Part shown: positions 1 through 63,178 of the stretch, piece after piece
How the letters are laid out: every line of letters starts with the position of its first letter
Position numbering within the stretch: the stretch's first letter is position 1
Assembly (NCBI GenBank): GCA_030524035.1
Contig: JAUNHG010000002.1
Coordinates: forward strand, 477,860 to 541,037
DNA: 63,178 nucleotides
Origin: Kocuria sp.
GTDB taxonomy: Bacteria > Actinomycetota > Actinomycetes > Actinomycetales > Micrococcaceae
Direction: 5' to 3'
Program-made: the position numbers and the translations under genes
Notes under the pieces: generated by a model
What the model saw: the letters and a program-made list of their open reading frames with translations, nothing else
What the model was told of the DNA's origin: nothing
Database searches by the model: none

Positions 1-41
1 AACCTCATTATTATTTCCCCAACCAACACACACGGCATTAG

Positions 42-65
42 GTGGCCCCTCCGGGGGGGGTTTTA
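42..65 (+). terminator. Possible rho-independent terminator upstream of the LCP gene
   Basis: A C4 run (46-49) and a G8 run (53-60) can form a short, very GC-rich hairpin, and it is followed directly by four T residues (61-64). This would end transcription coming from a gene left of the window. The remaining bases up to 292 contain no coding sequence I can support. A TTGACA hexamer at 226-231 could be a -35 element for the LCP gene, but I see no convincing -10 at the right spacing. Confidence 0.4.
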
Positions 66-292
66 CACCACAAGGGGGTTCACACCCGCCGCCGTGTCTG
101 TGATTTCCCATGGTCCTTTATGATGAAAGAATTCCCACGAACAACTTCTGTCAGCCAATCTGGGGACGTTGCTTGTTCACCAGGAAGTGAATGATGATCT
201 CGCAAGTCAAGGGGCATTTAAAGTCTTGACAGCGCGGACTAGTTCTAAACCTTCCAGGATTGACCATTAAATGAAACTGCAAGGATATGTCC

Positions 293-1354
293 ATGGCCCG
301 TGATTTTCACGACGACCTTTTCAGCGACTCCGCATCCGGGCATCGTGCAGCCAGGCCCCGGCGTCGTCGCGGCAGGAAAATACTTCTGGGATTACTAGTC
401 CTTTTCTTAGTCATACTCATCGGTGTAGTGACGGCGATTTTCCTCTATATCGCTTCTCTAAGCCGCAGCTACGACAACAACGTAACCTCCGTGCCCTCCG
501 CATCTGCGTTCCCCGATGGCCAGCGCCCCCAAGACACCGACAGCACCACCATATTGCTCCTGGGGTCAGATAAACGCCCCGAAGGAGGCGGAGAACTCGG
601 GCGCGATGGTGAACGCGCGGATTCAATCATGCTGCTCAACATTCCCGCCGATGGCAACGAGGTCTACGTTATGTCCGTTATGCGCGATACCTGGGTAGAT
701 ATCCCTGGGTTTGGTGAGGGAAAACTCAACTCGGCATACCAAAACGGAGGAATGCCACTCATGGTTGAAACACTCGAAGGTCTCTTTGGAACGCATATTG
801 ATCAGGTAGCTTCGGTTGATTTTGCTGGCTTTGAAGGTATGACCGACGCATTGGGTGGAGTCACCGTGAACGTCCCCCAATCTTTCACCACCAATGAAGG
901 CTTGGAATTCACCGCGGGCCCCACGGAGATGAACGGTGCAACAGCGCTGGCTTTTGTCCGTGAGCGCTATGCGTTCGCCGATAGCGACTACAGCCGTGTG
1001 GCTAATCAACGTGCCTATATTCGCGCACTCATGGACCGTTTTTTGGATCCATCCACCCTCACTAATCCGGGCAAGATCTCTGACACCGTGGAAACGATCT
1101 CTCCGTATCTCACGGTGTCGGAAGGACTGGATTCTGCCTACATCCGCGGTATCGTCCCCCAGTTAGTGGGCACCAGGCACTCAGATATTCGCATGTTCAC
1201 CATCCCCACCAACGGCATTGGCACGTCCTCCGACGGTCAATCCATCGTCCTCCCCGATGAACAAGCAATGCGTAAGGCTGGGGAAGCCATCAATAACGGC
1301 ACGTTGGATGACTATTACGCCGAAAATCACACCAATGACGGGAGTGGCCTGTAA
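293..1354 (+). CDS. LytR-CpsA-Psr (LCP) family cell-wall polymer ligase
   Basis: LCP enzymes sit in the cytoplasmic membrane and transfer undecaprenyl-linked glycopolymers (teichoic or teichuronic acid, capsule, arabinogalactan) onto peptidoglycan. The 353-residue product has an Arg-rich cytoplasmic start, one membrane helix at about residues 29-53, and then the extracellular LCP domain. Visible family motifs are LLLGSDKR, an Arg/Asp stretch ending in RADSIMLL, SVMRDTWVDIPG with KLNSAY, and ALAFVRERY with SDYSRVANQ. The start at 293 is preferred over an in-frame ATG at 287 because AAGGA (281-285) is 7 nt from 293 and only 1 nt from 287. It is the first gene of the polysaccharide locus and probably attaches the finished polymer to the wall. 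The family call is firm; the polymer is inferred from the neighbours. Confidence 0.92.
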   Translation: MARDFHDDLFSDSASGHRAARPRRRRGRKILLGLLVLFLVILIGVVTAIFLYIASLSRSYDNNVTSVPSASAFPDGQRPQDTDSTTILLLGSDKRPEGGGELGRDGERADSIMLLNIPADGNEVYVMSVMRDTWVDIPGFGEGKLNSAYQNGGMPLMVETLEGLFGTHIDQVASVDFAGFEGMTDALGGVTVNVPQSFTTNEGLEFTAGPTEMNGATALAFVRERYAFADSDYSRVANQRAYIRALMDRFLDPSTLTNPGKISDTVETISPYLTVSEGLDSAYIRGIVPQLVGTRHSDIRMFTIPTNGIGTSSDGQSIVLPDEQAMRKAGEAINNGTLDDYYAENHTNDGSGL

Positions 1355-1404
1355 CAGTCGCGCGCATGGCTCGTGGAAGTCATGCTTGCCCCAAGGAACA
1401 TCCC

Positions 1405-2667
1405 ATGAACATCCTCCTGATCACTCATTCCTATTGGCCGGAGCACTCGCCACCACAGCGACGCTGGCAAGCACTCATCCGGCATCTGCACCCATACGGC
1501 TGGGACATCACAGTGATCGCCCCCGTGGCTCATTACAGTCATGGCCCTGACTATTCACGACGCACACGGAACGCTGCTGTCGGCCCCCTAGGGGAAAGTA
1601 TCCGCCGGGTGCCCTACATGACCGGACGGGATAATAGGATCAGCAAAGTTGCTGATCAGCTTTTCACTGCAGTTGGCAGCCTGATGCGTGGATTGGCCGC
1701 AACACGCCCCGATGTTGTCATAGTCACCGCTCCCGCCCTCCCGCTAATGGCCGTAGGCTGGTTGATCGCCACAATCCGCCGTGTACCGCTGGTGTTGGAA
1801 ATGCGTGATGCCTGGCCGGAACTGATTACAGACTCAGAGGCTGTCTGGGGATTAATGCGCGTAGCGGTTAACCGCTGTGTGGAATCCATACAGAACCACG
1901 CCAATGTGGTGGTGACGGTCACCGATGGTTTTGCCCAGATGCTCCGTGAACGCGGGGTCAGGCACGTGATCACGATCCGCAATGGTGTGCAGTTAGGCAG
2001 CACCCCCTATCTATCACCTGTCCCTTACCGGGAGCGGCTTGAGGTTCTATACCTGGGTAATCACGGTGAGAGCCAAGGCCTAGAGCGGCTCATTGATGCG
2101 GCCGCCCTAGTTGGTCCGGTCATGCGGTTGACCCTGGTGGGTCAAGGTTCTCGGAAAACTGCGTTGATGGCTTACGCTGCTTGTCACGGCGCACCGGTTC
2201 GCTTCTTAGACCCGGTTTTCCGGGAAGAAGTATTCACGCACTACGAGCAGGCTGATTCCTTGGTGATTTCTCTACGAGACGATTGGAAGTCTTTTGACGT
2301 CACTGTGCCGTCCAAGACCTATGAAGTCATGTCCGTGGGACGTCACATTACCGCTGTGGTCAAAGGCGAAGCCGCTCAAGTTCTTCACGACGCCGGCACT
2401 GGGCATATTGTGTCAGGCGAGGCTGCACACATCGCACAGGCCTGGCAAGCTCTGGCGGAAAACCGCCAGTTGCTGAACGTCAACGACGCAGGACGCCGGT
2501 GGGTTGCCGACCACGCGGACTACAAAGATTTGGCGGTCCAGTACGACCAGTTGCTGCGTGGGCTCCTCGCTCACGGACCATCAGCTGCATCAGGACGTAA
2601 AACAACCAGACCCATGCGACACACCACCCGGAGGCCAGGTGATACCGGCCGTGCAAAACCCCACTAA
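1405..2667 (+). CDS. Glycosyltransferase family 4 (WbuB-like)
   Basis: This is a cytoplasmic retaining GT-B glycosyltransferase of 420 residues, the usual length for the family. The N-terminal Rossmann half begins with NILLITHSYWPEHSPP and carries VLEMRDAWPE. The C-terminal half has YLGNHGESQGLERLIDAA and the nucleotide-sugar binding segment PSKTYEVMSVG. The first AAGGA (1393-1397) lies 7 nt before ATG 1405, so I start there rather than at an upstream in-frame codon near 1366. The C-terminus is a short basic tail whose coding end overlaps the next gene by 29 bp. Donor and acceptor cannot be read from the sequence. The operon context places it in assembly of the surface polymer. Confidence 0.85.
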   Translation: MNILLITHSYWPEHSPPQRRWQALIRHLHPYGWDITVIAPVAHYSHGPDYSRRTRNAAVGPLGESIRRVPYMTGRDNRISKVADQLFTAVGSLMRGLAATRPDVVIVTAPALPLMAVGWLIATIRRVPLVLEMRDAWPELITDSEAVWGLMRVAVNRCVESIQNHANVVVTVTDGFAQMLRERGVRHVITIRNGVQLGSTPYLSPVPYRERLEVLYLGNHGESQGLERLIDAAALVGPVMRLTLVGQGSRKTALMAYAACHGAPVRFLDPVFREEVFTHYEQADSLVISLRDDWKSFDVTVPSKTYEVMSVGRHITAVVKGEAAQVLHDAGTGHIVSGEAAHIAQAWQALAENRQLLNVNDAGRRWVADHADYKDLAVQYDQLLRGLLAHGPSAASGRKTTRPMRHTTRRPGDTGRAKPH

Positions 2668-4597
2668 CACGAGAACTCGGCAGGGCAGAGTGCCATGGGT
2701 CCGTCACATGCGACTGCTATTGAATACCGCAGCAGAGCATTTCGCGACCGATCCGGTGGTGTTCGCGTTACAAGTTTCCCGACGACTACCTGCGGCCGTG
2801 ACCCAACAAATCGCTCAGCCCCTGAGCCGCTGCGCTCCTTGGGCTCCTGCGATAGGAGCGCTCGGACTGCACATGTCTGGCGCGGACAACTCCTTAGACG
2901 ACATATTCGACAAGGCAGTAAGCACGAATACCGATTCACAGGCGACTGCGAGCCATGGCACACGTCTATCACGTCTTTGGGTCGCATGGCAGCGTAGGCG
3001 TCAGTTGCACATCAACCGACGCCTGGCCGAGGTTGCCGTGGCTGTCGATGCTTTGGACCACGCTTTTCGGTTGACCGCCGATTTGCCCGTCGGGTTCCGC
3101 GCAGCTGCCGGGACGCGAGCCCGTCGGGACTGGTCTTTGGGGCAGGTGACCAGTGCGGTAGAAAATCTACAACGCGCTTGGCTGACCAATACCGCGACTT
3201 CTGGGGAAAAGCGTCAGCTCTTGCGTCTTGCCGATGAACGGGCGCAGTTCTATGGAGCTGACCTGGCGCTTTACAAGAAATTGGGGAGTGAACTGGCGGT
3301 GATGGCGTCCACGTACCGCCCACGCCCTCGCACAGTCGTGCACGTACTGACCAATTCGGTGCCCTATACATCCAGTGGCTATGCGCTGCGTTCACATTCT
3401 TTGCTGCGATCCCAGGCAGAACAGGGGTGGACAGTCCATGCAATGACCCGTCCGGGTTACCCAGTTCACCTGGGCAAACTGGCAGCGCCGCCAACAGAAA
3501 TTATCGACGGCGTGACCTATCACCGGATCACCCCGGGGCGACTGCCCCTCACGGCCCTCGGTCGACTGGAGCTGTTTGCCGAAGAATTGTTGCTGCGATG
3601 CCTGATTACTCGCCCCACCGTGTTGCACACCACCACGCATTTTGTGAACGCGATGGTGGTACGCGAAGTCGCCACAATCCTAGGGATTCCCTGGGTATAT
3701 GAAGTTCGCGGCCAGCTAGCCGATACATGGGCCTCACGTCGGCCACCAGCATCTACGGCATCTGAACGCTATCGCCGCTTCACTGAAAGGGAAGCTCAAG
3801 CGGTATTGGATGCCGATAGCACCACCGCGTTGGGCAGCACCATTGCCCGGCATATTCAGCACATCACAGAAGGCCGCCTGACGGCGGACAACATCCCTTT
3901 GGCACCTAACTCCGTGGGCGTTATGTACGAACAAGACCCCGAAGCCGTCTCTGAGGTACGCGCTGCACTGCGGGTGGACCAGTTCGGATTAGACCCCGAG
4001 GGATTTTTGATCGGAACGGTCACAAGCGTTGTGGATTATGAAGGTCTGGACGATCTCATCCGAGCCATGGTCTCTTTACCCCAACAGATCAGCGCGGTGA
4101 TCGTCGGGGAGGGGGCCGCCAAGCCCGGGCTGCAAGAACTGTCCAGGTCTTTAGGTCTTGTCGATCGTGTGGTGTTTGTGGGCCGCGTCAATCAGGCGCA
4201 GGCTCATGCCTGGCAACGAGCTTTGGATGTTTTTGTGGTCCCACGCAGAGATCGTGCGGTGACCCGGGCAGTCGCCCCCCTGAAGGTTGTGGAAGCATCC
4301 GCTAGTCAAATACCTGTTGTGGCCTCTGATTTACCAGCTATCGCCGAAACAGTTCAGGATGGGGTCACAGGGCTGCTAGTTCCCCCTGAAAACCCAAACG
4401 CTTTGGCCCACGCTATCCGCACGTTATGGGCGGACTTTGATCTGAGGCATAGACTGGGGCAGGCCGGGCGCCAGGCAATGATGAAACATCGCACCTGGTC
4501 ATCAGTGGCTGGGACGACTCTTTCGCGTTATCAGCAGATGACAGAGGCTCGACAAAGCACTGTGTCAAGGACAACAGGCAGCAGGAGGACAGCGTGA
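2639..4597 (+). CDS. Glycosyltransferase family 4 with N-terminal helical extension
   Basis: The product is about 652 residues, roughly 250 longer than a plain GT4 enzyme. Residues 1 to about 240 are helix-rich and match no domain I know. The GT-B part starts near residue 240 with VVHVLTNSVPYTSSGYALR and ends with VEASASQIPVVASDLPAIAE and a Gly-rich LLVPPENP segment. This opening motif is shared with the GT4 parts of the proteins at 9803 and 11998. I chose GTG 2639 because GGAGG (2630-2634) precedes it. That spacing is only 4 nt, and ATG 2708 is an alternative. The gene overlaps the upstream GT4 by 29 bp and the downstream permease by 4 bp (GTGA), so translational coupling is likely. Confidence 0.8.
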   Translation: MIPAVQNPTNTRTRQGRVPWVRHMRLLLNTAAEHFATDPVVFALQVSRRLPAAVTQQIAQPLSRCAPWAPAIGALGLHMSGADNSLDDIFDKAVSTNTDSQATASHGTRLSRLWVAWQRRRQLHINRRLAEVAVAVDALDHAFRLTADLPVGFRAAAGTRARRDWSLGQVTSAVENLQRAWLTNTATSGEKRQLLRLADERAQFYGADLALYKKLGSELAVMASTYRPRPRTVVHVLTNSVPYTSSGYALRSHSLLRSQAEQGWTVHAMTRPGYPVHLGKLAAPPTEIIDGVTYHRITPGRLPLTALGRLELFAEELLLRCLITRPTVLHTTTHFVNAMVVREVATILGIPWVYEVRGQLADTWASRRPPASTASERYRRFTEREAQAVLDADSTTALGSTIARHIQHITEGRLTADNIPLAPNSVGVMYEQDPEAVSEVRAALRVDQFGLDPEGFLIGTVTSVVDYEGLDDLIRAMVSLPQQISAVIVGEGAAKPGLQELSRSLGLVDRVVFVGRVNQAQAHAWQRALDVFVVPRRDRAVTRAVAPLKVVEASASQIPVVASDLPAIAETVQDGVTGLLVPPENPNALAHAIRTLWADFDLRHRLGQAGRQAMMKHRTWSSVAGTTLSRYQQMTEARQSTVSRTTGSRRTA

Positions 4598-5547
4598 CTG
4601 TACGTCGCACCGACGATTCCCATCGGGCTGCCCACACAACCTCCACAAAAACTCCTTGGAGCGGGGACTCCCAATCTGTGATCCGCGATAGTGATCACCG
4701 CGTGGCATTCGACTCTTCAGCGCTGATCCCAGTAGGTGCCAGGCCGCCTCTGTTGGATTACCTGGTAAATCTGTGGGAAGCGCGTCATTTTGTACTCTAT
4801 GACGCACGAGTGCGGCTAGCGATTAGTCAAGATCACACCGTTTTAGGTAAGTTCTGGTTAGTACTCAATCCCGTTCTCTTTGGATTTACTTTTTATCTAA
4901 TATTTGGAATTTTGCTGCAAACAGGAAAAGGGGTTGAAAACTTTACAGGCTTTATTGTTATCGGATTCATGATGTTCTTCTACACATCGCGATCCTTTGT
5001 GGCAGGCGCAAAATCTATTGCGAACGGGCAGAACCTTGTGCGCGGATTTTCGTTCCCACGAGCAGCCTTACCTCTTGCGATTAACTTACGGCAAGCACTG
5101 AGTCAGGTATACGTCTTGGTAGCTATGCTTCTCCTGATCATCCTAGTTCCCCCGGCGGAATCTGTAGGCCTACACTGGTTACTCATAATCCCCATCTTCC
5201 TCTTACAAACCGTATTTAACTGGGGCTTAGGAATGCTTTTTGCTCCACTGGTGCACAAAATTCCGGACGTTGGAAACATGCTGGCAGTTTTCACTCGACT
5301 ATGGATGTACTCCACTGGGCTGTTTTACGAACCGTCACGTTTTACCAGCGACTCCACTATTTTGGCTTTATTCCATATCAATCCGTTATACCAAGTGCTA
5401 CAAATGACCCGCGGCGTATTGCTCTATGACACTATGCCTTCCCTGCAACAGTGGGCTTTATTGGTGATGTGGGCCGGTGGCATTTGGCTGGTCGGCCTCG
5501 TAGTTTTCTGGCACCATGAGGAGAGTTATGCCAACGAGCGCCGATAA
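4594..5547 (+). CDS. ABC-2 type polysaccharide exporter, permease subunit (TagG/Wzm-like)
   Basis: This 317-residue integral membrane protein has about 60 hydrophilic residues and then six predicted hydrophobic spans. The amphipathic entry segment (YDARVRLAISQDHTVLGKFW) before the first span is typical of the ABC2_membrane exporters that flip lipid-linked polymers. It would form the channel with the ATPase encoded next. The GTG start overlaps the upstream TGA (GTGA) and has GGAGG at 4584-4588. Local base composition is A+T richer than in the flanking glycosyltransferases, as is usual for membrane genes. Substrate is inferred from the locus: an undecaprenyl-linked surface polymer rather than a small molecule. 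Confidence 0.85.
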   Translation: MTVRRTDDSHRAAHTTSTKTPWSGDSQSVIRDSDHRVAFDSSALIPVGARPPLLDYLVNLWEARHFVLYDARVRLAISQDHTVLGKFWLVLNPVLFGFTFYLIFGILLQTGKGVENFTGFIVIGFMMFFYTSRSFVAGAKSIANGQNLVRGFSFPRAALPLAINLRQALSQVYVLVAMLLLIILVPPAESVGLHWLLIIPIFLLQTVFNWGLGMLFAPLVHKIPDVGNMLAVFTRLWMYSTGLFYEPSRFTSDSTILALFHINPLYQVLQMTRGVLLYDTMPSLQQWALLVMWAGGIWLVGLVVFWHHEESYANERR

Positions 5548-6469
5548 ATCGTTGTTTGAAGACCCCTCAATCGCTGCGCCGTCGATTGTCTCCCGTGCCA
5601 TGCAGGCGCAGCGGCTACACACCGAAACGGTGCAACCCTCCGTGGTGATTGATGACGTCACCATGGTCTACACCGTTACCAGCACCGGCGCTACAGATGA
5701 AGACCAAGTTCACGGCCTACACCGTCTGGCTCGGCGCGCTCTGGGCCGCCCCCCCATTGTGAAAAACCAGGCACTCAGCGGCATCCGTTTGCTTGTGGAG
5801 CAGGGCGAATTTGTAGGATTTATCGGACGCAACGGGTCTGGAAAATCCACGCTCATGAATATTGTGGCCGGTCAAATGAACCCCACGACTGGTCGAGTTT
5901 GGGCGGTGGAGCGTCCCGCAAAGCTCGGAGTCCACGTAGCCCTCGTTCCTGGGTTATCTGGTGAACGCAATATTCGCTTGGGTTGCTTGGCCCAGGGCAT
6001 GACTCCTCGTCAGGTAGACGCAGTGTTCGACGAGCTCGTGGACGTCGCTGCACTAGGTAAAGCGTTGTACTGGCCCATGAAGGCCTATTCCTCTGGAATG
6101 GCCGCCAGACTCCGCTTTGCGGTTGCCACCGCAACCAATCCACATATTTTGATTCTGGATGAAGCCCTCGGTACAGGGGATGCGCAGTTCCAAGCCCGGG
6201 GCCAAGCCCGCATGCGGCAGATCCAACAAAATGCCGGGTGTGTTCTGTTCGTCTCCCACTCCATGAGCGAAATCCGAACCCTGTGCACCCGTGTGGTATG
6301 GATCGACGACGGTCGGGTAGTCATGGATGGTCATCCGGACCACGTCGTGGGGCAGTACGAGAGCTATATGAAGCTCTTGGCCGATGGTAATTTACTCAGC
6401 GCCCGAGCATTCCGTGACGAGCGCGCCGACCAGTATCGTCCCCCCGCCTGGATGGGACGCTCCCGGTGA
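5528..6469 (+). CDS. ABC transporter ATPase for polysaccharide export (TagH/Wzt-like)
   Basis: This ATP-binding subunit pairs with the preceding permease to export the surface polymer. Visible motifs are Walker A GRNGSGKS (residues 100-107), the signature YSSGMAARL, Walker B LILDEALGTGD (D211, E212) and the switch His in FVSHSMSE. The YSSGM signature and the GTGD after Walker B are characteristic of the Wzt/TagH subfamily. At 313 residues it has about 60 residues beyond the core but no full C-terminal carbohydrate-binding domain of the E. coli O9a Wzt kind. ATG 5528 is chosen because AGGAG lies just upstream. ATG 5516 in the same frame is possible. It overlaps the permease by 20 bp and the next gene by 4 bp. 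Confidence 0.9.
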   Translation: MPTSADKSLFEDPSIAAPSIVSRAMQAQRLHTETVQPSVVIDDVTMVYTVTSTGATDEDQVHGLHRLARRALGRPPIVKNQALSGIRLLVEQGEFVGFIGRNGSGKSTLMNIVAGQMNPTTGRVWAVERPAKLGVHVALVPGLSGERNIRLGCLAQGMTPRQVDAVFDELVDVAALGKALYWPMKAYSSGMAARLRFAVATATNPHILILDEALGTGDAQFQARGQARMRQIQQNAGCVLFVSHSMSEIRTLCTRVVWIDDGRVVMDGHPDHVVGQYESYMKLLADGNLLSARAFRDERADQYRPPAWMGRSR

Positions 6470-8385
6470 ATAGCGGGGCAGATTTCTCCGCCGCTCAGGG
6501 CAGCTTCCACAGGATCCGCACCGCACTATGGCACCTACGCTACGGGGGCCCGACTCAGATGCGACGATATATGCGACGCCACACCCGGCAAACGGGCGCA
6601 ACAGCAGTGAATAACTCTTCCTCGGGAACTCTCACTTTCCCGGAAGCCGAACTTCCCACTGAGTGGTCCGTTGCGTTTGCGGATGTCACAGTGGCCACTA
6701 TCTTGGATGATTTTTCGACGCTGGCATTCGGATACGAGTGGAATCAAGTTCCGCTGTGCCGCCTTAGCTGGCGTGCTCAACTGGATGAACACCGCCCCGA
6801 TCTTCTATTCGTGGAATCGGCCTGGCATGGCAATGATGATCAATGGCAGTATCAGCTCACAGGAACTTCTGGTGTTAAGGAACCATTTAAAGAACTCATG
6901 CGAGAATGTCGTCAGCGTGGCATTCCTACGGTTTTTTGGAACAAAGAAGACCCCCCACACTACGATGATTTCTTAGAATGCGCCACATTTTTCGATTATG
7001 TGTTCACCACGGATGTAAATCGCGTGGAGAATTATCGAGCGGATCTAGGACATAACCGGGTGGGGGTACTGGCATTTGCCGCACAACCCGCTGTTCACTC
7101 ACCTGCCCGCCCCCACCATGGTTTCCGGGAACGGGACGTGGCGTTTGGAGGAACGTATTTTGCACACAAGTTCCCACAACGCCGCGAACAAATGAATCTC
7201 CTTTTAGGAGGCGCTGCAGATGTTTCCAGTAAGATGCCACATGGCTTGGAAATTTTTTCCCGTTACCTGGGGGATGATGACCGTTATCAATTCCCAGAAC
7301 CGCTGAACGAGCGGGTTGTCGGTTCGTTAAACTACCGTCAAATGCTCACGGCATATCAGGCATATAAAGTTTTCTTAAGCGTGAGCTCCGTGGTGGATTC
7401 GCCCTCCATGTGCCCTCGCCGGGTTTTTGAGATTATTTCCCGTGGCACACCTGTAGTGTCCACAGCCTCGACAGCGGTGGGTGAGTACTTCCCATCAGAT
7501 GAATTACCCACTGTTCATGACCGTCAAAGCGCAGCGAATATGGTGCGGATTTTGGTGCGCAGCCCTGAATTTGCCGACCGAATGGTGCGTAAGGCTCAGA
7601 GAAGGATCTGGGACGAACACACCTACACTCATCGTGCCGCTCAGGTACTCACGGCTGCATTAGGGAATCGGCCTGACGGGTCCGGCTGGATTCCCCCCAC
7701 ACCAGCGGTTTCTGTCGTGTTGTGCACTAACCGTCCCCACAATCTCCGATCCGCCTTACAGACCGTCGGTGCCCAGCTGAATGTGAACGTAGAGTTGGTG
7801 CTTGTTTGCCATGGCCTGGACCTTGTAGACCACGATGTGATGCGCCTGGCTCGCGCCCAGGGCATCACAAATATTCGTCTCGTACACGCCCCGGAACAGT
7901 GGACTCTTGGGGAGGCTTTTAATGCTGGTGTGCAGGCTTCCAGCGCACCAGTAGTCACCAAAATGGACGATGACGATTGGTACGGACCCCACTACCTCCA
8001 CGATCAACTCACCATGTTACGAGTGACCGGTGCCGATATCGTGGGAAAACAGGCTAGCTATTTGTACGTCAAGTCCTATGACGTGACAGTTCTACGTTTT
8101 GCGGATCACGAGCACCAATGGACCGACTTTGTGCTTGGCCCCACCTTGATGGCACACCGTCACGTATTCGAGACTCTCCCTTTTGAACCTCGCACCAGGG
8201 GAGAGGACACTGCGTTCCTCCGTGCAGCGGTCAGGGCCGGGTATCGAATCTATGCATCTGATCGCTTCAACTTTCGCCAGTTCCGTGGCAGCGATGATCA
8301 CACATGGACTATAGGGGACCAGCACATCCTTTCTACCGGAGTTGTTACCTCCGTAGGAGATTGGCTAGAGCACATTTGTTTATGA
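6466..8385 (+). CDS. Two-domain glycosyltransferase: CgeB-like GT plus GT2
   Basis: The 639-residue protein carries two glycosyltransferase modules. Residues about 60-400 resemble the CgeB/GT-B family: WNKEDPPHYDDFL, VAFGGTYFAHKFPQRR and SMCPRRVFEIISRGTPVVST, the last being the C-terminal nucleotide-sugar site. Residues about 410-630 are a GT2 (GT-A) domain that starts VSVVLCTNRPHNLRSAL and has the metal-binding run DDDD at 501-504 plus RGEDTAFLRA. Such enzymes can add two different sugars in sequence; that is inference here. The GTG start overlaps the ATPase stop as GTGA. A short inverted repeat GATGTG/CACATC spans the stop codon region (8384-8401) but lacks a T tract. Confidence 0.82.
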   Translation: MNSGADFSAAQGSFHRIRTALWHLRYGGPTQMRRYMRRHTRQTGATAVNNSSSGTLTFPEAELPTEWSVAFADVTVATILDDFSTLAFGYEWNQVPLCRLSWRAQLDEHRPDLLFVESAWHGNDDQWQYQLTGTSGVKEPFKELMRECRQRGIPTVFWNKEDPPHYDDFLECATFFDYVFTTDVNRVENYRADLGHNRVGVLAFAAQPAVHSPARPHHGFRERDVAFGGTYFAHKFPQRREQMNLLLGGAADVSSKMPHGLEIFSRYLGDDDRYQFPEPLNERVVGSLNYRQMLTAYQAYKVFLSVSSVVDSPSMCPRRVFEIISRGTPVVSTASTAVGEYFPSDELPTVHDRQSAANMVRILVRSPEFADRMVRKAQRRIWDEHTYTHRAAQVLTAALGNRPDGSGWIPPTPAVSVVLCTNRPHNLRSALQTVGAQLNVNVELVLVCHGLDLVDHDVMRLARAQGITNIRLVHAPEQWTLGEAFNAGVQASSAPVVTKMDDDDWYGPHYLHDQLTMLRVTGADIVGKQASYLYVKSYDVTVLRFADHEHQWTDFVLGPTLMAHRHVFETLPFEPRTRGEDTAFLRAAVRAGYRIYASDRFNFRQFRGSDDHTWTIGDQHILSTGVVTSVGDWLEHICL

Positions 8386-8481
8386 TGTGGGCAGTCACAT
8401 CTCGGGGATTCATGTGTGTGAATAAATGAGTCGCCTGCTGTGTGGAACCGTTGCGTGAACTACATACCGAAGGGCATTCTC

Positions 8482-9744
8482 ATGGCACAGAATTTACCGA
8501 CCGTCACGTTCGTTGGGCTTGGTTACATCGGCCTCCCCACCGCTGTCACCCTGGCTAACAGCGGCGTGAGAGTTCGCGGCGTTGATATTAATACGACGGT
8601 CGTGGAGCGGGTTACGCGTGGTGAAGTCACCATCGTCGAGCCGGGCCTAGAGGACGAACTGCAAAAGGCCGTGGAATCTGGGAATCTCACCGCGCATACA
8701 CAAATGCAAGCTTCCGATGTCTACGTGATCGCCGTACCCACCCCTTTTAAAGATGATCACGAGGGCGACACCTCCTACATCGAGGCTGCAGCAAACGATA
8801 TTGCCCCGTTGCTGGCGGGCGATGAACTAGTCATTCTGGAATCCACCTCCCCACCCTTAACAACACGAAAATTGGCTGCAGTGCTGCTCAAAGCTCGCCC
8901 GGATTTAACCGTTGACCCCCAGGAAGCCGCTGCTGGGGAGAAAAAGTTGATCCATATGGCTTACTGCCCTGAACGCATTCTTCCAGGTCAAGCCATGGAA
9001 GAGCTCATTACCAATGATCGAATTATTGGTGGCATGACGCCTGAAGCCGCCGCACGAGGACGCGCCATCTATGCCACGTTCTGTACCGGCGAATTATTGG
9101 AGACTGACGACGTCACCGCAGAAATGGCCAAGCTCACTGAAAACTCTTTCCGGGACGTCAATATTGCTTTCGCTAATGAACTTTCCCTGATCTGTGACGG
9201 CTTGGGGGTGGACGTGTGGGAATTGATTAGATTGGCCAACCATCACCCACGCGTTAACATCCTGCAGCCGGGCCCCGGGGTAGGTGGGCACTGTATTGCC
9301 GTGGACCCATGGTTTATCGTCTCTTCAGACCGAGAAAACTCGAATCTGATTCGCACCGCCCGTGAGGTCAATGACGGCAAACCGGGCTGGGTCATTACTA
9401 AGGCTCAGCAAGCTGCCTCTGGACGAACGAACCCTGTGGTGGCAGCTCTGGGTCTCGCGTTCAAGGCCAATATTGACGATCTCAGAGAATCCCCGGCGTT
9501 AGATATCACCAAAGAACTAGCGCTTTCTGTTCCTCATGCCACTGTACTGGCGGTGGAACCAAACGTAGAGACCCTACCTCACGCTTTGGAAGGTATCGCC
9601 AATATAGAATTTGCACAGTACCGCGAAGCCATCGATCGAGCTGATGTTGTGTTGTTACTGGTGGATCACAATGAATTTAAAGATGTTCCAGCAACTGCCT
9701 TGGCCGGTAAAGAAGTGATTGATACCAAAGGCTTGTGGCGTTGA
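8482..9744 (+). CDS. wecC: UDP-N-acetyl-D-mannosamine dehydrogenase
   Basis: This enzyme oxidises UDP-ManNAc to UDP-ManNAcA with two NAD+, in the cytoplasm. It has 420 residues, the expected length. The N-terminal NAD site reads FVGLGYIGLPTAV. The central domain has TAEMAKLTENSFRDVNIAF, and the catalytic cysteine is C271 in GVGGHCIAVDPWF. The C-terminal domain has AFKANIDDLRESPA. The motif after Gly-Gly-His-Cys (IAVDPWF) favours the WecC type over UDP-glucose dehydrogenase. ATG 8482 has AAGGG (8470-8474) at 7 nt. Its substrate would come from the 2-epimerase encoded at 23318-24481 in the converging arm. A related UDP-HexNAc dehydrogenase specificity cannot be excluded. Confidence 0.88.
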   Translation: MAQNLPTVTFVGLGYIGLPTAVTLANSGVRVRGVDINTTVVERVTRGEVTIVEPGLEDELQKAVESGNLTAHTQMQASDVYVIAVPTPFKDDHEGDTSYIEAAANDIAPLLAGDELVILESTSPPLTTRKLAAVLLKARPDLTVDPQEAAAGEKKLIHMAYCPERILPGQAMEELITNDRIIGGMTPEAAARGRAIYATFCTGELLETDDVTAEMAKLTENSFRDVNIAFANELSLICDGLGVDVWELIRLANHHPRVNILQPGPGVGGHCIAVDPWFIVSSDRENSNLIRTAREVNDGKPGWVITKAQQAASGRTNPVVAALGLAFKANIDDLRESPALDITKELALSVPHATVLAVEPNVETLPHALEGIANIEFAQYREAIDRADVVLLLVDHNEFKDVPATALAGKEVIDTKGLWR

Positions 9745-9802
9745 TGCTTAATGCGGCGCTGGTGATTACCACAGCAATACTGAACCGTTAAGGAATCCAT
9801 CC

Positions 9803-12001
9803 ATGATACCCCCCGCTTTTGATGATGCCCGCCGCCGTTTATGGCATCTTCGGAAGTCTACGGCTCAGTGGGTCATGCCTTCTGGTATGCACATGTCGTC
9901 AACGTCACGCACTAGGAATGCTCCAGCGTTAACGGCCCCCGCAACTACGACATCCGCCGTTGACGCACGTGAACAAGCCCTGGCGCTGTCCCACGCCGCC
10001 CGCGCTGACGGGCAAGCAGCCCACGCTGCGGATCACCTGCGCACACTGTTATTAGAGCATCCTGAGGACAGTGCGGTTTGGCATCTGTATGCACTCAGGC
10101 TGGTGGAAGCACACAATTACGGTGGAGCATTTGAAGCATTAAAAAATGCTGTAACGGTGGATCCGGCTAACCTGGATGCCCTGGAGCTATTGGTGGATTC
10201 TGCCGCTGACCACACCGACCGCACTGGGGCAGTTAGTCATGCATACACCCGGTTGACTGAAGTACTGCCGCATAGGCCAGAACATCACCGCAAAGCGTTG
10301 GATTTTGTCATCCCTGCACGCTTAACCACAGCCCTTGACATCTTAGCCACGAGTCCTGACCGGGTGACACGCGCTGTCGTGGAACAAGCGCGCAACCCCG
10401 AACAATCTTGGGACTATCCCAAGCCACCGTGGCTTTCGGAGGATGAGTACACACTCGCCAAACTACTGTTCAGTCTGCAACGTGGGCGTCGTACACGAGC
10501 CCTTGAATTGATTCAGCAATTACCGGATCGTGCTATTTCACGGTGGTCATTACGTTTGGCAATTAGGCGTGATCTGCGGGCACATAAAACGACCGGTGCC
10601 CGTATTCTTTTGACGGAATACCGTCGTTTGGAACCGGAAGACGGCTGGGCTAAAACGCAAGATATTCTCCTACGAAAAAAAACCGGCCCTTCCCCGAAAG
10701 AATTAGCGCTTAAAGGCTTCCCTTTCCCGCCCCGTCGCCGGAATCATGCCTATCAACCGGTGCCGGATCGCGTGATGTACCTCCTCCATAATTCATTGCC
10801 GTATCACTCCGCTGGGTACAGTACGCGCACCCACGGGTTGCTGACTGGTCTGCGGCAGCAGGGGTGGGATGTTCATGGCCTTACTCGCCTGGGTTATCCA
10901 TTCGATATGCCCAAAATGGCAGAACTCGGTCAAATCGCTCCGGACGACGTGGTTGATGGGGTTCCTTACCACCGCCTAAGCACCATGCCGGGGATTGAAA
11001 AAAAGACCCCACTAGCCACCTACATTCACCGGTATTCCGAAGCCTTGGAGGAATTCGCACGCCAACAACGCCCAGCGTTACTCCACGCCGCCTCCAACCA
11101 CTGGAATGGACTATCGGCTGTCATTGCGGCCAATAATCTTGGAGTCCCGTCGATCTACGAGGTTCGAGGGTTGTGGGAGGTCACCCGCGGTTCCCGCGAC
11201 CCAGAGTGGGTTGGCAGTGGAATGTACAAACTCATGGCCCGGATGGAAGCAGATGCCGCCAGGGAAGCCACCCATGTCTTGGCCATCACACAAGCACTCA
11301 AAGATGAGCTCATTGAACGTGGGGTTGATGCAGCAAAGATCACCGTGGTCCCTAATGCCGTAGATGGGAATCGGTTCACTCCTCAAGAACGTGACCCCGG
11401 GTTGGAGCACACTCTGGGCTTACTCGGTAAAACGGTCATTGGTTACGTGGGTTCTGTTCTAGATTACGAAGGACTGGGACTGCTTATTGAGGCGGCAGAT
11501 CGGATGCGCCACACACGGGATGATTTTGTGGTGTTGATCGTGGGCGATGGCGCTGAGCTTGAAAAATACCAGCAGGAAGTCCGTAACCGTGACGTGGAAA
11601 ATTTTGTGCACTTTACAGGCCGCGTTCCGCATGAGGACGTGGAACGGTACTACTCGCTCGTGGATATCGCACCGTTCCCGCGCCTGCCATTGCCCGTGTG
11701 TGAAATGGTTTCACCCCTCAAGCCCTTTGAGGCCTTGGCTATGCAGAAAGCCGTTGTGGCTTCCGACGTGGCAGCTTTGGCCGAAATCATTACTCCCGTT
11801 TTTAATGGGTTGTTGCACCGCAAGGGTGACTGCGAAGATCTGGTGAGTAAGTTGGAGTTGTTGTTAGACAATGTGGAACTACGCCATGACCTGGCAGCCC
11901 GTGGACGGACCTGGGTGTTGGAGAACCGCCAATGGAATGCGGTCTCCCGCATCGTGTCCGACATCTATGACCAGCTCGGCGCACGCCGAACCACCGTGTG
12001 A
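9803..12001 (+). CDS. Glycosyltransferase family 4 with N-terminal TPR-like region
   Basis: In this 732-residue protein, residues about 55-145 look like tetratricopeptide helices (AVWHLYALRLVEAHNYGGAF, then AVTVDPANLDALELL). A further helical stretch follows to about 310. The GT-B glycosyltransferase starts near residue 325 (MYLLHNSLPYHSAGYSTRTH) and includes SIYEVRGLWEV, VVPNAVDGNRF, GYVGSVLDYEGL and MVSPLKPFEALAMQKAVVAS. It is clearly a relative of the GT4 parts at 2639 and 11998. AAGGA (9789-9793) is 9 nt before ATG 9803. The gene ends in a 4-bp GTGA overlap with the giant fusion gene, so the two are probably translated together and may act on the same glycan. Confidence 0.85.
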   Translation: MIPPAFDDARRRLWHLRKSTAQWVMPSGMHMSSTSRTRNAPALTAPATTTSAVDAREQALALSHAARADGQAAHAADHLRTLLLEHPEDSAVWHLYALRLVEAHNYGGAFEALKNAVTVDPANLDALELLVDSAADHTDRTGAVSHAYTRLTEVLPHRPEHHRKALDFVIPARLTTALDILATSPDRVTRAVVEQARNPEQSWDYPKPPWLSEDEYTLAKLLFSLQRGRRTRALELIQQLPDRAISRWSLRLAIRRDLRAHKTTGARILLTEYRRLEPEDGWAKTQDILLRKKTGPSPKELALKGFPFPPRRRNHAYQPVPDRVMYLLHNSLPYHSAGYSTRTHGLLTGLRQQGWDVHGLTRLGYPFDMPKMAELGQIAPDDVVDGVPYHRLSTMPGIEKKTPLATYIHRYSEALEEFARQQRPALLHAASNHWNGLSAVIAANNLGVPSIYEVRGLWEVTRGSRDPEWVGSGMYKLMARMEADAAREATHVLAITQALKDELIERGVDAAKITVVPNAVDGNRFTPQERDPGLEHTLGLLGKTVIGYVGSVLDYEGLGLLIEAADRMRHTRDDFVVLIVGDGAELEKYQQEVRNRDVENFVHFTGRVPHEDVERYYSLVDIAPFPRLPLPVCEMVSPLKPFEALAMQKAVVASDVAALAEIITPVFNGLLHRKGDCEDLVSKLELLLDNVELRHDLAARGRTWVLENRQWNAVSRIVSDIYDQLGARRTTV

Positions 12002-15000
12002 CGGAAGATCAAGGACCCATGACATTCAGTGATCCATCTGCCAAGACCATCACCCTGCCTCATGGGGATCACAAGATTCTGCGACGCTACAGCGTTGACG
12101 CCGATGTCAGCCGTCGTCAGTGTGTGGGGTTCGGTTTTGAACGTCAAGAAGAGAACCAGAAGGCTGCCGAAGAGGTTATGTCGGGACGCCTTAGCCTTCC
12201 GCCGCACCCCACCTGGGAGGCGGGTCAGTTCACGGATTGGTCTGCTGATCCTTTCGCGTCCCGCAATTGGCAGTTCCAGTTCCACACACTGCGGTGGCTT
12301 TCTCCAGTACGCCATGACGCAGCGGATGGCTCGGAACGGTCCCGCATATTCTGGCTCGATACAGTGCGTTCTTGGCTGGAAAATAACCCCCCACAGCAGC
12401 CTGCGTCCCCTTTCTCATGGATGGACATGGCCGACGGGTTGCGTGCCCAGGAACTGGTATTTGGGTGGCATTTAGCCCAGGACGACAATGAACGCTCCAT
12501 GCTTCTCCACGCGGTAGAGACCCACGGTGAATGGTTGGCTCAGGAAGAACATCAGTCCTCCGCAAACCACGCATTACACCAAAACATGGGATTGTTCGTA
12601 CTTGCCAGCTTTTTACAGCACAGCCAATGGCAAGAGCTCGGCATGCACCGACTGCGCGAACTTTTTGAGCACTCATTTGACGAAAACGGCGCAAATAACG
12701 AAGGTTCGATCGATTACCACAGGATGAATATCTCCTGGTGGAAGTCGACCTGGAGCCGTATCGCCGCAGAAGGATGGGACGTTCCATCTGGTGTCACAGA
12801 AAAATTAAGCCAAGCTGCCACGTTTTTGGCGCATGCAACACGGCCCGACGGAACAATGGTTCCCATTGGGGATACTCATGTGCGCGGAGTCCCAGACATG
12901 GGCTTTGACGAACTTGAGTTTGTCTCCAGTAAAGGCATGCACGGCAAAGCGCCAACTTCAACCACCACAACCTCTAGCAACGGCTACGTCTTTGGAAGGT
13001 CGGGGTGGGGGCAGGATGCCGAAAGTTTCGCTGCTCAAAGCCACTACAGTCTTCGCTTCGGATCGCCCGCGCCTTCCCACGGTCACGACGACCGAGGCAG
13101 CATAACCTTTTTCGCAGAAGGAATTGACTGGCTCACAGACCCAGGGTCTTTCACGTACGAACCACATGACCCTTTCCGGCAATATTTACGTTCCCGTGGT
13201 GGACATAACCTCCTCATAGTCGATGAACGGGACTACAACCGCGCGGGCCGCGTCCACTTGGATCACGCCAAGTTCACTGAGGCCTACCATGATGTTTTCA
13301 TTCGTGATGAAAACTACGAGGGCACCATTCTCACTCGTCGCCTCCTGTACTTCCCAACGTTGGATATCACCATCGTCTTAGATGCTTTTGAATCTACATC
13401 ATCTGTGACAGTACGGCAACTGTGGCACACCGACCAACGAATTAAACCGCGTTACCGCGACAGCGCCCTGGAGCTACAGCACGCAGACGGTGCACAGCTC
13501 ACCATGAACTGGATAGGGTCTGGAGTCCGCCCCACTGTCTACTATGCGCAAGAAGAACACCCTGAAAACTGGGTATCGCGCCAATGGGGGCAGAAGAACC
13601 CCGCAGCTGGATTCCACGTCGAACAAACTGCCCGACGTGGACATTTCACCACGGTATTTGCCCCCTCAACCAGCGACCCTTGGGCAGTGGTATCGAGTTT
13701 CAGCAAACAAGATTCTCTGTGGATGCGCCTAACACGCGCAGGCTCATTCTGGGACATCACGGTAAACAGCAACGGAGTGAAAGTCGAGCGGGATGCGGTC
13801 CGATCCAGCCATCACACGCCCCAAGAAGCGCCGTTGGTTGATACCACTGTGGCCCTACTTAAGCTTCAGGTGCAGGAGCTAGAAAAGCGCCTGAACACCA
13901 TGGCGACCCTCACCGCCGAATACAACCATGCTGCTACCCCCATGCCGGAAAACATCTTGACCGAGGAGGTGAACTCCACCAAAAAAGAACTCAAAAAACT
14001 TCAGACCACTCGGGACAAGGACCGCGAATTGTCCAGGATGCAAACTGCTGCGTTATTACCGTTGCTACCCCCTTCCGTTCCACGGGACACACTGTTGGCG
14101 GGGGAAAAGTTCTCAGACTATGTGCCATACATCCAAGACCCGCTGTACCTACACGACCAGTGGCAGCACAAAACTGACGCCGTGGCGTTAACCCTGACCC
14201 AACGACGCCGCCTGGCCAAAGAGCTGTATGCACGCGGTTACATGTCCCGCAGCCTGGAGGTTCTCACCAGCATCGTGAACCACACTGGGACAGAGCGTGA
14301 TGCGTGGGCCGTCAAGCTCCGCACGTCTGAACTGGCCATGATGCGCGGGGATGTCACGCTGAGCTGCGAATCACCTGAAACATTCCAACCTGTCACCGGG
14401 CGAGTTCTGCACGTCGTTGGCAAAGCCATTCCAGAAACTCAAACCGGTTACACACTCCGCACCCACTATCTTGCCAAAGCGCAGGTAACTAAGGGCTATG
14501 ACATCCATGTGTTCCGTCAAGTCGGTGGCGTACCGGAAATTACCGCGGGAACACAGGTCACAGAGGACGGTGTGGTGTACCACCTTCCCGACGGACCAGC
14601 CCGCGGGTCCTTGCCATGGGATGAATGGTTGCAGCTCAACACCGAAGCTTTAGCCGCACAAGTGCGCGAAACCAGCCCCAGTGTGCTGCATTGCCATGCT
14701 GATTTCATCAACCAGATGATCGCCGCCCCCGTGGCCAAAGCCTTTGGAATTCCGCTGATTTATGAAAGTAGGGGATTCTGGGAAGAATCTTGGCTGTCCC
14801 GAATCGAAACCAAAGCTGGGCGAGACTTAGAGCCCGATTATGAGCGATATGGGTTGCCGGATGCTTATACACTGCGTCGCGATCGCGAAGATCAGGCGCG
14901 CACTGAAGCAGATCAGGTAACCACTCTGGCTGAGGTGATGAAAGAACACATCATTGCGCGGGGAGAGACCCCCGACCGAGTCTCGGTAACGCCCAACGGT

Positions 15001-17433
15001 GTAGCTCCGGAAGAATTCCCGGTTATTGATCCGGATCTGGAGCTCAAGGACCGCCTAGGCATTCCCCGCGAAGCACCGGTGATCGGGTACATCACTTCCG
15101 TAGTGGAATATGAAGGGATTGATACCCTCATCACGGCCTTCGCTGCTTTACAAGAGGAATACCCAGAAGCATGGATGGTGTTGGTGGGGGATGGCCCCGT
15201 CCGAGCTTCCCTGCAATTACAGGCCAAAAATCTGGGTCTGGCGGACCGGATCATCTTTACCGGCCGAGTGCCCCACGAAGACGTGCTCAGCTATTACAGC
15301 TTGATTGACGTTTTTGTGGTGCCGCGCAAGGACCGTACGGTGTGCCGACTTGTCACGCCGCTCAAGCCGTTCGAAGCGTTTTCCACCGGACGCACCGTCG
15401 TGCTCTCGGATGTTGATGCGCTACAGGAAATCGCCGACCACAGTGGTGCGGCAGCCACGTTCACAGCCAGCGACCCCACAGATCTGGCAAAGGTGATATC
15501 CGATCTGCTAGCAAACCCGGAGCGCCGCCGCGATATGGCCGCTGCTGGTGCCGCCTGGGTGCGCGCCGCTCGCTCTTGGAAAGCCATTGCAGATTTGTAC
15601 GACGCCCCGTATGAGCACATAGGTATTCGGGTCTTTGATCCCACGAAAGATCACGAACAAACATCCCTAGATCTCGCCGCTTTACGTTCCCAATGGTCCA
15701 CGTTGAGCCGTGAGGAAGCGACACGGTATTTAACCGTCCACGGGGATGAGTCTCGGCTGCACCCCGTGCCGATCGCCGACGGGATCATGTCCAACGGTTG
15801 GGGTGGCCATGGATATCCTCCTGTCGCTATCCCAGAGGACTTCGCATGGGAAGACATTACTGAAGCAGAACGAACCTGGCAGATGCATATGCACAGCTGG
15901 GAGTTCATGCTTCCACTGTTAGATGCTTGGCGCGTCACAGGAAGTGACCACTATCTGCTGTGGTGTGTGCAGCGTGCCTTGCGGTGGGGACAGACCTTTA
16001 CCCACATCGACACAGATTCCATGGCCTGGTACGACATGGCTTTGGCCTATCGGTCCGTTGCTCTGCAGGGTTTGATCCGTGCCGCCGCAGGATGCCCGCA
16101 AGTACCGGACCACGAGATCCAGCAGCTGCTGCTGATGGCGCTACGTCAACGTGACGCTCACTGGATGGATTACTCCTTCAACGCCCGGAGCAACCATGGT
16201 TATTACGCAGCAGTCAGCCAACTAGTATTGGCCCGCACTCTGGATCAGTTGCCTGGCATGCAGGCACTGCGCAGCCAGGCCGAAGCCAGGGTACGGATCA
16301 TGACGGCTTCCCAGTTCAACCCGGATGGGGGCCATGCAGAGCACTCACCGGACTACCACCGTATGCTGTTGACCTCTTTTGAAGGCGCCATCCGGGTGGG
16401 AGCAATTGATGACCCGGAAGTATTGCAGCTGATTGGTGAAGCCGCAGAAATCTTAGGATGGATGGTTCTGCCCAACGGGCTCATTCTGCAGATGGGCGAT
16501 TCCCCAGAGCGCAAGATGAACGACGGACGCTCGTCCTACTCACCTACCACTCAATGGGTGTTTAGTAACGGAGCCACGGGGCAAAAACCACAGTCGAACA
16601 CCAAGTGGCTGCCCAAAACCGGTTATGCCTTTGTGCGCAATATCCACGCTAGTGATCCTGAAGGGGTTCGAGGTAGTTACCTTGCCCTCACGGCAGGTTT
16701 CCACTCTCGTACCCATAAACAGTGTGATGATCAATCTTTGGTCTGGTTCGAAGCCGGTCAGGAGATTCTGGTGGACGGCGGGCGTTACGGGTACGGCGCT
16801 TTACTTGCTGCCGATTCTCCGCTGCGGGTGGACGGTTTCTATTACACCGATCCCATCCGCCAGTACATGGAATCTTGTGCAGCGCACTCGACGGTAAGCG
16901 TGGACGGTCAGCTGCATAATCGCCGCCGGACCCCCTACGGCTCAGGTCTCAACGCTGTCGAGGAACTAGAGGATGGCAGCTACCGCATCATTTCGCATGT
17001 GCCACAGACTGGATGGAGTTCACAGCGCACCGTTACCTATCGCCCCGGACACAGCCTGGTGATTGACGACCATATCCGCGCTGAGGATGATGTTAGCCAT
17101 ACCGCGCATTCATGGTTCTTATTAGACGGGGGATTGACCTTGTCCAATGGGCACGAATTTGGAGAACACATCACTGCTGGCCCGTTGAGCATCACGTCCC
17201 CTCGTTGGAATGCGCCCTTGCGGGTAACCCGCTCTGCCCCTGGACGGGAGTCGTTGGAAGTGCGTATCAACCGCACGGGTGAAACATTAGCGGATGTACG
17301 GGGGCTCCGATCTCGGGCGGACCGCACATTGGAACCAGCGTGGTCATTGCACTGGGAACAGGAATTCACCGGAGAAATTTACATTCGTACGGAATTCGTC
17401 TTTGGTGCTGAATCTGCATCATTACCCTCATGA
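11998..17433 (+). CDS. Giant fusion: heparinase II/III-like lyase, GT4, second heparinase II/III-like lyase
   Basis: The single 1811-residue frame encodes three enzyme-like parts. Residues about 70-610 resemble the heparinase II/III family: a helical toroid, then a beta-sandwich with H361-G-H363-D-D inside SHGHDDRGS and DPGSFTY. A charged coiled-coil-like linker covers about 617-681. A GT4 glycosyltransferase covers about 802-1201 (GRVLHVVGKAIPETQTGYT, then SVVEYEGIDTLI and LVTPLKPFEAF). A second lyase-like unit covers about 1225-1811, with H1573 in SRTHKQCDDQS and EILVDGGRYGYG. No signal peptide is present, so all parts should be cytoplasmic. GTG 11998 overlaps the previous stop; ATG 12019 with a nearby AAGGA is an alternative start. 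Lyases in such loci may trim or edit polymer during synthesis. Whether either is catalytic is unknown. Confidence 0.83.
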   Translation: MTEDQGPMTFSDPSAKTITLPHGDHKILRRYSVDADVSRRQCVGFGFERQEENQKAAEEVMSGRLSLPPHPTWEAGQFTDWSADPFASRNWQFQFHTLRWLSPVRHDAADGSERSRIFWLDTVRSWLENNPPQQPASPFSWMDMADGLRAQELVFGWHLAQDDNERSMLLHAVETHGEWLAQEEHQSSANHALHQNMGLFVLASFLQHSQWQELGMHRLRELFEHSFDENGANNEGSIDYHRMNISWWKSTWSRIAAEGWDVPSGVTEKLSQAATFLAHATRPDGTMVPIGDTHVRGVPDMGFDELEFVSSKGMHGKAPTSTTTTSSNGYVFGRSGWGQDAESFAAQSHYSLRFGSPAPSHGHDDRGSITFFAEGIDWLTDPGSFTYEPHDPFRQYLRSRGGHNLLIVDERDYNRAGRVHLDHAKFTEAYHDVFIRDENYEGTILTRRLLYFPTLDITIVLDAFESTSSVTVRQLWHTDQRIKPRYRDSALELQHADGAQLTMNWIGSGVRPTVYYAQEEHPENWVSRQWGQKNPAAGFHVEQTARRGHFTTVFAPSTSDPWAVVSSFSKQDSLWMRLTRAGSFWDITVNSNGVKVERDAVRSSHHTPQEAPLVDTTVALLKLQVQELEKRLNTMATLTAEYNHAATPMPENILTEEVNSTKKELKKLQTTRDKDRELSRMQTAALLPLLPPSVPRDTLLAGEKFSDYVPYIQDPLYLHDQWQHKTDAVALTLTQRRRLAKELYARGYMSRSLEVLTSIVNHTGTERDAWAVKLRTSELAMMRGDVTLSCESPETFQPVTGRVLHVVGKAIPETQTGYTLRTHYLAKAQVTKGYDIHVFRQVGGVPEITAGTQVTEDGVVYHLPDGPARGSLPWDEWLQLNTEALAAQVRETSPSVLHCHADFINQMIAAPVAKAFGIPLIYESRGFWEESWLSRIETKAGRDLEPDYERYGLPDAYTLRRDREDQARTEADQVTTLAEVMKEHIIARGETPDRVSVTPNGVAPEEFPVIDPDLELKDRLGIPREAPVIGYITSVVEYEGIDTLITAFAALQEEYPEAWMVLVGDGPVRASLQLQAKNLGLADRIIFTGRVPHEDVLSYYSLIDVFVVPRKDRTVCRLVTPLKPFEAFSTGRTVVLSDVDALQEIADHSGAAATFTASDPTDLAKVISDLLANPERRRDMAAAGAAWVRAARSWKAIADLYDAPYEHIGIRVFDPTKDHEQTSLDLAALRSQWSTLSREEATRYLTVHGDESRLHPVPIADGIMSNGWGGHGYPPVAIPEDFAWEDITEAERTWQMHMHSWEFMLPLLDAWRVTGSDHYLLWCVQRALRWGQTFTHIDTDSMAWYDMALAYRSVALQGLIRAAAGCPQVPDHEIQQLLLMALRQRDAHWMDYSFNARSNHGYYAAVSQLVLARTLDQLPGMQALRSQAEARVRIMTASQFNPDGGHAEHSPDYHRMLLTSFEGAIRVGAIDDPEVLQLIGEAAEILGWMVLPNGLILQMGDSPERKMNDGRSSYSPTTQWVFSNGATGQKPQSNTKWLPKTGYAFVRNIHASDPEGVRGSYLALTAGFHSRTHKQCDDQSLVWFEAGQEILVDGGRYGYGALLAADSPLRVDGFYYTDPIRQYMESCAAHSTVSVDGQLHNRRRTPYGSGLNAVEELEDGSYRIISHVPQTGWSSQRTVTYRPGHSLVIDDHIRAEDDVSHTAHSWFLLDGGLTLSNGHEFGEHITAGPLSITSPRWNAPLRVTRSAPGRESLEVRINRTGETLADVRGLRSRADRTLEPAWSLHWEQEFTGEIYIRTEFVFGAESASLPS

Positions 17434-17460
17434 CCGAGCATGTGAGGGTAAGATACGTCA

Positions 17461-18339
17461 ATGGTTTTATTGGATCCTCAGCACGAACCTGATGCGGTCT
17501 ACAACAGTCTGGAAGAGTTTCTCGCCAAGGATGATCGCCACCAGAAGGTGGTGCGAATTCAGGATGGCCCAATGCCATTAGACTTCCGGTACATTGATCG
17601 TGGCAGTGAAAATCTGACAGCGTTCTTCACTGCTGCAGTACCGAAAGATTCTCTAGCTCCTCGCTTCACCGGCTTTGGGATCAGCACAACTCTCCCAACA
17701 AATGGACTGCATTTCGCTGACCCCTCTGTGGCTCTAACACCCGAAATTTTCCTGGCGTGGTACACAGGCAGCGCACAGCAGCCCATGCGCGGGGTTATCC
17801 CGCAGATCATCCGGCACTATCAACCAGAAAATTCGTCGGGGCGAACCGTCATGTACGGGGGCTCGGGCGGAGGCTTCGCGGGGCTAGTGAATGGCTTTGA
17901 GTTACCGGACAGTATTTGCGTGGCGGCTAATCCGCAAACGGATCTTCGCAAATACAATCCGCCGGTAGTCCGTCGATGGCTGGAGGCATGCTGGCCAACC
18001 AATAACCAGAAGCCTGCTGACATAGATCAGATTGATCCCGCCACTGACCTCGTATCTTTATATTCAGGTGGTTCGCCGAACAAGGTTATTTACCTGCAAA
18101 ATACCCAAGACGGCACGCACATGAGTCCACATTTTGAGCCTTTTATTCGCGCCACTCAGGGACACCCCGGAGTCAGGTACTTCGTTGGAGACTGGGGGGA
18201 GGGGCACAACCCCCCGCCCAAAGACCTGATTGTGCAGACTCTACAATTCGCATTAACCCACTCCTGGGAGGCCCCAGACTGGGGCGAGGCTGGCTACCGC
18301 TTAGCGCGTGAGTACACTACATCCCCATCCCACAAGTAA
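17461..18339 (+). CDS. Alpha/beta-hydrolase-like protein of polysaccharide locus
   Basis: The 292-residue protein has a nucleophile elbow at residues 133-139 (GGSGGGF, S135) after a predicted strand (RTVMYG), and a late GHNPP that could supply the catalytic His. No signal peptide is visible. The protein at 20259-21101 shares the same layout (GSSAGGF and LHNPM), so the two are probably distant paralogs. I do not recognise a characterised family member. In this context it could be an acyl- or acetyl-transferring or de-esterifying enzyme acting on the glycan or its precursor; that is inference. ATG 17461 is preceded by a weak GAGGG about 13 nt away. The gene ends 4 bp before the converging SGNH gene. 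Confidence 0.6.
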   Translation: MVLLDPQHEPDAVYNSLEEFLAKDDRHQKVVRIQDGPMPLDFRYIDRGSENLTAFFTAAVPKDSLAPRFTGFGISTTLPTNGLHFADPSVALTPEIFLAWYTGSAQQPMRGVIPQIIRHYQPENSSGRTVMYGGSGGGFAGLVNGFELPDSICVAANPQTDLRKYNPPVVRRWLEACWPTNNQKPADIDQIDPATDLVSLYSGGSPNKVIYLQNTQDGTHMSPHFEPFIRATQGHPGVRYFVGDWGEGHNPPPKDLIVQTLQFALTHSWEAPDWGEAGYRLAREYTTSPSHK

Positions 18340-18343
18340 CTCA

Positions 18344-19132
18344 CTACGTCCATTGGTGAGCTGCCGGCAGATCCTGGAACTGCTCGCTGCGGGTGCGGAG
18401 ATGGTCAATCAGCACCGTGGCGTACGCATCATTGCTGTGGAAATAGTCTCCACGCACCCAATATTGGTCGGTGTCATCCCCGTAGGTTGCGAACCCATAA
18501 TGAGGGTTTGTCCAGGCATCGTACTCAATGGTGGATGGCGGCTGATCCAGCACATCCACGGAGAACCGCACGGCAAATTGTTCCAAGGCGCAGGAGTATA
18601 GATTCTGGATATCCGCACCGACCCCCACCAAGGACTGTGACCACGACTTGATGTGCCCATCACGCGAATTAACCCATAGCATCGGCCGTACTTGCGGCAC
18701 ATACGTCACGGGAATCTGTGGGGCGACATCACGAATCTTGCCAAGAACTCGCCCGGCAGCGGATGACACAAAGATATCTGTTAAAGCGGACTCCCACGTC
18801 TTGCGTGTCATGCTACGAGTAGCGCCCAAGGGGAGATCCGGATGATGGAACTGCTCTGCAAGTTCCATCGCTATCTGCATAGAAGGGCCCATACCGACGA
18901 CCAACACACTGGCGTGCTGGTCCGCAATGAAAACATTCGGATCCACTAGCAAAAGATCTGTCAATTCTTGCGGATTATCATGTACGGATGGGGCAAATCG
19001 CATGGGGTACTCGCCCATGGAGCGCTGGATAAACCACTGAGTGACCCAGCGGTCATCGTTTTTAACCGTACGATCCCAACTCCGCTTAATCCGCCCCGCG
19101 TGAGAATCACCAAAAATTGCAATACTCATCAC
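18344..19132 (-). CDS. SGNH-hydrolase-like protein
   Basis: The 262-residue protein opens with SIAIFGDSHAGRIKRSW. The GDSH tetrad fits block I of SGNH/GDSL esterases, with Ser as nucleophile. A C-terminal DYFHSNDAYATVLIDHL resembles the late Asp-x-x-His block (WVRGDYFHSND). No signal peptide is seen, so it is probably cytoplasmic. Its start overlaps the stop of the GSCFA gene (GTG at 19132 or ATG at 19129), and GSCFA proteins have a related fold, so the two products probably work on the same substrate. O-acetylation or O-acyl removal of the locus glycan is a reasonable guess, not shown by the sequence. The fold call is moderate. Confidence 0.65.
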   Translation of the reverse strand: MMSIAIFGDSHAGRIKRSWDRTVKNDDRWVTQWFIQRSMGEYPMRFAPSVHDNPQELTDLLLVDPNVFIADQHASVLVVGMGPSMQIAMELAEQFHHPDLPLGATRSMTRKTWESALTDIFVSSAAGRVLGKIRDVAPQIPVTYVPQVRPMLWVNSRDGHIKSWSQSLVGVGADIQNLYSCALEQFAVRFSVDVLDQPPSTIEYDAWTNPHYGFATYGDDTDQYWVRGDYFHSNDAYATVLIDHLRTRSEQFQDLPAAHQWT

Positions 19133-20208
19133 GCAAAATCCTCCAATAAAGAGTCTTCACACAGTTGCTGCTCTGGCGTAATCCGCTTTTGTGATGTACG
19201 ACTTTGCCCAGATTGTGATTCTTGGGAACTCTTCGTGAGATCATCCGATTCATGAATTATCAATTCATCCATAAATCTACGCATCACTATATCTACAGTA
19301 TCCGGGTGAACAGATCGTTGGTTTTCTTCATACAGAGTCGCCGCAGAGTTCATCCCAGTGATCATGTCGTAAGATGGAAAATAGTGGGCATTTTCAACAT
19401 TTTCAGTAATCTGCCCTACGACAGCACGCAAAATTGCCTTAGAATAGGAATTTGCGACCATAACATGATGATCTGTTGCCGTCGCCGCAAGGGCAACGGG
19501 GGAAACCGTAAACAGAAACTGCACAGTGGGGTTTTGAGATTCAATTATTTTCATCACTTCACGGAGGTCATCCAAAATTTCTGAGAAGGTAAAATTATGA
19601 AACACGATAGTTTGTGGATCCCAAACTCCGGCGACAGTTCCCGGAGCGGTGGGGTATACAGTGCCAGAATCCACATGTTCCCACCCTTCAGTGAGCCCCA
19701 ACGTGAAAACGAAAACGTCCGCATCCCGGACCAGACGACGCACAGCTTTCAAATGTTCCGCACGGTGCGCTGCAACTTCCTCAACTGATTCAAAGCCTTC
19801 TGGTTCAACACTGGGCCGCAAAGCATCAAAATATCTTCCATCTTTCTGCCAGATTGCCTCAGCAGGCTGGAACATCCCCAGAGATTCTTGAACCAGCTGC
19901 AACAGCTGTCTGACATAGTAAATGTTCCCGTAACGCGCTGAGTAGATGCCATATCCATGCTGGTACTGCCAGTGTGTAGACGTCCTACGAGGAGCGGGCT
20001 CGTAGTCCAACACGTTGAACCCAGCCCCCTTAAGCCGTGCTGCGATATGTTGGGCGAAACAACTACCGGCCGTCACAATTTTATCGGTGGGACTAATGCG
20101 CAAGGTGGTATCAGCAACCTCCTGCACCCGAACTGGAGTCCTCCCAGATACGGCGGTCCTCCAGAAAGTTCTGCGAGGTCGGTGTTGGTACGGAGATACG
20201 GGGGGCAT
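19129..20208 (-). CDS. GSCFA domain protein
   Basis: The 359-residue protein carries the family-naming motif GSCFA at residues 48-52 (IVTAGSCFAQHIA), then GYGIYSARYGNIYYVRQLLQ, FVFTLGLTEGWEH, TVQFLFTVSPVAL and a late YFPSYDMI. GSCFA proteins are related to SGNH hydrolases and are frequent in polysaccharide loci; their reaction is poorly defined. There is no signal peptide. A strong GGGAGGAG lies just upstream of the ATG at 20208. A gap of 50 A+T-rich bases separates it from the upstream hydrolase-like gene. The C-terminal 40 residues are Ser/Gln-rich and probably disordered. Confidence 0.85.
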   Translation of the reverse strand: MPPVSPYQHRPRRTFWRTAVSGRTPVRVQEVADTTLRISPTDKIVTAGSCFAQHIAARLKGAGFNVLDYEPAPRRTSTHWQYQHGYGIYSARYGNIYYVRQLLQLVQESLGMFQPAEAIWQKDGRYFDALRPSVEPEGFESVEEVAAHRAEHLKAVRRLVRDADVFVFTLGLTEGWEHVDSGTVYPTAPGTVAGVWDPQTIVFHNFTFSEILDDLREVMKIIESQNPTVQFLFTVSPVALAATATDHHVMVANSYSKAILRAVVGQITENVENAHYFPSYDMITGMNSAATLYEENQRSVHPDTVDIVMRRFMDELIIHESDDLTKSSQESQSGQSRTSQKRITPEQQLCEDSLLEDFA

Positions 20209-20258
20209 CTCTCCTCCCTTCTCAGGTGTTGATCAGATTTTGTGTACTTATTATTACA

Positions 20259-21101
20259 TTAATTCTCTTTGTGATCATTAAGTATTTCTAAAATATTTTC
20301 TTTCACCATGGGGTTATGGAGCTGCGCTTGATCTGAATACTGATGAACAGTCACCTTCCCCACCAGCTCCGGGTGCTCTAAGAAAAAATTTTGAAAAATA
20401 CTCATTTGAACTTTTCGGTCAATTTCGGAAGCCATGTTAATCCAGTAGTCGATACGCAAGGGACTCTGGTTATTTGACAAATATCGCAGAGAGTTCACAC
20501 GCCGGGGCCATTTCTTACGCACCTCGGCTGCCGTTCGACCGTCAAAATATCTCTCTAGCACTGGTTTAACGTGCTGCGGATACCAGCGCGTCCAATCAAA
20601 TTGAGCGTTATTCACAACCGCACGCGCACCACGATCTGAGCCTAACTGCATCAACGCGGTAAACCCCCCAGCCGAGGAACCAAAATATGTTCGGTCGGCA
20701 GGCCTGAGAACTCCTAGCGCAATTGAAATATATTTCAAAGCCTTTACCATGTGGGGCCCAAACCACTGCGGAGGTTTGCACTGCATCCATGGCAAGCTCA
20801 GCGCATCATCACCAACTGTTCGAGGGTCACAAACATAAATTTGTTTTGATTCGATCCCTTCCCACCAGGAGGAACGCTGAAAAATGGGCTTGCCCTGAGA
20901 GCGCTCTAGATCCACAGCGCCGTTATTCAGTACTAACAATCGAGGAAAGTTACGATTGATCACCAGGAGGGGAAGCACCACATGCGGAGTAACCACATCC
21001 ACCCTGGTGGGAGTGTCCATAACAAACGCACCCGCATCCACCTGTTGCAGCTCTTCCAGGGTGAGAACGAGGGTGTCGTCATCAGTTTTCAGCCAGTTCA
21101 T
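20259..21101 (-). CDS. Alpha/beta-hydrolase-like protein of polysaccharide locus (second copy)
   Basis: This 280-residue cytoplasmic protein has a nucleophile elbow GSSAGGF at residues 141-147 (S143 as candidate nucleophile) after RTYF, and a late LHNPM with a conserved His. The layout matches the plus-strand product at 17461-18339, although overall identity looks low. Similar proteins occur beside capsule genes in other actinobacteria, but I know no assigned reaction. The start overlaps the end of the upstream asparagine-synthetase-like gene by 20 bp, with a GGAG next to the ATG. An esterase or acyltransferase role on the polymer is inference. Confidence 0.6.
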   Translation of the reverse strand: MNWLKTDDDTLVLTLEELQQVDAGAFVMDTPTRVDVVTPHVVLPLLVINRNFPRLLVLNNGAVDLERSQGKPIFQRSSWWEGIESKQIYVCDPRTVGDDALSLPWMQCKPPQWFGPHMVKALKYISIALGVLRPADRTYFGSSAGGFTALMQLGSDRGARAVVNNAQFDWTRWYPQHVKPVLERYFDGRTAAEVRKKWPRRVNSLRYLSNNQSPLRIDYWINMASEIDRKVQMSIFQNFFLEHPELVGKVTVHQYSDQAQLHNPMVKENILEILNDHKEN

Positions 21102-23307
21102 CTCCAGCCCACTTGTCGGTCAAGGAGGAGCTCTCCGCAGTATCGGGCACAAGGTCCCTCACAGGATACGGGAGTGGAAGACGTTTCTGATCAGATAGAC
21201 CTAATGCCGCACCATAAACAGTGCTCAAACCGTGATTTTTCGCATCAAACCGGATGTCCGTGACATTTACGCGGGACGCGTTTTCCCATGAAATTCTGTC
21301 CCGATCCTTATGCACCAAAATAGCCAACCGGACGGTCTGTCCGCTCGACAACCCCCGCACCGCAACCGGCAGGCGCCCCGCATCATGGGAGCCGGGAATA
21401 GTAAGCACCGGTGTGTCATCAGCCAACACGGAATAGGAAAAGCTCTGAACACCGTTGGGGTAGGCCCAGGTGGTATGCAGGTCAAAAAAGAGTTCACCAT
21501 CTTCCACACACTGATACATCACCCGGTAAACCGCAGCGCCAGCAGCAAAGTGCTGCAACGGCACGTGGGCAAACCACTCTGTGTGTGCATCCGACGACAC
21601 CTCATGACTGGATCCGTTGGGTTCCATAACGATCAAGGGGTGCGCGATCTGGCGAGGCTCAATAACCGGTGATTCATCCACAAACGAATCCTGATCATCT
21701 GATTCATCAGTCACTGGTGCAGCCACCGCCGCAGACCCCTCAATTATAAAGTCCTCCGCCACAGCAGATTTCTCTATCACAGCTTCCTCTGTCGGCCCCT
21801 GATCCAAGATCGGAAGCGCCGATGTGGCAGCATGTCGATGCCGATCGTGCAATGCTGATCCATGGTCGTCTACCCCGGAGAGCGTCGGACCCGCCATAGT
21901 GCGTTTCACCAGCTCGTGATACGCATACGACGCTGCTCGCTGCTCCCGGTCGAAAGCCAACAGCGGTTCGAGGAGGGCGCGACAGCTCATCGGTACAAAG
22001 GAGTCGAAGGCTATATCAATTTCGTTGTACAGTTCGCTAGCCCAACGGCCCAAGCGGTATTCCCACTGCGTGAGATCAGAGGCCAAGTATCCGTGCAGCT
22101 GACCCGCCAGTTCCTGTTCTTCAAAAGCGCGCGTGAAGTGATCAGCCAGTGATTCCCCGGGAATCTGCACTCCCGCTGCTGCGGCTCGCTTGACCAAACG
22201 CACTTTGGCCGCTGATGCAACATCCATTGCTTTGGGAGAGGCCCATTTGTGCTCCGCGATATCCATGCCATTTGAACGAATCACTAACTGATCAGCCACT
22301 GAATAACGAGTCAGGTAGTGCGGCAGTAACCATCGACTGTGCACATCCACAGAGTTACGTTCACAAGCGTCTTCTTCCTCAGCGGTGAGCTGACGCAGGT
22401 TGGGATCCCGATGGTCAAAAACCGTGTGATCCACACGCATAGAATTCACCAAAGACTGCACAGATTGGGTACTTCCCGGGGTTGATACAACGGGTGCCGT
22501 CATAGATGCCCCGCCCGCGGATCCGTGGGAAAAACAGGAAATCTTTGACATCCACGGCAGAGAAAGCACCAAGGCACAATAAGAATCTATGCCGTTGCCC
22601 AATGCAAAGCGCACGGGCACACCTGAACTGGTTGCCTGCCATAACTGCCTGGACCAGAGGGCCTCTACCCGATCCAATCGCTCTTGCGCACTGTGGTTAA
22701 CCCATTGGTTGGGTTGATATGGCCAGTACCGTTCAATCCGACCGCTGGCGGCCTCCACTCGATGGTTGGGCAATAACGCCCGCACACCCCGATATGGGGA
22801 AAGATCCCATGTGTGATTGGACCTGAGCACACCAGAAGATCCGCGGTCAAAGACCTCAGCCAACAAGTGCGCGTGTGACGCTACCCCGGCAGTCCCAGCT
22901 GCCGATGATTCTGGGTGCAGGTAATACACAGAACGTGTCCCCATCGCATCGTGGTACACCCATACCTGTTCATCAGCCAACCGAAGTGCCACAAAACGTC
23001 CGGCCAGGTGGTCTAGGACTTCCAAGAAAGCCCGTTCCCCCTTCTCCAGCGCGGTCGCTAAGCGTTGTGCTGGCGGAATGGGACGAGCAGATTCTGGCCC
23101 CGGGACTTCGTTAAGGTCATGGACCCTTCCGTGCACCAGGATCTGTTCCCCTGTAGCGGATTGGGCCACAGTAACGAGGCGCCGGGAATCGTAGAAAAAA
23201 TTGAAACCATCACGCAGTTCCATGCGACGGTACGTGGAAGGCAGCACTTTGGGGCTACGTCCACGCAGCAGGCAGAACCCGTATGCGTAAGTCTTGGGAT
23301 GTACCAC
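21082..23307 (-). CDS. Asparagine-synthetase-like protein with degenerate sites and C-terminal beta-sandwich
   Basis: In this product of about 741 residues, the N-terminal part looks like the glutamine-amidotransferase half of AsnB proteins: LDHLAGRFVALRLADEQVW followed by AMGTRSVYYL. It lacks the N-terminal Cys nucleophile. The middle part has VRFALGNGIDSYCAL where AsnB has the PP-loop SGGxDS, so ATP binding may be altered or lost. A hydrophilic Glu/Asp/Ser linker follows, and then about 150 residues of strand-rich sequence (FDLHTTWAYPNGVQSFSYSV) that may bind carbohydrate. I start at GTG 23307, 10 nt after the wecB stop; an upstream start would overlap wecB by up to 95 bp. The function is unknown. 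Amide transfer to a uronic acid would suit the locus but is speculative. Confidence 0.6.
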   Translation of the reverse strand: MVHPKTYAYGFCLLRGRSPKVLPSTYRRMELRDGFNFFYDSRRLVTVAQSATGEQILVHGRVHDLNEVPGPESARPIPPAQRLATALEKGERAFLEVLDHLAGRFVALRLADEQVWVYHDAMGTRSVYYLHPESSAAGTAGVASHAHLLAEVFDRGSSGVLRSNHTWDLSPYRGVRALLPNHRVEAASGRIERYWPYQPNQWVNHSAQERLDRVEALWSRQLWQATSSGVPVRFALGNGIDSYCALVLSLPWMSKISCFSHGSAGGASMTAPVVSTPGSTQSVQSLVNSMRVDHTVFDHRDPNLRQLTAEEEDACERNSVDVHSRWLLPHYLTRYSVADQLVIRSNGMDIAEHKWASPKAMDVASAAKVRLVKRAAAAGVQIPGESLADHFTRAFEEQELAGQLHGYLASDLTQWEYRLGRWASELYNEIDIAFDSFVPMSCRALLEPLLAFDREQRAASYAYHELVKRTMAGPTLSGVDDHGSALHDRHRHAATSALPILDQGPTEEAVIEKSAVAEDFIIEGSAAVAAPVTDESDDQDSFVDESPVIEPRQIAHPLIVMEPNGSSHEVSSDAHTEWFAHVPLQHFAAGAAVYRVMYQCVEDGELFFDLHTTWAYPNGVQSFSYSVLADDTPVLTIPGSHDAGRLPVAVRGLSSGQTVRLAILVHKDRDRISWENASRVNVTDIRFDAKNHGLSTVYGAALGLSDQKRLPLPYPVRDLVPDTAESSSLTDKWAGDELAEN

Positions 23308-23317
23308 GGAATTGAAC

Positions 23318-24481
23318 TCAGTTCTGTGTGGATGCGAGCGGGTCAAAGTCAGGCAATCGCTCACCGATGCCAAACATCTGCTCGATGGCAGCCACCGTGC
23401 GAGCGGAAGCATGACCGTCGCCGTAAGGGTTCACGGCATTTGCCATAGCGTCATGAATTGCTTGGTTATGAAGCAATGCATCCACTTCCGCCACAATGCG
23501 ATCCTCGTCAGTGCCGATCAGCTTGACCGTACCTGCTGTCACGGCTTCCGGTCTTTCTGTGTTCTCCCGCATCACCAATACTGGTTTACCAAGGGAAGGG
23601 GCTTCTTCCTGCACGCCACCAGAATCCGTAAGCACGATATCCGCGACGGAAAGCATACGGGTAAATTCCCCATAAGCCATGGGCTCCGTGACATGAACAT
23701 TTGCTTTGTCTTTGATGATCGGCAGAACAGCTTCCCGGACCACAGGGTTACGGTGAGCAGGCAGCACAACTGTCACATCAGGTTCTGCGTCGGCAATCCG
23801 AGCCAAAGCGCGACCCACACCACGCATGGCCTCCCCCTGATTTTCACGCCGATGCGTGGTAACCAATAAAGTCTTGCCGTCGCGATCAACAATGCTTTCT
23901 AATTGGGCGTCAGAAAACGGCAGCGCCTTAGCAACCGTGTGGTGAAGAGCATCAATCACGGTGTTACCGGTAACCACAACATCATCACCGTTGATAGCTT
24001 CCGCCAGCAGGTTACGTTTCGAAATCTCCGTGGGAGCCAGATGAAGGCTGGTGATTTGCGAGGTCAGCTTGCGATTGGCTTCTTCGGGGAAGGGGGAGAA
24101 CAGATTGAAGGACCGCAAGCCAGCTTCAGCATGAATCACCGGGATTCCCCGGTAAAACGCCGCAATCGCACCGGCCGTTGACGTGGTGGTATCGCCTTGA
24201 ACAATCACCGCGTCCGGAGCGGTATCGGAAAAAATCTGCTCCAACCCTTCAACAGTACGAGTCAAAACACCATTGAGGGTCTGCCGAGGTCTGATGATAT
24301 TGAGATCATGCCGGGGTGTGATATCAAAAATCTCATTGACTTGGTCCAGCATTTCCCGATGCTGGCCGGTGACCGTGACTACACACTCGAACTTGGGGGA
24401 GTCCTGAAGGACCTTCACAATTGGGGCCATCTTGATGGCCTCTGGTCGCGTCCCATAGATCGGCATGATGGTCAGGGGCAT
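23318..24481 (-). CDS. wecB: UDP-N-acetylglucosamine 2-epimerase (non-hydrolysing)
   Basis: This enzyme interconverts UDP-GlcNAc and UDP-ManNAc in the cytoplasm. It has 387 residues, normal for the bacterial enzyme. Family motifs are present in order: IYGTRPEAIKMAPI at the N-terminus, VTGQHREMLDQ, VIVQGDTTST, VIHAEAGLRSF with SPFPEEANRKL, LVTTHRRENQG with the catalytic-region His, and LTDSGGVQEEAPSLGKPVLVMRENTERPE near the C-terminus (LTDSGGVQEEAP is the UDP-binding segment). AGGAAGAG lies upstream of ATG 24481. It appears to lead a minus-strand operon with the four genes below it. With the dehydrogenase at 8482 it completes the route to UDP-ManNAcA. Confidence 0.95.
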   Translation of the reverse strand: MPLTIMPIYGTRPEAIKMAPIVKVLQDSPKFECVVTVTGQHREMLDQVNEIFDITPRHDLNIIRPRQTLNGVLTRTVEGLEQIFSDTAPDAVIVQGDTTTSTAGAIAAFYRGIPVIHAEAGLRSFNLFSPFPEEANRKLTSQITSLHLAPTEISKRNLLAEAINGDDVVVTGNTVIDALHHTVAKALPFSDAQLESIVDRDGKTLLVTTHRRENQGEAMRGVGRALARIADAEPDVTVVLPAHRNPVVREAVLPIIKDKANVHVTEPMAYGEFTRMLSVADIVLTDSGGVQEEAPSLGKPVLVMRENTERPEAVTAGTVKLIGTDEDRIVAEVDALLHNQAIHDAMANAVNPYGDGHASARTVAAIEQMFGIGERLPDFDPLASTQN

Positions 24482-24595
24482 GGCACACTCTTCCTGCTGC
24501 CGGACACAGCGCTGGGGCGAACTGGAGGACTTGCCACCAGCATACGGGAGACAAGCAGCAGACCGACCCTCTCAGTCCAACATTGCTGACCTGAG

Positions 24596-25255
24596 TCACA
24601 ATTGCACCATCCCGGCCCGATGTGCGGCGATGACCAATTGCAAACGATCCCTTACCCCAAATTTGGCGACAAGATGAGTCACATGCAACTTGACGGATTT
24701 CTCCGAAATACCCAGCAGCTCCGCCACCTCTTTATTGCTGCACCCTGAAGCCAGGTACTTCAGCACTTCGGTCTCACGCGCAGTCAAGATGACCGCAGGG
24801 GGTAATTCATGGCGCTTGTCCTCCCCCCGTAAGTGCCCCACCACAGCTTCCAGCGCGGAAGGGGATAACTCGGTGCGTCCGGTTAATGCCTGCCGCACCG
24901 TGGTGAGGATTCGCTCCGGGGGGTCTGACTTCAAGACATATCCAGACGCGCCAGCACGCAAGGCCGGGACCACAGCATCCGCTGTGGTGAAAGTAGTGAT
25001 CATGACAACCTGCGTGGACGGCAAAGTTCGCAAGAGCTCAGCAGTTGCTTCCACCCCATTCACACGCGGCATCTGGATATCCATCAAGACAATATCCGGA
25101 CGCAGGGTCATAGCCATTTGAACAGCCGAACGCCCGTCAGAAGCCGTTCCAACCACTTCCATATCCCCAGCACTACCGACATATACCGATAGCGTTTCCC
25201 GAACAACGGCTTCGTCGTCCGCAATCAGTACGCGATAGATTGCACGAGTCATCAT
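24596..25255 (-). CDS. NarL/LuxR-family response regulator
   Basis: This is a cytoplasmic two-component DNA-binding regulator. The receiver domain has the acidic pair in LIADDEAV, the phospho-acceptor D59 in IVLMDIQMP, a Thr in MITTFTTAD and a Lys in VLKSDPPE. A LuxR-type helix-turn-helix covers roughly the last 65 residues (TARETEVLKYLASGCSNKEVA, then SVKLHVTHLVAKFG). I start at ATG 25255. A longer reading from 25297 would run into the palindrome at 25299-25312 and adds 14 residues with no family counterpart. It is divergent from the peptide and kinase genes at 25462 and 25673, and the kinase is its obvious partner. The gene sits directly beside the polysaccharide locus, which could be one of its targets. 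Confidence 0.9.
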   Translation of the reverse strand: MMTRAIYRVLIADDEAVVRETLSVYVGSAGDMEVVGTASDGRSAVQMAMTLRPDIVLMDIQMPRVNGVEATAELLRTLPSTQVVMITTFTTADAVVPALRAGASGYVLKSDPPERILTTVRQALTGRTELSPSALEAVVGHLRGEDKRHELPPAVILTARETEVLKYLASGCSNKEVAELLGISEKSVKLHVTHLVAKFGVRDRLQLVIAAHRAGMVQL

Positions 25256-25298
25256 GGGGCCAGGCACACTCCTCGACTCACTGAACTCTGCGCACATT

Positions 25299-25312
25299 GA
25301 CAGGTACCTGTC
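25299..25312. promoter_or_regulatory. Perfect 14-bp palindrome in the regulator/peptide intergenic region
   Basis: GACAGGTACCTGTC reads identically on both strands. It overlaps a TTGACA hexamer (25297-25302) that could be a -35 element for the peptide-kinase transcript. It is about 45 bp from the response-regulator start and 150 bp from the peptide start. Length and symmetry fit a dimeric NarL-type regulator site, so autoregulation is plausible. No experiment supports this. Confidence 0.45.
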
Positions 25313-25461
25313 CGTATACGTTCACATTAGCTACCCAAAGGTGCGCCACGCCGACCCCAGAATATCCTGGGCTTGCGGGTCCATGATAGGTGTTGGCTAG
25401 GAACCACAGCATGTTAGATCCGCGCTTTTACCCGTCCGTCTTGTTGATGTAGGAGCACACC

Positions 25462-25671
25462 ATGACCTTGTTCAAGAGATCCAGAAAAGCTGCAGCAGCG
25501 ACTGTGCTCGCCGGGTCCATGTTGGTTAGCGGCACTCTGACGACTGTGGCCCTCGGCCCGACGCTATCCGCAGACTCAGCACCAGGCGTCATAGTCACCA
25601 ACCCAGTCAAAGCGGAGCCCGCCATCGTCTGGAGCGTATTATGCCAGGTCGCAGGGCGGTGCAAAGGCTAG
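25462..25671 (+). CDS. Small secreted peptide, candidate signal for the adjacent kinase
   Basis: The 69-residue product has a basic start (KRSRK), a hydrophobic core at about residues 10-32 and possible signal-peptidase sites after A37 (TLSA) or A40 (DSA). That leaves a mature peptide of about 29-32 residues ending in LCQVAGRCKG. C61 and C67 (C-x5-C) could close a small disulfide ring outside the cell. A strong GTAGGAG (25449-25455) precedes the ATG, and codon structure looks real. The stop codon is 1 bp before the GTG start of the histidine kinase, so the two are co-transcribed and probably translationally coupled. I know no family for it. A peptide pheromone sensed by the kinase is the leading hypothesis; a small accessory secreted protein is the alternative. 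Confidence 0.72.
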   Translation: MTLFKRSRKAAAATVLAGSMLVSGTLTTVALGPTLSADSAPGVIVTNPVKAEPAIVWSVLCQVAGRCKG

Positions 25672-25672
25672 C

Positions 25673-26995
25673 GTGAAACTTTTGACCACGCTTATACATC
25701 CGCGACCCGCAATAACTGGCAGTTGGCCAGAGTTGCGGGTCGCGGATTCATTACCCGTACCCATGGTTTTACGCCTCATTGGCGGTCTATTATTCGGGGG
25801 ACTTGCGACCATAGACGTCCTACGTGCTTTAGGGCCAGCCCATTTTGAACCCCGCGGGCCCAACAGTGAAGGGCTCGAAATCTTGGCCCTCACAGGGGCT
25901 TCATATCTTCCCTTAATCGCGATTTTAGTGGGACCACGTCTTGGGGCGTTGGCCCTGGCCTGCGCCTACGTGACAGCGTTGCTGTCTGAATCTTTCTTCA
26001 TCCTGCTCTTACCTGGTTTCATCTGCACGGTCGTCCTCTCTATGTGGCTACCGTGGACCCTCGGAGCCTTGTTAGTGGTAGCGCAGCTACTCGCGACCCT
26101 CGGCATCGGAATTGTCATTACTGACAATAACGCCCTGCTCTGGGGATTCATCCTCGTTCTCCTCATCGGAACTGCCACAGCCCTTGGAATGACTATCCGG
26201 TTTTTCCGATGCCGTGCGCTACTGTCCGCACGCAAAATCGTCAGAATGGAAAGTGAAGCACGACAAGTACGAGCCGCAGAACGTCAAGATTTGGCCCGAG
26301 AGCTACACGACCTTGTGGCGCATGACGTCACCGCCACAGCTTTACGGGCCAATGCAGGTTTACTCTCCAATGACCAAGACTTCCAACGAACCGCCCTGCA
26401 AGATATTGCCGACAGCGCCAGTGGCACCATTGCGGACCTCCGTCGTCTAGTTAATATCCTGCGTGAAGAACCCGTCAGAACCCCCACGACGACGGTGCCA
26501 CAAAATGAATACCCGCACGGTGCGCTGATCTTTGAGAAACTTCCACCCCCCACACCCACGATGTCGGACGTACTCCAACACAGTGTGCGCACACTACGTG
26601 ACTCTGGATACAGGGACATCGCCGTTAACGAAGGCCCCGGTTGGGAATACGTGACGACCTCCGTGCGCAGTGTGTGCCAACGAGTGGTACAGGAGTCCTG
26701 TGCGAACATCGTCCGACACGGTCACCTCGGTGGCGCCATCCGCATCCGTGTAGAAATCACCAGCTCTTTGGACGGAGCAGGGCACGCGGAAGTGGAGGTA
26801 AGCAATCAAATGGACCACTCGCCGCAACGAGATTCCATCGCACCCCAGGCGGTGTTAAGCGCCGGTGGATTTGGCCTCCTGGGACTTCAAGAACGAATTT
26901 CTGTCTTCGGTGGAGAGCTCAGCAGCGGCCCCGACGGGGACCGCTGGGTGGTGTATGCCCGATTACCGCTCCAGGAAATCGACCTCCGTGCGTGA
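25673..26995 (+). CDS. Membrane sensor histidine kinase (HisKA_3 type)
   Basis: The 440-residue kinase has an N-terminal sensor made of about five hydrophobic spans between residues 30 and 175, with short loops and no large extracellular domain. A dimerisation/phospho-acceptor helix carries H212 in ARELHDLVAHDVT. A HATPase_c domain follows, with the N-box region around ESCANIVRHGH and a G-box GGFGLLGLQERI. This architecture pairs with NarL-type regulators, as encoded divergently at 24596-25255. Multi-span sensors of this kind often sense small hydrophobic or peptide ligands. AAAGG (25663-25667) lies 5 nt before GTG 25673, inside the end of the peptide gene. Confidence 0.9.
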   Translation: MKLLTTLIHPRPAITGSWPELRVADSLPVPMVLRLIGGLLFGGLATIDVLRALGPAHFEPRGPNSEGLEILALTGASYLPLIAILVGPRLGALALACAYVTALLSESFFILLLPGFICTVVLSMWLPWTLGALLVVAQLLATLGIGIVITDNNALLWGFILVLLIGTATALGMTIRFFRCRALLSARKIVRMESEARQVRAAERQDLARELHDLVAHDVTATALRANAGLLSNDQDFQRTALQDIADSASGTIADLRRLVNILREEPVRTPTTTVPQNEYPHGALIFEKLPPPTPTMSDVLQHSVRTLRDSGYRDIAVNEGPGWEYVTTSVRSVCQRVVQESCANIVRHGHLGGAIRIRVEITSSLDGAGHAEVEVSNQMDHSPQRDSIAPQAVLSAGGFGLLGLQERISVFGGELSSGPDGDRWVVYARLPLQEIDLRA

Positions 26996-27091
26996 ATTAC
27001 CGCCGATGCAAAGCTAGCCGAATGACCATAATGTGACGGCGCGCCCATGAAAGTTCTGAAACATCTACCAATCTCAAATTACTTCACGGTA

Positions 27092-27112
27092 GGGTCGGTT
27101 AAGACCCGTTTT
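27092..27112 (+). terminator. Rho-independent terminator after the kinase gene
   Basis: GGGTC (27092-27096) and GACCC (27103-27107) form a 5-bp stem with a 6-nt loop, followed by G and four T residues (27109-27112). It lies about 100 bp after the kinase stop and 75 bp before the next gene, a suitable place to end the peptide-kinase transcript. Confidence 0.5.
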
Positions 27113-27187
27113 CCTCGCGGTGCACCCTAACCCAGCCGTTGATCGGTTGTTTGACCGCGTTGACGTTCCCTTCGAGGTGATGGTGCC

Positions 27188-27856
27188 ATGAAACGCGACC
27201 CGGCAGTAGGGCATTCTGCTCTGAACTTGAAAGTTCAAGATCCCAAAGGGCAGAACCTGATGCTGAACCGTGACATTCTCCGGCGAACCTACGGCGCGGT
27301 CAGGGACATCAGCCAATACTTCTACGCTACACTCAATACCAATTTCCTTAACCCCGACATTACCGAAACACCGCTGTCCATCTCCTTCACGGAAAACCAC
27401 GACGGTGCCATAACATTCATCGCTGATCAACTTACCGCCCCAGAACGCACACAGGGAGGTTTCTTGGCCAGCCTGTGGCGCACCAGTCAAGAATCACTCG
27501 ACTCCACCCGCCCCCAAAGGGCCCTGCAGAACACACTTCTCCTTGCTCACGCAGTCACCTTCGCCCTCGAGGTAGGGGAGATCAGAGCACACCCACTGGG
27601 GGATGGTGAACTGGCAGACCTTACGTCACCCACTGATGCCCAACGCTTAAGAATTCCCACCGAAGTAGCCGACGCCCTGTCAGATACCACCATTCAAGCC
27701 ACTTTACGCGAGCTACTATCTCCCCTGGGCGAAGAAGGGGTTGGAGCAATTGTGATGGGCTCAGACCCGCGCGCACCAGAATTGCGCACAGAATGCGTCA
27801 TTCCAGCAACAGATATTTTCGTGGAATTTCAAGCAGGGAAAGAACTTTTATCTTAA
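27188..27856 (+). CDS. Unknown protein, paralog of the converging neighbour
   Basis: This is a 222-residue soluble protein with no signal peptide or membrane span. I do not recognise the family. Its C-terminal 60 residues (from RIPTEVADAL through SDPRAPELRTE to VIPATDIFVEF) align by eye with the end of the product of the converging gene at 27869-28645 (RVPVVMAKMF, RDPLDPEVRQE, VIVPLTEEFHARI). GAGG (27174-27177) is 10 nt from the ATG. The two genes converge with only 12 bp between their stops. A paired or antagonistic role is possible; nothing in the sequence names a function. Confidence 0.65.
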   Translation: MKRDPAVGHSALNLKVQDPKGQNLMLNRDILRRTYGAVRDISQYFYATLNTNFLNPDITETPLSISFTENHDGAITFIADQLTAPERTQGGFLASLWRTSQESLDSTRPQRALQNTLLLAHAVTFALEVGEIRAHPLGDGELADLTSPTDAQRLRIPTEVADALSDTTIQATLRELLSPLGEEGVGAIVMGSDPRAPELRTECVIPATDIFVEFQAGKELLS

Positions 27857-27868
27857 GAACCCATGGAA

Positions 27869-28645
27869 TTAATTTGGTTTTTCTAAACCTGATATTCCAG
27901 TATCGAAAGACTGACGTCTTTCACGCTTTGTCAGAACCGAGCTCAAAGGGGACTCTTCAAAATCTACTTTTGCAAAAAGTGAAAAGAAATCTTCGTGAAT
28001 AATTCTCGCATGAAATTCTTCCGTCAACGGAACAATTACTTCTTGGCGCACTTCAGGATCCAATGGATCGCGAACAATGACTACTGAACGTAATTCTGGG
28101 ATCATTAAAGCAGTCAGCATATTGCGCACGGCATCCACCATTTCGGGTGCCCCGTCGAACATTTTGGCCATCACAACGGGAACTCTGTAGGTTCGGCGAT
28201 TATTCAACACCAGGGTCCCAAAACCATCGCTGTCCGCAGAAGCGCTTACACGGATATCGTCAGCCAGGGCGATCGGGGGAACGAGCTGCACCGTCATAGA
28301 TAACAACTCCGACAGCCAACGCAACATTCGCCTCAGCTCGTCACGATAACGACTCGGCACGGGGGAGAGGAGCTGAACCCATCGAGGCCGTGGGTCGTAT
28401 GCACTCAACTCCAAACGAAAAGCACCAGGGGCCATATTGGTGTATTGAAGGTCAAACTCGGGAAGCACACCGGTGTACCCACGATCCCGCGCAATCAGCG
28501 AACTGGAACGCTGCATCAATTTCACAACACCCGCCCGTGTGATATCTACCACCTGCTGACTAGGGACGAATGGACCATTTTCAGCCTCTAGGCGGACATC
28601 ACCATAAACCTGCGCCAGGATCGCACCACTGCGCGACGGATACAT
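27869..28645 (-). CDS. Unknown protein, paralog of the converging neighbour
   Basis: The product is a 258-residue soluble protein without recognised domains. It is mostly strand and helix alternation, with an Arg-rich segment (SRYRDELRRMLRWL) near the middle. Its C-terminal third resembles that of the protein at 27188-27856, and it continues about 35 residues further into a basic tail. ATG 28645 is preferred because GAGGGG lies about 9 nt upstream. A GTG at 28666 is an alternative. The 264 bp upstream, to the ABC1 kinase gene, hold an inverted repeat (CAAATG at 28760-28765, CATTTG at 28770-28775) that could be an operator, and nothing else I can support. Confidence 0.65.
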   Translation of the reverse strand: MYPSRSGAILAQVYGDVRLEAENGPFVPSQQVVDITRAGVVKLMQRSSSLIARDRGYTGVLPEFDLQYTNMAPGAFRLELSAYDPRPRWVQLLSPVPSRYRDELRRMLRWLSELLSMTVQLVPPIALADDIRVSASADSDGFGTLVLNNRRTYRVPVVMAKMFDGAPEMVDAVRNMLTALMIPELRSVVIVRDPLDPEVRQEVIVPLTEEFHARIIHEDFFSLFAKVDFEESPLSSVLTKRERRQSFDTGISGLEKPN

Positions 28646-28909
28646 CCTTTCTTTCCCCTCGTTCACATACCACCTGAGCCATCAAATATATGGGGGAGCG
28701 CCATACTGAACGAGCCAGCACGCTCCAACGGACCTTAAAAGTGTACTTATAGTAGTGGACAAATGCATTCATTTGACTGAATTTTTACACACCACACATC
28801 ATCACACCATGGACAGGACCTGAGATCACTAGGTTCTTTGTCCCCAATACTGCTTACCGCGCAGAGATCCTGTACACAAACTGATACGAGATCCGCAGTC
28901 TGCAACGGA

Positions 28910-30598
28910 TCAGGTTAAGCGCCGCCTTGCCCGTAAACCCGCCACCAACCGTCGTGTGCGCGGAGCGGCCGTAGATACCGCTAAGTACCCAGATAACACC
29001 CCAACCACCCCAGTGCCACCCACCAAAATCGGCAACCTTAGCTTGGTGAAACGGTCAGCATCAGAGGCCACCACATGGGACAACCCGTTGATTGTGGCGG
29101 CAATGACGGCACCGGCAATCACTTGATGGCCGATTTTCTCTGTCTGATCCAAAAGTGGTTGTAATTCGTCGCCACGCAAGTGGACATCGAACCCACCATG
29201 TTCCAGAACACTTAAGACTCGTCGCATCACATCAGGGGCTTCTGCACCCATCTGCACGGCATCCTGCAGTAGATCCCGCACACGTCCCATCAGAGCTTCC
29301 GGCGAGAGACGTTTGAGGACAAACCGTTGAGCGTAAGGCTGCATCACCGCAACAAGATCAAATTCAGGGTCTAGGCTCGTGCCGATTGCTTCAGCTGTCA
29401 GCACCATGCGGAGGAACAGCGCGGACTGGCGAGGAAGACGCAACCGGTGCCTTCGCAACGTAGCCACCAGGTCGCTCATCAAAGAACCAATCCGCACCTC
29501 AGCCAACGGACGGTTAGCGTAACGGCGCAGCATCGCTTCCACATCGCGCTCAAGCTTGGTGCGGTCCAGGTTCTGCCCTGACGTCTGCGTGAGCGCCAAA
29601 ATGCCGCCCGTAGCACGGCGGACATTGCCCTGAACCACTCCCATCATCAAAGTCACCAGGGAATCTCTGAACTCCTCATTGAGAGTCCCCACCATGCCCA
29701 GGTCAATCATGGCAATCGAGCCATCGGGCTGCACAAAGAGGTTTCCAGGATGCGGATCCGCGTGAAAATACCCGTCTTCAAAAATCATCTTGCACAGGGC
29801 ATCTGTGGCGGTGACCGCCAATTCATGCCGGTTAAGACCAGCGGCGTCCAAAGCACTGTTATCGCTAATCTTCAGCCCCGTCATCCGTTCAGTGGTCAGA
29901 ATTCGAGTGGTTGTGGCCTCCCAAAAAACTTCCGGAATGATGATGGCAGGGTGCGCCGCAAAGTTTTCCCGCATCCGTTCGGTATTGCGTGCCTCCGTGA
30001 GATAGTCCATTTCTTCCCGCATGGACGTCGCAAATTCGTCCACCAGACCAATTAAGTCCTGATACTGGACACCTGGCCAATACCGGGTCAGCAGAACAGC
30101 TAACTCACGCAAAATCTCCAGATCACGATTCACCTCATCAACGATGTTCGGGCGCCTGATCTTGACCACGACGTCCACACCACGGAAACGCGCCAAATGT
30201 GCTTGGCCGATAGACCCGGTAGCCAACGGCGCAGGATCAATGTGCTGCAGGATCTCTTCCGCACCGCTTTCGGGATGTTCTGCCAACATCTCACGAATCA
30301 CATCGGGCGGGATGGGCGGGGTGTTGTCCTGTAACTGAGCCAATTCCCGAGCATAAGCCTGTGGCAGCAAATCAGGACGAGTAGAAGCCAACTGACCAAG
30401 CTTGACGAACGTTGGACCTAACTCTTCCAGGGCCAACCTCAAATGCTCCGGCTGAGGCTGGATTTTCTGGGGGTCAATCAGCCGAACCTTGGCGAGGGAA
30501 GAGCGCCATTCCGGTTTCAACCCACCGAGGACAAATCCAAAACCGTGTTTGGAGAGCACTTCAAGGATCTGGAGTAGTCGTTCTCGCCGGGAGATCAT
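28910..30598 (-). CDS. ABC1/UbiB-family atypical kinase-like protein
   Basis: The 562-residue protein belongs to the AarF/ABC1 (UbiB) family of atypical kinase-like ATPases linked to isoprenoid-lipid metabolism. The KxGQ motif is seen in TFVKLGQLASTRPDLLP. The Ala-rich loop equivalent is ATGSIGQAHLARF. A Lys in VVVKIRRPN and the catalytic loop YFHADPHPGNLF with the metal site IDLGMVG follow. Two hydrophobic spans near residues 490-540 probably anchor it in the membrane, as in UbiB. It is probably co-transcribed with the HIRAN-like gene upstream (62 bp away). Substrate is unknown; a menaquinone-related role is the usual inference in actinobacteria. Confidence 0.88.
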   Translation of the reverse strand: MISRRERLLQILEVLSKHGFGFVLGGLKPEWRSSLAKVRLIDPQKIQPQPEHLRLALEELGPTFVKLGQLASTRPDLLPQAYARELAQLQDNTPPIPPDVIREMLAEHPESGAEEILQHIDPAPLATGSIGQAHLARFRGVDVVVKIRRPNIVDEVNRDLEILRELAVLLTRYWPGVQYQDLIGLVDEFATSMREEMDYLTEARNTERMRENFAAHPAIIIPEVFWEATTTRILTTERMTGLKISDNSALDAAGLNRHELAVTATDALCKMIFEDGYFHADPHPGNLFVQPDGSIAMIDLGMVGTLNEEFRDSLVTLMMGVVQGNVRRATGGILALTQTSGQNLDRTKLERDVEAMLRRYANRPLAEVRIGSLMSDLVATLRRHRLRLPRQSALFLRMVLTAEAIGTSLDPEFDLVAVMQPYAQRFVLKRLSPEALMGRVRDLLQDAVQMGAEAPDVMRRVLSVLEHGGFDVHLRGDELQPLLDQTEKIGHQVIAGAVIAATINGLSHVVASDADRFTKLRLPILVGGTGVVGVLSGYLAVSTAAPRTRRLVAGLRARRRLT

Positions 30599-30659
30599 CC
30601 GTCTAGGGTCATCATCTCTGCCTCGACGAATGAACTACCCCATGTTGACCCGGGGCAAC

Positions 30660-31835
30660 TCATGCGTCGGAAGCGATCGGAGGTTCTAGTTCTTCTTCTT
30701 TGTGTCTACTGCCAAGCAGCGGCCCAAACAGTGACCTCAGATACAGTGCCATGCCACCCGCAGCAGCAGCAACAATCAAGGCCAGAATACTTATCAATGG
30801 TTCCCGTCCCAGGAAAACAAGACCAACCACCAGCAGCAGGGCACTGATACCGGCCAAAACCCATAACGTGATGCGGCTGCGCTGTGACCAGTCGCCCTGT
30901 CCGGGTAGAGCGGGAGAAACACCGGTATCAGACCGGGTTCGGGTTTTGTGTCCGGCTGGGTTCAGGGTTTTACGCCACTTCTTAGCGTGGCGTTCGGCCT
31001 CGGTCGGCACGTACGCATCAGGGACCTCATAGCTATCAGCTTCCGGCACAAGCTCGTCGCCCACACGTGGTAAATCCCTGTACCAACTAGCTTCGATGGC
31101 GTCTGGACGCGCTGCCTGAACGGTCAAGGACACCTCATACGCAGAACCCCGGATTGTTCCCCAGGCCGCAGTCAACAGGTTGTGGTCAAAAGCGTGTCGA
31201 ATCACAGGGATGAACTGTTCGGATAACTGGGTAGAGAAACGACCCACCACCTGGCGCTCGTGCAGAACTTCAACGCGTTCCACATATTCACCTTGAGCCG
31301 TAGAGATTTGATTGACTTCCAGGGTCAAGAACAAGCGAGCCTCACCAGATTCCGGAAGGACCGCGTGCAGGTAGTCCGCATGCGCCTGTTCATCCAACAC
31401 CTTGATGGACGGTCCCTGGGGTAACACCGTGGAACGTCGAGGGGCGGAATTGGTGGAAAACAGCAGGGCAGGTGGCGCGATCTGGATCCGAGTGGCTGCC
31501 TGTAGCTGCGCGACACCGTCGGAATCTACAAGGGAAGCTTTGATGATCACCGGAACAGTGGGACGCAGACCGGAGGCAACCACGCGCGTCACAGCATGCC
31601 AGTAGCGCGCAGCGTCTTCCTTCGCTAAATGCCCTACCTGATTTTGTCCAACGCGCACCGTGATTGACCGAGGATCAAAAGGATTATCTGGTTCCGGCAC
31701 CAATTCCGCCGTACCGGTGAAAGTTTCCTCCGGCCCATAGGACAACGTCCCGAAAACACGCAAGATCTCAGCGTCATAGAAGTTCTCCGTGACAACTTCC
31801 ACAGAACCGCGGTCATTGAGTGCGTAGGTGGTCAT
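30660..31835 (-). CDS. HIRAN-like domain membrane protein
   Basis: This is a 391-residue protein. An early segment PDNPFDPRSITVRVGQNQVGHL resembles the HIRAN domain (DNPxDPxAVxV followed by VGYL), a beta-barrel otherwise found in DNA-repair ATPases. The middle is soluble and strand-rich. A Lys/Arg-rich stretch (ERHAKKWRKTLNPAGHKTR) precedes two C-terminal membrane helices (VLAGISALLLVVGLVFLG and ILALIVAAAAGGMALYL). The start at ATG 31835 is chosen because GGGAG lies just upstream; the frame also stays open to 31892. Function is unknown. The 184 bp between this gene and glgC hold nothing I can identify. Confidence 0.6.
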   Translation of the reverse strand: MTTYALNDRGSVEVVTENFYDAEILRVFGTLSYGPEETFTGTAELVPEPDNPFDPRSITVRVGQNQVGHLAKEDAARYWHAVTRVVASGLRPTVPVIIKASLVDSDGVAQLQAATRIQIAPPALLFSTNSAPRRSTVLPQGPSIKVLDEQAHADYLHAVLPESGEARLFLTLEVNQISTAQGEYVERVEVLHERQVVGRFSTQLSEQFIPVIRHAFDHNLLTAAWGTIRGSAYEVSLTVQAARPDAIEASWYRDLPRVGDELVPEADSYEVPDAYVPTEAERHAKKWRKTLNPAGHKTRTRSDTGVSPALPGQGDWSQRSRITLWVLAGISALLLVVGLVFLGREPLISILALIVAAAAGGMALYLRSLFGPLLGSRHKEEELEPPIASDA

Positions 31836-32019
31836 CGTCTCCCTTACGGCCTGAAGATCCAGTGATACCTGGGATGGGAAAGCGTGGCTCACCGGCTGAT
31901 TCCGTCGTGCTTACGCCGAAACCACCGGGTATGCACAAGTCTTTCACGAATCCATGCATGCGGTGGGGATTGGTCTTGTGTGCCAACCGCCCGAGGGCAC
32001 CCAAGGCTCAGGCCAACCA

Positions 32020-33255
32020 TCAAAACCTGTAGTTCTTCGGAATCACAGTAATCCCGGACTCGGTCACGTGCAGTCCACGCTGGCGATCTTTTTCCGGGTC
32101 AACCCCCACCCGAACGCCAGGGGGAACTTCCACATATTTATCTACGATGCACTGTTCCACTACGGCATCCTCATGAACAAAGACGTTAGGCATCACAACG
32201 GATTTATCCACCCGCGCATGGTTGCTCACCACAACATTGGGGGATAGCACGGATTCTTGGACCCTACCGCCAGCAACAATCACTCCGGGGGACAGAATCG
32301 AATCCGTGGCCACACCCCCCTCTTGATATGGACCGCGCACCAACTTGGCCGGGGGCGCCATCACTTGGTGGGTGTATAGCGGCCACGCGGTGTTGTACAG
32401 ATTGAATACCGGCATGGGGCGCAGTAAATCCATATGGGAGTCGTAGTAAGAATCCAACGTACCGACGTCGCGCCAGTATTGGCGGTCTCGGTCCGTTGCA
32501 CCTGGCACTTCATTACGGGCGAAGTCGTACACCGCGGCTTCACCCCGCTGCGCGAAGTACGGCATGATGTCCCCACCCATGTCATGGCTGGTGTCATCGC
32601 GTGTGTCATCTTGCCTCAGTGCCTCCACTAAGGCATCCGTGTGGAACACATAATTGCCCATGGACGCCAAAAACTGAGTGGGGTCATCCTCCAAAGGGCA
32701 TGTGCTCTCCGGCTTTTCCACAAACCGCGTGATCTTCGTAGAGTCATGAGGATCGGTTTCAATCACGCCGAACGAGTTGACAAGCTCCATGGGCTGCCGC
32801 ACCCCGGCAACAGTGGCTTGGGCCCCGGATGCCAGGTGAAAGTCAACCATTTGTGAGAAATCCATGCGGTACACGTGGTCCGCACCCACCACCACCACAA
32901 TGTCCGGTTTGGCATCGTCAATCAGATTCATGGATTGGAAAATCGCATTGGCGGAACCTAAAAACCAGTCCTTACCATGGCGCTGCTGCGCCGGTACGGA
33001 CGCAATGTAGTTACCCAATAAAGTGGATAACCGCCAGGTCTCAGACAAGTGACGGTCTAGGGAGTGCGACTTGTACTGGGTGAGCACCACGATTTGCAAG
33101 TAACGGGAATTGACCAGGTTTGACAACGCAAAATCAATCAACCGGTAAGTTCCGCCGAAGGGAACAGCTGGCTTAGCACGATCTTCCGTCAACGGCATCA
33201 GGCGTTTGCCCTCTCCACCGGCCAGAACAATCGCAAGCACTTTTTCGCGCGCCAT
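32020..33255 (-). CDS. glgC: Glucose-1-phosphate adenylyltransferase
   Basis: This enzyme makes ADP-glucose from ATP and glucose-1-phosphate for glycogen (and, in actinobacteria, maltose-1-phosphate) synthesis. It has 411 residues, the normal length. The pyrophosphorylase signature is intact: [52 protein letters not shown] and [12 protein letters not shown]. The C-terminal half is a left-handed beta-helix of hexapeptide-like repeats ([19 protein letters not shown]). GAGAGG precedes ATG 33255. It is divergent from glgA across 215 bp of apparently regulatory DNA. Confidence 0.96.
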
Positions 33256-33470
33256 GGTGTTTACCTCTCAGGACGTCGTCGTCATGGTCCCCGGGACAAA
33301 CCCGGTGCAGCTCCTGTTCTACCAGGCAACCGCTGCTCCGAGCACCACTCAACCGTGAATCGGATCATGTGGGAAGCCCAATGCAGCAAATTGCGACAAA
33401 CAATGGCAGGTTGCGCGTCGAAATTCACATAATGTGGGGCTTGGGCCTCATCGAATGTAGTCTCGGTCAC

Positions 33471-34673
33471 GTGCGTATCGACATCGTGTCCAAAGAGTTC
33501 CCGCCCGCCATCTACGGTGGAGCCGGCGTGCATGTGGCTGAGCTTTCCCGTGTTCTGGCTCCACTAGTTGAACTCAATGTCCGCTGTTTTGGTGAACCTC
33601 GTGAACCAGATTTTCACGGTGCCCGCGTCCAGGCCTATCAAGTACCCGCCGAGCTCGTCGGCCAAAACCCCACCGTTGAAACCTTGGGAACTGACCTGGC
33701 CATGATCAACGACATTGGGGGAGCGGACCTGGTCCATTCCCACACCTGGTACGCCAATATGGCAGGTCATATAGCGTCTTTAATGCACGGTATTCCCCAT
33801 GTGATCTCGGCACATTCACTGGAACCACTGCGCCCGTGGAAAGCTGAACAACTAGGCGGCGGGTATGCCGTGTCGTCGTTTGTGGAACAAACCGCCTACC
33901 TCAACGCCGCTGCCGTGATCGCGGTATCTGATGGCATGCGCCAGGACATTATGCGGTGTTATCCGCAGATTGACCCGCACAAGGTTCAGGTGGTGCATAA
34001 CGGTATTGATGTCAGCCAATGGAATCGGGACAAGAATACTGACGTTCTGGAGCGATTTGGCATCGACCCCGCACGCCCGTCAGTGGTGTTTGTGGGACGG
34101 GTGACCCGGCAAAAGGGAGTCCCGTTCCTGTTGCGCGCGGCCCAGCAGTTACCCCCGGAAGTACAACTGGTGCTGTGCGCCGGTGCTGCTGACACTCCCG
34201 AATTGGCCGCCGAAGTCAGCGGGCTCATTGACGAACTCAAGGCAACCCGCGACGGTGTGGTACTGATCGAACAAATGCTCCCGCGTCGGGAGGTCATTCA
34301 AATCCTTTCCCATGCCACCGCCTTCGCCTGCCCCTCGGTGTATGAGCCGTTGGGAATCGTGAACCTGGAAGCCATGGCGTGTGGTGCAGCCGTGGTAGCC
34401 ACCGCTACCGGCGGTATACCGGAAGTGGTGGTGGATGGCGACACAGGTCGACTAGTACAAATCGAACAAGTGGACGATGGGTCCGGCACCCCGCTGGATC
34501 CCGACAGGTTTGTGACGGATTTCGCGGCAGCGCTGACCGAAGTGGTCTCTGATCCGGAGCGGGCAAGCGCCATGGGTGCGGCCGGTCGGGCACGAGCCGA
34601 AGAACACTTCTCGTGGCAGGCGATTGCTGAGCGTACCCTGGAGGTCTACCGTTCGGTTCTTCCCGCGAGCTGA
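33471..34673 (+). CDS. glgA: Glycogen synthase / ADP-glucose-dependent alpha-glucosyltransferase (GT4)
   Basis: This is an actinobacterial-type GlgA of the GT4 family, 400 residues long. It uses ADP-glucose to extend glycogen or to form maltose-1-phosphate. The N-terminus reads RIDIVSKEFPPAIYGGAGVHV, the usual start of this group, so GTG 33471 is chosen although the frame is open back to 33369. Other motifs are DLVHSHTWYA, VQVVHNGIDVSQW, VVFVGRVTRQKGVPFL and PSVYEPLGIVNLEAMACGAAVVAT with the two conserved glutamates. It pairs with the divergent glgC. A 7-bp inverted repeat (GCTGAGC/GCTCAGC, about 34688-34734) follows the gene and is followed by a short T run. Confidence 0.93.
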   Translation: MRIDIVSKEFPPAIYGGAGVHVAELSRVLAPLVELNVRCFGEPREPDFHGARVQAYQVPAELVGQNPTVETLGTDLAMINDIGGADLVHSHTWYANMAGHIASLMHGIPHVISAHSLEPLRPWKAEQLGGGYAVSSFVEQTAYLNAAAVIAVSDGMRQDIMRCYPQIDPHKVQVVHNGIDVSQWNRDKNTDVLERFGIDPARPSVVFVGRVTRQKGVPFLLRAAQQLPPEVQLVLCAGAADTPELAAEVSGLIDELKATRDGVVLIEQMLPRREVIQILSHATAFACPSVYEPLGIVNLEAMACGAAVVATATGGIPEVVVDGDTGRLVQIEQVDDGSGTPLDPDRFVTDFAAALTEVVSDPERASAMGAAGRARAEEHFSWQAIAERTLEVYRSVLPAS

Positions 34674-34779
34674 CGACCTGGCGTAGGGGCTGAGCGGCGA
34701 TGCTGATGTGCTAGAGTCGTCGTCGTTGCTCAGCGGCTTTTGAGGGGTTTCGCTCCTTTGGTGGCAGCTGAAGTCACCT

Positions 34780-34865
34780 GCGCGGGTGGCGGAATAGGCA
34801 GACGCGCTAGCTTGAGGTGCTAGTCCTCGCATAAGAGGGTGGGGGTTCAAGTCCCCCTCCGCGCA
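34780..34865 (+). tRNA. tRNA-Leu (anticodon GAG)
   Basis: The 86-nt class II tRNA folds with acceptor stem GCGCGGG/TCCGCGC (G7 pairs U66) and discriminator A at 34865. The anticodon stem is CTAGC/GCTAG with loop TTGAGGT, giving anticodon GAG at 34814-34816 for CUC/CUU. A long variable arm (CCTCGCATAAGAGG) and T arm GGGGGTTCAAGTCCCCC follow. CCA is not encoded. The 219 bp after it, to the DsbA-family gene, contain no supported feature. Confidence 0.95.
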
Positions 34866-35084
34866 CAGTGTGTGACGTCTCATGACATGTGAAATCCCCA
34901 GATCTTGAGGGTTAAGGGTCACAGGTGGTGAGACGCCACCGCCCCTGGGTTTGCCCAGGACTGCCTCTGAAATGCACGATGCATCATTTCGCAGCAACTG
35001 AGACGGCTTAGTTCCGCTCCAAGAAATTCCTCCGCACTCAGGTAACGCCACAGCTTGCGCATAGGCGATACCTGAGCAAGAAGA

Positions 35085-35720
35085 CTAGACCTCGGCGAGG
35101 TGCTGGTCGAGTGCTTTGGTGAGGTTGAGTGCTGTGGAGGCTGCCCCGCCGAGACGATAGTTTCCAGTTTCTGTGTGTAGTAGCAGGGTCGGATAAGAGT
35201 CGATATTGAGCTGGCGTACATCGCGGAACTGGCGTTCCGCTTCCATACGGCTGGCAGGGTTGAGGTAATCAGTCTCGGCCATATCGGGGTCGAGGCCCAA
35301 ATTGGCGGCAATATTGCGATATACCCCCACGTCAGCCAAATCACTGCCATCAACGTACCAGGCCTGCTGAATGGCACCGACTATCTCAAGCTGGCGTTGC
35401 GGTGCCTGCTTTCGAAGTGCAACCAGTCCGGTCGCAGGATCGGTAGAATCCATCACTCTGGTGCCCTCAGTGAGAACGCGCTGGTAGGCATCACCGAAGG
35501 TGACGCCGGTGAGCTTGGTGATTCGTTCATTGGCACCGGGAATATGCGGGAAAGCCCCGATGGGTTGGGCTTGAGGTCCAGTGAAGAGACCCCCTGAGAG
35601 AATACGCAGATCGATACGATTAGCGTTCTGCTCGGTAAACTTGCGCAAGCTGGGGCCAAAGCCATAGCACCATCCGCAGTAGGCATCGAAAGCACATGTG
35701 ATTTGGACTGGGGTATTCAT
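35085..35720 (-). CDS. DsbA-family thiol oxidoreductase-like protein
   Basis: The 211-residue protein has a thioredoxin fold with helical insert. The active-site pair is C15-G-W-C18 in AFDAYCGWCYGFGP, and the cis-Pro loop is SYPTLLLHTETG. It resembles predicted cytoplasmic protein-disulfide isomerases of the DsbA/FrnE type; no signal peptide is present. ATG 35720 is chosen for the GGAG just upstream and the family-like N-terminus, although the frame stays open to 35882. Divergently, 27 bp upstream, lies the remnant of an AraC-type regulator. That suggests the gene arrived or was once regulated as a DsbA-AraC pair. It is the only intact-looking gene between tRNA-Leu and mpa. Confidence 0.85.
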   Translation of the reverse strand: MNTPVQITCAFDAYCGWCYGFGPSLRKFTEQNANRIDLRILSGGLFTGPQAQPIGAFPHIPGANERITKLTGVTFGDAYQRVLTEGTRVMDSTDPATGLVALRKQAPQRQLEIVGAIQQAWYVDGSDLADVGVYRNIAANLGLDPDMAETDYLNPASRMEAERQFRDVRQLNIDSYPTLLLHTETGNYRLGGAASTALNLTKALDQHLAEV

Positions 35721-35747
35721 GGGAGCTCCCGTCTGTTGTAGTGGCAG

Positions 35748-35915
35748 ATGATTGATCGTGCCCTCGCACGTTACCGAAACCCGACAACGCTCATCGCTAC
35801 CCAGCTTGGCTTCCCGGACGCCAGCAACTTCATCAAGTACTTCGCCCGTCGCGTCGATGTCACGCCGACCGTCTTCAGACAACAGTTTCGCTCAGGGACC
35901 ACCCTCCATGCTTGA
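35748..35915 (+). pseudogene. Remnant of an AraC-family transcription regulator (C-terminal HTH)
   Basis: A 55-codon frame encodes ALARYRNPTTLIATQLGFPD followed by ASNFIKYFARRVDVTPTVFR. This is the second helix-turn-helix of AraC/XylS regulators, including the hallmark GFxDxSNFxKxFxRxxGxTPxxFR. An in-frame stop lies immediately upstream (35739-35741), and the ligand domain and first helix-turn-helix are absent. It is divergent from the DsbA-family gene. Confidence 0.75.
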
Positions 35916-36079
35916 TGACGTTCGCCCTGCGGCAAGACGAACCTTTAGCCAAGGAGCGCCGACGATGGTGGGCGGTGTCCGATATTCACTAAAGGCAGAC
36001 GCTAAAGAACCTGGTTTGGAATGGGAATGTATCCGTAATTTTGATGTCATTAAGGTCATGAATGAGGATCGAGCAGTAA

Positions 36080-36277
36080 GGCCCTCCTCCTGACCTTAAA
36101 CGAGCGATCACTGAGGGTGACTTAGTCTTCACCCACTCCGAACTTGTTCTGACGCCGGGTCAGCCAGGTCGGGCCCTTGCTGATATTTTCCGCCCCGAGA
36201 ACGACAAAGTTGTTGAGCACCGGGACGTCATTCAAGATGTCCCTACCGAGTCCGCTAATGACAATGGCATATTCTAA
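36080..36277 (+). pseudogene. Remnant of an NTF2/SnoaL-like protein (C-terminal half)
   Basis: After a stop at 36077-36079 the frame reads PDLKRAITEGDLVFTHSELV, then ALADIFRPENDKVVEHRDVI and PTESANDNGIF before TAA (36275-36277). This is the C-terminal half of the YesE/SnoaL-like NTF2 family, where the usual text is ADIFR..GKIVEHWDV.Q.VPE.SANDN.MF. The N-terminal half, with the active-pocket residues, is missing. No start codon or ribosome site fits, so it is a decayed fragment. The 164 bp between the AraC remnant and this one carry no recognisable sequence. Confidence 0.72.
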
Positions 36278-36678
36278 CCCACGGGCCTGACATACGGCGC
36301 ACCCCCTTGGAGTTGTTACCCAAAGGTCTCGTATTCCACTTAACTATCATGTTTAGCGTTGGTGATTGTTCACAGTTGAGGGTGTAACGCAGCTCTGAAT
36401 TCATCGGTGCCCAGTAGAGACTGAGACTTGGCATGTAACGAACCAGTTTCCTGAACCTCAAGACGGTACCGCACAAGCACTCCAGGCACCCGTTGATCGA
36501 GCCAGGGTGAATCGAAGAACACCAACACATCAGCGGCCCTGCCCTTCAGCGCCCGCCGTCATGTGCCACCACACCAGCCCCCTATACCACCACCCATCAC
36601 GAGTCACACGTGGCTCCCTGTTGTCGATTTGACCTGCATAAGACATTTTCCCAAAAGAAAAGATAAACTTGCCCCATC
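36278..36678. other. Non-genic stretch with possible minus-strand coding remnant
   Basis: No complete gene is supported. On the minus strand, 36370-36528 is open for 52 codons from a GTG and reads like protein (VLVFFDSPWLDQRVPGVLVR, ending FRAALHPQL). It lacks a ribosome site, and upstream sequence continues in another frame, which suggests a frameshifted remnant of an unknown gene. From about 36640 the DNA becomes clearly A+T richer than the surroundings. Confidence 0.35.
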
Positions 36679-36915
36679 TCAATAAATAGCATTTAGGGAA
36701 TGTCTTGAAATTTCCGCCAGAAAATTTTCAGATTTTTCATCAACAACACCCTCCTGTTGAACATCAAGAACATCTCCAATCATCACTAGAAAACCTGGTC
36801 TAAACCCAGGCGGGTTGATAACGTCTCGGAGGTGATGGAGCCGGCGTAATAAAGCACTCAATATGCACTCGACGCTTGGGGGCGCGGTCAACCACATTTG
36901 GTGTGCCCGTTCCAT
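36679..36915 (-). CDS. Possible small hypothetical protein
   Basis: The 78-residue frame gives a soluble, helix-rich protein (ILSALLRRLHHLRDVINPPG, then FLVMIGDVLDV and an acidic end). I find no clear ribosome site and no family. It lies in the A+T-rich, decayed stretch between the NTF2 remnant and mpa, so it may be a gene fragment or a chance frame. The 199 bp from here to mpa contain no feature I can support. Confidence 0.25.
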   Translation of the reverse strand: MERAHQMWLTAPPSVECILSALLRRLHHLRDVINPPGFRPGFLVMIGDVLDVQQEGVVDEKSENFLAEISRHSLNAIY

Positions 36916-37114
36916 CAGTCACGCAGGAAAGTCACGGCCACAGCAACACTCATACCGAGAAACCCCGTCATCACGATGGAAACATGCTCCACATAGCCAG
37001 CAACACGGCGGAAACCAGACGGAGCCACAATGCGCCCACGGGCATACAGTTAGGGAACATAACAATGCCGCACAAACAAACCCCCAACATGGGATGGGAT
37101 AGGGAACCACGACG

Positions 37115-38788
37115 ATGACCGACACCTCTTCGAGTTCATCTGTCCACCGGCAGATGGCGATCATCCGTGACGAAAAACGCAATCTGAACCGGCAACTGGC
37201 CACAGCAGGCCAGCAAAACCAAAAGTTACGCACCGCTCTGGAAAACGCGCGAGACCAGATCGACGCCCTCAAAAAAGCTTTATCGCATGACCTAGGCTTG
37301 CCGCAGTCTGTGGGGACATTAATCCGCGTAGCTCCAACCACGGAAGTAACGAGCAACAACCCCAGCGTGGATGTCATGGTTACGGGACGTGTGCTGCGTT
37401 GCGCGGTTTCCCCGCTGGTTGCCGCAGATGAGCTAGAGCCGGGCCGCCACATTTTGCTGGATGAGCACTCCGTTGTAGTTGGCGTTTTGGGGTATGACAC
37501 CACAGGGGAGTTGGCCAGCGTACGGGAAATTGTGGACGACACCCGGGTGGTCACTGTCGGGCGTTCGGACGAAGAACGAGTGCTGCGGTTATCCGGCCAC
37601 CTGCGCAAGAACCCACCACAACCAGGACAAACCGTCAGCATTGATCACCGCACAGGATTTGCTCTGGAAGTGGTACAGCGCACCGGCATGGAAGAACTGG
37701 TACTGGAAGAAGTTCCCCATGTGCGCTACGAAGACATCGGTGGCCTTGGGGCGGAAATCGAAGCGATTCAAGATGCCGTCGAACTACCTTTCATCCACCC
37801 GGAGCTGTACCGCCAGCATCAACTCACCCCGCCCAAAGGCATTTTGCTGTATGGCCCCCCAGGTAATGGAAAAACCATGATCGCCAAAGCCGTGGCGCGC
37901 TCCCTGGCGGAACGTGCTGCAGAAAAATCCGGCAGGGACCACGCCAAAGGGTACTTCCTGAACATCAAAGGCCCTGAGCTACTGGATAAATACGTAGGAG
38001 AAACTGAGCGGCAAATCCGACTAATCTTTACTCGCGCCAGGGAACAGGCCGAAGCAGGAATTCCCGTGGTGGTGTTCTTTGACGAAATGGATTCTTTGTT
38101 CCGTACCCGTGGTTCCGGAGTTTCATCCGATGTTGAAACCACCATCGTGCCCCAATTACTTACAGAGATCGACGGTGTTGAGAAACTCGATAACGTGATC
38201 ATTGTTGGTGCCACCAACCGTGAGGATATGATAGATCCCGCCGTCCTGCGACCGGGCAGACTAGACGTCAAAATCCGTATTGATCGACCCGACGTCGCAG
38301 GAGCCCGGGAAATCTTTGCCCTGTACCTCACCCCTGATCTTCCATTGTCTCAGCAGGAAATCCGCGATGCAGGATCCCGCGAAGCTGCCGTAAAAGCCCT
38401 GATTAACACCGGGGTGAACGCTATGTACACCCAGACTGATGCCACCAGATTCCTGGAAATCACATATAAGAACGGCGAGCGTGAAACCTTGTGGTTCTCC
38501 GATTTTGTCTCCGGTGCGGTGATTCGCAATATCGTGGACCGAGCCAAAAAACAAGCCATCAAAGACCTCTTAATCCACCAAACACGCGGGATCTCTCAAA
38601 AACATATACAGCACGCGGTCACCCAGGAATTCATGGAACAGCAAGATCTGCCGAATACCTCAGACCCAGAAGACTGGGCAAGAATTTCGGGACGGCGTGG
38701 GGATACCATTGCCGATTTGCGCATTGTGATGCGTCGTGGCCTCCGGCCGGGAGAATCCGTTACCGCAGCAATGGATGAGGGACTGTGA
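37115..38788 (+). CDS. mpa: Proteasomal AAA+ ATPase Mpa/ARC
   Basis: This is the Pup-recognising AAA+ unfoldase, 557 residues. The N-terminal coiled coil (about 12-58: IIRDEKRNLNRQLATAGQQN) binds Pup. OB-type domains follow at about 70-200, then the AAA module with Walker A GPPGNGKT (247-254), Walker B VVFFDEMDSL, and sensor/arginine-finger regions NVIIVGATNREDMIDPA and LRPGRLDVKI. It ends VTAAMDEGL. Mycobacterial Mpa ends in a QYL tail that opens the 20S gate, and no such tail is present here. No prcB/prcA gene is present in the window. Start ATG 37115 fits the family N-terminus. The stop overlaps the dop start. Confidence 0.95.
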   Translation: MTDTSSSSSVHRQMAIIRDEKRNLNRQLATAGQQNQKLRTALENARDQIDALKKALSHDLGLPQSVGTLIRVAPTTEVTSNNPSVDVMVTGRVLRCAVSPLVAADELEPGRHILLDEHSVVVGVLGYDTTGELASVREIVDDTRVVTVGRSDEERVLRLSGHLRKNPPQPGQTVSIDHRTGFALEVVQRTGMEELVLEEVPHVRYEDIGGLGAEIEAIQDAVELPFIHPELYRQHQLTPPKGILLYGPPGNGKTMIAKAVARSLAERAAEKSGRDHAKGYFLNIKGPELLDKYVGETERQIRLIFTRAREQAEAGIPVVVFFDEMDSLFRTRGSGVSSDVETTIVPQLLTEIDGVEKLDNVIIVGATNREDMIDPAVLRPGRLDVKIRIDRPDVAGAREIFALYLTPDLPLSQQEIRDAGSREAAVKALINTGVNAMYTQTDATRFLEITYKNGERETLWFSDFVSGAVIRNIVDRAKKQAIKDLLIHQTRGISQKHIQHAVTQEFMEQQDLPNTSDPEDWARISGRRGDTIADLRIVMRRGLRPGESVTAAMDEGL

Positions 38789-40416
38789 TGAGCGTCCGTC
38801 GGGTCATGGGATCTGAGACAGAGTTCGGGATACTAGCGCCGCGTAATCCGCAGGCCAATGCCACCGTGCTTTCCACGCGCGTCGTCACCGCCTATACCGC
38901 TTTGGTCCGGCGTGAGCTGGGGGCCTCCGGGCATTCTGTTCCTGATTTTGATTACAGTTCTGAATCCCCTTTGCAGGATGCCCGTGGATTCCAGATGGAA
39001 CGTTCTCAAGCCCACCCCACACAATTGACAGACTCAGCCCCCGTGCTTACCAGCGAGGAAATCGCAGCAGAAGCACTTAGCGAACAGGGCATGTGGGAGG
39101 ATTACGCCGCACGGATTACGATGAACACAGTGCTCCCCAACGGAGCGCGGTTTTACGTGGACCATTCCCACCCCGAATACTCCTCTCCAGAAGTACTCAC
39201 TCCACGGGACGCTGCGTTGTACGACGTCGCAGGGGACGCCATAGCTGCCACTGTGGTGGACACCTTAGCGGCGTCTGCCAAGTCCACCGGCCTGGAACCA
39301 ATCCACTTATATAAGAACAACACCGACGGTAAATCGGCGTCCTATGGAACACACGAAAATTATCTGATCCCCCGGCAGATCGACCTCGATCGACTCCACG
39401 ATGCTCTATTGCCATTTTTTGTCTCCCGCCAAGTGGTGTGTGGTTCGGGACGTGTTGGTGTGGGGAGGGACGGGGCGACCCCGGGTTTTCAAATCAGCCA
39501 ACGGGCAGACTTCTTTGAACGTCAAGTTGGCCTGGAAACGACAGTGCGTCGGCCCATTATCAACACCCGCGATGAACCCCACGCAGACAACACCCGATAC
39601 CGGCGTCTTCACGTGATCGTGGGGGATGCGAATCTGGCACATCATTCATCAATCCTCAAATTCGGCATGACATCGCTGGTGTTGAGGTTGGTGGAGCAGG
39701 AGCGTGCTCCGGTGATTCAGTTGGCTGATCCGGTGAAGGCTATGCACACCATCAGTCACGACCCCACCTTGCAGGCCGCTGTGCCCACGCGTGATGGCCA
39801 CATGGTCACTGGCCTCCAGATTCAACGAGCTTTCTTAGAGGCTGCGCAGTCTATGGAGGGCCCTCAACCAGATACCGACACTGCCGAGATCCTGCGGTTG
39901 TGGTCTGAGGTGTTGGATACCCTGGAGTCCGCCCCCTTAGCCCTGGCCAACCGCCTGGATTGGGTGGCTAAATACGCCCTGTTATTGTCCTATCGCGAGC
40001 GTGGGGGACTGGATTGGAACGCTGCGCAATTAGCGGCGATTGATTTGCAGTATCACGACGTGAACCCGGCCAAGGGGCTTTACTATCGACTGGTGGCTTC
40101 TGGACGGATGGAGACACTTTTTTCACCCGAGCAGATCCATGCCGCCGCGTGGACACCTCCTGCGGAAACGCGTGCAGACTTTCGTGGACGCCTGGTAGCG
40201 GCTTTCCCGGACGACATCATTGCTGCCGGTTGGGACACCGCCGTTGTGAAATACGGCAGGACCCAGGGCGCAGCCCGCGTGATAATGCCAGAGCCCGTTG
40301 CTTTGTCTCACGCCGAAACTGCATCCTGGTGGTCCACCCACACCATACAAGAACTGATCCGTCACTTAGAGCGCGCCCACCCCGAGTGGGTCACCACCTC
40401 CGCTCCAACCTCATAA
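38788..40416 (+). CDS. dop: Depupylase / Pup deamidase Dop
   Basis: Dop converts the C-terminal Gln of Pup to Glu and removes Pup from tagged proteins. The fold is related to glutamine synthetase and PafA. The ATP/Mg end is RRVMGSETEFGI. The Dop-specific loop is present (about residues 55-75: ESPLQDARGFQMERSQ), which separates it from PafA. Other conserved pieces are NGARFYVDHSHPEYSSPE, SYGTHENYLIPR, RPIINTRDEPHAD and RRLHVIVGDANLA. Length is about 542 residues, slightly above mycobacterial Dop. The start codon overlaps the mpa stop (GTGATG; GTG 38785 or ATG 38788), with GAGGGA just upstream. Confidence 0.95.
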   Translation: MSVRRVMGSETEFGILAPRNPQANATVLSTRVVTAYTALVRRELGASGHSVPDFDYSSESPLQDARGFQMERSQAHPTQLTDSAPVLTSEEIAAEALSEQGMWEDYAARITMNTVLPNGARFYVDHSHPEYSSPEVLTPRDAALYDVAGDAIAATVVDTLAASAKSTGLEPIHLYKNNTDGKSASYGTHENYLIPRQIDLDRLHDALLPFFVSRQVVCGSGRVGVGRDGATPGFQISQRADFFERQVGLETTVRRPIINTRDEPHADNTRYRRLHVIVGDANLAHHSSILKFGMTSLVLRLVEQERAPVIQLADPVKAMHTISHDPTLQAAVPTRDGHMVTGLQIQRAFLEAAQSMEGPQPDTDTAEILRLWSEVLDTLESAPLALANRLDWVAKYALLLSYRERGGLDWNAAQLAAIDLQYHDVNPAKGLYYRLVASGRMETLFSPEQIHAAAWTPPAETRADFRGRLVAAFPDDIIAAGWDTAVVKYGRTQGAARVIMPEPVALSHAETASWWSTHTIQELIRHLERAHPEWVTTSAPTS

Positions 40417-40459
40417 GGTTCACAACCTCAGCAACCGATTTCGTGAAGGGGAATTCACC

Positions 40460-40675
40460 ATGGCGCAAGAACGCATCACTTCCACTGGCTCAGCACGCGA
40501 AGAGGAAACAGCGCTTCCGGAACCAACCCCCACCCCTGCCCCAGGTGGACCTTCTGCTGCTGCTGCTCAGGCGCAGGTGGCACAGGCCGATGATCTACTG
40601 GCTGACATTGACGCTGTCTTGGAATCCAATGCAGAAGAATTCGTCAAGGGGTTTGTACAGAAGGGCGGTCAGTGA
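40460..40675 (+). CDS. pup: Prokaryotic ubiquitin-like protein Pup
   Basis: Pup is a small, disordered protein tag of 71 residues. The C-terminal half holds the Mpa-binding helix (ADDLLADIDAVLESNAEEFV) and ends KGFVQKGGQ. The terminal Gln means it must be deamidated by Dop before PafA can attach it to lysines. The N-terminal half is Pro/Ala/Thr-rich. AAGGGG precedes the ATG. It sits between dop and pafA, with 43 bp before it and 4 bp after it. In proteasome-bearing actinobacteria prcB and prcA follow pup; here pafA follows directly. Confidence 0.97.
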   Translation: MAQERITSTGSAREEETALPEPTPTPAPGGPSAAAAQAQVAQADDLLADIDAVLESNAEEFVKGFVQKGGQ

Positions 40676-40679
40676 CCCC

Positions 40680-42134
40680 ATGGACCGCAGGATCATGGGG
40701 ATTGAAACCGAATTTGGAATTCTTCACACCAGTCCTCACGCCGCAGCACTGTCCCCTGATGACACGGCACGCCTGTTGTTCCGCCCCGTGGTGGCGTGGG
40801 GGAGGTCGTCCAATGTTTTTCTGCCCAATGGTGCCCGGTTGTATCTGGATGTGGGGTCTCACCCAGAGTACGCCACCGCTGAATGTGCAACCCTTGACGA
40901 CGCCGTAGCCCAGGACCGTGCTGGCGAACTCATCGTGGATGGCATGCGGCAACAATTGGAATCTTCCCTGGTCGCAGATGGCACAGGCGGATCGGTCTAT
41001 TTGTTCAAAAACAACGTAGATTCGGCGGGCAACTCTTACGGTTCCCACGAGAACTACATGATTGACCGTTCCACTCGGTTCCCCCGTCTCGTAGCACACC
41101 TGGTTCCGTTCTTGGTCACCCGTCAACTCATCTCAGGGGCGGGACGCGTTCACCCCACCGGCCATCCGGCATTCGGACAACATAGCTTCACGGCCACTCC
41201 GGCGGCGCCGTCATACTCCTTTTCGCAACGCGCCGATCATGTCTGGGAAGATTCGTCGTCCTCCACCACAAGAACACGGCCTCTGATCAACACGCGTGAC
41301 GAGCCCCATGCCGACGCCAAGCGTTTTCGGCGTTTGCATGTAATCGTGGGGGATTCCACCATGTCCATGACCACTACGGCATTACGCTTAGGTGCCACGG
41401 ATCTGATGCTGCGGATGATCGAATCCGGCATTGTTTTGTCTGATCGAACTCTCAAAGATCCTGCCATGGCATTACGGCAAATTTCCCACGACCTGACGGG
41501 CACCGTGCCCGTGGAGCTAGCAAATGGTTCTGAACGCTCAGCGTTAGATCTGCAGTACGAATATTTAGAAAACGTGAGCCGCTTTGTGCAAGCTAACGGT
41601 GCTCATCACGACCGTGTGGCCTGGCTTTTAGACCTCTGGCAACGCACGCTAGAAGCCATTAGCCGACAAAATTACTCCGGTATTGACACCGAAATCGATT
41701 GGGCGATCAAGAAGAAACTTGTAGATTCTTGGGTTAAGCGCCACGGAGCCGATTATTCCGCTGCCCGTGTAGCCCAGATGGACCTGGCCTACCACGATAT
41801 TGCTCCAGGCCGTGGCCTATTTCGGATTCTGGAAGAACGTGGATTAGCCGCGCAATTACCAGGAATGGACGGGTCGGAGGCACAAAGAGCAACTCAAACC
41901 CCGCCGCTCACCCGCGCCCGGGTTCGCGGAGCATTAGTTCAAGCTGCTATAGACGCTGGCAAGACCACAACTATCGACTGGGTCAACGTCAAGATCAACG
42001 CAAATACTCAACGAGTCTTAACTTTACGAGACCCGTTTGTCACCCAGGACGACGACGCCGATGCCATGGTGGCGGAGCTTCGTCAGGAAGCCAGCAGAGA
42101 ATCACAGCTTCCTGTCAGCCCGCCGCTGATCTGA
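40680..42134 (+). CDS. pafA: Pup-protein ligase PafA
   Basis: PafA uses ATP to join deamidated Pup to substrate lysines. It has 484 residues, typical for the ligase. The start RRIMGIETEFGI carries the conserved Mg-ATP glutamate. NVFLPNGARLYLDVGSHPEY includes the ligase Asp region, and it lacks the Dop loop. SYGSHENYMIDR, RPLINTRDEPHADAKRFRRL and HVIVGDSTMS follow. ATG 40680 is chosen as the first codon compatible with the family N-terminus. The same frame is open far upstream through dop and pup, but that stretch is antisense-free noise with no homology to PafA. There is no clear Shine-Dalgarno, which fits coupling to pup 4 bp upstream. Confidence 0.95.
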   Translation: MDRRIMGIETEFGILHTSPHAAALSPDDTARLLFRPVVAWGRSSNVFLPNGARLYLDVGSHPEYATAECATLDDAVAQDRAGELIVDGMRQQLESSLVADGTGGSVYLFKNNVDSAGNSYGSHENYMIDRSTRFPRLVAHLVPFLVTRQLISGAGRVHPTGHPAFGQHSFTATPAAPSYSFSQRADHVWEDSSSSTTRTRPLINTRDEPHADAKRFRRLHVIVGDSTMSMTTTALRLGATDLMLRMIESGIVLSDRTLKDPAMALRQISHDLTGTVPVELANGSERSALDLQYEYLENVSRFVQANGAHHDRVAWLLDLWQRTLEAISRQNYSGIDTEIDWAIKKKLVDSWVKRHGADYSAARVAQMDLAYHDIAPGRGLFRILEERGLAAQLPGMDGSEAQRATQTPPLTRARVRGALVQAAIDAGKTTTIDWVNVKINANTQRVLTLRDPFVTQDDDADAMVAELRQEASRESQLPVSPPLI

Positions 42135-42213
42135 CCCCAGTGCCTTACGGCCCACCATGAAGTGGCCGGGATAACATTCCGGATGCCGGAACAACAACCA
42201 GGGGAGTGTGGAG

Positions 42214-42648
42214 ATGACTCATAGAGCGCACCGCGCCGCCGTGCTGCTGACCGCCGGGTACACCACACTGGCTCTTACCGCCGCTATGGAGCTAGGAGGG
42301 TGCAGCCTCGCCAACAGCACAGATGCCACCACCATCACCAAAAACTTCATCTCCGCTATGCAAAATCGGGACTGGGAAAAAGCCTGCCAGTATTTAGCGC
42401 ATGACTTCATCCACCGACACATGAATGACGAATCTCGCTATTGCGTGCAGTACTTGGAACAGTGGCACGGCACCGGCAACACATTTGAGGCAATGGCGGT
42501 GACCGGTCAGGACACTGAACCAGGCCCGGACGGCACAGTGGTCACGGTGGAGCTAGCGGATGGTTCCATCGACCAGGCGCGTGTGGTGAATGAAGAAGGT
42601 GACCTCAAACTTGCGCGGTATCCCGGACAAAATCGAGCCGCGCGTTAA
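42214..42648 (+). CDS. Small secreted lipoprotein
   Basis: The 144-residue protein has a signal sequence ending in lipobox LGGC (C30) and should be anchored on the outer face of the membrane. The mature part (ITKNFISAMQNRDWEKACQYL, then SRYCVQYLEQW) has the NTF2-like/DUF4878 flavour common in actinobacterial lipoproteins. Two cysteines (in KACQYL and RYCVQ) could form a disulfide. ATG 42214 is chosen because GGGGAG (42201-42206) is 7 nt upstream. GTG 42208 in frame is too close to that site. It follows pafA by 79 bp and precedes the M20 peptidase by 37 bp. Confidence 0.7.
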   Translation: MTHRAHRAAVLLTAGYTTLALTAAMELGGCSLANSTDATTITKNFISAMQNRDWEKACQYLAHDFIHRHMNDESRYCVQYLEQWHGTGNTFEAMAVTGQDTEPGPDGTVVTVELADGSIDQARVVNEEGDLKLARYPGQNRAAR

Positions 42649-42685
42649 CCCGTATTCCGTTGTTGATGAGCATCAGGAGCGCCCC

Positions 42686-43999
42686 ATGAATGATTCCGCC
42701 CAACCCACCCCACACGATGAGGCTGTGGAGATCGCCTGTCGTCTGATCCAGATGGACACCTCCAATTACGGCAGTGGTGACTGTGTAGGGGAACGCCCTG
42801 CCGCAGAGTACGCCGCCGAACTATTAGAGGAAGTTGGGCTGAGCACCACGGTGGTGGAATCCGCTCCGGGGCGGACCAATGTCTTCGCGCGGATTCCCGG
42901 AGCTGACCCTTCTGCTAATGCTCTGATGGTTCACGGACATCTGGATGTGGTGCCGGCTATGGCAGAGGATTGGTCTGTGGACCCCTTCAGTGCGGAGATT
43001 CGCGATGGCATGATTTGGGGACGCGGCGCGGTGGACATGAAGGATATGGACGCCATGATGCTGTCAGTGGTCAGACACATGCAGCGGACGGGGCAACAAC
43101 CCCGGCGAGATATTGTGATCGGCTTTTTCGCCGATGAAGAAGCCGGGATGGACTACGGATCTCGGTGGGTCGTGAAGAATCATCCGGAGATCTTTGAGGG
43201 AGTCACGGATGCCATTAGCGAAGTCGGAGGTTATTCCGCCACCATCGGGGGACGGCGAGCATACCTACTGCAGACTGCCGAAAAAGGACTCATGTGGCTC
43301 CGGCTGCACGCTGACGGCACAGCTGGACATGGTTCACAGATTAATCACGACAATCCCGTCACTACATTGTCACGGGCCATAGCCAATATTGGGGATTATT
43401 CCTGGCCCGTAGAGCTCACCAAGACCACCCGTCAGTTTCTGGATGCGGTTACAGAGCTGACCGGGGTGGAATTCGACCCACAGGATCCACACAAACTGCT
43501 GTCCGAACTGGGCTCTGTGGCACGGTTTGTGGGTGCCACGCTACAAAATACGGCCAACCCCACTGTGCTGAACTCTGGGTATAAAACCAACGTGATTCCC
43601 GGTTCCGCCACAGCAGCCCTAGATGTGCGTTACTTGCCGGAACAGCGGGAAAAGGTTTTAGCAAAAATCCAGGAGTTGGCCGGGGATAAGATCCGAATTG
43701 AGTTTGAGTCCGACCAGATTGGTTTAGAGGTTCCTTTCTCCGGAACCGTCGTGGATGCCATGGTGGATGCTTTGGCGATTCATGATCCGGGCGCTGTGGT
43801 GCTTCCTTACATGCTTTCTGGCGGAACGGATAATAAATCCTTAGATCCCTTGGGAATCACCGGTTACGGTTTCGCACCGTTGAGGCTTCCTGACGATCTT
43901 GATTTCCCAGCGATGTTCCATGGGGTTGATGAGCGGGTGCCTATCGACTCTTTGGAGTTCGGGGCAGATGTGCTGCACACTTTGCTCACTCGTTACTGA
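42686..43999 (+). CDS. M20 family metallopeptidase / deacylase
   Basis: This is a 437-residue cytoplasmic zinc hydrolase of the M20 (ArgE/DapE/carboxypeptidase) family. The metal and catalytic motifs are in place: HGHLDVVPA, WGRGAVDMKDMDAMML, FFADEEAGMDYGS with the catalytic Glu pair, and a late YMLSGGTDNKSLDPLGI with DHexGV-like MFHGVDERVPID, the His being a zinc ligand. The dimerisation lid contains TAGHGSQINHDNPV. AGGAG (42675-42679) is 6 nt before ATG 42686. Substrate is probably a small peptide or N-acyl amino acid and cannot be fixed from sequence. Confidence 0.88.
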   Translation: MNDSAQPTPHDEAVEIACRLIQMDTSNYGSGDCVGERPAAEYAAELLEEVGLSTTVVESAPGRTNVFARIPGADPSANALMVHGHLDVVPAMAEDWSVDPFSAEIRDGMIWGRGAVDMKDMDAMMLSVVRHMQRTGQQPRRDIVIGFFADEEAGMDYGSRWVVKNHPEIFEGVTDAISEVGGYSATIGGRRAYLLQTAEKGLMWLRLHADGTAGHGSQINHDNPVTTLSRAIANIGDYSWPVELTKTTRQFLDAVTELTGVEFDPQDPHKLLSELGSVARFVGATLQNTANPTVLNSGYKTNVIPGSATAALDVRYLPEQREKVLAKIQELAGDKIRIEFESDQIGLEVPFSGTVVDAMVDALAIHDPGAVVLPYMLSGGTDNKSLDPLGITGYGFAPLRLPDDLDFPAMFHGVDERVPIDSLEFGADVLHTLLTRY

Positions 44000-44024
44000 T
44001 GAACCCGCCTAATCCGCATTTCTT

Positions 44025-44258
44025 CTATAGGGTGCTACGGACTCGCGTCACTCGCCGACGTAACCAGAATTTTCGGGTTCCGCCGTACAGGCGGACGGAT
44101 CGAGTCAATTCCCACTTGCCGTACTCTGCATGTTCTGCCAACCGGGCACGAGCATCCGAGACTTGTTCGCCCGGTGCCACGGTAAGTATCAGATATTCAA
44201 ATCGTTGATCAGGATCTTTGCCGATTCGAGCGGCACTGTAGGTGATGCGCTCTTGCAT
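44025..44258 (-). CDS. Small conserved unknown protein (DUF5703-like)
   Basis: The 77-residue basic protein has no signal or membrane span: QERITYSAARIGKDPDQRF, YLILTVAPGEQVSDARARLA, KWELTRSVRLYGG and a C-terminus rich in Arg. It resembles a short conserved family found next to the M20 peptidase and uppP in related actinobacteria. I believe this family is catalogued as DUF5703, but that label is from memory. ATG 44258 has GGAGG about 10 nt upstream. It converges with the peptidase gene and diverges from the small acidic protein gene at 44356. Confidence 0.65.
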   Translation of the reverse strand: MQERITYSAARIGKDPDQRFEYLILTVAPGEQVSDARARLAEHAEYGKWELTRSVRLYGGTRKFWLRRRVTRVRSTL

Positions 44259-44355
44259 GAGTTCTCGGCCTCCACGGTGTGTGATTCCCCGGACACTGTT
44301 GCTGGGTGCAGCGCACCTCTCCCCATTCTGCCCGTGGAGGGGTAACGTCTGAACT

Positions 44356-44628
44356 ATGAGCACCGATCCGCGAGTCGCACTGCAATCCCTGGTTTCTGCC
44401 CTTGAGGAGCATTTGGTTGCTCTCTCTAACCGTCGCAGTGACCAGGATCCTGCTGTGGACAGCGCATACATAGCCATCGCAGATGCTTTTGATGCCTACG
44501 AAGAAGCGCTGTACGACAATTTTGATGAAGTCACACCCCTCACCGTGTTTGCTGACGATGAGGATGATGACTTCACCGACAGTGACGATGATTTTGAGGA
44601 TCTTGACGACCTGGATCACCAGGTTTGA
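44356..44628 (+). CDS. Small acidic protein of unknown function
   Basis: The 90-residue protein starts with a helical domain (DPRVALQSLVSALEEHLVAL, then YIAIADAFDAYEEALYDNF) and ends in a strongly acidic tail (residues 66-88 are mostly Asp and Glu). It is cytoplasmic. Small proteins of this layout are conserved at this position in related genomes, to my recollection, without a known role. It could bind a basic partner or nucleic-acid enzyme; that is speculation. No strong ribosome site is visible before ATG 44356. Confidence 0.65.
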   Translation: MSTDPRVALQSLVSALEEHLVALSNRRSDQDPAVDSAYIAIADAFDAYEEALYDNFDEVTPLTVFADDEDDDFTDSDDDFEDLDDLDHQV

Positions 44629-44720
44629 TTCAGACACATAAGACCGCGTGGTCACAACTGTGAGCGATCACGCAGGTCATTTCGAGGCATTGCGGATTGC
44701 ACCTGTTCTAAGGTTGGCGG

Positions 44721-45563
44721 GTGGACTGGATATCAACAATCATTCTCGGTCTGGTGCAAGGACTCACAGAGTTCCTGCCCGTATCGTCGTCGGCACACCT
44801 TCGCATCGCCGGAGAGTTTCTGCCGGGCGGTGCTGACCCCGGTGCGGCTTTCACCGCCATTACCCAGCTCGGCACTGAGAGCGCCGTGGTGATCTATTTC
44901 TGGCGCGACATCGTGCGGATCATCAAACAGTGGTCGCTCTCGCTGGTAGGCAAGGTTGACCGGAAAGACCCCGACGCCCGCATGGGCTGGCTCATTATCG
45001 TCGGCTCGCTGCCTATCGCGATCCTCGGCCTGTTGTTAGAAGACTGGATTGATACTTCCTTCCGCAGCCTTTGGATTACCGCAACCATGTTGATCGTCTT
45101 TGGTGTCTTTTTGGGCATCGCGGACAAAGTAGGCAGGCAGGTGCGCACGCTGGAAAACCTCAGCGTAAAACACGGTCTGATTTATGGTCTGGCTCAGGCC
45201 TTGGCACTGATTCCCGGGGTGTCCCGATCCGGTGGCACCATCACTGCTGGGCTGCTCATGGGATACAAGCGTGAGGACGCCGCCCGTTACGCGTTCTTGC
45301 TGGCCATCCCTGCCGTTTTTGCCTCCGGTCTGTACAAGCTGGCCTCAGAACTCGTGTCACCGTCAGATTCCGCCTACACCATGTCGCAAACCTTGGTAGC
45401 CACAGCAGTGTCGTTTGTCGTGGCTTATGTAATCATCGGGTGGTTCATGAAATACATTTCTAACCGCTCGTACTCCCTTTTCGTGTGGTACCGGATCGCT
45501 CTGGGTTTGTTGCTCTTTATCCTGCTGGGTTTCGGCGTGATCTCTGCCATCCCAGCACACTGA
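44721..45563 (+). CDS. uppP: Undecaprenyl-diphosphate phosphatase (BacA type)
   Basis: This integral membrane enzyme recycles undecaprenyl diphosphate to the monophosphate carrier used for peptidoglycan and for the surface polymer made by the first part of this window. It has 280 residues. The two family motifs are present: [20 protein letters not shown] near the N-terminus and [17 protein letters not shown] in the middle, with the active-site Glu, Ser and Arg. About seven to eight hydrophobic spans are seen. The start is GTG 44721, with AAGG and GGCGG upstream. Confidence 0.95.
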
Positions 45564-45609
45564 GCAACAAGTCAGCCCTTCATCCCCGTAGTCAACCACT
45601 GAGGTTTCT

Positions 45610-46920
45610 ATGAAATCCTGGCCCGCACGCGCCTATCCCAACCTGCCCGGGCGAGCCCCCATACCTGCGGTCTTCGATACTCGTACCCAGCAGATAGATC
45701 AGCTTCCGCAAGAAGAACGGGCGAGCCTGTACGTCTGCGGGATCACCCCTTATGACGCCACTCACATGGGACATGCAGCAACCTACGTAGCTTTTGATCT
45801 GCTGCACCGCGCCTGGTTGGATGCCGGTGTGCCGGTGGATTACGTGCAAAACGTCACTGATGTTGATGATCCTTTGTTAGAGCGGGCGAATCGTGATGGC
45901 GTAGATTGGCGGGCATTGGCGGCTGACCAAACCGACCTATTCCGTGCTGATATGACAGCACTCAACGTCTTACCTCCAGCCCATTACATCGGCGCTACCG
46001 AATCGGTGGAATGGATCGTGCCTACCATAGAGCAACTCATGACCCGGGGCGTGGCTTATCGGGTAGCAGGCCACGGCAGTGAACCTGATGGTGATGTCTA
46101 CTTCGATGTCACTGCAGCTGCTGCGCTACATCGCGACGAAGAGCAACACACCACAGAATTACAGGGCTGGGAACTTGGAACGCTTTCTGGCTTCAGCAGA
46201 GAAGACATGCTGAGGCTTTCGGAAGAACGTGGCGGGGACCCGCACAGAGCAGGCAAGCGTGATGCCCTAGATCCGCTGCTGTGGCGCGTTGAACGCCCCG
46301 GAGAACCATCCTGGGATGGAGCTTCCTTAGGGCGGGGGCGCCCCGGTTGGCACATTGAGTGCTCCGTGATTTCGCTGCACTACCTCCCGGCACCGTTCAC
46401 GGTTCAAGGTGGCGGGTCAGACCTTATCTTCCCACACCACGAAATGGGTGCAGGCCATAGTTGGGCTATTTCCTCTCGCCCTATGGCTCGGCATTTTATG
46501 CACACCGGCATGGTGGGACTAGACGGGGAAAAAATGTCCAAATCTCGGGGAAATTTGGTGCTGGTCTCCGCGCTGCGGACACAGGGGGTAGACCCTAATG
46601 CCATCCGGTTAGCCATCATGTCCCAGCACTATCGCACGGATTGGTTCTGGAGCAGCCCCCTTCTAGAAACTGCACAACAACGATTGGCCCTGTGGCAGAA
46701 GGCCGCAGATGTTGCCACCGAGGGGTCTTTTGCCCCCACGCTGGAGCGTCTTCGAATCCTCATGGCTGAAGATCTCAATACCCCGGCAGCTCTAGACGCC
46801 ATTGATGAGTGGGCGGATTCATCCATCACATCAGCATCCGGTTCGGGCGACCAATTAGCCCGTAGCGCGCTCGAGGCCAGACTGGGCATCGTCCTAGCAC
46901 ACCCTGGAAATCACTCCTGA
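45610..46920 (+). CDS. mshC: Mycothiol cysteine ligase MshC
   Basis: MshC joins cysteine to GlcN-inositol in mycothiol synthesis and is a short relative of cysteinyl-tRNA synthetase. The 436-residue length, without an anticodon-binding domain, separates it from CysS. The HIGH-like motif is H52-M-G-H in YDATHMGHA, the zinc Cys lies in [18 protein letters not shown] and [12 protein letters not shown] follow, and the KMSKS loop is at 308-312 (EKMSKSRGN). GAGG lies upstream of ATG 45610. It overlaps the converging PAC2 gene by 10 bp at the 3' ends. Confidence 0.95.
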
Positions 46921-47843
46921 TCCCTACGGCGCAAAAACCTTTCAAACTCTTGGGCGATAGCATCCCCGGAGGCCTCCGGAAGATCTGCTGTGTCCTTGGC
47001 CTCTTCCAGTTTGGTGACATAGGCAGCGACGTCCGGGTCCTCTGCCGCAAGTTCGTTCACGCCACGTTCCCATGCCTCAGCGTCCTCCGCTAATTCATCT
47101 AACGGCAAGCGCAGGTTCAACAGATCCTCTAACTTGTGCGCCAGCGCTAATTGCGCCTTGGGGGACGGGGATTGTCCGACATAATGCGGAACTGCAGCCC
47201 ACAGGCTCACCGTCGGAATACCCGCCATGGCTGCTAGGTGTGAAAGAACCCCAACAATCCCCACGGGGCCTTCATACTCCGCACCGGAAACATCAAGTTC
47301 ATCTTGAAGTTCAACTGTATCGGATGTCACCGATACAGGCAGAGGACGGGTATGGGGGACATCTGCCAGCAGGGCACCTAGCATCACCACAAAGTCAACG
47401 TCCATGGCCGCCGCTTGCTCCAAGATTTCTGCGCAAAAACGCTTCCAGCGGTACGACGGCTCCCACCCGTGCAACAGCACCAAGTCAAGGTTGGTTCCAT
47501 CCACAGTTGCCGTTGACAGCTTCGCGGAAGGCCACACCAGTTTGGATTCGCCGGAGGCAGAACGCACGATCCGTGGTCGGGAGTATTGAAAGTCGTAATA
47601 CTCATCCGCCGGAACTTCACACACTTCGCGCGCTCCGTAATGCTCAGCAAGCATCTTGACAGCATCCGTGGCGGCATCACCGGCGTCGTTCCACCCCTCA
47701 AAAGCAGCAACCAAAACCTTCACACGATGGGAATGGAAGGAATCGATATCCCGTACAACTCCAAAAGGCCCGGCTTGCGCTCCCGACGATGCCGGAAAGG
47801 AGTCCTGGGAGTTGTTTTTGTCGAATCCGCTCACCCATCTCAC
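46911..47843 (-). CDS. PAC2 family protein
   Basis: The 310-residue cytoplasmic protein of the PAC2 (proteasome assembly chaperone 2-like) family has [20 protein letters not shown] at the start of the conserved domain. [32 protein letters not shown] and [16 protein letters not shown] follow, with [13 protein letters not shown] in the C-terminal half. This family is common in actinobacteria and often lies near mshC and the pupylation genes. Its role is not established. The start is uncertain: the frame opens with GTG 47843, while the domain itself begins near residue 40, so a shorter start is possible. It diverges from the HAD hydrolase gene. Confidence 0.85.
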
Positions 47844-47887
47844 TCTACGCGGATCAGCTCCTATGGCCAGCCGGTAGGATCCACATC

Positions 47888-48685
47888 ATGGCTTCAGGTG
47901 ATACGCACAGCAAACAACGGGACAATGACAACCCCCGTGATCCCGTGTTCCCTGATGCCGTGCTGTGGGATATGGACGGCACTTTGGTAGATACGGAGGA
48001 GTACTGGTTCGCGGCCGAAGCTGGCTTGATGGCAGACCACGGCATTGCATGGTCACAGCGCGATTCCCTGGAGATGGTGGGCACATCAGAAAAACAGATG
48101 ATTTCCACCATGCGTTCGCGGGGATTGCCATTGTCCGGCGATCAGATTGTGGCCGAACTCAACAATCGGGTGATAGAAGGTGCTACCCACCATGTATCTC
48201 TGTTTCCCGGCGTCTTAGAGCTTTTACTGGATTGTCATACACAGGGTATTCCCACAGCGTTGGTCACCAACAGCCGCCGTCGCCTAGCTTCCGTGGTTCA
48301 GCACCACCTTGACACATTCGCTAGGCAACGGGGTTGGGACGGTGGTCGCCTGTTTGACGTTGCAGTGACCAGCGATCTGGGGCTTGAGCCAAAGCCCTCG
48401 CCTGCGCCCTACACGTTTGCTGCTCGTCGGCTTGCAGCACTGCACATCCAGCGATCAGAGCAACCCTTGGATGTGCGGCGCATGGTGGCCTTCGAAGATT
48501 CTTTACCGGGGGTGCGCTCTGCGGTAACAGCGGGCATATACACCGTTGGTGTAGCCAATCGTGCTCCGTTGGAAGATTCTGAAGCACACGTGGTGGTGAA
48601 ATCCGTTGACGGTTTGACTCTGGAAGGTCTCGGGGAATTAGTCAGGGCCACGCACCACGCCCCAGAGGGCCGTACTACGCCATGA
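47888..48685 (+). CDS. HAD-superfamily hydrolase (phosphoglycolate/beta-PGM-like)
   Basis: This is a cytoplasmic phosphohydrolase of 265 residues. Motif I is D28-M-D30-G-T-L-V-D (nucleophile and acid/base), motif II is ALVTNSR, motif III is GLEPKPSP (Lys) and motif IV is MVAFEDSLPGVRSA. A helical cap between motifs I and II places it in subfamily IA, near beta-phosphoglucomutase and phosphoglycolate phosphatases. ATG 47888 is chosen for the TAGGA about 9 nt upstream; the open frame further back has no homology. The stop overlaps the M50 protease start (ATGA). Confidence 0.88.
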   Translation: MASGDTHSKQRDNDNPRDPVFPDAVLWDMDGTLVDTEEYWFAAEAGLMADHGIAWSQRDSLEMVGTSEKQMISTMRSRGLPLSGDQIVAELNNRVIEGATHHVSLFPGVLELLLDCHTQGIPTALVTNSRRRLASVVQHHLDTFARQRGWDGGRLFDVAVTSDLGLEPKPSPAPYTFAARRLAALHIQRSEQPLDVRRMVAFEDSLPGVRSAVTAGIYTVGVANRAPLEDSEAHVVVKSVDGLTLEGLGELVRATHHAPEGRTTP

Positions 48686-49824
48686 TGTTAGGGCGACTTG
48701 GTGGTGTTCCAGTGCTGTTGGAACGATCCTGGCTGGTCATTGTGGTCTTGATTGTGGTGTTCTACACCCCGATTCTCCACAGGATGTTACCGGGAATTGG
48801 GGGCTGGGCATACGCCGTTTCGGCGGCTTTTTGTGTGCTTTTGGCGCTCTCTGTGCTCTTACACGAACTTGCTCATGCGTGGGCTGCTCGAATGTTCGGG
48901 TGGCAAGTCACGCACATCACCCTGTCGCTCATGGGTGGACACACGACGTTTGAGCGCACCAGTGCATCCTGGGCAGCTTCAATGGTCGTGTCGTTATCCG
49001 GACCGTTCACCAACCTGCTCCTGGGGGGTGTGGGATGGGTTGCGATCACAGCGCTCCCCACTCCGACAGCACCACCCATGGCGGCCATCGTGACACTGGT
49101 TGAGTTAGCCAGTTGGGCTAACTGGTTTGTCGGAGTGTTCAACCTTATTCCCGGGCTTCCCTTAGATGGTGGCAAAGCTTTAGAAGCTCTGTTCTGGAGG
49201 ATCACTGGGCAGGAATTCATGGGAACGTTATTGACAGTGTGGGTTGGCAGAATAATGGCGGCAGCCGCAGTCTTGTGGATGCTTGTCACCGGGGTATGGC
49301 GCAGCCTCCCACTGGTCATCGTGGCATGTGTGGTGATCTGGATGTTGCTCTCAGGCGCAGCATCAGCCCAACGACGCGCCCGCGCTGCGCGCGCCATGTT
49401 TGGGATCCGTGCTGCTGATCTCATGGAGCCGGCCGTGGCTGTACCATGTGATGCCGATCTCAACACCGTGGAACTAATGTGTCGTCACGCACAGGAACCC
49501 GCCGCGAAACCAGGGGCTGAGCCTGCACCTCTGGCCGTAGTAACCGATCATGAGGGTCGGTGTCTGGGAGTTGTGAACCCGCATCAGATCACAGCATTAT
49601 CACCAGAGCAGCGCACCGCTACCAGCCTTCAGTCGTTGCTGACACCCATCACGAATGACGCTGTGATCTCGGGACATTTGTCGCAGATGCCTCTCTTAGA
49701 ATTCACGGCCCGCAGTGGACAGGAACTTTTCATCATCATCGACGGCCAAGCGGCACCTCAGGGTGTGTTGCGAGCCTCAACGATCAACACCGTTCTACGT
49801 GACGCGGGCCTGCTGCATGGATGA
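48682..49824 (+). CDS. Site-2-type membrane metalloprotease (M50) with CBS-like domain
   Basis: This 380-residue intramembrane zinc protease of the M50/SpoIVFB-like group carries the zinc motif H61-E62-L-A-H65 inside a membrane helix. The third ligand is D162 in GLPLDGGKAL. About six hydrophobic spans run to residue 220. The C-terminal part (about 245-375) starts AADLMEPAVAVPCDADLNTV and reads like a CBS-domain pair, probably a nucleotide or ligand sensor. It is translationally coupled to the HAD gene by ATGA and lies just upstream of trmI. The substrate is unknown; in other bacteria such proteases cleave anti-sigma factors. Confidence 0.9.
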   Translation: MMLGRLGGVPVLLERSWLVIVVLIVVFYTPILHRMLPGIGGWAYAVSAAFCVLLALSVLLHELAHAWAARMFGWQVTHITLSLMGGHTTFERTSASWAASMVVSLSGPFTNLLLGGVGWVAITALPTPTAPPMAAIVTLVELASWANWFVGVFNLIPGLPLDGGKALEALFWRITGQEFMGTLLTVWVGRIMAAAAVLWMLVTGVWRSLPLVIVACVVIWMLLSGAASAQRRARAARAMFGIRAADLMEPAVAVPCDADLNTVELMCRHAQEPAAKPGAEPAPLAVVTDHEGRCLGVVNPHQITALSPEQRTATSLQSLLTPITNDAVISGHLSQMPLLEFTARSGQELFIIIDGQAAPQGVLRASTINTVLRDAGLLHG

Positions 49825-49875
49825 CACAATGAGCTGCGCCTGAATTCAAGGCCGTCCGTGTATGAAAGTGAGCCC

Positions 49876-50961
49876 ATGACCCGAGACGACACCTCGCTGC
49901 CTCCCGTTGACCAACAGCCAGGGGACACCCCGCCGCTTCTCGGCCCGACGGGTGCGATCAACAGACGTGGCCCTATGCGTGAAGGGGAACGGATTCAGTT
50001 GACTGATGAGCGCGGGCGGTTGACCACCATCACGCTCACCGCAGGGGCTGAATATCAAACACACAAAGGAGTTCTGCCGCATAACCTGCTGATCGGACAG
50101 TCCGAAGGCATTGTGGTGCGCAACTCTGTGGGAATTCAGTACCAAGCGCTGCGGCCCCTCATGAAAGATTTTGTGCTGTCCATGCCGCGCGGAGCAGCGG
50201 TGGTCTATCCCAAGGACGCCGGACAGATCGTGACCATGGGCGATATTTTTCCTGGTGCACGGGTGGTGGAAGCTGGGGTGGGCTCTGGGGCTTTAACCAT
50301 CGCCCTGTTGCGTGCCGTGGGAGATGAAGGCAATGTGCACTCTTTCGAACGTCGGGAAGAATTTGCCGACGTTGCACGGGGCAATATTGCGACGATGTTT
50401 GGGGGAGAACACCCAGCATGGACGCTGACCATTGGCGATTTAGCTGAAGAGCTCACTGACAGGGAGCGCCCCGAATCCGTGGACCGTGTGGTCCTGGATA
50501 TGTTGGCCCCGTGGGAGTGCTTGGAAGCTGTCGCGACCGTGTTAGCTCCCGGCGGGGTCGTGACCTGCTATGTAGCCACGGTGACGCAGTTATCGAGGAC
50601 GGCGGAAGCCATGCGAGCCAGTGGTCACTTCACGGAACCAGACGCGCACGAAACTATGGTGCGGGGATGGCATGTGGAAGGTTTGGCTGTGCGACCAGAT
50701 CACCGCATGGTGGCACACACTGGGTTCTTGATCACCGCCCGTCGTTTAGCCGATGGCGCACCACGTTTAGCCCCCAAACGGCGTGCATCAAAAACGGAGT
50801 ACACCGAGGAAGATCTCCAGGCCTGGACACCCGTGGCTTTGGGGGAGCGGGAAGTCTCCAGCAAGAAGGCGCGCCGGGCAGGCCGCGACGCCCAGCACCT
50901 TGCCCAGCGGGCTGCTGCAGCGGATTCTGCGGCCCGCACGGGCTTTACCAGTCCCGCATGA
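49876..50961 (+). CDS. trmI: tRNA (adenine-58-N1)-methyltransferase TrmI
   Basis: This enzyme methylates A58 in the T loop of tRNAs using S-adenosylmethionine and acts as a tetramer. It has about 361 residues. The N-terminal beta domain contains GPMREGERIQLTDERGR. The Rossmann core has the SAM motif VVEAGVGSGALTIALLRAVG, then VHSFERREEFADVA and VDRVVLDMLAPWECLE. GWHVEGLAVRPDHRMVAHTG is the family C-terminal signature. A Lys/Arg-rich tail follows. ATG 49876 is preferred; GTG 49858 in frame is an alternative with AAGG upstream. Confidence 0.93.
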   Translation: MTRDDTSLPPVDQQPGDTPPLLGPTGAINRRGPMREGERIQLTDERGRLTTITLTAGAEYQTHKGVLPHNLLIGQSEGIVVRNSVGIQYQALRPLMKDFVLSMPRGAAVVYPKDAGQIVTMGDIFPGARVVEAGVGSGALTIALLRAVGDEGNVHSFERREEFADVARGNIATMFGGEHPAWTLTIGDLAEELTDRERPESVDRVVLDMLAPWECLEAVATVLAPGGVVTCYVATVTQLSRTAEAMRASGHFTEPDAHETMVRGWHVEGLAVRPDHRMVAHTGFLITARRLADGAPRLAPKRRASKTEYTEEDLQAWTPVALGEREVSSKKARRAGRDAQHLAQRAAAADSAARTGFTSPA

Positions 50962-51101
50962 GTCTGAGTCCAGCAAGCACCCAGACCGGCCCGTTACGCT
51001 TGGGACGGACCTGGCGGTGGTTCCGTGCTGCGCGTTAGCTCAGGGGCAACTGCTGCCGTCAAAAATCATGCGCTCTAATCAATGCGCAGCTGGAGGATCA
51101 C

Positions 51102-52790
51102 GTGCGTAAGACTTTACTGAGGGCCTGGACCGCCATCGCGGTGGTGCTGTTATTGACCGCTTGTTCTTCGGGCGGGTTCAATACTGTGGAACTCAGTAAT
51201 GACCCTTCACCAGGGGAAGTACCGGAAGTTACCTTTGAAACCCCGGTGGAAGTCGAAGAAAACCAAACAAAAGTGCTGCGTGAAGGTGACGGCGCTCAGA
51301 TTGAGGACGGCACGACTTTGCTAGCACAGGCCGTGATCTATCGTGGCTCGGATGGTGAGGAAGTCGGGGAATCTTATTCATCTGGTGCCGGGCAGATCTT
51401 GTCCGTTGACTCCGAACTGAAAGAACGGCTCCCCGAGCTCTACGACGCTTTAACCGGCATGAAAGTTGGGGGAATCGTAGCTTATTCTTCCCCTTCCACT
51501 GCCGGTAACTCTGGGCAGGAAGGGGATAAGTCGACATCCGTTGAGGTGTACGAGATCCTCCAAGATATACCCACGGAGATCAGTGGAGATATGTCGGACT
51601 CCCCGGAGGGGCTGCCCCAGGTAACCCACAACGATGACGGTGTTCCGGAGTTTGAAAAAGTTGAGGGTGATGCACCCGACGATCTGGTATCCGAATACTT
51701 GATCGAAGGCGATGGGCCGGAGGTCAAAGACGGCCAGACTGCCGTAGTCAATTACATGGGAGCCCGGTGGGAAAATGGAGAAGTCTTTGACTCCTCCTGG
51801 GAACAAGGGTCACCTGCTGCTCTACCGCTCGACAATCTTTTTGAGGGATGGGCTGAGGGGATCAAGGGGAAGAAAGTCGGTTCCCGTGTGATCCTGTCCA
51901 TTCCCGCAGAAAAAGCTTATGGAACAGCTGAGGATCTTGGTGAGGAATCTCAGTACCCTGCAGGGGATCTGTTATTTGTCGTGGATATTTTAGCTGCCGT
52001 GGACACCCCGGAGCCTGAACCCCTGCCCGAGCCCACGGCGTCAGTTGTCAACGAAGGTGATGGCGATGAGGTTTCTGAAGGCGACACGTTGCTGTTGACC
52101 GCATCCACGGTGACCAACGGCGAGCCTGGTACCTCCACCCCCACGGTTATGACCTTAGATGAGGCTTTAAAGAAACAAGATTCCTTCACCTACAACCAGC
52201 TCAAGGACGCCCGCGAAGGAACGTCCGTGGACATCACACAGTCCACAAATGCTGGTGCCGGGCAGCTCACGGAAACCACCACTCGGTACACGGTGCGCGA
52301 CATCATCCCGTCCAGCGTTGATGGTGTTATGCAACCCAGCCCTGACGGTCTACCGGCAGTAACGCTGGGGGAAGACGGGTCGCCCCAGATTGCAACACCG
52401 GAAGGTGAAGCGCCCCAGGATCTCGTCTCCGAATACCTGATTGAAGGTGACGGACCCGAGGTCAAGAAGGGCCAGACTGTCGCGGTGAACTATGTGGGAA
52501 TGCGATGGGAAGACGGCAAGGTCTTCGACTCTTCCTACAAAAACGGGACCCCGACGACTCTGCCGTTAGAAAGCGTGATTCCTGGATGGTCTGAAGGCCT
52601 TGTGGGTAAAAAAACCGGCTCACGCGTGCTGATCGCCATCCCAACGGACAAGGCCTACGGCACCAAGGATGAGGTCAAGGAATCAGATAACCCCTCTGCC
52701 CCTGCCGGTGAACTGGTTTTTGTGGTGGATATTCTGGGTGCCACCGACACACCGCAGGCACAGTCCGCAAGCCCCTCACCGCCCCAGTGA
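51102..52790 (+). CDS. Lipoprotein with two FKBP-type peptidyl-prolyl isomerase domains
   Basis: The 562-residue exported lipoprotein has signal sequence and lipobox LTAC (C21). After an acidic linker there are two near-identical FKBP units, each opened by DLVSEYLIEGDGPEV (about residues 193 and 439). They contain VNYMGARWENGEVFDSSWEQ and VNYVGMRWEDGKVFDSSYKN, then SRVILSIPAEKAYGT and SRVLIAIPTDKAYGT. Each unit is preceded by a weaker FKBP-like stretch (near residues 50-150 and 315-410), so the gene looks like an internal duplication with a period of about 246 residues. It should assist folding of secreted proteins. GGAGG (51090-51094) precedes GTG 51102. Confidence 0.92.
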   Translation: MRKTLLRAWTAIAVVLLLTACSSGGFNTVELSNDPSPGEVPEVTFETPVEVEENQTKVLREGDGAQIEDGTTLLAQAVIYRGSDGEEVGESYSSGAGQILSVDSELKERLPELYDALTGMKVGGIVAYSSPSTAGNSGQEGDKSTSVEVYEILQDIPTEISGDMSDSPEGLPQVTHNDDGVPEFEKVEGDAPDDLVSEYLIEGDGPEVKDGQTAVVNYMGARWENGEVFDSSWEQGSPAALPLDNLFEGWAEGIKGKKVGSRVILSIPAEKAYGTAEDLGEESQYPAGDLLFVVDILAAVDTPEPEPLPEPTASVVNEGDGDEVSEGDTLLLTASTVTNGEPGTSTPTVMTLDEALKKQDSFTYNQLKDAREGTSVDITQSTNAGAGQLTETTTRYTVRDIIPSSVDGVMQPSPDGLPAVTLGEDGSPQIATPEGEAPQDLVSEYLIEGDGPEVKKGQTVAVNYVGMRWEDGKVFDSSYKNGTPTTLPLESVIPGWSEGLVGKKTGSRVLIAIPTDKAYGTKDEVKESDNPSAPAGELVFVVDILGATDTPQAQSASPSPPQ

Positions 52791-52851
52791 ACCGGTAGTC
52801 TGAGGAATTATCAGTACCCTTCGCCCCTCATAAAACGTACGGAGGAACCCC

Positions 52852-53247
52852 GTGTCTTTTGGACAACGCAATCTGGACCGCAGTAAACCGGAAGTTGATT
52901 TCCCGGAGGGGGACACCCCCACCGAGTTGAAGATCATCGACCTCATTAACGGCAAAGGTCCCGAAGCCCAGCCAGGCCAGCAAGTATCCTGCCATTACGT
53001 GGGGGTGACATTCTCCGGTGGCGAAGAATTTGACTCCTCCTGGAACCGGAACCAGCCGCTGGATTTCACGGTGGGTGTGGGGCAAGTGATCCAAGGGTGG
53101 GATCAAGGATTACTTGGTATGCGTGTTGGAGGGCGGCGGCGTTTGGAAATTCCGGCGGCCATGGCCTATGGCAAGCGCGGTGCCGGTGATGTCATTGGTC
53201 CCGATGAATCCTTGATCTTCATCGTGGACCTCCTCGACGTTCGTTGA
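52852..53247 (+). CDS. FKBP-type peptidyl-prolyl cis-trans isomerase (cytoplasmic)
   Basis: This single-domain FKBP of 131 residues has no signal peptide. Conserved drug- and proline-binding residues are visible in VSCHYVGVTFSGGEEFDSSW, DFTVGVGQVIQGWDQGLLGM and RRLEIPAAMAYGKRG, and it ends SLIFIVDLLDV. GGAGGAA lies upstream of GTG 52852. It follows the lipoprotein FKBP by 61 bp and precedes pafBC by 9 bp, the order seen in related actinobacteria. Confidence 0.95.
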   Translation: MSFGQRNLDRSKPEVDFPEGDTPTELKIIDLINGKGPEAQPGQQVSCHYVGVTFSGGEEFDSSWNRNQPLDFTVGVGQVIQGWDQGLLGMRVGGRRRLEIPAAMAYGKRGAGDVIGPDESLIFIVDLLDVR

Positions 53248-53256
53248 GATCTCCAC

Positions 53257-55449
53257 GTGCCCATTGATCAGCAGCGGCGTGCTTCCGAACGTCGACTGAA
53301 CCTGATTTTTGCGCTCCTGTACCGTGAGCGTGGATACACGCGCTCACAGTTACGTGCTGCTGTACCCGATTACACCGCCATGACTTCCGATTCTGCCTTT
53401 GAACGGACTTTTGAGCGGGATAAACAGGAACTACGCGCTTTGGGGTTTCCCATCGAGGAAGTTCCTGAAGATCCTTTCTTTGAGGAAGACACTGGGTTCC
53501 GTTATCGGATTGCCCGAGGGTCCTTCGCTCTTCCCGCCTTACAGTTCACGGCGGAGGAAGCAGCGGTGCTGTCCTTAGCTGCCAACGCGTGGACACAGAC
53601 GCCCCTGGCTGGTACCGCCAGGCGCGCATTGCGAAAATTAGAACCCGTGCTTCAGCCTGTGGCCGGGGACGACACCACCACTTCGATCCAACCCACCGTC
53701 ATTATCCAAGAGCCGTCCTTCGCCCCCTTGATGGAGGCCGTGCTCAAGCGCCGTCGCGTAGGTTTTGACTACTTGGCAGCCTCTACGGATGAGATGACCA
53801 CTCGTCGGTTGGAGCCGTGGGGGGTTGGCTCCCGTTTTGGGTCCTGGTACGTCATGGGCTGGGATTTAGATCGGCAGGCTGAGCGCACATTTCGTCTGTC
53901 CCGGATCGTATCCGCCGTCCGAATCACCTCCCAAACATTCGAGGCACCGGAACAGTTCTCGATGAACGAGCACCTGGACGCCATGGAGGCAGCACCACGC
54001 TTAGGTTCGGTCACGGTAGACACGGTCCCTGGACGCGCCCAGATGTTACGGCGCATGGCCTCATCAATTCATGTCGGGGGAGGGATTTTTCACGCGTCAT
54101 CCAATGCTCGATGTGATCGGTTAAGCATTCCGGTAACGGAGCCAGAACGTGTGGCCGCTGAAATCGCAGCAGTAGGACCTGACGCCGTCGTGCCACTCAT
54201 CGAGGATCACAAGTTATCCGCAGATCAGTACGGTCGTCCAAGCCTGCAACACCGTGTACGAGAAAGTGTGTTACGTAGGTTAAACGCCGCCGCTGACTTT
54301 CAAACCCGAGCTGGCAACGTTGAAGTGGACTGGGCTAGAACATCGCGAAAGTCCCGTCGATCTTCACACTCCAGTACAGACCGTCTGGCTCGCATGTTAG
54401 AGATCGTGCGTTATGTCTACGCCCATCAAGGCGTGGAGTTAACAGAAGTGGCCCGCCACGTGGAAGCATCCCTGGATCAGGTGGTGGAGGACTTGACGAC
54501 CCTGTTCGTTTGTGGACGCCCTGGCCATACCCCAGATCAACTCATCGAGGCCTCCTGGGATGAAGGCACAGTGACCGTGGGGAACGCGGATGAAATCTCA
54601 TCACCAGTACGGCTCACTCAGCCGGAGGCAGCGGCACTGCTCGTGGGATTACAGACGCTACGTTCTCTGCCCGGAGACCCTGCGCCGGCTATTGACTCCG
54701 CATTACGGAAAGTTGCCGAAGCCGCCGGGGAGCCCGTGACCGTAGCTCATGCAGTAGGCGCCCGCCCTGATGAAACGCTACCAATCACACCCGCTGCCGT
54801 ATCTCATCCCCGTCGGGAGACCCACACAGCCGCCGACAGCGTCCCGGCCATCGCGGAAACCATACGATCTGCCATGACAAAAAAACAGCGACTGCATATC
54901 AGTTACATCGTGGCCTCACGCGATGAGGTGACAGAAAGACACATCGACCCTATCCGCCTGGTTTCCGTTAACTCGCACTGGTACGTCATGGCCTGGTGCT
55001 CCCGAGCCCAAGGCTTTCGAGATTTTCGGCTAGACCGAATCCACACAGCGGTCGTGGTAGGGGCTGCACCACACCATGATGTTCCCGTCGTGGACCATTC
55101 CCCAAATGCACCGGTATCTGCCGCTGACCAAGACATTGTGTTAGTCACGGACCGTCGTGCCCGGTGGGTCGCGGATCAGTATCACGCACAACACACTGCA
55201 GCTGTTGATCTACCGCAATCTCAGCCACGCACCACAAGGACTCACACCAAAAACACCACAACCTCCACACCCGTGGAGTTTGAAGCTGCTGACATTTCTT
55301 TCACCACAGAAGAATTAGCGTTCTCACTCGTGACCAGATTCGGCGGTCAGGTGGGAGTCATTGGACCGCCAGCCCAAGCCTCTCGAGCTCAACAGTGGGT
55401 TAACAACGCGCTGGCAGCTTATGCTGCCACGGGCAGTACACCCACCTGA
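53257..55449 (+). CDS. pafBC: Fused WYL-domain transcription regulator PafBC
   Basis: PafB and PafC form a heterodimeric activator of the LexA/RecA-independent DNA-damage response in mycobacteria; here one 730-residue chain carries both. The PafB half has a winged helix (about 8-70: LNLIFALLYRERGYTRSQL), then a WYL domain near residues 160-230 (SWYVMGWDLDRQAERTFRLS). The PafC half begins near 375 (LARMLEIVRYVYAHQGVELT) and has its WYL domain near 540-610 (HWYVMAWCSRAQGFRDFRLD). Natural fusions are known in Arthrobacter. GTG 53257 is 9 bp after the FKBP gene. It is separated from the pupylation operon by 11 kb here. Confidence 0.92.
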   Translation: MPIDQQRRASERRLNLIFALLYRERGYTRSQLRAAVPDYTAMTSDSAFERTFERDKQELRALGFPIEEVPEDPFFEEDTGFRYRIARGSFALPALQFTAEEAAVLSLAANAWTQTPLAGTARRALRKLEPVLQPVAGDDTTTSIQPTVIIQEPSFAPLMEAVLKRRRVGFDYLAASTDEMTTRRLEPWGVGSRFGSWYVMGWDLDRQAERTFRLSRIVSAVRITSQTFEAPEQFSMNEHLDAMEAAPRLGSVTVDTVPGRAQMLRRMASSIHVGGGIFHASSNARCDRLSIPVTEPERVAAEIAAVGPDAVVPLIEDHKLSADQYGRPSLQHRVRESVLRRLNAAADFQTRAGNVEVDWARTSRKSRRSSHSSTDRLARMLEIVRYVYAHQGVELTEVARHVEASLDQVVEDLTTLFVCGRPGHTPDQLIEASWDEGTVTVGNADEISSPVRLTQPEAAALLVGLQTLRSLPGDPAPAIDSALRKVAEAAGEPVTVAHAVGARPDETLPITPAAVSHPRRETHTAADSVPAIAETIRSAMTKKQRLHISYIVASRDEVTERHIDPIRLVSVNSHWYVMAWCSRAQGFRDFRLDRIHTAVVVGAAPHHDVPVVDHSPNAPVSAADQDIVLVTDRRARWVADQYHAQHTAAVDLPQSQPRTTRTHTKNTTTSTPVEFEAADISFTTEELAFSLVTRFGGQVGVIGPPAQASRAQQWVNNALAAYAATGSTPT

Positions 55450-55463
55450 AGGTTAGACTGACC

Positions 55464-55808
55464 GTGATGTTGTGGTGGATGTGGGTAGTGTTATGGACCG
55501 TCTTGGTGCTGATCAGCGTTATTTTTATGGCGCTTCTGTTGTACAGACTGTGGCGTCAGCTCTCTCGCATGCTCCATGACGTGGGGGAGTACGGGGATTC
55601 CGTCACTACGCGCTTGGATCAAGCGACCACTGCCGTTACTGGTCCGGACCACCAACAACGCCAACCTGACGTGTACACCCCTTGGCATGAAGCCAGAAAG
55701 CAGTACCGTAGTGGGAAAATAGAACGACGAACAGCCCGTTCACAGCGCCGTTCGGCACGACGCCGAGCGATGGGCCAGCCGCAAAGAGTCTCCGACTTGG
55801 CGCGGTGA
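55464..55808 (+). CDS. Small membrane-anchored protein of unknown function
   Basis: The 114-residue protein has one N-terminal membrane helix (about residues 6-28: WVVLWTVLVLISVIFMALLL), a short coiled-coil-like stretch (LWRQLSRMLHDVGEYGDSV), and a very basic C-terminus (KIERRTARSQRRSARRRAMG). Proteins of this layout are regularly found between pafC and tatA in related genomes, but no function is known to me. GAAGG lies upstream of GTG 55464; ATG 55467 is an alternative. Confidence 0.7.
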   Translation: MMLWWMWVVLWTVLVLISVIFMALLLYRLWRQLSRMLHDVGEYGDSVTTRLDQATTAVTGPDHQQRQPDVYTPWHEARKQYRSGKIERRTARSQRRSARRRAMGQPQRVSDLAR

Positions 55809-55825
55809 CATAGAAAGGAACTACC

Positions 55826-56131
55826 ATGGGTCGCCTTTTCGACAACCCCATGATCCTCATCCTGATCCTCTTGGTCATCTTGCTGCTCTTCGGCGCGCCG
55901 AAGCTGCCAGGTATGGCGCGCAGCCTCGGACAGTCCCTGCGCATCTTCAAGTCGGAGGTCAAGGAAATGAAAGAAGACGACAAAGACCGCACGGTAGTCA
56001 ATGGTGAGTCTTCTGCGCATACCACCGGCTCGTCACCTTCTGCTCCGCACAGTAGCGAATCCACCAACGCATCCGCCGCGACAAGCTCCGACGCCGGCCT
56101 GCGCAACGAATCTGACGGCTTGCAGCGCTAA
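55826..56131 (+). CDS. tatA: Sec-independent (Tat) translocase subunit TatA
   Basis: TatA is the pore-forming subunit of the twin-arginine translocase. In this 101-residue protein, the membrane helix (about 8-22: [16 protein letters not shown]) is followed by the FG hinge and an amphipathic helix ([20 protein letters not shown]), then an acidic and Ser-rich disordered tail. AAAGGAA precedes the ATG. It is followed by tatC after 90 bp. Confidence 0.95.
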
Positions 56132-56168
56132 ATTATTCGTCCCTAGAAACTCTTTGCACACGGCTAGA

Positions 56169-56197
56169 CCCCGGCCACTAACGTAATCCGACCGGGG
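56169..56197 (+). other. GC-rich hairpin in the tatA-tatC spacer
   Basis: CCCCGG (56169-56174) and CCGGGG (56192-56197) can pair across 17 nt just before the tatC ribosome site (GGAGGG overlaps the right arm). It could adjust the tatA:tatC expression ratio by partly hiding that site. No T tract follows, so a full terminator is unlikely. Confidence 0.3.
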
Positions 56198-56221
56198 AGG
56201 GCCTCTAACAGGACCGTAACC

Positions 56222-57133
56222 ATGAGCGATGCGACCTCACCAGAGGACAAGACCTCCGCCGCGCAGCAGCGTAAAGCTGCCCGTGCGGCGCGGAGTCGTC
56301 GCAATAATCCACAAGCGCAGATGGCTTTAACAGAACATCTGCGGGAGTTCCGCAACCGGTTGATCATTTCTGCGATCGCCACGGTGTTTGGCATGGTTGG
56401 GGGATTTTTCCTGTATTTCCCCTTCATGGAGTGGGTCACTGAACCTATTAATCAGCTCAACCTGGAGGACACCCGGCAAGCATTCCTTAATTTTGGTGGT
56501 GTAGGCGGCCCTTTCAGCGTGATGGTGGAAGTCTCCATCATTTTGGGGCTTATTCTTGCCAGCCCCATCTGGCTCTACCAGTTATGGGCTTTTATTACCC
56601 CCGCTCTACACAAGAATGAAAAACGCTACGCCTATGCCTTTGTAATCACCGCTGTGCCGCTGTTTTTGGGGGGCTGCACGCTGGGTATTATCACCCTGCC
56701 CAGCGCGGTGTTTGCCCTGACAGCGTTCAACCCAGATAACACTGGCAACGTCATTGATGCTGTCCAATATGTACGATTCGTTCTCCAACTTGTCCTTGCA
56801 ATCGGCCTGGCATGCGTTCTGCCAGTGCTATTGGTGGGGCTGAATATGATTGGCATTCTCCCCGGTAAAACTCTGCTGCGCTCGTGGCGCTGGGTGATCA
56901 TCTTTGTGCTGCTGCTGGCTGCCATTGTGGCCCCCGGACCGGACATGATGGTGATGTTCTATATCTCCGCGCCATTGATGGCCCTGTTTTTCTTGGCGGT
57001 GGGTATCTGTCTGCTCAATGATCGGCGTCGCGCCCGGAAACTGGCCAAGCAGGAAGCTTCGTATGACCGACGCAGCATCAAAGCCACATCCACTGAAGAA
57101 CTCAAGAAACTCCAGAACTCTGCGGAGCAATAA
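56222..57133 (+). CDS. tatC: Sec-independent (Tat) translocase subunit TatC
   Basis: TatC is the receptor subunit that binds the twin-arginine signal. In this 303-residue protein the conserved N-terminal motif MALTEHLREFRNRLIISA is at about 35-52, and six membrane helices follow. SPIWLYQLWAFITPALHKNE is the family signature loop with the conserved Glu region. The C-terminal helix end reads LLNDRRRARKLAKQEASYDR. The N-terminus before the first helix is Lys/Arg-rich. ATG 56222 follows GGAGGG. The gene is 43 bp upstream of the helicase gene. Confidence 0.96.
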   Translation: MSDATSPEDKTSAAQQRKAARAARSRRNNPQAQMALTEHLREFRNRLIISAIATVFGMVGGFFLYFPFMEWVTEPINQLNLEDTRQAFLNFGGVGGPFSVMVEVSIILGLILASPIWLYQLWAFITPALHKNEKRYAYAFVITAVPLFLGGCTLGIITLPSAVFALTAFNPDNTGNVIDAVQYVRFVLQLVLAIGLACVLPVLLVGLNMIGILPGKTLLRSWRWVIIFVLLLAAIVAPGPDMMVMFYISAPLMALFFLAVGICLLNDRRRARKLAKQEASYDRRSIKATSTEELKKLQNSAEQ

Positions 57134-57176
57134 CGCTGCGGAGGGTCCCGTTGCACGTTACGCGTAGGGTGACCTT

Positions 57177-60080
57177 ATGTCTTCTCCATCCGAACGTCAC
57201 CTGGCTGCTAAACGACGCCAAGCGGAGGCTAAAACACGGTTGGCAGTTTTTGCCAGATCGCTGGACTTCGAAATGGACGCTTTCCAGGTCAGCGGGTGTA
57301 AAGCGTTAGAAGCTGGGCATAGCGTCTTGGTGGCTGCCCCCACTGGCGCTGGTAAAACGATCGTGGGGGAGTTCGCTGTCTACCTAGCCTTGTCGCGCGG
57401 ACAAAAAGCCTTCTACACCACACCGATCAAAGCGCTGAGCAATCAGAAGTACCAAGAATTTACGCGTCGATTCGGACCTGAACGGGTTGGCTTATTAACC
57501 GGGGATACCGCCATCAACGCAGATGCGGACGTTGTCGTCATGACTACTGAGGTTCTGCGCAACATGCTGTACGCCGGGTCTTCTGCCCTGCCCAATCTAG
57601 GTTTTGTGATCATGGACGAAGTCCATTACCTTGCCGACCGGTTCCGGGGCGCGGTATGGGAAGAAGTCATCATTCACCTGCCTGAAGACGTGCAGATGGC
57701 GTGTTTATCCGCCACAGTGTCCAACGCCGAAGAATTCGGGGACTGGCTCAAAACCGTGCGTGGGCACACAGAGGTGGTGGTTTCTGAACACCGCCCGGTG
57801 CCACTGTGGCAACACATTCATGTGGGCACACAAATGATGGATCTCTTTGTGGAGTCCCCGGAACGGCCCAGGTCTACGTCTACCGTTGAGGCCGTGGGGT
57901 CAGGGGAGCTCACGATCAACCCTGAACTCATCCGTATTGCCCGTCAGGCTGACGGAGCGCGCAGGCAGAGGCGGGGGCCTGGGGGCCGGTCCCGGGACAG
58001 GTTCGCACGGCACGGACGCCGGGCCAATGCCGGTGCCCGTTCCCACGATGCAGGACGGGGCACCGGGTACCGTAATATTTCTCGCCCACACATGATTCGC
58101 GGTTTACAAGCCGAAGGTCTCCTGCCAGCAATCACGTTCATTTTTTCCCGGGCTGGCTGCGATAGTGCTGTCAAGCAGTGTCTGGCAGCTGACCTGTGGT
58201 TGACTACCCAGGCCCAACGGCAAACCATTCGTGCCATTGTGTCCGAAGCAACAGCGCACTTAGATTCTTCCGATTTAGAGGTCTTGAAGTTTGACGAATG
58301 GCGGGAGGGGTTATTACGTGGTGTTGCCGCACATCACGCAGGCTTACTGCCGATCTTTAAGGAAGTGGTGGAGAGCCTTTTTGCTCTGGGACTGGTTCAA
58401 GCAGTCTTCGCAACGGAAACCCTGGCGTTAGGGATCAACATGCCAGCTCGATCCGTCGTACTGGAGCGGTTGGATAAGTTCAACGGCGAATCCCGAGCAG
58501 ACATCACACCGGGGGAGTACACCCAGTTAACGGGCCGTGCCGGGCGCCGTGGAATCGACGTCGAAGGTCACGCGGTAGTATTGTGGCGCCCCGGTTTGGA
58601 CCCCACAGCAGTGGCCGGTTTGGCCTCTAAGCGGACCTATCCGCTGATCTCTAGCTTCCGGCCCACGTATAACATGTCGGTGAATCTGATAGCCCGGTTT
58701 GGGGCTGCGCGTTCACGCACAATCCTGGAATCATCCTTTGCTCAGTTCCAGGCGGATCGTTCGGTCGTGGAGTTAGCCAAAAAAGTACGTTCGCAGGAGC
58801 GGTCTTTGGCTGGGTATGAGGAGTCTATGACCTGCCACCTCGGCGATTTCACTGAGTATGCCGCGTTGCGCCGTGAGTTGAAGGACGCAGAGAACAGAGC
58901 CCAAAAGACCCGTTCTCACTCGCGCCGCGTCCAATCTGTGGATTCTTTGGCGGATTTACGGCCTGGGGATGTGGTGGATATCCCGAACGGTCGCAGTAAA
59001 GGTTACGCCGTCGTGATCGCCGCAGATCACCGGGTGGAACAACCTCGCCCGGTGATCGTGACTTACGACGCCCATCTGCGTCGTCTAGGAGCACAAGATC
59101 TGGACGGTCCTTTGGCGCCGGTATCTTTTGTCAAACTCCCGAAAAAAGTACGCACTGATTCACTCAAAGACCGCAAAACCATTGCCCACTGGTTACGTCA
59201 GGCACTCCACAACCGGAAACCGCCCCGTGATGGGCACCCGGTCCAGGGTAAAACACCAGGACGTCGTCATACCCGTGAGTCCACCCGGTTCGTCCGTACC
59301 GAATCAGAAACTGAGCTGCAGATCGCACAACTGCGCCGCACGTTACGCGAACACCCATGCCATGGCTGTCATGACCGCGAAGTACACGCCCGGTGGGCCG
59401 AACGATGGAATCGTCTACGCCGGGATACGGACGGTCTGCGACGTCAGTTGCAAAATCGGACCAATGCCGTTGCGGCCACTTTTGATCGAATCTGTGATGT
59501 TCTGTACTCCTTAGGATATGTGGATACCGACGCCCACGACACGTGGATACCCACGCCAGCGGGTGAACAACTACGGCACATTTATGGAGACCGCGACCTG
59601 TTACTGGCCATGAGCCTGCGGGATGGGTTATTCACAGACTTGGATCCTGCTGCTTTAGCAGCCACCGTGACCGCCTTGGTGTACCAATCCAAACGCGAGG
59701 AAACGGGTTTTCGTCCCAGCCTGCCGGCACCTTCCATCAATCGTGCAGCGGATGGCATGGTCCGGCTATGGTCGCACCTCAGCGATCAGGAACAGCGGTA
59801 TAAGCTCCGGGCCACGGCAGAACCGGAGTTTGGCCTTGTCGTACCGATGTATCGCTGGGCTTGTGGTGCTTCTTTACACGTAACGTTGCAAGACGCTGAT
59901 TTAGCGGCAGGGGATTTTGTGCGTTGGGCTAAGCAAGTGATTGATCTTTTGGATCAAATCGCAGCGATCAAAGACCTTCATCCAGATCTCCGTACCATGT
60001 CGCAGAAAGCTGTGCAATTGATTCATCGCGGGGTCGTGGTCCAAACCCTTCAAGAGGCCATGGAAAATGTGGGGAATTGA
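57177..60080 (+). CDS. helY: Ski2/Mtr4-like DExH RNA helicase HelY
   Basis: This 967-residue ATP-dependent helicase has motif I APTGAGKT (54-61), motif Ia TPIKALSNQKY, motif II D147-E-V-H, motif III LSATVSNAEEF, motif V FATETLALGINMPARS and motif VI QLTGRAGRRGID. A basic Arg/Gly-rich insert (about residues 258-300) lies between the two RecA-like domains, and a C-terminal helical (DSHCT-like) region ends the protein. Actinobacterial HelY proteins are conserved beside tatC. RNA processing or decay is the likely role. ATG 57177 has GGAGGG further upstream. The TGA stop overlaps an in-frame TTG of the next gene. Confidence 0.94.
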   Translation: MSSPSERHLAAKRRQAEAKTRLAVFARSLDFEMDAFQVSGCKALEAGHSVLVAAPTGAGKTIVGEFAVYLALSRGQKAFYTTPIKALSNQKYQEFTRRFGPERVGLLTGDTAINADADVVVMTTEVLRNMLYAGSSALPNLGFVIMDEVHYLADRFRGAVWEEVIIHLPEDVQMACLSATVSNAEEFGDWLKTVRGHTEVVVSEHRPVPLWQHIHVGTQMMDLFVESPERPRSTSTVEAVGSGELTINPELIRIARQADGARRQRRGPGGRSRDRFARHGRRANAGARSHDAGRGTGYRNISRPHMIRGLQAEGLLPAITFIFSRAGCDSAVKQCLAADLWLTTQAQRQTIRAIVSEATAHLDSSDLEVLKFDEWREGLLRGVAAHHAGLLPIFKEVVESLFALGLVQAVFATETLALGINMPARSVVLERLDKFNGESRADITPGEYTQLTGRAGRRGIDVEGHAVVLWRPGLDPTAVAGLASKRTYPLISSFRPTYNMSVNLIARFGAARSRTILESSFAQFQADRSVVELAKKVRSQERSLAGYEESMTCHLGDFTEYAALRRELKDAENRAQKTRSHSRRVQSVDSLADLRPGDVVDIPNGRSKGYAVVIAADHRVEQPRPVIVTYDAHLRRLGAQDLDGPLAPVSFVKLPKKVRTDSLKDRKTIAHWLRQALHNRKPPRDGHPVQGKTPGRRHTRESTRFVRTESETELQIAQLRRTLREHPCHGCHDREVHARWAERWNRLRRDTDGLRRQLQNRTNAVAATFDRICDVLYSLGYVDTDAHDTWIPTPAGEQLRHIYGDRDLLLAMSLRDGLFTDLDPAALAATVTALVYQSKREETGFRPSLPAPSINRAADGMVRLWSHLSDQEQRYKLRATAEPEFGLVVPMYRWACGASLHVTLQDADLAAGDFVRWAKQVIDLLDQIAAIKDLHPDLRTMSQKAVQLIHRGVVVQTLQEAMENVGN

Positions 60081-60085
60081 AGACG

Positions 60086-61231
60086 ATGACTAATACCTCC
60101 GGGGCGGCTCCTGCCGTACTACACAACGGGTATGTTCACAGTCCTGCCGATCCATTAGCTTCCGCCATACTGATGGAAGGTGATCGTGTGGTATGGGTGG
60201 GCTCGGAAGAAGCTGCGGCGAGTATACGTGATGACCGCATGACCCTGGTGGACCTTCGTGGAGACTTGGTGACCCCGGGTCTCGTGAATAGTTCCGTAGA
60301 CCTGGGGGATGGTGACGATTCTGGGCAGAGTCTCCTCCGCGATTACGCAGCCCAGGGGATTGTTGCTGTGGTACACACCGGTGTCGATATCGGGCCAGAG
60401 CGTTCAATGGCTATCCAAACTGGTGATAATGCGTTACCTAAGATCTACCATTGGCCCACGGTAAGCTCAGCTGAACTCGTTGATGGTCCGCGTGCGATGG
60501 CCATACAGTGGTCGCAGGTCACCGGTGTTTCCCCTCTGGTTGGGGTGTGTGTTGCGGTATCTGCGGGCGAGACTTCCGCCACGCAACTGCTGGGTTTTCT
60601 CGACGTCTGTATGGACTTTCAGCTACGCCCTGGATTACTCATGAACACCGTACAGGATGGTCCTGTTGCGCTGGAAGCTCTGCGCCTAGCTGCGGAGGAG
60701 CGCGGTCAGCGCCAATTCAACGGCGCAGGTATTCGAGTGAATTTTGGACCGTCCTGGACGGCAGATTCGCTGCGTTCTTTCCTGGCTTCCGCAGACGGTT
60801 ATGCGTTAACGGTATGCCTTGATCCCGAAACCAGCGTACTGGCAGCCGAGTTTTACCGTCGTGGTCTTCCTGTGGTTCTGGGCTCACATGATTTTGGTCG
60901 CCACCCGTGGAGTGGCATCGCCGCGTTATTGAATCACCCAGATCAGCATGAGCGGGTCTCCGCCAAGGCGGCTTTTACAGCAGCTACACGCGGAGCGTGG
61001 CGCGCGTTAGGGCGGGGAGGGCATGTCACCGGCCAGCTAGTTCCTGGCGCGGAGGCCACATACGCCCGGTGGGAGGTGGAAAGCTTGATGGTTCAGGCTG
61101 CCAGCGGAACCGGAGCGTCGTGGAGCACCGATCCGCGAGCCCGCACTCCGCTATTGCCAGCACTTGAGGGCGATACCGAACCAGTATGCGTCAGCACTGC
61201 GATCAGTGGGGTACCCCTGTACCAGCGCTAG
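60086..61231 (+). CDS. Amidohydrolase-like protein lacking the usual metal ligands
   Basis: The 381-residue protein has the beta-sandwich and TIM-barrel outline of the amidohydrolase superfamily: an N-terminal VLHNGYVHSPADPLASAIL with VVWVGSEEAA, then DLVTPGLVNSSVDLGDG. In active members this position reads PGxxDxHxH, so both histidines are replaced. A later GSHDFGRHPWSGIAALLNHP resembles the region of the last metal-ligand Asp and substrate loop, and VTGQLVPGAEATYARWEVE the C-terminal sandwich. It is probably a non-enzymatic or altered member. ATG 60086 is chosen; TTG 60077 overlapping the helY stop is an alternative. An inverted repeat covers its stop codon (61228-61243). Confidence 0.75.
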   Translation: MTNTSGAAPAVLHNGYVHSPADPLASAILMEGDRVVWVGSEEAAASIRDDRMTLVDLRGDLVTPGLVNSSVDLGDGDDSGQSLLRDYAAQGIVAVVHTGVDIGPERSMAIQTGDNALPKIYHWPTVSSAELVDGPRAMAIQWSQVTGVSPLVGVCVAVSAGETSATQLLGFLDVCMDFQLRPGLLMNTVQDGPVALEALRLAAEERGQRQFNGAGIRVNFGPSWTADSLRSFLASADGYALTVCLDPETSVLAAEFYRRGLPVVLGSHDFGRHPWSGIAALLNHPDQHERVSAKAAFTAATRGAWRALGRGGHVTGQLVPGAEATYARWEVESLMVQAASGTGASWSTDPRARTPLLPALEGDTEPVCVSTAISGVPLYQR

Positions 61232-61248
61232 CCCGCGGGCTAGTACAG
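61217..61248. repeat. Strong inverted repeat spanning the amidohydrolase stop
   Basis: CTAGCCCGCGGGCTAG (61228-61243) is a perfect 16-bp palindrome. Outer arms CTGTAC (61217-61222) and GTACAG (61243-61248) add possible pairing. It overlaps the TAG stop and lacks a T tract. It may be an mRNA-stabilising or attenuating hairpin. The remaining 165 bp to the next gene hold nothing else I recognise. Confidence 0.4.
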
Positions 61249-61413
61249 GAATCACGCAGCCATGTCGTACCGGTCCGCGCCATGCAGGACGTGGCAAAGT
61301 TAAACCGCGCAAGATTTGTCTGATGATGACCGCTGGATACACTGTCTCGCGGGCGTCGGCAGTCTTTGATCCTCATTCTTGCCTGGCTCTGTTGCCGAAA
61401 GGAAACCAACCGC

Positions 61414-62160
61414 GTGCGGTCACTCATCATCATTCCCACCTACAACGAACGTGAATCACTTCCCACCGTGATGGACCGTTTGCGTAGCGCTGTTCCGGCT
61501 GGCGACGTCTTGGTGGTCGACGACAACAGCCCGGATGGTACTGGCGAGATGGCAGATGCTATGGCAGCTACTGACCCACAGATCCATGTGCTACACCGGA
61601 CAGAGAAGAATGGCCTGGGACAGGCATACATCGCGGGCTTCAGGTGGGGATTAGATCACAAATACGACATTCTGGTGGAAATGGACGCTGATTGTTCTCA
61701 CCAGCCAGAAGAGCTCCCGGCCCTGCTGAAAGCTGTAGAAGACGGTGCCGACTTGGCCATTGGGTCACGCTATGTTCCGGGGGGATCAACGGTGAATTGG
61801 CCGTGGTACCGCCAGTTCATCTCACGAGGTGGTGGGGTATACGCCAGGTTTTTCTTGGGGTCCGATATTCAGGACATCACCGCAGGTTTCCGTGCTTTCC
61901 GGGCGTCAACTCTTCACGCTATTGATCTAGATTCTGTGACTTCCCGCGGATATTGTTTTCAGATCGACTTGGGGTGGCGCGCGGAACTTGCAGGATTGAA
62001 GGTAGTGGAGGTTCCCATCACTTTCGTAGAGCGAGCTGAAGGTGTCTCCAAAATGAGTGGGGACATCACCTTGGAAGCGGTCGTCAATGTCGCGAAGTGG
62101 GGGACTGCCGCACGCGCTCAAGTTCTGCGGGAGAAATTCACCGCTATGGTGCGCCGTTAG
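61414..62160 (+). CDS. Polyprenol monophosphomannose synthase (GT2, DPM1-like)
   Basis: This enzyme transfers mannose from GDP-mannose to polyprenyl phosphate on the cytoplasmic membrane face; the lipid-linked mannose is used outside for lipoglycans and protein mannosylation. It is a 248-residue GT-A enzyme without membrane spans. Motifs are [37 protein letters not shown], the metal site [14 protein letters not shown] and [20 protein letters not shown], and it ends in [23 protein letters not shown] 61414 is chosen to match the family N-terminus, with AAAGGA upstream; the frame is open back to 61366. Confidence 0.92.
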
Positions 62161-62186
62161 AAATTTTTGCCGCAGCACCGTGGACG

Positions 62187-62236
62187 ACGATGGGGCGGGA
62201 ACCTGCTGCTATCCAGCGTCGTTCCCGCCCCATCGT
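62187..62236. terminator. Long bidirectional terminator hairpin between converging genes
   Basis: ACGATGGGGCGGGAAC (62187-62202) and GTTCCCGCCCCATCGT (62221-62236) form a perfect 16-bp stem with an 18-nt loop, followed on the plus strand by TGATGTTTT. It sits between the ppm synthase stop and the converging rbpA stop, so it probably insulates both transcripts. Confidence 0.75.
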
Positions 62237-62257
62237 GATGTTTTCCAGGTCAGTTAG

Positions 62258-62593
62258 TCATAGCGCGTGCTGTTCGCGGTAGAACTGCAAACGCTGCTCC
62301 AGGATCTCTTCAAGTTCCTCGGGGGATCGACGTTCCATGAGCATGTCCCAGTGAGTACGCTGGTGTTTTTCAGCGGAATTCTCCGGCCTTTCGCCATTGA
62401 CGATCACTGCTTCTTTGCCGGATTTTGAAATCCAAACAGAGGGTATCTCCGCCTCGGAAGCAAAGGTGACAAACACCTGTTCGCCATCTTCAGTGCGGTA
62501 TTCCACACGCTGCCGCGGCGCCGGTTCCACCCCGGCTTCGGACTCCATGGACTGTGAGCCCAGGCGCATACCTCGCAGGCTGCGGTCACTCAT
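62258..62593 (-). CDS. rbpA: RNA polymerase-binding protein RbpA
   Basis: RbpA is an actinobacterial transcription factor that binds RNA polymerase and group I/II sigma factors and stabilises open complexes. In this 111-residue protein, the N-terminal tail DRSLRGMRLGSQSMESEAGV is followed by the RbpA core (QRVEYRTEDGEQVFVTFA, EAEIPSVWISKSG). The basic linker then reads NSAEKHQRTHWDMLMERRSP, and the sigma-interacting helix EELEEILEQRLQFYREQ ends the protein. The core has no zinc cysteines, as in the mycobacterial protein. AGGAG lies about 10 nt before ATG 62593. Confidence 0.95.
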   Translation of the reverse strand: MSDRSLRGMRLGSQSMESEAGVEPAPRQRVEYRTEDGEQVFVTFASEAEIPSVWISKSGKEAVIVNGERPENSAEKHQRTHWDMLMERRSPEELEEILEQRLQFYREQHAL

Positions 62594-62646
62594 GAGGTGT
62601 AACTCCTGTCAGTGGAAACATGGTTAGTCTGATCAAAACACCCATT

Positions 62647-63178
62647 CTATCGTCCCTGTCCAGCTTCCGGAGTATCACCTGGCAACGGGGCATCCAGGTT
62701 GACCGGTGCGTTGGGGTCAATGGCTTCTGGCTCCGGAACGGTGAATGCATCGGGGTTAGCAACCGCTGCGGATGGTCTGAGGTCTTCATCAGTGACTTGA
62801 ACCGTTTCAGATTTCACGATCCCTTCGGCGTTTTTAGCTGCCGCGCGGGCTTCTTCTTCGGCACGCTCTTCGTCACCCATCACATCACCCCAGTCACGGC
62901 CCTCGTCAGGTTTGCCCAAGAATTCACCAACGCCGCGCAAGGCATCACCAAGTTCAGCGGGGATCATCCACACCTTGTTGGCGGAACCTTCAGCCACCTT
63001 CGGTAAGGTCTGGATGTACTGGTAGGCCAGCAGTTTCTGCGTGGGCTTGGCCCGGTGGATGGATTCGAAAACTTTCTGGATGGCCTGCGCTTCACCGTCA
63101 GCGCGCAAAATCGCAGCTTTCGCATCACCTTCAGCGGAAAGCACCGCAGCCTGACGTTCACCTTCAGCGGTCAGAATC
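62647..63178 (-). CDS. SPFH/band-7 (stomatin/prohibitin-like) protein, C-terminal part
   Basis: The gene runs off the right end of the window, so only the last 176 or so residues are seen. They begin inside the coiled coil of an SPFH protein (LTAEGERQAAVLSAEGDAKA, then ILRADGEAQAIQKVFESIHR), followed by LLAYQYIQTLPKVAEGSANK and WMIPAELGDALRGVG, the usual end of bacterial stomatin-like proteins. An acidic, Pro-rich disordered tail of about 85 residues follows. Such proteins form membrane-bound oligomers that organise lipid domains and often pair with an NfeD-like protein, which would lie outside the window. Confidence 0.88.
   Translation of the reverse strand, partial: ILTAEGERQAAVLSAEGDAKAAILRADGEAQAIQKVFESIHRAKPTQKLLAYQYIQTLPKVAEGSANKVWMIPAELGDALRGVGEFLGKPDEGRDWGDVMGDEERAEEEARAAAKNAEGIVKSETVQVTDEDLRPSAAVANPDAFTVPEPEAIDPNAPVNLDAPLPGDTPEAGQGR

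Follow-up and report, generated by a model that had tools for sequence, protein, structure and literature searches.

A candidate peptide-signalling cassette in Kocuria and related Actinomycetota: a small two-cysteine precursor beside a HisKA_3 kinase and a divergent regulator

Introduction

Quorum sensing by peptides that act on a membrane kinase has been described in Firmicutes. In Agr systems the signal is a cyclic peptide with a single ring cysteine and a cleaved C-terminal recognition tail, its thiolactone ring is made by AgrB, and it acts on a membrane-embedded receptor kinase of the HPK10 class that is paired with a LytTR regulator. The streptococcal pheromones of the ComCDE, Blp and Sil systems carry a double-glycine leader and are handled by an ABC exporter-protease. 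Receptors of hydrophobic peptides have membrane-embedded helices with short loops and no outer domain. Secreted cysteine-containing peptides are also found beside two-component systems in class II bacteriocin loci. In ComQXPA, a further pheromone system, the regulator ComA is of the LuxR type.

According to the available sections of two accounts, the ComX-ComP-ComA system combines a variable small peptide gene with an adjacent multi-span HPK7-class kinase and a regulator (PMC4008528, PMC8895600). ComX is described there as isoprenylated by ComQ, with the four comQXPA genes on one strand, and the accessible part of the same census records no ComQXPA outside Firmicutes (PMC4008528). For Actinobacteria, the accessible part of a quorum-sensing review covers butyrolactones, LuxR homologues and cyclic or modified peptides in general, and in that part names no peptide-kinase pair and mentions no histidine kinase (PMC4748050). 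The competence pair of Micrococcus luteus is given, in the portion of the source available, as Mlut_14100/14110 (PMC8467076).

Here we describe a locus of Kocuria in which a short precursor gene, a sensor kinase gene and a divergent regulator gene form a compact unit. The gene order, the two cysteines and the signal-like start of the peptide are conserved, the small frame is under coding constraint, the unit recurs elsewhere with diverse peptides, and the genome encodes oxidative-folding proteins. We consider it probable that the peptide is exported by Sec, closed by a disulfide and active as an autoinducer on the adjacent kinase, the three genes making up a self-contained peptide-signalling cassette. 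A search of the topical literature, whose scope left out preprints and most subscription papers, returned no published description of it.

The locus in Kocuria

The window analysed here is a stretch of 63,178 nucleotides from a Kocuria sp. genome of 2.3 Mb. A sequence-only reading of it had proposed that a 69-residue peptide with a signal-like start and a C61-x5-C67 tail is encoded 1 bp before a HisKA_3 kinase, with a NarL-type regulator transcribed divergently, and this arrangement is confirmed. The precursor, MTLFKRSRKAAAATVLAGSMLVSGTLTTVALGPTLSADSAPGVIVTNPVKAEPAIVWSVLCQVAGRCKG, runs from an ATG at 25462 to 25671 on the forward strand, and consists of a Sec-like signal, a linker and the cysteine-bearing C-terminus. 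Residues 1-37 (25462..25572, +) form the signal sequence, with a basic n-region and a hydrophobic stretch; the proposed signal-peptidase site, assigned by eye, follows A37. The two cysteines delimit a proposed disulfide-closed ring (25642..25662, +). The strong ribosome site claimed for the small gene is borne out by TAGGAG at 25450-25455 (+), six nucleotides 5' of the ATG. The window peptide has no match in Pfam or NCBIfam, and a known RNA element was rejected as an explanation since Rfam gave 0 matches in 25200-27250.

A single base (25672) separates the stop codon of the peptide gene from the GTG start of the kinase gene (25673-26995, +), whose product of 440 amino acids is the proposed receptor. 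Pfam identifies HisKA_3 in this protein at 8.9e-12 and HATPase_c at 3e-4, the latter under that model's cut-off. The regulator, a NarL/LuxR-type response regulator of 219 amino acids (24596..25255, -), matches Response_reg at 1.5e-25 and GerE at 1.6e-18, so that kinase and regulator together form a two-component pair of the NarL/HisKA_3 kind. An alternative, longer ATG frame of the regulator begins at 25297; the starts of its orthologues agree with the 25255 form.

Orthologous peptides, with identities of 46-56% and E values of 1.2e-13 to 1.9e-16, are found in 4 of 26 other Kocuria genomes. The check that had been suggested, for small signal-peptide frames with both cysteines conserved beside orthologous kinases, thus gave a positive outcome. 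In all five window-type loci the peptide stop lies one base before the kinase start, the regulator is divergent and AGGAG is retained before the peptide ATG. C61 and C67 are invariant in every one of the five peptides, as are, among others, R6, R8-K9, A37, E52-P53 and G65-R66. In this five-member group pN/pS comes to 0.43 for the part ahead of the ring and to 0.35 for the C-terminus, values that are rough because synonymous sites are near saturation. Named Kocuria records match the window kinase at 64 and 62% identity. One further genome, G010, has an orthologous kinase (43% identity, E 5e-89) and the divergent regulator, and is without the peptide frame; this is probably a natural loss.

Recurrence beside related kinases

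Other HisKA_3 kinases in this branch are preceded by peptide genes whose products differ in sequence and share the same plan: a signal-like start, a linker and an aromatic-rich C-x4-9-C ring at the end. To collect them, a detector with three requirements was used: the frame has to end close to the start of the kinase gene, it has to contain a hydrophobic stretch that is preceded by or begins with K/R, and C-x4-9-C has to lie no more than ten residues from the peptide end. In Kocuria, where 33 kinase matches were listed and 30 fetched, it was positive at 27 of the 30 loci, covering 23 of 27 genomes. Elsewhere in the family 30 of 46 loci were positive, or 32 when L190 and L194 are counted with the n-region rule relaxed, and peptide loci at this level occur in nine genera besides Kocuria, ten in all.

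Among named loci, the best 80 of 498 relatives, 19 were positive; several of the 80, Kocuria loci included, repeat genomes surveyed under G handles, so the named-locus count and the family counts overlap. Positives in this set include Citricoccus, Micrococcus terreus, M. lylae, Arachnia propionica, Pseudopropionibacterium massiliense, Piscicoccus intestinalis and Raineyella antarctica. At order and class level, the class-level part being 30 loci among the matches listed, 4 of 52 were positive, as scattered members in other families. Four loci with little or no upstream sequence were counted as negative (L087, L107 and L108 of the 80, L242 of the 52). The alignments behind the survey, A2 and A4, were built solely from peptide-carrying kinases, and the positive rates therefore describe this kinase branch and not HisKA_3 kinases at large. 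Seven genomes among those examined carry two such cassettes. The peptide-kinase layout is not confined to the window: related kinases are accompanied by such peptides in ten genera of the family and also in several further families, with C-termini such as SALCRFFPIYCNPR, VICGYFPYLCRGGH, YWCGFWGFFC, DWVCRNLGALCR, WFCKNYGLACG and DLCGYFLYLFCR. Kocuria rhizophila TA68 (L076) is the host of a cassette with SALCRFFPIYCNPR.

Chance frames were rejected as the source of these matches on the strength of several controls. Before 212 non-kinase genes of the named loci the detector had 3 matches, none of them peptide-like on reading, and dinucleotide shuffles gave 52 matches in 1540. A peptide was present in 0 of 20 cases at HisKA_3 kinases that are more distant but belong to the same order (20 of 29 such matches), and in the window genome a peptide precedes 1 of 5 HisKA_3 kinases.

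Peptide presence is clustered on the kinase tree. With 103 kinases, 66 with a peptide and 37 without, the tree requires 12 changes, compared with a mean of 30.3 when the labels are shuffled (0 of 500 shuffles as low), and some subclades are without the peptide. The tree was made by a quick method and has long branches. Its rows are the 30 Kocuria and 46 family loci plus two hand-picked sets of 20, one from the 80 named loci and one from the 52 loci at order and class level, the latter including all four positives; ten short rows, all peptide-less, and three duplicate records were left out. The detector missed L190 and L194, and the tree counts both as peptide-less though they have a peptide.

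Peptide anatomy and constraint

The 66 catalogued precursors have a median length of 65.5 amino acids. Exactly two cysteines are present in 54 and three in 12, a count that holds partly by definition, because the detector demands C-x4-9-C near the C-terminus. The ring has six residues in 47 of the 66 and 4-9 in the remainder; a mainly six-residue ring characterises 15 of 23 sequence clusters (loose), as against 18 of 109 chance matches from shuffles. Aromatics make up 31% of ring residues, compared with 7.6% of the 20 residues before the ring, and acidic residues 1.7% of the ring. In 22 of 66 precursors the chain ends with the second cysteine. Comparison inside six groups shows high identity from about 12 residues ahead of the first cysteine through to the end, and lower identity in the linker, an indication that the active part is the final stretch of 20 or so residues.

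The pooled pN/pS comes to 0.40 for the part preceding the ring and to 0.32 for the C-terminus. Group g14, represented by one close pair, has values near 1 (1.09 and 0.82), and every other group is below 1. These values bear on whether the small frame is a peptide gene at all, or a leader or accidental frame that serves only to set translation of the kinase. In the window group the gap of 1 nt points to translational coupling, and the kinase is probably coupled in this way to the peptide gene. Spacing in other groups, however, ranges from overlap to more than 100 nt by the starts assigned, and a frame of that kind would not account for a pN/pS below 1 in all groups but one, a signal-like N-terminus and invariant cysteines. 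We therefore regard it as very improbable that the frame has no role beyond kinase translation.

A second possibility is that the peptide, once exported, stays with the cell as an adaptor for redox or envelope stress, its cysteine pair forming a thiol switch that adjusts the kinase in cis, with no signal passing between cells. The two invariant cysteines, the close coupling to the kinase and the shortness of the precursor would all suit such a role, and in group g12 the N-terminus, which is hydrophobic with at most one basic residue, could remain as an anchor. A generic thiol switch, however, has no need of ring interiors that are hydrophobic, rich in aromatics and diverse between groups, and many precursors show, on inspection by eye, a site of the signal-peptidase type. 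On this evidence a cell-retained adaptor is unlikely.

Composition of the cassette

A related regulator lies divergently upstream in 56 of 62 peptide loci; of the others, 3 have it on the same strand, and in 3 the stretch fetched showed none. When the 19 named peptide loci were sorted into ten classes, with flanks of up to 3 kb, kinase matches occurred in all ten classes and regulator matches in nine, the regulator match being missing from a class of two propionibacterial loci. Every other common frame links two classes only, KocA with KocB or Piscicoccus with MAG. As no third frame is common to more than two classes, no exporter, protease or modifying enzyme appears to travel with the unit. 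The earlier statement was that neither an AgrB-type protease nor an ABC exporter is present. No exporter or modifying gene is common to distant cassettes within 3 kb, and AgrB (PF04647) had no match in the genome at E 1, in a search that no control genome passed at the cut-off either, so that its sensitivity is undemonstrated. No ComQ-like gene was found among the 7 proteins beside the peptide (Pfam, 20259-28666).

The gene content is also relevant to the idea that the precursor is a small bacteriocin or other antimicrobial peptide under the control of its own kinase and regulator. A secreted, cysteine-containing peptide beside a two-component system does resemble class II bacteriocin loci, and one g23 precursor gave a match to the lactococcin_972 model (E 0.14, 12.5 bits, cut-off 32.1), which is weak, below cut-off and confined to the signal region. 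Against this, distant cassettes have no immunity gene in common within 3 kb, any more than an exporter, and 8 precursors that were scanned had no Pfam or NCBIfam model above cut-off. A plasmid search gave no match for the one precursor tried and three weak partial matches for the kinase, which likewise speaks against a bacteriocin and led us to reject plasmid-borne spread. An antimicrobial function is accordingly improbable.

The input region of the kinase, residues 31-173 (25763..26191, +), has six hydrophobic helices according to hydropathy and an AlphaFold2 model. In the model these span residues 31-53, 65-86, 88-105, 109-125 and 128-148, the sixth starting at 154 and continuing into the kinase; they are joined by loops of about 1-11 residues, with no outer domain. 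The model, based on 20 sequences, has a mean pLDDT of 74.5 and a pTM of 0.43, and pLDDT in the input region is about 71-90, except for 56-64 in the loop around residues 51-70. A PDB sequence search with the kinase matched the core only (DesK, DevS, VraS and others), and one with the peptide gave nothing credible.

Distances between peptides correlate with those between kinases, with r of 0.74 for the sensor part and 0.77 for the core. For the sensor, with the core taken into account, the partial correlation is 0.185, a value reached by 0 of 1000 permutations; for the core, with the sensor taken into account, it is 0.37. As the value for the core exceeds that for the sensor, these figures show joint descent and not specific co-variation with the sensor.

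The window genome contains a VKOR gene and two DsbA-like genes, which is in line with the predicted Sec export and disulfide closure of the peptide. In actinobacteria MdbA catalyses oxidative folding of exported proteins, as described in the available part of one study (PMC9974433), which makes disulfide closure plausible.

The intergenic element and possible targets

Between the regulator and peptide genes, about 100 bases before the peptide ATG, lies the near-palindrome CCAGAATATCCTGG (25357..25370), with the core AGAATATCCT at 25359-25368. The core is identical in 5 of 5 window-type loci, and the remainder of the intergenic region is little conserved. AGRATATYCT occurs in 16 of 271 loci, every one of them window-type. 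Nothing promoter-like was found for the peptide gene; the near-palindrome may be an operator of the regulator or the -10 element of the peptide promoter, and is a candidate in either case.

The adjacent polysaccharide locus had been put forward as a plausible target of the system. In the window, as in loci L062 and L063, the regulator has a wecB-like gene at its side, but other Kocuria cassettes adjoin other genes. In the window genome AGRATATYCT is present at two places, the second within a long coding frame that we take to be dnaE, and there is no second intergenic site. One-mismatch copies of the core number 4 in the window, a count reached by 10 of 100 shuffles and so not beyond chance. 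Control of the polysaccharide genes through the conserved element was rejected, the sole other exact genomic site being inside a long frame, and the neighbouring locus is unsupported as the target.

Proposed mechanism

For the Sec-exported autoinducer that we favour, the following sequence of events can be envisaged. The precursor would leave the cell through Sec and be cut by signal peptidase I, in the window after A37; its extracellular part would perhaps be trimmed to the conserved last 20 or so residues. The two C-terminal cysteines would be joined in a disulfide through the DsbA/VKOR pathway, giving a small hydrophobic ring that could be sensed by the membrane-embedded six-helix part of the kinase encoded downstream. 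The kinase would then phosphorylate the divergently encoded NarL-type regulator. The probable binding site of this regulator is the near-palindrome in front of the peptide gene, and binding there would lead to autoinduction of the peptide-kinase operon. On this view each peptide would pair with its own kinase, and the circuit might serve to sense cell density. Several observations weigh against this reading: the third cysteine in 12 of 66 precursors, the pN/pS near 1 of the g14 pair, the peptide-less kinases of G010 and of some subclades, the chance-level number of one-mismatch core copies, the lack of a promoter-like site, and the closer tie of peptide divergence to the kinase core than to the sensor part.

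Across the kinase branch, we lean towards regarding these units as an unrecognised class of Actinomycetota peptide pheromones: Sec-exported disulfide-ring autoinducers, encoded by a minimal three-gene unit and providing many private channels. If so, peptide-based two-component quorum sensing would exist in a phylum whose review, in its accessible part, names no peptide-kinase pair (PMC4748050), and these actinobacteria may possess a peptide language of their own that has gone unrecognised. A self-contained cassette with a variable peptide would give a testable molecular handle on communication in the Micrococcaceae and their relatives. It would also show that Sec, together with the oxidative folding of the host, can stand in for enzymes dedicated to export and modification, and it offers ready parts for orthogonal signalling.

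Comparison with known systems

The novelty would lie in a form of peptide-kinase signalling, its function being predicted from the genes, in a phylum for which the sources seen describe none. With the ComCDE, Blp and Sil systems the Kocuria cassette shares a compact unit of kinase, regulator and peptide, the last being secreted there and predicted to be so here. It differs from them in its leader, which by eye and hydropathy is Sec-like rather than of the double-glycine type, and in having no exporter common to distant cassettes within 3 kb.

The likeness to Agr lies in the idea of a cyclic peptide with a ring cysteine and in a membrane-embedded receptor kinase. In place of the single ring cysteine, however, the window peptide and its four orthologues have two invariant cysteines, and the cassette has a HisKA_3 kinase and a GerE regulator. 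An Agr-like thiolactone was rejected, and Agr membership is unlikely, because of the missing AgrB match and this two-cysteine plan.

ComQXPA is the nearest system in working principle: in both, a variable peptide gene adjoins a multi-span kinase and a regulator. The one-strand order of comQXPA is replaced in the window, as in most peptide loci, by a divergent regulator, and no third frame common to distant cassettes within 3 kb takes the place of ComQ. The Kocuria cassette is further set apart by the signal-like sequence and two cysteines of its peptide and by its Actinomycetota host, so that a similar principle would here be carried out with a different precursor.

Variation among the cassettes

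Two peptide-kinase cassettes are present in each of the single genomes G001, G005, G019, G022, G029, G068 and G129, and in every one of these the rings, the proposed disulfide-closed C-terminal stretches of the precursors, differ between both cassettes.

The members of one peptide sequence group, g12 (kinase loci L189, L190, L193 and L194), have precursors of about 50 amino acids with a hydrophobic N-terminus carrying at most one basic residue, and eight-residue rings of the CRAFP type with Cys at the end. These precursors are perhaps exported or anchored in a different manner.

In several Kocuria cassettes of groups other than that of the window (among loci L038-L050), the regulator gene begins only a very short distance from the start of the peptide gene. 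The intergenic regions of these cassettes have GATCATAAAC conserved immediately 5' of the peptide ATG and no clear ribosome site; their peptide messages are possibly leaderless.

Neighbouring genes

Within the stretch that the sequence-only reading called a polysaccharide locus lies a 776-amino acid frame (21082-23412, minus strand) lacking a Pfam match at E 0.1. Two proteins encoded 3' of the window kinase (27188-27856, plus strand; 27869-28666, minus strand), each without a Pfam match above the cut-off, have in common a short C-terminal stretch in which 13 of 39 residues are identical. By eye, a protein encoded 3' of the kinase in the Kocuria genome G010 (locus L037) resembles the product of 27188-27856.
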